Positions 1-37,210 of a stretch of DNA of 37,210 nucleotides are shown here, in pieces. Numbering within the stretch: the stretch's first letter is position 1; each line of letters starts with the position of its first letter. Source of the stretch: Planctomycetota bacterium (GTDB lineage Bacteria > Planctomycetota > Planctomycetia > Pirellulales > UBA1268); assembly GCA_003670915.1 (NCBI GenBank), contig QWQH01000130.1, positions 1 to 37,210 on the forward strand, read 5' to 3'. Under the pieces are notes generated by a model. It did no database searches, had not been told where the DNA came from, and was given only the letters and a program-made list of their open reading frames with translations. The position numbers and the translations under genes were made by a program.

Positions 1-360
1 ATGTTCATCGCTGGTCAGGTCGCTTTTTTAGCGTTTGCAGCGGAGGATCCGCTCCGCCGATATTTCATCGCCAGCGCCGCGGTGCTCGGCTTCCTCACGC
101 ATCTTGTGCTGGACGAAATATGGAGTGTGAATATGGGTATGTTCGGTCCTAAGTATAAGAAATCGTTTGGCACGGCGATGAAATTTCACGGTCAGGAACT
201 CTGGCCCAACCTGCTGACCTATGCGCTGGCCGTCATCCTAGGCTTGCTGGCCGCCGGCGACGCTGCATGGACCGAACGCATGCACTCCATGCGTCAGCAG
301 ATGGAGCAAGCGGCTCGCTCGGTGCCGCCGATGCAGGCACCCTGGAACTACCGCCGTTAG
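1..360 (+). CDS. C-terminal part of a membrane protein resembling DUF457/YdjM-type 'metal-dependent hydrolase' (5' end probably outside window)
   Basis: ORF open from base 1; hydrophobic segments with THLVLDEIWSV...KFHG pattern typical of this family; stop at 358-360. Confidence 0.6.
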   Translation: MFIAGQVAFLAFAAEDPLRRYFIASAAVLGFLTHLVLDEIWSVNMGMFGPKYKKSFGTAMKFHGQELWPNLLTYALAVILGLLAAGDAAWTERMHSMRQQMEQAARSVPPMQAPWNYRR

Positions 361-553
361 ATTCGCGCACCGACGAAGCGCAGGGACGGCCCCTCGCCTA
401 CGGCTCCTATTTTTTCCATAGCTGTCACTTCAGCTATCTAAGAACCGCTCTAGGTGGCAACCCGCGGCGTGCCCCTTGCCTCAGCCCGCAGGCTGCGTGA
501 TCATGGTCAGCGTGGCGGTTTTCCGTCACGTTCACCACAGGTACGTTATCCAC

Positions 554-1453
554 ATGCTCTTCGCAGCGACCATTTCCGGTGGGCCAGCCCTTGGGAGTTT
601 GGTTTTCTATCTTCTGCTGATCTCCGGTGCAGCCTACGCAGGTGGGTCGTCGGTGGCATTTCTCTCGCTGGGGCACCGACGGATGCAGGTGCTTTTATCG
701 CTCACAGGCGGTGTCATGCTCGGAGTGGGTCTGCTCCACCTCTTGCCACACGCCTACTTCGAGTTAGGCCGACAGATCGACACCACAATGATCTGGGTTT
801 TGGCGGGATTTTTTCTGATGTTTTTACTTGAACGTGCGTTTCACGGCCACGCCCACCACTCGGCCGACGGCAGCCACTCAGGCCATGCACACGATCATTC
901 GCACGATCATGCGCACGCTGGGCCACGCCAACCGCTCGTTCAGCCATGGGCGTGGTGCGGTGCATTTGCCGGATTGGCGCTTCACAGTTTGGCCGATGGC
1001 GCGGCGTTGGCAGCTTCGGTGGGGGCTGATGCCGAGCACGGGGGCGGTTGGCTGGCCGGATTCGCTACGTTTTTGGCCGTAGTGCTTCACAAGCCGTTTG
1101 ATTCCGGCATCATCGCCACGCTGATGATTAATTCCGGCGCATCGTCGGGCAGTCGTTGGTGGGTCAACGCAGTGTATGCGATGGTTGTGCCACTGGGGGC
1201 CATCCTCTTCCTAGGAAGTCTGCGGCTCTTTGGTGGCGATCATGGCGGCGTTTTAGGGGTAGCGTTGGCGTTGGCGGCAGGCGCGTTTCTCTGCATCGCG
1301 GCTGCCGATCTTCTACCGGAGGTGGAGTTTCACAGCCACGACCGCCTGCTCCTCACTGCGACACTTGCCCTCGGTATCGCTATCGCGTGGGGTATCACGG
1401 TCATCGAACGATCATCTCATGCGCATGCCGCCCACGCGGATCACGCCCACTAA
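554..1453 (+). CDS. ZIP-family divalent metal transporter
   Basis: Multiple TM segments, His-rich loop HGHAHHSADGSHSGHAHDHSHDHAH, HSLADGAALAAS and HKPFDSG motifs, HAHAAHADHAH tail; start chosen at internal ATG (ORF opens at 476). Confidence 0.88.
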   Translation: MLFAATISGGPALGSLVFYLLLISGAAYAGGSSVAFLSLGHRRMQVLLSLTGGVMLGVGLLHLLPHAYFELGRQIDTTMIWVLAGFFLMFLLERAFHGHAHHSADGSHSGHAHDHSHDHAHAGPRQPLVQPWAWCGAFAGLALHSLADGAALAASVGADAEHGGGWLAGFATFLAVVLHKPFDSGIIATLMINSGASSGSRWWVNAVYAMVVPLGAILFLGSLRLFGGDHGGVLGVALALAAGAFLCIAAADLLPEVEFHSHDRLLLTATLALGIAIAWGITVIERSSHAHAAHADHAH

Positions 1454-1459
1454 ACGGGA

Positions 1460-2035
1460 TTATTTTTTCACAGTCTCTTGAGGCGGCTTTTCCACGTCGA
1501 GTCCCTTGGCCTCACGCACCGTTCGCACTTCGGCCAGCACGTCTTCAATGAGGCCGTGCTGGCGGCGAATGATTGCCACTTGTCTTTGAAAGCACCACGC
1601 AATCAGAGCCACGATGGCAATGCCGCCAACCAAATGGAAGGTGACCCAGTCCTGCGTGCCTAGCCGCCCCGATGACGGATCCGCAGCACCGCCGAGCGCC
1701 ACGATTGCAAGCACTCCGAGGATGCCGATCAAAGCAAAGGGGAAAGCCTCTCGTTTGAATCGTTTACTACGATCGATGGAGGATGGGTCCAGAGAGTAGG
1801 CCTCCACCACCTCCCGGCACCACCGCGCGGTGCCAATGAAATACGTAACGGCCATGCTGTTGACCAAGACGATAACCAGCGCCGAGAGCACGCCCGAGAG
1901 CCTATGCACGGTGCCCCAACGCAAGATCTCGGGAGACCTCTGGCCATGGAGGTCGCCCAGCCAAAGCCCGAGTCCGGCCGTTGCCACGAGTAACGCCACG
2001 GCGAACACCGCTACACGAGAAAAAACACGTTCCAT
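1460..2035 (-). CDS. Small hypothetical integral membrane protein
   Basis: ORF with about 4 hydrophobic segments; start placed at MERVFSRVAVF (ORF opens at 2068). Confidence 0.6.
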   Translation of the reverse strand: MERVFSRVAVFAVALLVATAGLGLWLGDLHGQRSPEILRWGTVHRLSGVLSALVIVLVNSMAVTYFIGTARWCREVVEAYSLDPSSIDRSKRFKREAFPFALIGILGVLAIVALGGAADPSSGRLGTQDWVTFHLVGGIAIVALIAWCFQRQVAIIRRQHGLIEDVLAEVRTVREAKGLDVEKPPQETVKK

Positions 2036-2183
2036 GGTTCCTGCCATTCTCCGGTCCGCGCGACGCAATCAAATCAAAATGCCCGCTGCAGGGTGCAACG
2101 CACGGCCATCCGTTATAGGCTGATTGATGGCCCCGAGACTATTCCTGTCATTTTAGACAAACCCACTCCAAGACGCTTCACCG

Positions 2184-3299
2184 ATGCCTCACGCAGTTGT
2201 TCCCGCCGCATCTTCCGCGATCCATTCGCCCATCCGCCCCGTGCTGGCGATCACCTGCGGCGACCCAGCTGGCGTTGGGCCGGAGGTGGTGCTGGCTGCG
2301 TGGGCCGCCACGAACGTCCACTCGCGTGCCAAGCTACGCGTGGTTGCCGATGCCGATATGCTCGCGACTGTGCTGGCTGGTGTGCCTGGATTGCCAGCAG
2401 TGGATGTGGTGCCAGTCCAGCCCGATGATCCGCGGCCTTCGGCCCCCAACGCAGTGTTGGTGATTGCGCCCGATCGCCTCATCGGGCCGGTGCCTCGTGG
2501 AGCGATCAGTGCGGCCGGTGGCGAAAGCGCAGTCGCTGCTCTTGAGGCTGCGTATGCTCTGACATGCCGTGGGCTCGCGCACGCAATTGTGACAGGGCCG
2601 CTCCACAAATCGGCGTTGCACATGGCGGGGCACACGGTGCCTGGCCACACCGAGTGGCTCGCGAGAGCTTGTGGCCTGCCCGACAGTGCCGCTTCGATGA
2701 TGCTGTGGCTACCGCCACACCCTGCGCACCTCGTTCAGGCGGCTCATCTGGCTCAGGGAGAGAACCAGGGTGCCATCACCACGCACGGCTTGGGCGTTGT
2801 GCATGCCACATTGCACGAATCGCTGCCGCATGCCCTGGCACGCCTTTCAGTTGATGGCATTGTGCAGGCTGGTTTACGGCTGGCTGCGGTCTTGACTGCG
2901 ATTCTGAACCGTCAGCCGCGGATGGCCGTGGCCGCGCTCAACCCACACGGAGGAGAATCCGGCCTCTTTGGTGACGAGGAGGCCCGCATCATCGCTCCGG
3001 CCGTCGAGCAGTTGATGCTGGCTGGCCTCGACGTGCATGGCCCCATTCCTGCCGACACGCTCTTTGTGCGAGCCAGCCGCGGCGGCTTCGATGGGATTGT
3101 AGCGCAGTACCACGATCAGGGGCATATTCCAATCAAGCTACTCGGCATGCATCGTGCGGTGAATATCACGCTGGGGCTCCCACTGGTGCGAACCAGCGTG
3201 GCCCACGGCACGGCGTTTGACATCGTTGGCACAGGCTCGGCGGATCCCGCAAGCATGCTTGCGGCCATCGAGGTGGCGTTGGATCTCGTCAATGACTGA
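2184..3299 (+). CDS. pdxA: 4-hydroxythreonine-4-phosphate dehydrogenase
   Basis: Motifs ITCGDPAGVGPEV, VTGPLHKSALHMAGHTVPGHTEWLA, ALNPHGGESGLFGDEE, YHDQGHIPIKLLGMHRAVNITLGLPLVRTSVAHGTAFDI. Confidence 0.96.
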   Translation: MPHAVVPAASSAIHSPIRPVLAITCGDPAGVGPEVVLAAWAATNVHSRAKLRVVADADMLATVLAGVPGLPAVDVVPVQPDDPRPSAPNAVLVIAPDRLIGPVPRGAISAAGGESAVAALEAAYALTCRGLAHAIVTGPLHKSALHMAGHTVPGHTEWLARACGLPDSAASMMLWLPPHPAHLVQAAHLAQGENQGAITTHGLGVVHATLHESLPHALARLSVDGIVQAGLRLAAVLTAILNRQPRMAVAALNPHGGESGLFGDEEARIIAPAVEQLMLAGLDVHGPIPADTLFVRASRGGFDGIVAQYHDQGHIPIKLLGMHRAVNITLGLPLVRTSVAHGTAFDIVGTGSADPASMLAAIEVALDLVND

Positions 3300-3305
3300 A
3301 GTTCC

Positions 3306-4454
3306 TTACGGTCGCAGCGGTGGCAGGCCATTCACAAAGGCATCAGAGGTGTCCATGAGCCCCTCGGTGGCTGGCTTGTACACAAAAGCGCTGGCATCCA
3401 CCGGGTCGCCGATCCGCACATCGTAGAGTTCCAAGACCGCCACCACCTCCAATGCAGAGGCTGCGACAGGCCGGGGGCCTGGGATGGCTAACCACTCAAT
3501 CCTGCACGGGAAAAGCGCACGCTTGTCTATCGACAACCGCACGCTCCACGGCATGCCTTCGGGGAGTTGGGCAGCCGTGATCCCTGCGTCGCTGCGGATC
3601 GCCTCAGCCTGCGCAGGCAGGATGGCTGCAAGGCGATCGCGATTCCAATCGCCGTCGATCGTCCACGCCGGCACGTCGTCGATGGCAGCGGATGCAACCG
3701 ACACAAACCGAAACCATTCCCGAACCAGTGCCAGCGATCTCTGGACGCCACCCAAATACGCCGAGACGGCGTCGCGTTCAGCCACGTTGAGCTTTTCAAG
3801 CCGCTCGCGCACGCGACGCATATCGACCCGCTCCACCTGCGCAGGATGCGAGCCGAACTTGCGGTAGGTCCAGAAGAAAAGCCCGTCGCACAGTTCGAGC
3901 AGTTCAAATTCCTCTGATTCAGAGTTGAGCAGCGATTCAAATCGAAACCGTTGCTCGTCGCCAAGACCAGATTGAACGTAGCGGCCGCCTCCCTTAAGCA
4001 CCGTGTTGCCTACTCTTGCCAACTGCCGCACTCGCGCGGAAATCGTTTCCGAACGCGCTAGTCCGGCGAGCGCGGCTGCCACGATGCGTTCGGCCCGTCC
4101 CCCCTGCTCTGCCGCGTCGGCCGGGGAGAGTGGGAGGGACTTAGGGCTATCAACTGCCGTTGCCGGACTGGTTACCGCTGCCGGACCAAGGGCAGTTGCT
4201 GGTAGAGGTGGGCTGCGTTGGTACACGCTGCCGTTCAAGCCTGTTTGGGCAGGCACTTCTTCTGCCTTGGCTGCAGAGAGCCTTTCGCCAACACACCCTC
4301 CGAGGAGCGAGGACCAAAGCACCAGAGCAGCCACTGCCCACAGGCGTCGGCGCAATCGAGGGAGTTTGGGGGACTGGCTGTTCGTCACGGTCAGATCGAC
4401 TTTGAGGATTTTGCCAAAGAAAGAGGTGGTGAGGCGTCGAAGATTGATGGGCAT
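3306..4454 (-). CDS. Hypothetical exported lipoprotein-like protein; possible LolA-like fold
   Basis: Start set at MPINLRRLTTSFFGK; hydrophobic leader AVAALVLWSSLLGGC (lipobox-like) then GGGRYVQSGLGDEQRFRFESLL...ELCDGLFFWTYRKFG. LolA-like fold is inference only. Confidence 0.6.
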   Translation of the reverse strand: MPINLRRLTTSFFGKILKVDLTVTNSQSPKLPRLRRRLWAVAALVLWSSLLGGCVGERLSAAKAEEVPAQTGLNGSVYQRSPPLPATALGPAAVTSPATAVDSPKSLPLSPADAAEQGGRAERIVAAALAGLARSETISARVRQLARVGNTVLKGGGRYVQSGLGDEQRFRFESLLNSESEEFELLELCDGLFFWTYRKFGSHPAQVERVDMRRVRERLEKLNVAERDAVSAYLGGVQRSLALVREWFRFVSVASAAIDDVPAWTIDGDWNRDRLAAILPAQAEAIRSDAGITAAQLPEGMPWSVRLSIDKRALFPCRIEWLAIPGPRPVAASALEVVAVLELYDVRIGDPVDASAFVYKPATEGLMDTSDAFVNGLPPLRP

Positions 4455-4626
4455 GAATACGGTGCCCCGGTTTCGCACGGCTGAAAACAGTCTACGGAAT
4501 CGCGGCCAACAGGCCCTATGGCAGATACGGCACAGAATCGCCGTGCCAGAGGTCAGGTTGTAAGTCAGAGATGAAAAAATAGTCCAAAAAACTACGGCAA
4601 GCCCCTTGGGCTTCGGAGGTGATGCG

Positions 4627-5847
4627 ATGGGAAGACGATACGTGCATGGATTCATTGGCGTTTCGCTGGCGGCAACGTTCGCAGGCTGCCATATTCCCGC
4701 AAACTCCCCGCTCACTGGGCTCGCCCAGATTCGGCCCGTTGCCACGCCGCACACCAACGTGTTGCCTCCAGCAGCGATGCTCCAACATCCGGGCCCAGGT
4801 GTTGAAGGGCCAGGACCTGGTGTGATCGTACCTGCTTCGTACGAGGCGGCGTTGGAGGCCGCAGGGGCAGCGGTCGGCGGAATGGTGGGTGGCCCCATGG
4901 CACCGAGTTCGCAGATTGGATTTATCGGCCCCGACGGCATGCAGGTGCGCTGGGACATTTCAGCAGCAGGTGGATTTGATTCGATGCCGTTGGTCACTCC
5001 AGGGCGTTACGACTTTTCGCAGGGGGCGATCTATCGCCTCAAGCTCACCGATATTCCAGGACACGAAGGCACCGAACTCTACCCGACGCTTGAAGTCGGC
5101 CCGGTCACGCCACGCACCGATGCCTTTCTGGCTCACAATGCGATCCCATTTCAACTCACCGACGAAGATCTAGACCAGGTCACCACCGGTAACTTTGTCA
5201 CGAAGGTTGTCTATCTGCCGGATGCCGACTATCAGGAGTTGGCCGTCGCTGGCGTTGAAACGCTCGTCAGCACGCGACTGGATCCAGGCGTGGATCCCGT
5301 AGTCGAGGCAGATCGCCGCGGCTCGATCCTAGCCATCATTCGAATTGGCAACAAGGATCTTGAGTCGGCCGGTGCCGGCCTCGCGCTGGCTGGCAGTCAG
5401 GGTGGCGACGGTAGTGTGCCGATTGGCGTGGCCGCACCGCTGGGCATGCCGTGCCAAGGTGACCCCTCACAACTTCCGCCGGCCTTCTTAGCTGGTGTTA
5501 CAGCACCTCAATACGGGATGCCGATCACAGGCACCCCAATCGGTCTGCCAGGCCCACCACATATCCCGCTGGGTGTTCCGGCCGGCCTGCGGAAGCACAC
5601 GATCACCAACCACACCAAGACGCACATCCCGGGCCCGACCCGCGAGCTCAAACTGCACGTGCAGCAGCAACCAGGCCTCAGCTATCCCAAGCCAGCCCAC
5701 CGCGCCTACATCGCAGAGCGGGCCAGTGTGCCGCACATTCACTTGAAGCAACCGCACGAGGACAAGACGCACTGTGTCAACAACGGTGGCCCGGATCCTG
5801 ATGCAGCCGGCCTCTGTCCGCCCGAGCCGGGAGACTATCTGGAGTGA
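4627..5847 (+). CDS. Hypothetical exported lipoprotein, paralog of next gene
   Basis: Shine-Dalgarno GGAGG 7 nt before ATG 4627; leader with lipobox-like AATFAGC; shared module YRLKLTDIPGHEGTELYPTLEV with the 5844-6656 ORF. Confidence 0.75.
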   Translation: MGRRYVHGFIGVSLAATFAGCHIPANSPLTGLAQIRPVATPHTNVLPPAAMLQHPGPGVEGPGPGVIVPASYEAALEAAGAAVGGMVGGPMAPSSQIGFIGPDGMQVRWDISAAGGFDSMPLVTPGRYDFSQGAIYRLKLTDIPGHEGTELYPTLEVGPVTPRTDAFLAHNAIPFQLTDEDLDQVTTGNFVTKVVYLPDADYQELAVAGVETLVSTRLDPGVDPVVEADRRGSILAIIRIGNKDLESAGAGLALAGSQGGDGSVPIGVAAPLGMPCQGDPSQLPPAFLAGVTAPQYGMPITGTPIGLPGPPHIPLGVPAGLRKHTITNHTKTHIPGPTRELKLHVQQQPGLSYPKPAHRAYIAERASVPHIHLKQPHEDKTHCVNNGGPDPDAAGLCPPEPGDYLE

Positions 5848-6656
5848 TGCTCGGCCAACAGACTTTCGTCAGCGAAACCACACGAACGATACGAAACAAA
5901 CAAATACCAACAATTATGAATGCCTTCCGCATAACCGGCTGCATGACCGGCCCGCGAGCGCGAAGGGATTCATCGCGGAGAACGATTCAACACATCATCC
6001 GGACAGGGACCGTGCTACGGGTTGCGACCAGGGTGCTGGCGACCGCCGTTTTCGCCTTGGCAACTTCGATGGGCTTTGCCCGCGAGGCTGTCGAGCCGAA
6101 TGCGGTGGATTCATTCGCCAGCGTCACACCACTGGGAGCGATTGGCGCCCTGCAGCGCCCGCGGCCCGGTTCCTGTCCGGATGATGTGCTCACAGGCTGG
6201 ATTCAGCCGGTCGATATCCGAGGCCCTGCCGGTATGGAGATTGCGATCGAAACGGCCGAAGGCTGGTCGCCGTTGCGGCGGGCACCGTTGCGAATAGGGC
6301 TTGTCGTGGGGCGGGCCTATCGGCTGCGGATTGGCGGCATCGCGGGGCATGAGGGCAGAGAACTTTTTCCCTCAGTGCGGGTGCTGGCAAAACTGGCCGC
6401 ACCGCCCGGCATGGCATGGCGTTTTCCCGTCGAGATTGTGATCGACGAAAGCGATCTAACGGCTGCTCTTGTCGGCTCGCATGTGCGGCGCATCGTCTAT
6501 GCTTCTTGCGAATCAGACAGACCCGATGTGCTGGCATCAAACTGGTTTGATGTGCGGCCTGGCGACGACTGTCTGGATGTGGCCTCGACGCTTGGCGATC
6601 CTGTAGCGGAATTCATCGTGGGCAACCGCACGCCATCTCCGGGGAGCGTGCCATGA
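5844..6656 (+). CDS. Hypothetical exported protein, paralog of upstream gene
   Basis: Module YRLRIGGIAGHEGRELFPSVRV; start overlaps previous stop (GTGATG at 5844-5849), though a start at 5917 (MNAFRITG) is also possible; hydrophobic leader ATAVFALATSMGFA. Confidence 0.7.
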   Translation: MMLGQQTFVSETTRTIRNKQIPTIMNAFRITGCMTGPRARRDSSRRTIQHIIRTGTVLRVATRVLATAVFALATSMGFAREAVEPNAVDSFASVTPLGAIGALQRPRPGSCPDDVLTGWIQPVDIRGPAGMEIAIETAEGWSPLRRAPLRIGLVVGRAYRLRIGGIAGHEGRELFPSVRVLAKLAAPPGMAWRFPVEIVIDESDLTAALVGSHVRRIVYASCESDRPDVLASNWFDVRPGDDCLDVASTLGDPVAEFIVGNRTPSPGSVP

Positions 6657-8080
6657 TGGGCCTTCGCAAGTGTCGCGCACCCAACGGCCGAGCCATACGC
6701 TGGCTGCGGATCGCTGCGATCGCCGTCAGTTCGATTATTTTGGCATCCTGCCGGGCCGTCACAGTGCCACCCATTCCGTCGCTGGCAGTGCTCTTTGAGA
6801 GTTCGAGCGTGGACGCCCCTCTTTCCGACCACACAGTTGCGCAGTTGGACCCTGAGGTCCAGCCATCAGGACATGTTCACCCGTCAGAAGAGATTCAGGC
6901 AAGCATTCCAGATCAGCAAAGCAGGCAGCCAGACGGCCGCCAGATTCAGCAGGCAGGTCTCGAGGTCCCCTGCCCTCCCCTTCCCCGCCTGGCCAAACAT
7001 CCGTGTCTAGGCGGCAGTTGCGGCTCAAGGCAGCAATGCGCACAAGTGCGTCAAAGCGGGGCCTGCGGCACTGTTGCTTGTTCGCCCGTGGCGTGTATCC
7101 CCGGAGCCGCAGTTCCGATGGTTGGCCCCTACGTTGTGTGCGACGGTGGCGACGCGTACGCCCCTGCTCGGCCGGCAGGACGCTTTGGTATCCAAAATGT
7201 GACTGCCGGAGACACCGTCGCACGGTATCGGCCGGTTTCTGTCGGCTCCACAGAGAGCGATCCGGACGAGAGACAACACGCGGACGAGCATGACGCAGAG
7301 GGAGTCTGCCTCACCGTTTCCAATTGTGCCTGCGTGTATGCGCCGCGTTTTGCGTCTGTGCGGGAAGTCAGCCGTCCGTCGGAAGAGGCGTCGCCGATCG
7401 GACCCAAGGGGCTCACCCTGGATACGTTGGCCGGGGCTCAGGTGAAGAGGCAGCCAGTGTGGGGCAGCACACAACGCATCGCCCTTGTTGCCGCCCGTCG
7501 GGCTGAACCCAGTCTGGCAGTCGAGGAACGTATGCCTGCGTTGGCCGTCGATCAAAATAACGTACCCTCCGAATCCGACGGGGTTGAGGGCCCGGCAGCT
7601 CGCGTGGCAGACGATCAGCCGATGGTGGCAGAGCGGGTCGATCGGCCACGCATCCACGTTGGATTCGATGTGCCGTTTGCATGGACGTGCGTTACCGGTG
7701 CCCAGGTCATGGTGATGGGGCAGGCTGCAGAGGTCATCGCGGCCGACCGGGGCACCGCCACGCTTCGGCTGGAGGAGCCGGGCCGCTGCGAACTCACGCT
7801 CTGTAAGCGGGCAGGCAGCGACACGGCGAGAGTTGGCGAGGAGCTCGACTTCACGATTTTCCTGCTCAACTCAGGCGACCGCCCGCTCCAAGACGTCGTG
7901 CTGGTCGATGCAATCCCCACACGCCTGCAACTCATACCAAAGAGCGTAGTCTCAAATCTGCCGGCGGATATTTCGACCGCCACGGGCGACGACGGCTCTG
8001 TCGTGCTCACATGGCGGCTCCAGAAAACCCTCCAGCCTGGCGAGGGTGGGTTTGTGCGATTTCGCACAGTGGTCCACTGA
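6653..8080 (+). CDS. Cys-rich lipoprotein with C-terminal DUF11-like (conserved repeat) domain
   Basis: ATGA overlap with previous stop; SSIILASC lipobox; C-terminal CELTLCKRAGSDTARVGEELDFTIFLLNSGDRPLQDVVLVDAIPTRLQLIPKSV...LTWRLQKTLQPGEGGFVRFRTVV typical of DUF11. Confidence 0.8.
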   Translation: MMGLRKCRAPNGRAIRWLRIAAIAVSSIILASCRAVTVPPIPSLAVLFESSSVDAPLSDHTVAQLDPEVQPSGHVHPSEEIQASIPDQQSRQPDGRQIQQAGLEVPCPPLPRLAKHPCLGGSCGSRQQCAQVRQSGACGTVACSPVACIPGAAVPMVGPYVVCDGGDAYAPARPAGRFGIQNVTAGDTVARYRPVSVGSTESDPDERQHADEHDAEGVCLTVSNCACVYAPRFASVREVSRPSEEASPIGPKGLTLDTLAGAQVKRQPVWGSTQRIALVAARRAEPSLAVEERMPALAVDQNNVPSESDGVEGPAARVADDQPMVAERVDRPRIHVGFDVPFAWTCVTGAQVMVMGQAAEVIAADRGTATLRLEEPGRCELTLCKRAGSDTARVGEELDFTIFLLNSGDRPLQDVVLVDAIPTRLQLIPKSVVSNLPADISTATGDDGSVVLTWRLQKTLQPGEGGFVRFRTVVH

Positions 8081-8209
8081 GCCACAAAACACCCAACGCA
8101 ACCCTGTGGAGCGTGCATAAGAGCTAGGCTTTGGCCGCGAAATCCACTCCCACAGGCTTTCACGGCCGGACGGTCTTGCGTGAGAATGCCTAGGCGATTC
8201 CGACTGGCT

Positions 8210-8241
8210 TGCCAGTGCCCAAAATTGGTTGGGCGCTGGCA
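8210..8241. repeat. Strong intergenic hairpin (13-bp stem, 6-nt loop)
   Basis: TGCCAGTGCCCAA-AATTGG-TTGGGCGCTGGCA; complementary along 13 bp with a single G-U pair; no U-tract on either side. Confidence 0.8.
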
Positions 8242-8463
8242 CGGATTCGGGGCAGATTCGGCTCAGATTCGTTCCACGTCTGGTTGGGTAGGGTCAGCGG
8301 TTGCCGAGCCAACCCTATCGCCGCTACTATCTTTGGAACTGATCTCTGGAAATAGAGATTGCACGTAGCTGGTTGCTTCCTAGCTCATGTACGTCATTCA
8401 ACACGATCTTTTTAATCTTTTTATTCACCGCTCGATCCCGAGCTTTTTGTAAGGCATTTATTT

Positions 8464-9699
8464 ATGCTCCGCACATCATGTTCAGCGAGTATTCGCTCGG
8501 CAAACGTTCTGTTCATTCCAACGTTAGCACGAGTATTGCTTCTGGCGATCGGGCTCATGCTTGTGCCCCATAGCCGTGCGATCGCTTTACAGCCGGCCGC
8601 CACGGAGCGTGCCGCCGAGAAAGCCCCTGTTGAGGGAGCGCAGTCCACTTCGTTGCCGAAAGTGCCGCCGCTGCCCAAGGGCACGCCGGAAGAATTAATG
8701 GCGTTTGTAGAAAAACTCAAACAGGTGAATCCGCGGCCATCCTCGCGAGAGGAGATGATGCGTTATCTGGGAGAAGTTGCAAAGGTCCAAGTGCAGGCCG
8801 CCGATCAGATCCTGTCTCAGATCAAGCCATCGGATGATCTGTACGACGATGCCGCCAAGCTCAAGCTGGAAAGCTTGATGATGCTCGGCAGAATGGGCGA
8901 TGAAAAAGCAGCCGCCGACATGGCGACGTTTGCCCAAACGCTGATCAATAGCCCATCGCCAGAACTGGCCAAAGAGGCAAAGCGATTGGTGCTCGTGTCG
9001 GAAGCCCAGCAGATGTTCGCAACGGGCACATTGGATCGTGGCCCAGAATTGGTGCAAAAGACAGCCGCAATACTGGCAGCGGATCCCAACGATCCACAGT
9101 CGGCGGGCCTCGCCATGCAACTGGCAGGCGCGTTGGAACAGATGCCGGGCGGCGAATCCCTCGCCCAGGCCGCCTATAAGGCTTTTGGACCAATTCTGGC
9201 CACAAGCACCAACGAGCGTGTGCGTGCAATGGGCGATAGCTTTGCGGGCACGTTGCGACGGCTGTCGCTGCCAGGCCATCCAATGGAAATTACTGGCACA
9301 CTTTTAAACGGCAAGCCTTTTGACCAGAAGTCGTTGGTCGGCAAAGTGGTGCTGATTGACTTCTGGGCGACGTGGTGCGGCCCGTGCGTAGCCGAGATTC
9401 CAAACGTGCTTCAGCAGTATGAAAAATACCACGACAAAGGGTTTGAGGTCATCGGCATCAGCCTCGATCAAGACCGCGAAGCACTTGAGAAGTTTGTCGC
9501 GGAACAGAAAGTCCCGTGGCCGATCCTCTTTGAGAAGCCGGAGGGAGATGGCTGGCAGCACCCTCTTTCGACGTTCTACGGCATTAGCGGCATCCCAACT
9601 GTGATTCTGATCGGTCGGGACGGCAATGTGATCACGCTCAACGCCCGAGGCGAAAAACTGGGCCAGCAGCTAGATCTCTTGTTTCAAAAGGCGGGTTGA
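8464..9699 (+). CDS. Exported TlpA/ResA-like thioredoxin-fold protein with N-terminal helical domain
   Basis: Signal-peptide-like N-terminus; VLIDFWATWCGPCVAEIPNVLQQYEKYHDKGFEVIGISLD, cis-Pro SGIPTVILIGRDG. Confidence 0.92.
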   Translation: MLRTSCSASIRSANVLFIPTLARVLLLAIGLMLVPHSRAIALQPAATERAAEKAPVEGAQSTSLPKVPPLPKGTPEELMAFVEKLKQVNPRPSSREEMMRYLGEVAKVQVQAADQILSQIKPSDDLYDDAAKLKLESLMMLGRMGDEKAAADMATFAQTLINSPSPELAKEAKRLVLVSEAQQMFATGTLDRGPELVQKTAAILAADPNDPQSAGLAMQLAGALEQMPGGESLAQAAYKAFGPILATSTNERVRAMGDSFAGTLRRLSLPGHPMEITGTLLNGKPFDQKSLVGKVVLIDFWATWCGPCVAEIPNVLQQYEKYHDKGFEVIGISLDQDREALEKFVAEQKVPWPILFEKPEGDGWQHPLSTFYGISGIPTVILIGRDGNVITLNARGEKLGQQLDLLFQKAG

Positions 9700-9703
9700 C
9701 GCG

Positions 9704-10828
9704 GTGCCACTGGGTATTTCGAAACGTGCCGCTGCGTTCGATTCCTCTGGGATTCGCAAGGTGTTCGACCTTGCGGCCACGCTCAAAGATCCGATTAACC
9801 TTGCAATCGGCCAACCCGACTTTGCAATGCCGCCAGGGGCCCAAGAGGCTGCGAAGGCGGCCATTGACGCCGGCAAGAACGGCTACACGCCCACGCAGGG
9901 AATCGCACCCCTGAGAGATCGGCTGCAGGAGCAGGTGCGCCGCGAACTTGGCCAGCCCGACAGAAAGCTTTGCGTGACCAGCGGTTCCAGCGGGGCACTG
10001 GTGCTCGCGCTCATGTCGCTCATCGATCCGGGCGATGAAGTGATTCTCTTCGAGCCGGCATTTTTAATGTACCGGCCGCTGGTTGAGTTTCTGGGTGGTC
10101 GGTGTGTTGTGGTCGACACATCGCCGTCGTTTGAGATCGACGTCGATGCAGTTGCTGCTGCTCTCACTCCCGCATGCCGTGTGATCCTGCTCAATACGCC
10201 AGCCAATCCCAGTGGCGTGGTGGCCTCTGCTGAAACGGTCAGAGATTTGGCGCGATTGGCCGAACAGCGTGGAGTGACGCTCGTCAGCGATGAACTCTAT
10301 CGCTCGTATTGCTACGATGCGCCATTTGCCTCCCCTGCTCAGTACAGCGATGCGGTGGTCGTGATCGATGGCTTTTCCAAGTCGCATGCTATGACGGGTT
10401 GGCGTGTGGGGTGGGTGCACGGCCCTGCAGCGATTGTGGATGCCTGCACGACACTGCAGCAATACACATTCGTGTGCGCGCCGCACGTGGGTCAGTGGGC
10501 GGCCCTGGCGGCGATCGACTGCTCGATGGACGTGCCTTTGGCCGAATGCAAGGCGAAGCGGGATCGGCTGATGGCAGGCCTGCGAGATCACTACTCATTC
10601 GTGCAGCCCGGCGGTGCGTTCTATCTTTACCCAAAGGCCCCCGGCGGGTCGGGCCGCAGCTTTGCTGCGAGGGCCGTGGAAGAAGAACAACTCCTGATTG
10701 TGCCGGGCACTGTATTCGGGCGGGCCGACACTCATTTTCGGATTGCATACACCGTCGACGAAGCGATGCTCGATCGGGGCATCCGAGCGCTCCAGCGGTT
10801 GGCTGCTCGAGAGCCCTCGCCGAGTTGA
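9704..10828 (+). CDS. PLP-dependent class I/II aminotransferase
   Basis: INLAIGQPDF, GYTPTQGIAPLRDRL, NTPANPSG, SDELYRSYCYD, DGFSKSHAMTGWRVGW (PLP Lys); GTG start. Confidence 0.92.
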   Translation: MPLGISKRAAAFDSSGIRKVFDLAATLKDPINLAIGQPDFAMPPGAQEAAKAAIDAGKNGYTPTQGIAPLRDRLQEQVRRELGQPDRKLCVTSGSSGALVLALMSLIDPGDEVILFEPAFLMYRPLVEFLGGRCVVVDTSPSFEIDVDAVAAALTPACRVILLNTPANPSGVVASAETVRDLARLAEQRGVTLVSDELYRSYCYDAPFASPAQYSDAVVVIDGFSKSHAMTGWRVGWVHGPAAIVDACTTLQQYTFVCAPHVGQWAALAAIDCSMDVPLAECKAKRDRLMAGLRDHYSFVQPGGAFYLYPKAPGGSGRSFAARAVEEEQLLIVPGTVFGRADTHFRIAYTVDEAMLDRGIRALQRLAAREPSPS

Positions 10829-10861
10829 CTCGTGCGTGTCGTGATGTCAGCCGATGTGGAT

Positions 10862-12151
10862 TTAGGCACTTTTGGTTCGAGGTTCCCGACGCACAGCCAC
10901 CGGCTCTGTTCCAGCAACGTTTCGCTCGTTGATGACATAGCTACTGCCGGCATTATCGGGGAGATCAAACATCACGTCGAGCATCACGTCTTCGATGATC
11001 GACCGGAGGCCGCGGGCCCCTGTTTCCTTTCCCATCGCTCGCCGAGCGATCGCGGAGAGCGCCTCTTCAGTGAATTCGAGTTGGCAGTTCTCCATTCCGA
11101 ACAGTTTTTGATACTGCTTCACAAGCGCATTCTTTGGGTCTTGCAGCACCCTCACTAACGCGTTTTCGTCCAATGGCTTCAGCGACGAGATCACAGGCAA
11201 TCGGCCGACCAGTTCTGGAATCAGTCCAAACTCTAGGATGTCATCTGAATCGACCTGCGGTAGGAGTTCCGCCAAGTCGGCATCGCCCTTGTAGCCGCTG
11301 GGCTGCCCAAAACCGATCGTACGTTTGCCGAGTCGTCGGGCGATGATCTTGTCGATGCCCACGAACGTGCCGCCGCAGATAAACAGGATGTTCGATGTGT
11401 CAATCTGGACGTACTGTTGCTCTGGATGCTTCCGGCCGCCCTGCGGCGGAACATTCGCCACAGTGCCCTCGAGCATCTTCAAGAGGGCCTGCTGCACGCC
11501 CTCGCCAGAAACGTCCCGGGTGATCGAGACATTTTGGCTTGTCTTGCCGATCTTATCGATTTCGTCGATGTAGAGCACGCCCCGCTGGGCCGCTTCGATA
11601 TCGAAATCGGCGGCATTGAGGAGCTTCAGAAGCAGATTTTCCACGTCTTCGCCGACATAGCCTGCCTCGGTGAGCGTGGTGGCGTCGCCGATCGCAAATG
11701 GCACGTTCAGAATCCGAGCCAATGTCCGGGCGAGCAGCGTCTTGCCGCAGCCGGTTGGCCCGAGCAGCAGGATATTTGATTTTTCCACTTCGACATCGGA
11801 GATGTCGCTGCCAAGGGTGAGTCGCTTGTAGTGGCTGTGCACCGCAACGGCCAGCACGCGTTTGGCGTGTTCCTGTCCGATCACGTATTCGTCTAGATGC
11901 GCTACCAATTCACGTGGTGTCGGGATCGATGTAAAGAGTTCTTTGCTGGTTCCACGGCGACGCTTCTCTTGGTCGAGAATCGACTGGCACAACTCGATGC
12001 ATTCGCCGCAGATGTAGACATCACCAGGGCCTTCCACAAGTGGCCCAACGTCTCGGTAGCTCTTTCGACAGAATGAACAGAAGGCGTTTTTTTTGGTGGT
12101 GCCGCCAGCGCCGCGGCGCCCGAGGTTGGTAACGTCTTTCCCAGATGGCAT
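10862..12151 (-). CDS. clpX: ATP-dependent Clp protease ATP-binding subunit ClpX
   Basis: N-terminal C4 zinc finger CSFCRKS...CGECIELC; Walker [55 protein letters not shown]-like segment; [14 protein letters not shown]. Confidence 0.97.
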
Positions 12152-12238
12152 GTCTTCAGTTCCTCTTGAGGTTTTACGAGCGGTGAGGGGGCGGCCCTGT
12201 GATTTATAAAAAAGCGTCGTTCAACAAATAGTGTGATC

Positions 12239-12520
12239 TCAGACAGGTGCGTTCTGCCCCGCGTTGGCCGCGGGCGTTGTGCCTGACTGCAGATGCGGAT
12301 TCACAAGTGTTCTTATTTTTCGGTATTCTTCCTCGCTGAGGACACCCTTGTCTCGCAGATTTTTATAGGTAGCCAGTGAGCTTTCCCAATCGCCACGATC
12401 CGAACTTGGGCGGCCCCACAAGGTTCGGCCAAAATACCATGATCTTATTATGACAATCGCACCGATGCCTGCCCCAACAAAGAGGACGAGCAACAGGGCA
12501 CTGATAAAAAACGATTGCAC
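12239..12520 (-). CDS. Small membrane protein with SHOCT-like C-terminal motif
   Basis: N-terminal TM segment, then YKNLRDKGVLSEEEYRKIRTLVN. Confidence 0.6.
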   Translation of the reverse strand: MQSFFISALLLVLFVGAGIGAIVIIRSWYFGRTLWGRPSSDRGDWESSLATYKNLRDKGVLSEEEYRKIRTLVNPHLQSGTTPAANAGQNAPV

Positions 12521-12770
12521 GTGAAGCCGACCTCGTATGACAACGGTCGGAAACTCTTGTGACGCCTTCTACAACAACCACTTTCGCAGTATGGCAGTGG
12601 ATGGCCGGCCAGGTCTAGAAAGAAACCCCCAGTTTTCCAAAGCCCCCCCAAACCGCCGAAAACCCGCAGGTTCGATGAACAAGTGGCTCAAAAAACTCTC
12701 CGGGTGACGGACTTTTCGGAATGTGCTGAAAAGACGCAATATTCCACATGCAATGGCCGATCTACACGAC

Positions 12771-14627
12771 ATGGTTCGTATGCGCACCCAGTCCGTCTAC
12801 CCTCGTAACTCCTGCCGATGCGGCGTGGGGTCGTTGTGGTTGACTGCCTGGCGGGTCTGTCTGGTCTGTCTCGTCTGTCATGGATTCACCGCGGTGAGTC
12901 GGTCCACACCCGCCGCCGATAGCGAGCCGGCAGTACATCGCCTCCCGGAATTGATCCGCACCAAGCATCTTATTTTTTCGATTCCTTTCCGCTTGCCTGC
13001 CAAACCCTCTCCCGACTCCGCACCTCAGCGAGTGACGCTGAGCGTGTCCAAGGATCAGGGCGGCACTTGGGAGCAGGCCAGCGATGCATCGCCCTCTGCT
13101 GGCTCCTTTACATACCGCGCTACCGCCGACGGCGAATACTGGTTTCGTCTGCGGTCAGTGGATGCCAAGGGTCGAACTCGCGGCGGCGAGGGGCCGGACA
13201 TGCGGGTGTTAGTGGATGCTGCAGGCCCGCACATTGCGGCTCGTGTCTGGAAGGGTACAGATGGGGAGATCGTTTGTCGCTACGCAGCGATTGACGATTC
13301 GGTGCGGCTGGATTCACTCACGTTTGAATACCGCGGCAAGGGCGACACAAGCTGGAAGAAGATTGCGGCGGTAGGCATTTTAGCGCGTGAATCGCCAGCA
13401 CACATGGTGGGCGAAGAGATATGGTGGGCAGGTGAAAAAGTCGAGGAAATGACCGTCCGTATTGCCATCTCCGATTCCGCTGGTAACAAGACCACGCGGA
13501 ATTTTCTGCTGGAGCCCACCGACCCAGGAATTGATCAGGCGGCCCTTTCGAAGGAGTTAGGGGCGATGCCGCTTCCAACCCAAGAAATACCGATGCACGG
13601 CCAAGCCCCTGGAGTGCCGGCTTCTGCCCAAACTTCTGGTTTACTCGCGCGTCAGACCGCTGCTCCGGGCATTGCCGCGACGCCGGGTAGTTGGGCGGCG
13701 GAGTCGGCCACGGCGTGGTCGTCTGAAGCGTCAAGCGGCACGAGCACACTTGCGCCGCAGAGCGTGCTTGTCAAACGAGTTGGCTCGGGCGACTTGTCGG
13801 GCTTTGAGCCTCAGATTGCGGCTCAAGATCCCAAGCGGTCAGACATTCTCGCGGGCAATGGACTTCAATTGCCAGCGGGAGTAGCCGCACAGAATCCCGA
13901 AGCAGACACCGCCTCGGCCCCTGCGTTTGCCTCGGGAATCGGTCCTCGTTCAGGCGGTCAGTCGCTGGAATACAGAGGCAAGGCATTGCAATTAGTCAGG
14001 TCGCGGCGTTTCGCATGGGACTATGAATTTCAATCAGATCGCCCGGATACAGACCCAATCCGCGTGGAGCTCTGGAGCACTCGCGATGGCGGCGTTACCT
14101 GGCAGTGCAGTGCTGTCGATGACGATGACAAAAGCCCGATCAACATCGCGCTGCCGTCTTCGGGCCTCTACGGATTCCGATTGGAAGTTGTGCCCGACAT
14201 TCCAGACCCAGAAGGCGGGCCACGGTCCGGCGACATGCCGGATAGCTGGGTGGGTATCGATGACGAACCCCCGCAGGTCGAGTTGATCGAAGTGACTCGT
14301 ACCAAGACGGGTGAACCGGGCGGCATTTTGCTGCGATACACATCGCACGACCAATTGCTTGTGCCCCGCAGCGGCCGCTTGCTCTACTCGCCCAACATGG
14401 ACGGCCCGTGGGCGACGATTGCCGAATCAGTTGAAACGCAGGGAGAGTATCGATGGCAACCAGCCCGCAGCGTGCCGGCGAAAGTATTTGTGCGAGTTGA
14501 AGCCACCGACGCGGCTGGTAACGTGGGGAGTGCCACAAGTGGTGAAAAGGTCTCTCTTTCCACGTCGCGGGTCATCGGAAAGCTGGGTGGGGTTCGCAGC
14601 CTGCCGCCACTGGCCATCCCCGAGTAA
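12771..14627 (+). CDS. Large exported hypothetical protein with two Ig/beta-sandwich-like repeats
   Basis: Hydrophobic leader WLTAWRVCLVCLVCHGFTAVS; paired modules ...GGTWEQ...YWFRLRSVDAKG... and ...GGVTWQC...YGFRLEVVPD...; exact start uncertain (ORF opens at 12723). Confidence 0.65.
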   Translation: MVRMRTQSVYPRNSCRCGVGSLWLTAWRVCLVCLVCHGFTAVSRSTPAADSEPAVHRLPELIRTKHLIFSIPFRLPAKPSPDSAPQRVTLSVSKDQGGTWEQASDASPSAGSFTYRATADGEYWFRLRSVDAKGRTRGGEGPDMRVLVDAAGPHIAARVWKGTDGEIVCRYAAIDDSVRLDSLTFEYRGKGDTSWKKIAAVGILARESPAHMVGEEIWWAGEKVEEMTVRIAISDSAGNKTTRNFLLEPTDPGIDQAALSKELGAMPLPTQEIPMHGQAPGVPASAQTSGLLARQTAAPGIAATPGSWAAESATAWSSEASSGTSTLAPQSVLVKRVGSGDLSGFEPQIAAQDPKRSDILAGNGLQLPAGVAAQNPEADTASAPAFASGIGPRSGGQSLEYRGKALQLVRSRRFAWDYEFQSDRPDTDPIRVELWSTRDGGVTWQCSAVDDDDKSPINIALPSSGLYGFRLEVVPDIPDPEGGPRSGDMPDSWVGIDDEPPQVELIEVTRTKTGEPGGILLRYTSHDQLLVPRSGRLLYSPNMDGPWATIAESVETQGEYRWQPARSVPAKVFVRVEATDAAGNVGSATSGEKVSLSTSRVIGKLGGVRSLPPLAIPE

Positions 14628-14835
14628 GTGACGATTTCTCCTGTTCCCCGCGCATTCCGCAGAACGCGAAAGCATAGGAACGGCTTTGGAGAGTTGAGCT
14701 TGCACCCATCGCCGGTGTGGGCCAGCAGCCACCCGCTCAGGTTCTTTACGCGGGCTCTCTGTTGGACAAAACGGCATATCTCCCGCGTGATAGAATCCGG
14801 GTCGCAGTTTCGCATGCACTGCCGAAACAGATTCG

Positions 14836-16020
14836 GTGTTTCACAATCCGATCATGTTTCGCAACGACAGAGCACGAGGAGTATTTTCGAACGTGGCTGA
14901 TCCGAAGACTGCCCTTGAAATCCTCAAACAATCGGACGTGTGGTCTCTCGGCACGCCGTCGCTCGTTGCGCTGGTTGGAGACGAACCATTTCTGACATTT
15001 CATATGCTCGCCCTCCTCCGGGAGCGGTTGTGCCCGGACGAGGCCGACCGATCCTGGGCGTGGCGAGAGTTTTCCGGTAGCGATGAACCTGATCCCCGCG
15101 ATGTTTTTGACGAGGCCGCCACGGTGCCTCTCTTTGCCGGGGCTACTCGCGCGGCCATCGTGCGAAGTGCCGATGGATTCGTGTCCAGTGCCCGAGAGAA
15201 ACTGGAGTTGCTCGCGAATTCCCCTCGTGGGCGGCGAGGTTTGGTGATCTTGGAGGTGAAAACATTTCCCTCGAATACGCGACTTGCCAAGGCTGTAGCG
15301 AAGCACGGTCTGGCGATCGATGCAACGATTCCACCCCGCTACGATTTGTGTAGCTGGGTGCGCCAGTGGGCGCACACACAACACGGCTGCACGCTCGCGG
15401 CTACCACGGCCGAGCGGCTCGTCGATCGATTGGCTGGCAACCTTGGCCAGATTGACCAGTCACTGGCTCGGCTGGCAGCGGCAATCCCTGCGGCTTCACG
15501 AGGTCAAGCGATTTCTCCAGAAGCAGTGGATGGCTTGGCTTGGAGTCAGCAGGAGCGCACGGCCTGGGGCATGATCGATCTGGCGACGGTTGGCGATGCG
15601 CGTTCAGCGGTATCGCACCTGTCGGCATTACTTGCATCGGGTGAAGATCCGATTGGTGTCAGCGCGCAGATGGCTTCGGTCCTGCGTCGGCTGGCCGTAG
15701 CGGCGAGGCTGCTTGCCCTACCGCCTGGCGATGGCCGGCCGGTAAGCGTTGATGCGGCGCTTCGCGAGGCGGGTGTGGGCGCATGGCCCAAGGCGTTGGC
15801 TCAGGCTCGCGAGGCCCTTGGACAGTTGGGCGCTCGACGGGCAAGGCAGCTGCCAATCTGGCTTTCAGAGCTGGATCGTTCGCTGAAGAGCGATGCCTCC
15901 CGTGGTCTGCGGGGACGTCTGGCCTTAGAGCGGCTGTTCTGCAAGATGTCGAAGCAGTCGGCTGTCGTTGTGCCGCCCGGCGGCACGTCAACTACGAGAG
16001 CATCAGGAGGCCATGCGTGA
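14836..16020 (+). CDS. holA: DNA polymerase III subunit delta
   Basis: LVALVGDEPFLTFHMLALLRERL, VPLFAGATRAAIVR, RGLVILEVKTFPSNTRLAKAV, LVDRLAGNLGQIDQSLARLA; overlaps the next CDS by GTGA; exact start uncertain. Confidence 0.85.
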   Translation: MFHNPIMFRNDRARGVFSNVADPKTALEILKQSDVWSLGTPSLVALVGDEPFLTFHMLALLRERLCPDEADRSWAWREFSGSDEPDPRDVFDEAATVPLFAGATRAAIVRSADGFVSSAREKLELLANSPRGRRGLVILEVKTFPSNTRLAKAVAKHGLAIDATIPPRYDLCSWVRQWAHTQHGCTLAATTAERLVDRLAGNLGQIDQSLARLAAAIPAASRGQAISPEAVDGLAWSQQERTAWGMIDLATVGDARSAVSHLSALLASGEDPIGVSAQMASVLRRLAVAARLLALPPGDGRPVSVDAALREAGVGAWPKALAQAREALGQLGARRARQLPIWLSELDRSLKSDASRGLRGRLALERLFCKMSKQSAVVVPPGGTSTTRASGGHA

Positions 16021-17459
16021 ATTCGGAACTGCAGACAGACCCTCGAAACGTCTGGGAAAACCCACTCGCCACCCGCTATGCATCTGCTGAGATGACGCGG
16101 CTTTGGAGCGACAACCATCGGTACAAGCTCTGGCGGCAAACATGGCTGGTGCTGGCGGAAGCCGAAGCGGAGCTTGGGCTTCCGATCACGCCGGTTCAAC
16201 TGGCTGAGTTACGGTCCCATCTGGAGCCGATCGACTTTGTCAAAGCGGCTGAATACGAGAAGACGATGCGGCACGATGTTTTTGCGCACTTGCACACGTT
16301 TGGGGATGCCTGTCCGCAGGCTCGCCCGATTCTACACCTTGGGGCGACGAGCGCTTTTGTCACGGATAACACCGACTTGATGCTGATGCGAGACTCACTC
16401 GACCTGATTGCTGATCGGTTGGCCACCGTGATCGAGCGATTGGCTGCAAAAGCCATGGAAACGCGAGACATCGTCTGCCTCGGCCTCACGCACCTGCAGC
16501 CAGCGCAGCCCACTACGATTGGTAAAAGAATCTGTCTTTGGATTCACGATCTACTCTTGGATCTCGAAGAGATTGTGCGCCGGCGCACGTCGTTGCGAGC
16601 CCGAGGCGTCAAGGGCACAACGGGTACGCAGGCGAGTTTTTTGGAGCTCTTTGCGGGCGACCATGCCAAAGTAAGGATGCTGGATGAGATGGTCTCGCGG
16701 CGGTTGGGTTTTTGTGCAGCGTACGACGTCACCGGCCAAACGTACACGCGGAAAGTGGATTCGCAGGTGGTCGCGGCGCTTGCGGGTATTTCGGAATCGA
16801 CTCACAAGGCGGGGAACGACTTGCGGCTCAGCGCAGCTTCGGGTGAATTGGAAGAGCCGTTTGAGCAAGATCAGGTGGGCTCCTCCGCGATGCCTTACAA
16901 GCGGAATCCCATGCGGGCGGAACGCATGTGCGGCCTAGGGCGATTCGTGATGGGGCTATCTGTGACGGCTAGCCAGACAGCCGCGGTGCAGTGGTTTGAA
17001 CGCACGCTAGATGATTCGGCGCCTCGCCGCCTTGTGTTACCGCAGGCATTTCTTGCAACCGACGCACAATTGGTGCTGTATACGAATATCGCTAGTGGGC
17101 TTGTGGTGCTGCCTGGGGCCATCACACGCAACCTTGAAAGCCAACTCCCCTTTCTGGCCAGCGAACGTATTTTAATGGCAGCTGCAAAAGCTGGTGGAGA
17201 TCGCCAGACGTTACACGAGGCGATGAGGAAGCACAGTCATGCTGCCACGGCTGGTATGCGGGAGGGTAAATCGAACGATTTGGCCTTGCGATTGGCGGTC
17301 GACCCATTGTTTGCGGGGATCGATCTGGTGCAGGCGATGGATAGGCATGGCTTGGCCGGCCGAGCCTCGGCGCAGGTCCAAGAATTTATTGCCGGGCCAG
17401 TGGCAGGAGCGCTCGCCTCGCACCCAGGCCGTGCTGGTCATGCCACGCTGAGGGTGTAG
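16017..17459 (+). CDS. purB: Adenylosuccinate lyase
   Basis: NPLATRYASAEMTRLWSDNHRYKLWRQ, HLGATSAFVTDNTDL, THLQPAQPTTIGKR, signature GSSAMPYKRNPMRAERM; GTG start at 16017 overlapping the holA stop. Confidence 0.96.
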   Translation: MNSELQTDPRNVWENPLATRYASAEMTRLWSDNHRYKLWRQTWLVLAEAEAELGLPITPVQLAELRSHLEPIDFVKAAEYEKTMRHDVFAHLHTFGDACPQARPILHLGATSAFVTDNTDLMLMRDSLDLIADRLATVIERLAAKAMETRDIVCLGLTHLQPAQPTTIGKRICLWIHDLLLDLEEIVRRRTSLRARGVKGTTGTQASFLELFAGDHAKVRMLDEMVSRRLGFCAAYDVTGQTYTRKVDSQVVAALAGISESTHKAGNDLRLSAASGELEEPFEQDQVGSSAMPYKRNPMRAERMCGLGRFVMGLSVTASQTAAVQWFERTLDDSAPRRLVLPQAFLATDAQLVLYTNIASGLVVLPGAITRNLESQLPFLASERILMAAAKAGGDRQTLHEAMRKHSHAATAGMREGKSNDLALRLAVDPLFAGIDLVQAMDRHGLAGRASAQVQEFIAGPVAGALASHPGRAGHATLRV

Positions 17460-17576
17460 GCAGCCAAGAGTCGCGTGGGCCGGGGCCGCCCCAATGTTCC
17501 TTCTGAGCGTTCGCCGATACCCTCACCACAAGCCCTTGGTGTGCTAGGGTGTCGCTCCCGCTATCCGAGAATCGCT

Positions 17577-18113
17577 CTAGACCCTGTCTTGATGACGCGA
17601 CTTGCTTCGAGTACTTCGGCAGTGGGCGCAGATCCCCGCAATGATTAACCTGTGCGACTGCGCGCGAAAGTGATGCTGGCTGGCCACTGCGTCGCGGATT
17701 CTGGTGAGTTCATCGCTGGAAAATTCGATCAAGCTATGGCACGACGTGCAGTAGAGGTGGTCGTGCTGGGGATAGCCGTAATCGTGTTCGTAGATGGCTC
17801 TTCCACCGAGCACCATTTTTTTGAGCAAGCCAGCTTCAACCATTTCAGTCAGAGTGCGGTAAACAGTCGGCCGACTGGCCCTCGCTCCTTCCGGTGTGCT
17901 GCGGAGTTCAGCTAGCAATTGGTCGGCGTCGAAATGCTCGTGGTGGCTGGAGACATGTTCCACGATCATTTGTCGCTGTCTTGTGCTGCGTTTGCCGCGG
18001 GTTTGCAAAAACTCGGCAAACCGTTCTCGCGGTGTCATTGCCACGTTGACTTTATTCAGGGCAAAATCATCTGGCACAAAATTGTCTGACGTAAGAGCAG
18101 GTGCGGTTGCCAT
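17577..18113 (-). CDS. Fur-family metal-dependent transcriptional regulator (specific metal not assignable)
   Basis: RSTRQRQMIVEHVSSHHEHFDADQLL, ASRPTVYRTLTEMVEAGLLKK, HDHLYCTSCHSLIEF, ICAHCRS metal-site Cys pairs. Confidence 0.92.
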   Translation of the reverse strand: MATAPALTSDNFVPDDFALNKVNVAMTPRERFAEFLQTRGKRSTRQRQMIVEHVSSHHEHFDADQLLAELRSTPEGARASRPTVYRTLTEMVEAGLLKKMVLGGRAIYEHDYGYPQHDHLYCTSCHSLIEFSSDELTRIRDAVASQHHFRAQSHRLIIAGICAHCRSTRSKSRHQDRV

Positions 18114-18151
18114 ACAAGTATCCTAGGGGTTTGCAGCCACCCGTAAGTGTA

Positions 18152-18180
18152 GCGTTTCGCGCTCGTTGAGCGAGAAACGC
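18152..18180. repeat. Hairpin upstream of fur-like gene / downstream of flgM
   Basis: GCGTTTC-G-CGCTC-GTT-GAGCG-A-GAAACGC: 7 bp + 5 bp stem with one G/A mismatch and 3-nt loop. Confidence 0.75.
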
Positions 18181-18540
18181 CCAGCTCCACCGGACGGCAG
18201 CCGAGTTCCACGATGGCTTCGCCTCGGGCTTGCAAGATCCAACGCACGCAGGTGGCGTCATGCATCGTGCGCAAGAACGGTGGGCGGGCCTTAAAAAACG
18301 GAAACCGAGTGCCCATCCGGGATGTGTCTATCGCGGGCTTCGGGGCGGTAACAGTCTCGTCGCGGGGCACCAACGCTCGTAATCGTTCGTCCACCCATCG
18401 CCTACGACTCCTGTTCTGCCATGTCGCCGTTACGGCTATCCAAGAATTGCTCGAGCAGACCGCGCAACAAGTCTGCCGCCGCACGATGCGCCGACCAAGC
18501 TGGAAAAGGTCATGAACGACTTTTTCCACGGACAGCTCGC

Positions 18541-18822
18541 TTAGCCTAACCGCTCAAGCAATCGCTCCAGTGCAATGTCGAGCTTCTCTGCAGTTTCGTA
18601 TGTCCCTTCAGCGATTGCCGTGCGGATTGATTGCACGCGGTCAAAGCGAATATCCGAAGCCGATTCAGCGGCCCGCACTGCGTCCACCGACAGGGTGACG
18701 GAATCCTGAACTTCAGTCACGCCTTGCCCAACGGCAGCCTGAGCCGCGCTGGTTGACTCAACACCCTTCACGCCAGCGAGAGCATGCGAAGCATGCGTTG
18801 ATGTGACACCCAAGATTTGCAT
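18541..18822 (-). CDS. flgM: FlgM-like anti-sigma-28 factor
   Basis: SDIRFDRVQSIRTAIAEGTYETAEKLDIALERLLERL matches the FlgM C-terminal pattern; SD AAGGAG upstream of ATG 18822; adjacent to fliA. Confidence 0.8.
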   Translation of the reverse strand: MQILGVTSTHASHALAGVKGVESTSAAQAAVGQGVTEVQDSVTLSVDAVRAAESASDIRFDRVQSIRTAIAEGTYETAEKLDIALERLLERLG

Positions 18823-19222
18823 AATACGTCTCCTTGCAGACTTGTGTATTCCGAATTCGATCCCCACCACCCCGACATGCATCCAATACGCGAGTCGCCG
18901 TGTGGTGGTTCGTTTGTTTTTCGAAATCCTTTTGTGGCCTTTGCGTTCGGACTCCCGTTCGTCCAAACTATATTGTTGCTGTGCCGTTGCAACTTGGCGA
19001 CACCACTTGTTTTGATTGGAGGTGTTAGCCGTATCGATTCCGCTCAGCCCATTTGTTGTCATCGACAGATCCAGATCGCTTTCTTGAATAAAAATTATAC
19101 TTGCCTGTTTTATTCATTCTGCCGGCTTGGAGGCTACGCAGACTTCCCAGATTGCCGCCACTTCCCCGGCAGCCGTTGCACCGAGCGGGTCCAGGGCCTT
19201 GCGCTCTGTGCCGGCAGGCCGA

Positions 19223-20017
19223 TTACATTGCAAACTCAGGCCTCCGGCGTTCGAGTTGATTTTGGAGACGCTCAACGATAGCGCTATGCATTTGACTGAC
19301 CCGGCTTTCTGAGAGGTCGAGCGTAGCGCCGATCTCCTTCATCGTGAGTTCCTCGTAGTAGTAGAGGATGATGATCAGCCGCTCGTTGCGGTTGAGGCCT
19401 TTTGTGACAAGTCGCATGAGATCGGCCTTTTGGATGCGGCGAGTTGGGTCTTCTCCCTTCTTATCCTCGAGAATGTCGATCTCTCTCACGTCCTTTGAAC
19501 TGTCTGTTTCACACCACTTTTTGTTCAGGCTCGTGAGACTTGCTGCCTTAGCTTCGACCAAGAGTTTCTCAAAATCGACTGGCGAAAGCTGCATGTGTGC
19601 GCCCACTTCCGCATCCGACGGGGTACGGCCCAGTTTGGCCTCGAGTGTTTTCAGAGCTTCATTCAGTTTGCTTGCCTTCGAGCGAACTAACCGCGGCACC
19701 CAATCCATTGTGCGGAGTTCGTCGAGCATCGCCCCGCGGATGCGAGGCACGCAGTAGGTTTCAAACTTCACGCCACGCGACATATCAAACGCATCGATCG
19801 CGTCCATCAGTCCAAAGGCACCAGCCGACGTGAGATCGTCGAGCTCAACCCCCTCGGGCAGTCGCGACCAGATCCGTTCACCGTTGTATTTCACGAGCGG
19901 CAAATAGATTTCGATGAGTCGATTTCGTAGGTCTTCGTTCGACTGGTCGAGCTTAAACTGCTTCCAGAGTTCTAGGACTTGTTCGGCAGATAGTTGGTTC
20001 ACTACGGCATCCTCCAT
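19223..20017 (-). CDS. fliA: RNA polymerase sigma factor, FliA/WhiG (sigma-28) family
   Basis: YLPLVKYNGERIWSRLPEGVELDDLTSAGAFGLMDAIDAFDMSRGVKFETYCVPRIRGAMLDELRTMDWVPR; region 4 YYEELTMKEIGATLDLSESRVSQMHS. Confidence 0.93.
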   Translation of the reverse strand: MEDAVVNQLSAEQVLELWKQFKLDQSNEDLRNRLIEIYLPLVKYNGERIWSRLPEGVELDDLTSAGAFGLMDAIDAFDMSRGVKFETYCVPRIRGAMLDELRTMDWVPRLVRSKASKLNEALKTLEAKLGRTPSDAEVGAHMQLSPVDFEKLLVEAKAASLTSLNKKWCETDSSKDVREIDILEDKKGEDPTRRIQKADLMRLVTKGLNRNERLIIILYYYEELTMKEIGATLDLSESRVSQMHSAIVERLQNQLERRRPEFAM

Positions 20018-20211
20018 GAAAGGTCACGCGGTTGAGCCAATCGGCCAACGCCCTTGCGATGATCCGTGGCTCGCTTTTCATTTGACTCGCACCGTCATGG
20101 TGCGAGCCTTTTTCGCCAAACTGAACACGATCGTCCAGCCAGCAGCTTTTCCTTCAATCTTATTTCGGACGCCCCTACACCCTACCTCATTCCTCGATTT
20201 TCTGTCGATTG

Positions 20212-22317
20212 TCAGGCCGCGTGTGACGTCTGAATGTCTATCGCTCCTATTTTTACTCCGACGGTTGCAAAAACCTCAAGACTTGATTCGTCAACGACCT
20301 CTGCATCGGCAAGCACATGCAGTTCGGGCATCTGTCGGACAAGCGTTTCTCGCACGTTGCGCCGTACCGCGTCTGGCACCACGATGACGGCCGCCGCCCC
20401 TCGTTCCACCTGCGGCCGTACCGCTCGACGCAGTTCGGCCACGAGCTTTGAAAACCCTCGGGGATTAGTGGCCGGAGTGAGGAGTAATTCGAGTGCGCTG
20501 TCGGCCACATGCACCACCACGAGCCTGCCCTCCGGGTCGCGCACCCGACGGCAGATTGCCCTGGCCAGCGTGCGACGCACGCGCTCGGCGAGTTGCCAAG
20601 GTTCCACTGCTTCGGTGGCATGATCGGTCATGATTTCAATCACCTCCGATAGCGGTCGTATTGGCACGCCCTCCCGGAGAAGGCATTGAAGCGTGCGATG
20701 GATTCGCCCCAGCGATAGAATGCCTGGCACGGACTGCTCCACCAATGCAGGCTGGGTAATCCGAAGCGATTCGATGAGCCGCGCCACCGAATCGCGGGAG
20801 AGCAATTCTGCGGCCCGCCCTCGCACAGCCGCTTCCAGCGACCGGCCAACACAGTCGGTTTCATCGAGCAGAGTTGCTCCAAGGTGGCGGGCTGTCTGGG
20901 ATTGTGCCTGGCTAATCCAAATCGCCCGACGTCGATTCAGTGGGTCGATCGCCTCGGTTCCTTCTATGCCGAGCGTCTCGCCGGCAGCGGGAATAGCCAA
21001 GAGACTTCCCAAGGGAATCTCTGGAGTGCAGACGACGTCTTGGGCAATTAAAATGCGATAGCTTCGCGGAGGCAGTGAAAGGTTGTCGCGAAACGTAACC
21101 GCAGGCACCACAATCCCGAGATCGCCGGCCACCTTTGTTCGCAACTCTCCGGAGCGTCGAGGGAGGGTCGCCGACGGGCCTGAGATGAGTCCTATAAGCC
21201 CATGGCCCACCTCGACAACAATGCGTTCCTCAGCCAGAACCTGATCCTGCAGCGAGCCGGTTGAAGTGATCGCCGCGGTTGTTCGCACAACGAGGCCGTC
21301 CTCGGCCGCTGGCTCAGGCTGTTGCTTTTGACGGTGGATCACGACCGCGGCAGTGAGGGTGATGGCAGCCATTGCGGCCAAGGGCAGGAAGGGAAGGTCG
21401 GTGAGTGACAACAGGGCTAGAAACACGCCTGTGATTGCCAACACGTGAGGGCGAGACGTGAATTGACGTCCCAATTCTCGTGAGAGATCCACCGCCTGAC
21501 TGGATCGCGAGATGAGCAGGCCGGTGGCCACCGATACAAAAAGGGCAGGCACCGCGCTGGTGAGCCCATCCCCAATCGTGAGTCGAGAATAGACTTCAAA
21601 AGCTTTTGGCACGGACATTGAATGCTGGACAACACCGATGGCCAGCCCCCCAAAAATATTAACCAGAGTGATGATGATGCTCGCCACCGCTTCTCCGCGG
21701 ACAAACCGGCTGGCCCCATCCATGCTGGCGAAAAAGTCGGCTTGTCGCTGGAGATCGAGTCGCAAGAGGCGCGCCTGATCGCGGCTGATTGTCCCTGCCT
21801 GCACATCTGAATCGATGGCCATCTGCCGGCCGGGCAGGCCATCCAGAGCAAATCGCGCGGCCACCTCGCTGGTACGAGTGGCACCAGCAGTGATCACAAT
21901 GCATTGGATCACCGCGATGATCGCAAAAATCACCGCGCCGACTACAAGATTATTGGCCGAGACAAACTCACCGAAAGCCTGAACCACCTGCCCTGCGGCC
22001 CCCGCGCCATCAATGGCTGCTCGAGAGAGAATCAGGCGTGTGGTGGCAATGTTGAGCACCAGACGCACCAGCGTTGAGCCGAGGAGAAACGTTGGAAATA
22101 CACTCATCTCCAGTGGAGTGCGGGCAGCCAGAGCCCCCAGTAACGCCAACACCGACACCGTCAGGTTCGCGGCCAATAAAAGGTCCACAATGAAAGGCGG
22201 CACAGGCGCCAGTACGACCAACACAGAGAGCAGAATCACCGATGGGATCACGTAGTCGAGCACGTGCGCCGGGGTGGCACGGGGTGCAATCGCGGTGGTT
22301 CCAAAGGACGGTGGCAT
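20212..22317 (-). CDS. flhA: Flagellar biosynthesis protein FlhA
   Basis: PPFIVDLLLAANLTVSVLALL, FPTFLLGSTLVRLVLNIATTRLIL, ALDGLPGRQMAIDSDVQAGTISRDQAR..RLDLQRQADFFASMDGASRFVRGEAVASIIITLVNIFGG. Confidence 0.96.
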   Translation of the reverse strand: MPPSFGTTAIAPRATPAHVLDYVIPSVILLSVLVVLAPVPPFIVDLLLAANLTVSVLALLGALAARTPLEMSVFPTFLLGSTLVRLVLNIATTRLILSRAAIDGAGAAGQVVQAFGEFVSANNLVVGAVIFAIIAVIQCIVITAGATRTSEVAARFALDGLPGRQMAIDSDVQAGTISRDQARLLRLDLQRQADFFASMDGASRFVRGEAVASIIITLVNIFGGLAIGVVQHSMSVPKAFEVYSRLTIGDGLTSAVPALFVSVATGLLISRSSQAVDLSRELGRQFTSRPHVLAITGVFLALLSLTDLPFLPLAAMAAITLTAAVVIHRQKQQPEPAAEDGLVVRTTAAITSTGSLQDQVLAEERIVVEVGHGLIGLISGPSATLPRRSGELRTKVAGDLGIVVPAVTFRDNLSLPPRSYRILIAQDVVCTPEIPLGSLLAIPAAGETLGIEGTEAIDPLNRRRAIWISQAQSQTARHLGATLLDETDCVGRSLEAAVRGRAAELLSRDSVARLIESLRITQPALVEQSVPGILSLGRIHRTLQCLLREGVPIRPLSEVIEIMTDHATEAVEPWQLAERVRRTLARAICRRVRDPEGRLVVVHVADSALELLLTPATNPRGFSKLVAELRRAVRPQVERGAAAVIVVPDAVRRNVRETLVRQMPELHVLADAEVVDESSLEVFATVGVKIGAIDIQTSHAA

Positions 22318-22475
22318 GGCGACTTGTGCAGGTTATAAACGGACTGAAAGAACACTTTCAGAAGGCTGGACTGCCACAATGAAGGCTCTGTTTGCGAGAA
22401 AACCGTGTGTCAGGGGGGGGACGATAGCGGAGAATTTTCCTGCCGTCCAGACCGCTCGCGGCTGCTTTGAATCGC

Positions 22476-22481
22476 TATAAT
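22476..22481 (+). promoter_or_regulatory. Possible -10 element (TATAAT)
   Basis: Exact TATAAT hexamer about 100 nt upstream of the 22583 start; no clear -35, so weak. Confidence 0.3.
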
Positions 22482-22582
22482 CCTGCGGTCAAACGTCACA
22501 GAATGACCCACGCTTTTATTTGTTTGCCACTGCCATGCACGCCGCGTGCGTCCATGCGGCTTCTTCAACACGGAATGAATCT

Positions 22583-23071
22583 ATGCGTTTTCACCGGTTT
22601 GGACTCGCCTTCGACTATCCGGAAAACTGGGTGGTCGACACAGATGATTCGGGTGGCAGCCATTCTGCTGTGACTGTGTATTCGCCAGGAGGGGCGTTCT
22701 GGTCGGTGAGCGCCCACGCGCCGGGAGGCGAACCGGCCATACTGGCTACCGCCGTTGTCCAGCAGATGCGGGATGAATACAGGGATCTCGACAGCGAACC
22801 CGCGGTGGATACTTTTGCCGGCCACATGCTACGGGGCTTTGATCTCAACTTCTACTGCCTCGACCTCACCAATACAGCACAGGTCCGGACGCTGGCCACT
22901 CCCTCGGCAATCTATTTGGTCTGCTGCCAGGCAGAAGACCGCGAGTGGGAGCAGATTTACCCTGTGTTCGAGGCCATGAAGACCAGTTTCATCGCCTCGC
23001 TAGCCTGCACCGATACAGACCTAGCATCGGACGACGTCCACGAGGCTTATGCCAGAAAAAAGCGTTTATAA
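22583..23071 (+). CDS. Hypothetical small protein, possibly DcrB/PsbP-like fold
   Basis: FGLAFDYPENWVVDTDDS...VTVYSPGGAFWSVSAH...VFEAMKTSFI pattern; start at ATG 22583. Confidence 0.6.
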   Translation: MRFHRFGLAFDYPENWVVDTDDSGGSHSAVTVYSPGGAFWSVSAHAPGGEPAILATAVVQQMRDEYRDLDSEPAVDTFAGHMLRGFDLNFYCLDLTNTAQVRTLATPSAIYLVCCQAEDREWEQIYPVFEAMKTSFIASLACTDTDLASDDVHEAYARKKRL

Positions 23072-23149
23072 AGGGCAGCCAGTGGCCAGCCACAACGCGC
23101 AGTCGAAACGGGTCGCGGAAAACGGCAATGCCCTATTGTGGGTCGTCGT

Positions 23150-23168
23150 GTCGCCCCACTGGGGCGAC
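23150..23168. repeat. Perfect 8-bp inverted repeat (hairpin) downstream of the 22583-23071 CDS
   Basis: GTCGCCCC-ACT-GGGGCGAC, no following T-run. Confidence 0.75.
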
Positions 23169-23288
23169 TGACTGCAACTAAGATCCGCGATACCGTTCAA
23201 ACTTCAACGGTAGTGAGAGAGTGCACATTGCGTGCCAGAGTAGGAGACCCCCGGAAAACGTCTGCTTCTAACGGCTGGGAGGCTTGAG

Positions 23289-23321
23289 ATGCCCACGGGC
23301 GTCGTGTGCCGGCATTTTTTT
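23289..23321 (+). terminator. Terminator-like hairpin followed by T7 in the leader of the TerC-family gene
   Basis: ATGCC(CACG)...(TGTG)CC-GGCAT then TTTTTTT (23315-23321); imperfect stem with CC bulge. Confidence 0.45.
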
Positions 23322-23472
23322 CAAAACCCACCTCTGGGAGCCAGCGTGTGGCTTTGGCTCGTTTGAATTTTTTGCCATGTGCAGTACGAATGAGACCCCG
23401 CGACAACAATCGCTGGCTTGAGCTACACTCCGCGACTCCGTGGTCTCTTATGCTACGGCCTTTCAGTCCCGA

Positions 23473-24504
23473 ATGAGCCCCTCTCCAGAAAGCCTTCCAT
23501 TGGATTCCACGAGCCAGATTCAATTGATTCATTGGCTCAGCTTTGCTGTGTTTGTGACCGTGATGCTCACGCTTGACTTGACTGTTTTTCACAAGCAATC
23601 CCACGAGCCCTCGCTGCGAGAAAGTGCTTTCTGGACCTGTTTTTGGTCCGCGTTGGCCTTGTCGTTCAACGGCTTGGTTTGGTGGTGGTTGGGCAGCAAG
23701 GCTGCGATCGAGTTTCTGACCGGTTATCTGGTTGAGTGGTCGCTGTCCATGGACAACGTGTTTGTCTTTGCGGTTGTCTTCGGCTACTTCAAGGTGCCGC
23801 TCAAATACCAATACAGAGTGCTCTTCTGGGGGATTCTTGGGGCTGTCCTGATGCGGCTCACGTTTGTGATTGTGGGAGCCGAGTTGATCGAACGGTTCAA
23901 GTGGCTTTTCTGGCTGTTCGGGGCCTTCCTGATCTACACAGGGATCAAGTTGGCTTTTGGCGACGAGGAGGTGCATCCCGAAGACAATTTCTTGCTCAAG
24001 CTTGTGCGTCGGGTGATCCCCGTCACGACCCAGCAGACCGGGGATCGATTCTTCGTTCGCGAGGGGGGAAAACTTCTGGCGACGCCGCTGTTTCTCGTGC
24101 TGCTTGTGGTGGAAAGCACCGACGTGCTCTTTGCCGTCGACAGCGTGCCAGCGATCTTTGGTGTGGTGACTCAAGATGCCCCGTACTTCCGGTTCATTGT
24201 CTTTACCTCAAACGTGTTCGCGATTCTCGGCCTTCGAGCCCTCTATTTCCTACTGGCGGGGGTGATGGATCTCTTTCGATTTCTCAACTATGGCCTTTCG
24301 GCTGTGCTTGTCTTTGTAGGGAGCAAGATGATGGCCGAGGCGGCTCGACACAACCAATGGATGGCTGGCTATGGGGGCTGGGACCACCATGCCACGGGGC
24401 ACCTCGTTCCGCCATGGCTGTCGCTTGTAATCGTTGTGGGGCTGATCGGCGCGAGCGTGGCTGCCTCAATCCTGTTGCCCGCTAAGCACACAAAAGAGCA
24501 TTGA
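23473..24504 (+). CDS. TerC/Alx-family integral membrane protein
   Basis: SLSMDNVFVFAVVFGYFKVP, EVHPEDNFLLKLVRRVIPVT, LVVESTDVLFAVDSVPAIFGVVTQDAPYFRFIVFTSNVFAILGLRALYFLL. Confidence 0.93.
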   Translation: MSPSPESLPLDSTSQIQLIHWLSFAVFVTVMLTLDLTVFHKQSHEPSLRESAFWTCFWSALALSFNGLVWWWLGSKAAIEFLTGYLVEWSLSMDNVFVFAVVFGYFKVPLKYQYRVLFWGILGAVLMRLTFVIVGAELIERFKWLFWLFGAFLIYTGIKLAFGDEEVHPEDNFLLKLVRRVIPVTTQQTGDRFFVREGGKLLATPLFLVLLVVESTDVLFAVDSVPAIFGVVTQDAPYFRFIVFTSNVFAILGLRALYFLLAGVMDLFRFLNYGLSAVLVFVGSKMMAEAARHNQWMAGYGGWDHHATGHLVPPWLSLVIVVGLIGASVAASILLPAKHTKEH

Positions 24505-24582
24505 CTCATACTTTTGAGCTATTCATCCTCGCGAAACTCGGCAGAGAAAAGCCACCGTTAGAAGACACCTAAAAACGTGGCC

Positions 24583-25890
24583 TCAGTGCTTTGCCATCAT
24601 GCAGGCGTAGATCTCTTCATGACCTGCTGCCATCGTATCGAGCGTGTGATACAAGCGAGCGTGGGCGTGGCCGTTGCGGCCCAGTGTTGCGGCGAGGTGG
24701 GGATCATCCATCAGCGATTTGATTGCGCGGGCCAGATCGACCGGATCGCCGGGAGCATGAAGCAGTCCCGTAGGGCTGTGTGTGGCGATCGATTCTGGAA
24801 ATGCGCCGGCCGCTGGCGCTACCACAGGCACGCCAGCGCAGAAAGCCTCAAGCACCGGAATGCCCTTGGCTTCTGGGTGTGTTGTTGGCATCGCGAAGAC
24901 ATCGATGGATTCAAGCAATCTGAGTTTCGCAGGACGGTCGATCTGCCCGAGCCAATGAAACCGCTCAGATACTCCTAGCGTGGCCGCCGTGGTGCGACAC
25001 TGTTCCAGATAGCCTTGTTCAGTCGCGATGGTCGCGCCGGCAGCCCGTAATTCTAGGTTGTCGTGCGGTGCTAAGATCGCCAGCGCCCGGACGAGTTGTT
25101 CCAGCCCTTTTTCGGGGCAGAGTCTGGCCAGGGATCCGATCACGAACTTTCCGCCCCTGGCTCGTCGCCGCTCGATCAGATCTGGCGGCGTGAGTGGAAA
25201 CCCAGCCAGATCGACCCCATGAGGCACGACCGATATTTTTGCGGGCGGCACGTCGAGATAGTCGGCCATGAAGTCGGCGAAGGAATGATTGAGCGCCACA
25301 AAGCGATCGACGTCGCTGGCCCGTTGACGCAGCAGCATTCTGATCGCAGAGTAATGCGGTTCGGGGATCTGTTCGATAAAAATATCCTCGCCCGACAGGC
25401 TGCAAATAATCTTTGCGCCACTGGCTTGCCGCACCCGATTTGCCAGGCCGATGAGGAGCACGTTGGAGAGATGCACGATATCCGGCTGTGCGTTACGGGC
25501 GAGCCAGTCCGAGAGCTTGGCCACTTCCTTGCGCTGGTGCCCCTCTTCCCCCTTGAGAGTGGAGACGGTGAGGGATCCCAGATCGGCTGGCCGCACCGAG
25601 CCGGTGTGGCTGGAGAGCCATTCGAGGAGGCGACGAGAGTCAAGAAACCGATCGACACACCACGGCGTATAGCGAAACAGCGGGACGTGCTCCTGAAGCC
25701 AGACATTCACGCCACCGAAAATAATTTTTTTTTCGGAGACATTTTCTTCATCGGTCATTGTGGGCACATAGGCCGGCACAAGGATCGCATCGCGGCCCCT
25801 CGCTTGGAGTGCCCGCACGAGGGCGTTGTCGTGGAGGCATGATCCGCACAGCCGCCCCCCTGCCCCGGCCGTGATATGAACGATTCGCAT
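24583..25890 (-). CDS. Glycosyltransferase family 4 / GT-B type
   Basis: MRIVHITAGAGGRLCGSCLHDNALVRAL, FGGVNVWLQEHVPLFR, VVPHGVDLAGFPL, IGSLARLCPEKGLEQLVRAL, MPTTHPEAKGIPVLEAFCAGVPVVAPAAGAFPE. Confidence 0.92.
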   Translation of the reverse strand: MRIVHITAGAGGRLCGSCLHDNALVRALQARGRDAILVPAYVPTMTDEENVSEKKIIFGGVNVWLQEHVPLFRYTPWCVDRFLDSRRLLEWLSSHTGSVRPADLGSLTVSTLKGEEGHQRKEVAKLSDWLARNAQPDIVHLSNVLLIGLANRVRQASGAKIICSLSGEDIFIEQIPEPHYSAIRMLLRQRASDVDRFVALNHSFADFMADYLDVPPAKISVVPHGVDLAGFPLTPPDLIERRRARGGKFVIGSLARLCPEKGLEQLVRALAILAPHDNLELRAAGATIATEQGYLEQCRTTAATLGVSERFHWLGQIDRPAKLRLLESIDVFAMPTTHPEAKGIPVLEAFCAGVPVVAPAAGAFPESIATHSPTGLLHAPGDPVDLARAIKSLMDDPHLAATLGRNGHAHARLYHTLDTMAAGHEEIYACMMAKH

Positions 25891-25908
25891 GAGTCGTCTC
25901 GCTGGGCT

Positions 25909-27771
25909 TTATGCCCTGCCCACGCGGCCCTCCAGATGCATCAGCACCAGGGCCAGATCGGCCGGAGTCACGCCGCTCACTCGGCCAGCTTGCGCAAATG
26001 TCTGCGGTTGCACTCGCTGCAGTTTCTCGCGAGCCTCGGCCCGCAGGTGCCGTACTGCGGCGTAATCAAGACCGGCAGGAATCACGCGGCCACCCTGCTG
26101 CCGCCGTCGCTGAATCTGTTCTCGCTCCATCGAGAGATACCCGGCATAGCGAATGTCGCTGACGATTTGCACTACCGACTCTCGTGATACTTCGGCCAGT
26201 GACGGCATCGCTGCCACGCACTGCTCCCAGGAAGAGTCGGGCCGCTTGAGTAGGTCTTCCAGCAGCACTCCGTCGACTCGCTTCCTGCCGAGCATTTCGA
26301 ACGCGCAGGTGATCTCGCGGGTTTTTATCTCGAAGCGACGGATCCTTTCGTCGTTGGCCAGTCCCAGCCGGATCGCTGTGGGCGTGAGCCTGCGATCGGC
26401 GTTGTCGTGTCGTAGGGAGAGCCTGTGCTCGGCGCGACTGGTGAACATGCGGTAGGGCTCGTCGACACCGCGCGTTACGAGATCGTCGATCAGCACACCG
26501 ATGTATGATTCGTCGCGCTGGAGAACCAGCGGCTCGCGACGGGCTGATTGCTGGGCAGCGTTCACTCCGGCAACAATGCCTTGGGCAGCGGCTTCTTCGT
26601 AGCCGGTGGTACCATTGATCTGGCCGGCAAAGAACAGCCCTCGCACCCGCTTGCTCTCGAGTGACGTGGTGAGTTGATCGGGGGGCGCGTAGTCGTATTC
26701 GACGGCATAGCCGTACCGCATGATCTGCGCCTTGGCGAGCCCAGGCACCATACGAATCATTTGATCTTGCACGTCGCGAGGCAAGCTCGTGGAAATGCCG
26801 TTGACGTAAATCTCATGTGTCTGGCGGCCCTCTGGCTCCAGAAAAAGCTGATGGCTTTCTCGGTCAGCAAACCGCACGACCTTGTCTTCAATGCTCGGGC
26901 AGTATCGGGGTCCGCGCGACTCGATCTGGCCTGTGTACATTGGCGCACGGTGGAGATTCGCTCGGATAAGATCGTGGATCTCAGGCGTTGTGCGAGTGAT
27001 CCAGCAGGCGAGTTGTTGGCAGTCAATCCGGTCGGTCAAAAAAGAAAACGGTTGCGGTTCGGTGTCGCCAGCCTGTACGTCGAGCTTGGAAAAATCGATC
27101 GATTTGGCCGAGAGCCGGCAGGGAGTGCCGGTCTTGAACCGCTCAAGCCGAATGCCCATCTGCTCCAGTGACCGGCTCACGCCCGAAGTGGTTCCCTCTC
27201 CTGCTCTGCCACCGGGCGTTTGGGATTCGCCGGTGTGCATAACTGCTTGGAGAAACGTACCGGTCGTGAGTACGACTGTTTCGGCCCGGTACTCGGCACC
27301 GCCTCGTACTCGCACGCCGAGCACTCGCCACGCCGGTTCGGTGTGTTCAGACGACACCGTTGCGTGCAGACGCCGATTTTCAAAAAGCAGATCCTCGACT
27401 GTTTCCTGACGAAGATCGAGGCCATCGGTCTCCTCGATGAGTCGCTTCACTTCCATCTGGTAGTGCTTCTTGTCGGCCTGCGCTCTCGGTCCGTGCATCG
27501 CTGGCCCCTTTGAGCGGTTGAGCACGCGAAACTGGATTCCGGTAGCATCGATTGCGCGGCCCATCACGCCGCCCAAAGCATCCACTTCGCGAACCAACTG
27601 TGCCTTCCCCACGCCGCCAATCGCCGGATTGCAACTCATCTGTCCGACAGTGTCACAATTCGCTGTCAGCAGTGCCGTCTTCGCCCCGAGACGCGCTGCC
27701 GCCGAGGCCGCCTCCACCCCGGAGTGTCCGGCCCCAATCACGATCACATCGTAGGTATACACACAGTTCAT
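25909..27771 (-). CDS. mnmG: tRNA uridine-5-carboxymethylaminomethyl(34) synthesis enzyme MnmG (GidA)
   Basis: [77 protein letters not shown]-like segment, [25 protein letters not shown]. Confidence 0.97.
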
Positions 27772-27805
27772 AGTGGTTCAGATTCTACCATAGGCAGTGG
27801 GACGA

Positions 27806-28957
27806 TCACTGCGGCACAAGCGACCTCCCTCTCCAACTGGTATGAAAGCCGAGCAGACGGCAGGCGAAAGCAAACCACTGGATTCCTAGGAAAAGGAGGA
27901 TTCCTAGCGGGTGCATCAGACTGCTTAGAACACTTTGGTTGAACCTGGCAGCTTCGAGTAATCGGGGCAGAAAAACGCAGGCTACCGCAACGTAAGCCAT
28001 CGGAATGGCCCACGTTGGCCAGTGGTGCCACCCCGTTGCAATTCCGACCGCAACGAGCACCACAGGAAGTACTTGGCCTCCAGCCAAGAGCACCGTGAAC
28101 GGCACAATTGTGCGAGGGCTCCCAACGCCCTCGGTGGCGTTTTTGGAGAGGCCATGAAGCACATCGAAGCTACGGGTATACATCCGGCAGCGGGCGATAT
28201 CCGATGCGTCAAACACGTCTGTTGTGAGGCCGACGCGGCGGTACGCACGCGGCAGTTTGATTCCGTCGTGGAGCGACGAGCGTATGGCGGCATGGCCGCC
28301 GGCTTTGAGATACGCATGGCGATACGTAAGAAATAGTTGTCCACAACCGGCCGCGAGGGCCGGCGAGTTATCGCTGCGGCTGATCCCCAGCGGCAAATAG
28401 CCAAGCAACAGGAAATGGATGAGCGGCAGCAGCAACCATTCTAAAAATGAGCCAGTGAGCTGAAGTGGAAATCCACTGGCCAGTGATCTACCCGACTGGT
28501 CTAGAAACGCGACACTGCGGGCAAGCGCATCGGGTTCCAACGACACATCTGCATCGAGGAACACAAAGAGGTCGTGTCTGGCTGCCTCAGCCAACTGGGC
28601 ACACGCATATTGCTTGCCGCACCAACCGGCCTCGAGCGGGCGGCCCCGCACCAGACGCACTCGTGTGTCGCTCTTGGATAATTCCTCGACGATCGAGGCT
28701 GTCGCATCGCGACTCCCGTCGTCGAGCACGACGAGTTCGAGGTCGACTCCGCGACTGGCCAGCACGGCGGTGGCCATCCGTTGGATCCCCGCGGCTTCGT
28801 CGCGGGCTGGAACGAGAACAGACAGAGTCCGCACGGTTGTGCCTGCGGGTTGTGGTGCGCGGCGAAATACCAACAGGTTGGCGAGCGTGAGGCATGCTGG
28901 AAGGGAGGCCAATGCCAGCGACAGCGATGCGAGCAATCCAAGGGCCAGCGGGCTCAT
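27806..28957 (-). CDS. Glycosyltransferase family 2, CrtQ-like
   Basis: LSVLVPARDEAAGIQRMATAVLASRGVDLELVVLDDGSRDATASIV, FVFLDADVSLEPDALARSV; start overlaps the upstream acyltransferase stop; genomic context of carotenoid desaturases. Confidence 0.82.
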   Translation of the reverse strand: MSPLALGLLASLSLALASLPACLTLANLLVFRRAPQPAGTTVRTLSVLVPARDEAAGIQRMATAVLASRGVDLELVVLDDGSRDATASIVEELSKSDTRVRLVRGRPLEAGWCGKQYACAQLAEAARHDLFVFLDADVSLEPDALARSVAFLDQSGRSLASGFPLQLTGSFLEWLLLPLIHFLLLGYLPLGISRSDNSPALAAGCGQLFLTYRHAYLKAGGHAAIRSSLHDGIKLPRAYRRVGLTTDVFDASDIARCRMYTRSFDVLHGLSKNATEGVGSPRTIVPFTVLLAGGQVLPVVLVAVGIATGWHHWPTWAIPMAYVAVACVFLPRLLEAARFNQSVLSSLMHPLGILLFLGIQWFAFACRLLGFHTSWRGRSLVPQ

Positions 28958-29880
28958 TGAGACGCCTCGTTGTGTGCGACTCGTGGGCTCGCTCTCTTGT
29001 CGTCCCAATTTCCATGGGCAGCATCAAATGTCCGCCCCCGGCACCACGCGGCTATGCGACGGATCCAATCGTAGATGCCACCTACGCCCACGCGGCCAGA
29101 CACAATCGTTCGGAAAGCGGCTGGGTCTCGCCGCTGCGATGCCTCTGCAAGCCGATCTTGAGTGGCTTCAAGGGCTTGGGCGAGCAAGCGGTTCCACTCA
29201 GCCGCACTGCGATTGGGCGCATCTGCAAGACGCATCGCGGGGCCAAATGCGGCCAGAGCCTCGGGAAAACGTTCCGTCCAGAATGGATATTCCACCGCCA
29301 GCGGCACGATGAGGCCGCGGGAGGCCCCTTCGGCGGCGTGCCCAACTCCCGGACGGATCCCCACGGGACGCTGCCTCGGATCCACGAACTCGCCTTGGGA
29401 GGTAATCCAGAAGATCACGTCGCTGCGATGGAGTGCCGCGCGGGCCATCCGCAAAAAGCGTGCAGAGCCTCTCCACGTGCCTTGATCGATGCCCAGAAAT
29501 CCGATCCGCTCCATAAAACGATAGTGACCGAGCGCACGAGCATCGATTGGGCCGTAGCTGAGACGGCCAGGGTAGAGCTTGGCGGCAAGCGTGAGGAAGA
29601 CCAGCGGATCCCACCAACTCGGGTGGTTGGTGTAGAGAATGACCGGTTCACTCCCAATATCGGGGTGATCGTTTGCAGCTTGTGTGCGCAGGCCATTCGA
29701 GGATGGATTCGAAGGTTCCAGTGCCCCGAGCAATCGCACTGCATGGAAATGCCGCCGGAGATACCGCTGCACATAGAACAGAAACCAACCGTTCAAAAAT
29801 ACTGAGAACGGTGGCAGTCGTTGCCGGGACGAATCAGTGTGCATGCCCTCTCGAGGATGAATAACGTTCTGCGTGCCCAT
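28954..29880 (-). CDS. PlsC-like lyso(phospho)lipid acyltransferase, candidate carotenoid/sugar acyltransferase
   Basis: YTNHPSWWDPLVF (NHxxxxD), IDQGTWRGSARFL, WITSQGEFVDPRQRP; start uncertain (29949, 29880 or 29844). Confidence 0.8.
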   Translation of the reverse strand: MGTQNVIHPREGMHTDSSRQRLPPFSVFLNGWFLFYVQRYLRRHFHAVRLLGALEPSNPSSNGLRTQAANDHPDIGSEPVILYTNHPSWWDPLVFLTLAAKLYPGRLSYGPIDARALGHYRFMERIGFLGIDQGTWRGSARFLRMARAALHRSDVIFWITSQGEFVDPRQRPVGIRPGVGHAAEGASRGLIVPLAVEYPFWTERFPEALAAFGPAMRLADAPNRSAAEWNRLLAQALEATQDRLAEASQRRDPAAFRTIVSGRVGVGGIYDWIRRIAAWCRGRTFDAAHGNWDDKRASPRVAHNEASQ

Positions 29881-29936
29881 GCGTGTCGATCGTTTGGGTC
29901 GGCATTGTGCCGGCTGTTGGCCTCGGGTGGCGTACG

Positions 29937-31505
29937 CTAGACGGCGCACGCAGTCGGCCGCGGGGCGTCAGACTTTTCAACGAGCTTATCTTCATCGACA
30001 CAGTCTGCAGCGATCCATCCCGACATCAGCACCATCGGCATACCCGGCCCTGGATGCGAGGAACCACCCGCCATATAGAGGCCCTCGATATCGGGGGAAC
30101 GGTTCGCAGGCTTAAACGCGCCTAGGAATCTGCCGTGACTGGCTAAGCCATAGATGGCGCCGTCGAGCACGTGGTAGCGGTCGTGGATGTCCTGTGGAGT
30201 CAGCGACTTTTCAAACACGATGTGCCGTTCAAGATTTTTGAGACCGGCTGTTTGTTCTAGTTTTTCAATGATCCTCCGGCGGTAGGCGGGGAACATTTTT
30301 GACCAATCGTGGTGGGGACGCAGGTAGGGTGTGTGCACCAAAACATAGAGTGACTCGCCGCCGGCAGGTGCAACGTCCGGTTCGGTAACCGCCGGGGCAC
30401 AGACGTAACAGGTGGGGTCGGGGGCCGGCTCACCGCGATGGTAGATTGCCTCAAACTCTTCGTGCGGGTCCGCCGAAAAAACAAAGTTGTGGTGGATGAG
30501 TTGCTCGAAGCGGGTGTCGAGGCCGAGATAAAGGACCACGCCCGAGCAGGCTGGTTCGTATGTTCGGCGATTGAGAAAACGCTCCTGCGGCAGCCCCTCA
30601 ACGAGTTCGCGATGGGTGCGAACACTATCGGAATTACTGATGACAGCGGCGGCGTGGATGGTTTCTCCCTGCTCTGTTTCTACGCCGCGTACCGCCCCGT
30701 TTTCTACGATGATCCGTCGCACTCCTGTGCCTGTGCGGATGTCCACGCCAAGGTCTCCAGCGAGGTTCGCGAGGGCCCGCGGCACTGCGCCGGTGCCGCC
30801 ACGCGGATACCACACGCCATCGTGTGCCTGCATGTGGGCGATGCCGCAGAGCACAGCTGGCGAAGCATCTGGGGCGCTGCCGACATATTGCGTGAAATGA
30901 TCGAGCATCTGCGCGGCGCGAGCATCCTTCACAAAAGATCGCACGGTGCCCGCAACACTGTGGCCAGGCCGCATGCCGATCACTTCCTTGATCAGCGAGA
31001 GCGAGAGGCCGCGGCGAGGGTTGAACATGTCCTTCATGCCACCCACAGAACGCCAAAAGAAAAAGTCGTTCGAGAGTTTGTGCAAACGCTCTGCAAGCGA
31101 CATAAATCTGGCGTAGCCATCGCCAGAACCTGTGCCGGGAGCGTATGTGTCGAGCGCGGCGCGCATCTGTTCGACGTCAGAAATCAGGTCGAGAGTCGAA
31201 CCATCGCAAAAGAAACTCCGCCACTGAGGATCGAGCGGCACGAGGTCCAGAACGCTTTCGAGTTCTCGACCGGCCTCTGCAAAAATCCGCTTGAGCACTC
31301 TTGGGATGGTGAGAATCGTCGGTCCCATGTCAAATCGAAAACCCTGCTCTTCCAAGACGGCTGCCTTCCCGCCGACCCACGCATTTTTCTCGCAGAGCGT
31401 TACGGCATATCCACGGGCCGCAAGCGTGCAGGCCGAAGCCAAGCCACCGAGGCCGCCGCCGATGACGGCCACACGGTTGCGTTCACGGGGGGGTATCCGG
31501 GGCAT
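29937..31505 (-). CDS. CrtI/CrtN/CrtP-family carotenoid desaturase/oxidase
   Basis: VAVIGGGLGGLASACTLAARGYAVTLCEKNAWVGGKAA (FAD), GFRFDMGPTILTIP, C-terminal DIEGLYMAGGSSHPGPGMPMVLMSGWIAADC. Confidence 0.9.
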   Translation of the reverse strand: MPRIPPRERNRVAVIGGGLGGLASACTLAARGYAVTLCEKNAWVGGKAAVLEEQGFRFDMGPTILTIPRVLKRIFAEAGRELESVLDLVPLDPQWRSFFCDGSTLDLISDVEQMRAALDTYAPGTGSGDGYARFMSLAERLHKLSNDFFFWRSVGGMKDMFNPRRGLSLSLIKEVIGMRPGHSVAGTVRSFVKDARAAQMLDHFTQYVGSAPDASPAVLCGIAHMQAHDGVWYPRGGTGAVPRALANLAGDLGVDIRTGTGVRRIIVENGAVRGVETEQGETIHAAAVISNSDSVRTHRELVEGLPQERFLNRRTYEPACSGVVLYLGLDTRFEQLIHHNFVFSADPHEEFEAIYHRGEPAPDPTCYVCAPAVTEPDVAPAGGESLYVLVHTPYLRPHHDWSKMFPAYRRRIIEKLEQTAGLKNLERHIVFEKSLTPQDIHDRYHVLDGAIYGLASHGRFLGAFKPANRSPDIEGLYMAGGSSHPGPGMPMVLMSGWIAADCVDEDKLVEKSDAPRPTACAV

Positions 31506-31522
31506 GGCTTACTCGTATGGGC

Positions 31523-33175
31523 TCAGGTGAGTGTTGGAGTGGTGCTCGGGTGCCCGAGCGATAAGCCATGCGAGCCATGAGCGTCATGCGAGTCATGCGA
31601 GTCATGTCTGACCGCAGACGAGACGGATGCCGCAGACTCCTCGGCATAGATCGCAGCCGATTTTTTTCGGCTGGGAGCGTTGCTGGTGGCGACCACACCC
31701 AGATCCTGAAGCAGGAGTTGTGACGTAATTCGGGCCGACGAGTAGATCACAGGCAAACCGCTGCCGGGGTGGGTGCCGCCCCCAACCAAGTACATGCCTT
31801 CCAAATCTTCGAAGCGGTTGTGTGGCCGCATGTGCAGCATCTGCCCAAGATCGTGAGAGAGATTAAAGGTTGCGCCTCGGTAGATCTCGTAGTCGTCCTG
31901 CCAATGATCCGGAGTGATCATCCGTTCGTAGCGGATTCGCTTGCGCACGTCGGACACACCAATTTTATCGAGTTGATCCAGTGCGATTTCACGGAATCGC
32001 GGGGCTTCGCGGCGCCAGTCGACATTTGGATGGCGGTGCGTGACGGGTACAAGCAGATAGAGTGTACTGGCTCCTGCCGGTGCGAGCATTGGGTCGGTCA
32101 CGCAGGCATTTTGAACGTAGAAGGAAGGGTCGCGGCCGAGCACATGCCGGGTTTCAATGTCGGCCAGATTCTCGCGGTAGTTTTCAGAAAGATAGATGGA
32201 GTGGTGGGGAATGGAATCGTACCGGCCATCGATGCCGAGATAGAGCATGAATGTCGAGCAGGAAAATCGTTTCGCAGCGATCTTTCGATCGCTCCATCGC
32301 CGCCGCAACCGATCTGGCACCAGTCGCGTCATGCTGCGGGCGAAGTCAGCGTTGATGACCGTAGCATCGGATTCGTATTCGTCTTGCGACGTGCGTACCG
32401 CTCGGATGCGTCGGCCTTCAAATCGCATCGACTCAACGTGCTCCTGATAGTGGATCTCCACACCCATCTCTTGGGCGATTCTGGCCATGGCAGTCGAGAC
32501 CGCGCCACAGCCTCCAATTGGGTGGTATACGCCATGCTCGTATTCCAAGAACGACAAGATTGAAAACAGGCTCGGGCAGCGAAAGGGCGACATGCCCAAA
32601 TATTTCGACTGAAATGTAAAGGCGAGGCGGATCCGTTCGTCGGAGAAGAATGTGCCGAGTTCCGAGTCGAGACTTTTCCAAGGCTTGAGCAGTGGCAATA
32701 GTTTGAGGAGATCGGGGTTTGCCAAATCCCGCCAACTCTCAAAGGGCTTTTCAAGAAACGGGGCAAATCTGGCAAACTTCTCGCGAGTGGCCTCCATAAA
32801 CCGAGTGAAGGATCCACGGTCGGCTGGGGAGAGCCGGGAGACCTCGGCCTCCATGCGATCGATATCGGGGGTTGCCAACAGTTCGCCGCCGGCGCCGAAT
32901 ACCAGTCGGTACTGCGGGTCCAGTCGCACCATCTCCACTTCGTGCCGTAGGTCGTAGCCGCAGGTCGAAAAAATTTCTTCCAGCACTCGCGGGTAGAGAA
33001 AAAATGTGGGGCCCAGATCGAACCGAAAACCTTCGGGCGTGGAAATTGTGCTGGTGCGTCCTCCTGGCACGCCGAGCCGTTCGATCACGCGGACTCGGAT
33101 CCCGGCATTCGCCAGAAGCATGGCACAGGCCAGCCCGCCTGGGCCAGCACCGATGATAGTGACCGTATGAGTCAT
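31523..33175 (-). CDS. CrtI/CrtN-family carotenoid desaturase with Asp/His/Ser-rich C-terminal tail
   Basis: VTIIGAGPGGLACAMLLANAGIRVRVIERLGVPGGRTSTI, GFRFDLGPTFFLYPRVLEEIF, C-terminal DLEGMYLVGGGTHPGSGLPVIYSSARITSQLLL. Confidence 0.9.
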   Translation of the reverse strand: MTHTVTIIGAGPGGLACAMLLANAGIRVRVIERLGVPGGRTSTISTPEGFRFDLGPTFFLYPRVLEEIFSTCGYDLRHEVEMVRLDPQYRLVFGAGGELLATPDIDRMEAEVSRLSPADRGSFTRFMEATREKFARFAPFLEKPFESWRDLANPDLLKLLPLLKPWKSLDSELGTFFSDERIRLAFTFQSKYLGMSPFRCPSLFSILSFLEYEHGVYHPIGGCGAVSTAMARIAQEMGVEIHYQEHVESMRFEGRRIRAVRTSQDEYESDATVINADFARSMTRLVPDRLRRRWSDRKIAAKRFSCSTFMLYLGIDGRYDSIPHHSIYLSENYRENLADIETRHVLGRDPSFYVQNACVTDPMLAPAGASTLYLLVPVTHRHPNVDWRREAPRFREIALDQLDKIGVSDVRKRIRYERMITPDHWQDDYEIYRGATFNLSHDLGQMLHMRPHNRFEDLEGMYLVGGGTHPGSGLPVIYSSARITSQLLLQDLGVVATSNAPSRKKSAAIYAEESAASVSSAVRHDSHDSHDAHGSHGLSLGHPSTTPTLT

Positions 33176-33349
33176 CCGAACACTTCTGCCGACGGTGAAA
33201 AACAAAATGAGCTACCGACAAAACCGATACGATCCCATATTGAGACTGCGTAGTATAGAGGCCAGCGCCGGACGGACAAGAAACAAAGTCAGGCGTGCCA
33301 ACACAAGCGTAGAGCTTGGTTTCAAATGGAGTTCAGTTTCGATTACCGT

Positions 33350-33940
33350 TCAATACCCGGGGTAGTAGTACGCCGAACGCACGGGACGGTAGGCCCCGAA
33401 CAGGCCTCGTCGGTAGATCTGCGTTGGGGCGTAATAGGCTGTCACCGGGGCGGAAGAATAAACCGGCGTTGCATAGCTGGGCGCATAATAAGCAGGAGCC
33501 GGTGCGTAGTAGGCTGTAGTCGGAGCATAGTAGGCAGTGACCGGCGCATAGTAGGCCGTCATCGCAGTGGGCTGCGGAGGTGCGTAATAGGTTGTCACAG
33601 CGTTCGAACTCGATGGCACCATCGCTGCAATCGGCATGGGGGCGACTGGCATCGGCATGGCTTCCATCATGGGCGGCGAGAACGCCGTCACGGCTGCGTA
33701 ATTCCCAGCGGGCGTGTAGTTGGCGACGTACGGGCCAGCGGCTGGAGCAAACATTGGCACCACTGGCCGGTAGACAACCGTTTGGGCATCTGCCACAGAC
33801 ATGCACCCGAATGCAGAAGCGATCCAAGCAACAACAGTGATGCACGAGGTGGCGCAAGAGAGGTTCGCGCCAGCGAGCTGCGCCTTTTGGAAACGGTTCA
33901 ACTCATAGCCACAGAAGTGAAATGAGTGCGAAGTGTTCAT
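33350..33940 (-). CDS. Exported low-complexity protein with tandem (T/A)(A)YYAP repeats
   Basis: N-terminal hydrophobic leader CATSCITVVAWIASAFGCMSVADA; six YYAP units; start at MNTSHSFHFCG (ORF opens at 34183). Confidence 0.65.
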   Translation of the reverse strand: MNTSHSFHFCGYELNRFQKAQLAGANLSCATSCITVVAWIASAFGCMSVADAQTVVYRPVVPMFAPAAGPYVANYTPAGNYAAVTAFSPPMMEAMPMPVAPMPIAAMVPSSSNAVTTYYAPPQPTAMTAYYAPVTAYYAPTTAYYAPAPAYYAPSYATPVYSSAPVTAYYAPTQIYRRGLFGAYRPVRSAYYYPGY

Positions 33941-34133
33941 GGGATTCCCGTGTGTTGAGGACTGTGTTGAGAACGGCCTTGCATCGAGCAGACCGATCCA
34001 TGGAGAATACGTCCAACCGGCCCGTCCTGCAAACCGCCCGCAAAGTTCAACATTGCAGCGGTGAAGATGGGTAAAGCGTATCGGGCTGGGAGCCCTTTTC
34101 TCGGGTTGATTGCGTATTTTTTGAAGCAGACAG

Positions 34134-37100
34134 TTGGAAACCATGTCCATGCAGCAGACCCCCTCAGGCCACAAACAAGACACTCAAAACACTGAACAAC
34201 AAGAGCAGAGACGCGATGCAAGGGCGGGCTCGGGATTCAATGCCCTTGTGGCACTCCGGGTGCTCACGGTTGTCAACGACAACGTTTTGCGATGGCTGGC
34301 GATCGGTCTCGGAAAGCAGGCAGTAACTGGCGGGCAGGTGGCGGTGGTGCTGACGGTTGGCACCGCAGGGTTTGTCCTGCCGTTTGTACTCCTGGCATGG
34401 CTGGCTGGCTATTTAGCCGACCGCTACCCTAAGCGATCGGTGATCATGTGGTGCAAATTCGCAGAGATCCTGATTGCGGCTGCGGCTGCCGCTGCCGTGG
34501 CATGGGGCGTGCGGTCGGGCGACTCGTTCATTGGCCTCCCCGCTGGACTCTGGCTGCTCTTGGGCACTGTGGTGGTGATCGGTTGTCAGGCTGCGCTGTT
34601 GGCACCGAGCGTCATTGGCACGATCCCGGAAATAGTGCCAGCCAACAAACTGTCGCACGCCAACGGAATTTTTGCGATGGCAACGCTTGCCGCGACGCTG
34701 GTGGGCATGGCCGGCGGCAACTGGCTAGCCGATTCCACGCCCGTGCCAGGCAGCGATAGCGTGGTGCGCTCGGCTGCCATGGTGGCTCACGCCGTGCCTG
34801 CCGCCGTTGCATTGATCGGGCTGGCTGTCGCTGGTTGGATCGCCGCATGGATGCTCGTGCCGCGAGTGGCTGCCGCCCCGACCATGCGGCCTCCATGGAA
34901 TGCCATGGCTCGCACGGGAGCGGATCTGGCGGATCTTTTTCGCAGAAGGGAATTATCGGCAACCGCCGCTGGAATCGTTTTTTTCTGGGCTTTGGGCGCA
35001 GTGGCACAGCTCAACGTGGATCAGTTTGCGAGCGAAGGAGGCGCCACCTCGCAGAGCCAGATTGTGCCGCTCTTGCTTTCCTTGGTCCTCGGCATCGGCC
35101 TTGGCAGTGTCTGCGCCGGTAGGCTTTCGCCGCGAGGAGTGAACCGAGGGTTGGTGCCGATTGGTGCGATCGTGATGGCAGTGGCGTCAGTGTGCCTGGC
35201 GTACTCGCCGCAGCCGATCTTTTTACCGGACGGGTCCTATGGATTGGCTTGGTGGTTCGCGGCAGTTGCGTTGAGTCTCTTGGGCTTTGGCGCGGGCGTG
35301 TTTGATGTGCCGCTGGAGGCCTATTTTCAGGAGCAGAGCCCCGCGGCCCGACGCGGTTCGCTGCTGGCAGTCACAAACCTACTCACGTTTGCAGGCATCT
35401 TCGTCGCATCGCTGCTCTATGGCCTGCTCCGCAGCCCACTTGCCGCGGCAGTTCCTGGCGTGGAGGCCGCACCGCTCCTTTCAGCCCGCAGCATTTTTGG
35501 AATTTTTGGTGGGATGGCTTTTGCAGCCGCGGCCGTTGCCGTGTACGCGGCCCCCCGTGCATCGCTGCGTATGCTCGTGGCATCGCTGGTCGGCTTGCTC
35601 TACCGTTTTCGCGTGAAGCACGCTGATCTTATGCCCGCCACAGGGCCCGTTGTGGTGGTAGCCAATCATCTCTCTTGGTTGGACGGCTTCATTGTTGTGC
35701 TGGCTGGCCTGAGGCCGATTCGGCTGGTCGTCTACGCGCCGAACATTCAGGGCAAATTCATGCGGATGTTGGCTGACCAATGGAGGTTTATTCTCTTTGA
35801 TCCCCGTCCAAAATCGATCGGCACAGCGATGAAGACGATTCAGTCGGGGCTGGCCAACGGCGATGCTGTGGGGATTTTTTCCGAGGGAGGCATTTCTCGC
35901 ACCGGCCAGATTCTGGGTTTCAAACGCGGGCTGGAGTGGATTCTCCAGCGAGTCGAGTCGCCCATTGTACCGTTGCACATCGACGGCATGTGGGGGAGCC
36001 TGCTCTCGTTTTCGGAGGGGCGTTACTTTACAAAATGGCCTCGGGGATTACGTCGGCCGCTGACCCTCACGTTTGGTTCTCCTTTGCCCATAGGCACATC
36101 CGGTCACGCAGCCCGGCTGGCCATACAAGAACTCACGGCGGTGGCCGTACGCGAGCGTTTGCGTCAATCGCGTTCTGCTGACCGAGAACTCATGGCGTGG
36201 CTGCGTCGGTTTCGTAACGATGTCGTCGCGATCTGTGCCGATGGATCACGCCACACCGGAGCCGATGTGCTCAAGGGACTGGAGCGGGCCAACGCGAAGG
36301 CTCTTTTTCAAAACGGCAGCCACGCAGCGGCTCCCGGCGGTCTGTTGGCGGCCTGTTCGGCCCTGCTCGCGGGAGAGCCTTTGGACCTTGCAACCGGGCT
36401 GCGAGCGAGCACGCCAGAACTCTCGCGGCGGCACCGCACTCGGCAGCTGATTGCCATCGATAGCGCACGCTCTCAAGGCCTTGACTGGGCCGCACTGGCG
36501 GCTGGTGCGGAGGCTTTTGATGGGGCCTGTTTGGTGCGGCGGGACGACCGGTTGCTTACGTCGCTTGAGCCGGGCGACCCGCTCTTCGTCCAGTTGGGGC
36601 TCTACGGAGGGGCCTTGCTTGGGATCCGCGCCGTTGTGGCCGACCGCGCACGTTCCACGCAGTTGCTTGCCGAAGTGATCGCCAACGAGGGCATTACCAT
36701 CTGGGTGGCACGAGCCGAGCAGGTGCGGGCCATGGCGTTCGAGCGGGTGCGGCCAGCGCAGACACTCCAAGCCGTGGTGATGCCGTTGGATGATTGTGCG
36801 CAGCTCAGTGGCACACAACAGGTAGCAAACGAGTTTCGCGAGGCCTTTGGCATTGAGCCCGTCGTGGCTTTTGCACCACGTGGCACAGGCGGGCTTGTGG
36901 CGATGAACACCCCACCTGCCCGTGCCGTTGCCGATCACGAGATCGTATTCAAACGCGACACAGTCGGGCGGGTGATCAATGGAGTCGTTGTCTGGCCTCA
37001 GGCATCAATGCGGGAGAAGCTCGGCCGGCCATCGCTTGCTTCGCGTGGGATTTTGGCGGAGGAGTCGGGCACGCTCGCGATCGGTGCAACCCTTGCCTTG

Positions 37101-37202
37101 CCCTTCGAGCAGTCGCAGGATGATTCTCCGGCCGCATGCCTTCTTGACACCGCTTTTGATGTCGATAAGGATGGTTTTCTCGTGCCAGCTTTGGAGCGTT
37201 GA
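34134..37202 (+). CDS. MFS (LplT-like) + PlsC-type acyltransferase + degenerate AMP-ligase-like fusion protein (Aas-like architecture)
   Basis: N-terminal MFS with VALRVLTVVNDNVLRW; PlsC motifs VVANHLSWLDGF and IFSEGGISRTG; C-terminal region with ANL-like segments (DRLLTSLEPGDPLFVQLGLYGGALLGIRAVV, TVGRVINGVVV, DVDKDGFL) but no canonical motifs. Confidence 0.87.
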   Translation: METMSMQQTPSGHKQDTQNTEQQEQRRDARAGSGFNALVALRVLTVVNDNVLRWLAIGLGKQAVTGGQVAVVLTVGTAGFVLPFVLLAWLAGYLADRYPKRSVIMWCKFAEILIAAAAAAAVAWGVRSGDSFIGLPAGLWLLLGTVVVIGCQAALLAPSVIGTIPEIVPANKLSHANGIFAMATLAATLVGMAGGNWLADSTPVPGSDSVVRSAAMVAHAVPAAVALIGLAVAGWIAAWMLVPRVAAAPTMRPPWNAMARTGADLADLFRRRELSATAAGIVFFWALGAVAQLNVDQFASEGGATSQSQIVPLLLSLVLGIGLGSVCAGRLSPRGVNRGLVPIGAIVMAVASVCLAYSPQPIFLPDGSYGLAWWFAAVALSLLGFGAGVFDVPLEAYFQEQSPAARRGSLLAVTNLLTFAGIFVASLLYGLLRSPLAAAVPGVEAAPLLSARSIFGIFGGMAFAAAAVAVYAAPRASLRMLVASLVGLLYRFRVKHADLMPATGPVVVVANHLSWLDGFIVVLAGLRPIRLVVYAPNIQGKFMRMLADQWRFILFDPRPKSIGTAMKTIQSGLANGDAVGIFSEGGISRTGQILGFKRGLEWILQRVESPIVPLHIDGMWGSLLSFSEGRYFTKWPRGLRRPLTLTFGSPLPIGTSGHAARLAIQELTAVAVRERLRQSRSADRELMAWLRRFRNDVVAICADGSRHTGADVLKGLERANAKALFQNGSHAAAPGGLLAACSALLAGEPLDLATGLRASTPELSRRHRTRQLIAIDSARSQGLDWAALAAGAEAFDGACLVRRDDRLLTSLEPGDPLFVQLGLYGGALLGIRAVVADRARSTQLLAEVIANEGITIWVARAEQVRAMAFERVRPAQTLQAVVMPLDDCAQLSGTQQVANEFREAFGIEPVVAFAPRGTGGLVAMNTPPARAVADHEIVFKRDTVGRVINGVVVWPQASMREKLGRPSLASRGILAEESGTLAIGATLALPFEQSQDDSPAACLLDTAFDVDKDGFLVPALER

Positions 37203-37210
37203 GAAGCCCG

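Follow-up and report, generated by a model that had tools for sequence, protein, structure and literature searches.

The window analysed, a stretch of 37210 bp, is the entire contig C150, and its last gene (34134..37202, + strand; probable start ATG at 34143, stop TGA at 37200-37202) encodes an LplT-PlsC-pseudoANL fusion protein of 1022 aa. The N-terminal part is an LplT-type MFS lysophospholipid transporter domain (34230..35429, +; aa 33-432), which matches MFS_1 at 3.6e-16 and the NCBIfam LplT model PRK11195 at 3.8e-25, the latter under the curated cut-off of that model. It is followed by a PlsC acyltransferase domain (35571..36008, +; aa about 480-625; PF01553, 3.2e-17) with conserved NHLSWLD and EGGISRTG sequences; the alignment shows no change at the N, H and D of the intact NHX4D motif in any of the 31 family members or the 12 outgroups. 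Transport of lysophospholipid and its re-acylation by these two domains are predicted from family membership. The rest of the protein consists of a vestigial linker holding the remains of the first third of an ANL domain (36171..36482, +; aa 680-783), assigned from alignment and dN/dS, and a conserved pseudo-ANL core (36483..37187, +; aa 784-1018) extending from just past the P-loop to the hinge, assigned from hhalign, AlphaFold and Foldseek, dN/dS and invariant residues. The chain ends at the ANL hinge with DVDKDGFLVPALER and the stop codon (37161..37202, +), and the C-terminal subdomain with the catalytic Lys is absent. Upstream of the fusion gene, a divergent gene (33350-34183, -) encodes a Tyr-rich repeat protein with many YYAP units and the ending RRGLFGAYRPVRSAYYYPGY, an ending that recurs next to the fusion gene in many genomes of the family. 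Two adjacent genes at 29937-31505 and 31523-33205 (-) were judged by eye to be putative phytoene desaturase-like (CrtI-type) genes.

A Pfam scan of the fusion protein matched MFS_1 and Acyltransferase and did not reach the AMP-binding cut-off, and single-sequence searches of PDB and Pfam, together with a profile search of PDB sequences, did not match the remnant to ANL. When the protein is aligned with 12 full-length fusions taken from families elsewhere in the order, aa 784-1018 are co-linear with the ANL domain from just past the P-loop to the hinge, and on this alignment the residue-by-residue motif mapping of the preliminary description was correct. Comparison of a profile of 30 family remnants with one of 12 intact ANL domains (hhalign) gave 98.5% probability and an E value of 1.6e-15 over 234 columns, P-loop to hinge. 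The AlphaFold model of residues 676-1022 has a pLDDT of 86 and a pTM of 0.87, and the best 50 PDB matches that Foldseek listed for the remnant model were all ANL enzymes or ANL-containing proteins. The C-terminal region thus belongs to the ANL superfamily by descent and by the fold of its N-terminal domain, as had been claimed for the region after PlsC, and the profile comparison, the AlphaFold model and the Foldseek matches led us to reject the view that it is not ANL.

What the remnant lacks is the catalytic apparatus. At the P-loop site TIVFTSGSTGDPKG is aligned with LIAIDSARSQG in the linker of the fusion protein, the YGTTELAP of outgroup fusions with FAPRGTGG, and their xIDADGFIxITGR with the terminal DVDKDGFLVPALER and stop. 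The P-loop, TSG(S/T)TGxPKG, is absent from 31/31 family members and present in 12/12 outgroups, one of which has it as TSGTTNMPKG, the sole departure from the motif set among the outgroup fusions. The TGD motif, the hinge Arg and the GxGK Lys are also missing in all 31 aligned family proteins; YGxTE has become (F/Y)-A-P-x-x, its Thr being absent in all 31 and its Glu kept in 12. All 31 orthologues are truncated alike, 3-43 residues past DxDGFL (VDxDGFL). As a refinement of the earlier mapping, DGSRHTGADVLKGL and the remainder of the linker are vestiges kept in some genera only, the linker being deleted in most relatives. Compared with an active trifunctional LplT-PlsC-ANL (Aas-type) fusion, the protein possesses the LplT-type MFS domain and a PlsC domain with NHX4D, and it lacks YGxTE, TGD and the C-terminal subdomain with GxGK. 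Its match to NCBIfam PRK08633.1 scores 488.5 bits where the cut-off is 1221, and the best stretch covers profile positions 9-637 of 1147. Judged by these motifs, the remnant is predicted to be without adenylation activity.

An artefact would have to be considered if a frameshift, an assembly break or a missing 3' part concealed an intact C-terminal subdomain, and the contig does end only 8 bp past the stop codon. However, contig C65 overlaps the last 302 bp of the window at 299/302 identity, carries the identical stop codon, and continues with a tRNA-Arg 112 bp past the stop and then ruvC. This leaves no space in which a C-terminal subdomain could lie, and no lost exon or frameshift. The end is shared by 31/31 orthologues, and the ruvC neighbour is shared too. 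We therefore reject frameshift and assembly error on the overlap with C65 and regard concealment of an intact subdomain as having a vanishingly small probability. The preliminary description had advised looking 3' of position 37210 for a frameshifted subdomain, and none is there; it had named a region unlike ANL, an intact orthologue interrupted at this point or a frameshift as grounds for abandoning its reading, all of which were tested and none of which was found. Its central claim, an MFS-PlsC fusion carrying an apparently catalytically dead, hinge-truncated ANL domain, is upheld by the motif loss, the 3' end and the fold.

The shortened, apparently dead ANL domain characterises an entire family and is not peculiar to a single gene. 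With a threshold of E<=1e-12, the remnant was detected in 61 of the family's 72 genomes, spanning 12 genera, and in none of the 325 genomes from the rest of the order. Of 398 genomes sampled across the class, only family genomes gave a match, and a tblastn search of plasmid records gave none. Those relatives that carry a name are Planctomycetota MAGs. Most, not all, of the family genomes lacking a remnant match were followed up. The gene is cut by a contig end in G014, G092, G081 and G062, the break falling inside the remnant in the first two; G031 and G034 have gene fragments at contig ends only, G089 has only the first part of the gene, and in G078 the gene was followed as far as residue 594, where the match stops. 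The gene was not found in family genomes G020, G067, G070, G082 and G094. Wherever the family gene is readable past PlsC the remnant is present, and no listed remnant from the 61 genomes has an internal stop. Gene order is also kept in the family, with ruvC downstream and the divergent Tyr-rich repeat gene upstream.

Some proteins encountered during the search lack the remnant. MFS proteins of 728-780 aa in G050, G052 and G042 were considered as sister forms and rejected as a distant paralogue. In G050 and G052 this paralogue has 774-780 aa (L133:3027-5366, -, and L134:3477-5798, -) and comprises an MFS domain and then a PlsC-like region in which NHX4D is apparently altered (NCHETD, NSHDFD). 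A separate locus in G042 (contig C236; L136:3704-5203, -) encodes an LplT-PlsC, probably an orthologue, in which PlsC is the last domain and no ANL remnant follows; G042 also has a stand-alone ligase elsewhere and so offers a clean split for comparison.

The preliminary description had called for an ortholog alignment and domain-wise dN/dS, and had listed decay in progress among its explanations. The alignment shows the motif loss to be conserved in 31/31. For six close pairs, dN/dS of the core, calculated by the Nei-Gojobori method with the L029/L032 pair left out as its synonymous sites were near saturation, was 0.147, 0.155, 0.162, 0.301, 0.346 and 0.357, every bootstrap upper limit being <=0.59; in the same pairs it was 0.47-0.91 for the linker versus 0.03-0.13 for MFS/PlsC. 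Eight core residues (E793, P816, W857, Q863, M924, W954, R960 and A985) are invariant in 31/31 and are not shared by intact ANLs. The core of about 235 residues is therefore under purifying selection with constraints of its own, and the linker is drifting. The constraint on the core is modest, its dN/dS being several times that of PlsC and MFS. With its catalytic motifs lost, its frame conserved and its dN/dS below 1, the core has the features of a pseudoenzyme domain, and its purifying selection and own invariants, beside the drift of the linker, point to retention of a pseudoenzyme domain and not to simple decay.

It could be argued that the redundant ANL domain is a non-functional, eroding tail, tolerated since a folded core is harmless to PlsC. 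The higher dN/dS of the core relative to PlsC and MFS would agree with this, as would the linker, where dN/dS is nearer neutral and which, with the first third of the ANL domain, has been lost to varying extents among genera. However, the bootstrap limits for the core lie well under 1, the frames are open across 12 genera, the hinge end is common to all 31 aligned proteins, the eight invariant residues are new, and no family member was seen with a clean removal of the remnant. Decay is thus disfavoured for the 235-aa core, and we consider it an unlikely explanation of the remnant as a whole. It is also conceivable that the remnant itself still binds a ligand or catalyses a reaction, for example by binding of acyl-adenylate, fatty acid or ACP without adenylation. 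The confidently predicted ANL core fold, the new invariants E793, W857, Q863, W954 and R960, and the YGxTE Glu of a minority of members are compatible with such a role, but the loss from all 31 proteins of the P-loop, the YGxTE Thr, TGD, the hinge Arg and the Lys subdomain makes it quite improbable.

A candidate source of an acyl donor made outside the fusion is encoded beside leuS. The stand-alone ligases of family genomes are mostly 544-605 aa, and among NCBIfam models they match PRK08633 best, in its ANL half (positions 611-1145). They were found in 34 of 36 family genomes (E<=1e-100), all ligase motifs are intact in the 12 of 12 copies examined, and they form one clade with 100/100 support. 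Every family locus with sufficient flanking sequence has the gene divergently beside leuS, and so does G050 of another family. In the window genome it adjoins leuS on contig C110, which ends after 193 residues of the ligase, upstream of the motif region. The proposal that the donor is preformed, made elsewhere, gains support from this intact Aas-type ligase. The stand-alone ligase and the fusion gene are not neighbours, and further ANL ligases occur in most genomes of the family. Outgroup families without the fusion also possess the stand-alone ligase; therefore its presence alone fails to explain the remnant. A functional link of the fusion to a ligase acting in trans is suggested by co-occurrence and shared ancestry.

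In the rest of the order, some genomes have this ligase as part of the fusion, others as a separate protein, and G048 in both forms, so it is plausible that redundancy preceded the loss of the fused ligase activity. A recent origin of the family's stand-alone ligase by copying of the family's own fused domain is unsupported: the family copies are one clade that groups weakly (77/96) with ligases of other families, among them that of G050, also beside leuS, and their exact origin is accordingly only weakly resolved.

Our favoured model, which we regard as likely, is as follows. The gene would derive from an LplT-PlsC-ANL (Aas-type) fusion that was still complete. Its ANL domain would have been stripped, in the common ancestor of one Planctomycetota family, of the motifs that bind ATP and adenylate, of most of the first third and of the entire C-terminal subdomain, and a pseudoenzyme domain of about 235 residues would have been kept afterwards. 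LplT would flip lysophospholipid inward and PlsC would re-acylate it; the acyl-ACP (or acyl-CoA) for this step would be supplied in trans, with the intact stand-alone Aas-type ligase next to leuS as its most likely maker. The most likely role of the remnant would be either to stabilise PlsC or to offer the acyl donor or the trans ligase a surface for docking or regulation; a scaffold, docking or regulatory role is plausible. A more specific version, which we consider less likely than not, is that the pseudo-ANL core was recruited as a docking and control module that brings the trans Aas-type ligase or acyl-ACP to PlsC on the LplT flippase. Were that true, one enzyme would have been split over two genes, with a former catalytic domain left as the connector.

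A search of the open-licence literature found no description of a lysophospholipid-repair fusion that carries a pseudo-ANL domain throughout a family, which is weak evidence of absence. This domain has lost its catalytic motifs and is still under selection, as for pseudoenzymes in general (reviewed in PMC10211241). The closest known system is the LplT-PlsC-ANL tandem fusion (PRK08633.1 / PRK06814.1, acyl-[ACP]-phospholipid O-acyltransferase), which has the same domain order, intact PlsC motifs and co-linear homology over MFS, PlsC and ANL from P-loop to hinge; in contrast, the family protein is without the ANL motifs and C-terminal subdomain and falls far below the score required of that fusion. 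The automatic name acyl-[ACP]-phospholipid O-acyltransferase would falsely imply ligase activity. The leuS-adjacent stand-alone Aas-type ligases are homologues of the fusion's ANL half, but are separate genes with intact motifs. In E. coli, LplT flips lysophospholipid, and Aas makes acyl-ACP and re-acylates, with LplT contacting the transferase domain of Aas only (PMC11416262). The division of labour between a flipping LplT and a re-acylating transferase domain is alike, although these are two proteins in E. coli, and the acyl-ACP synthetase that Aas holds in one chain with PlsC is apparently encoded elsewhere in the family. The family represents a natural experiment in which a fused ligase became a retained non-catalytic domain, with intact fused and stand-alone relatives available for comparison. 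Two questions about Aas can be told apart in this way: is the ANL half required by PlsC for its enzyme activity or for its mere physical presence, and must acyl donors be made on the spot?
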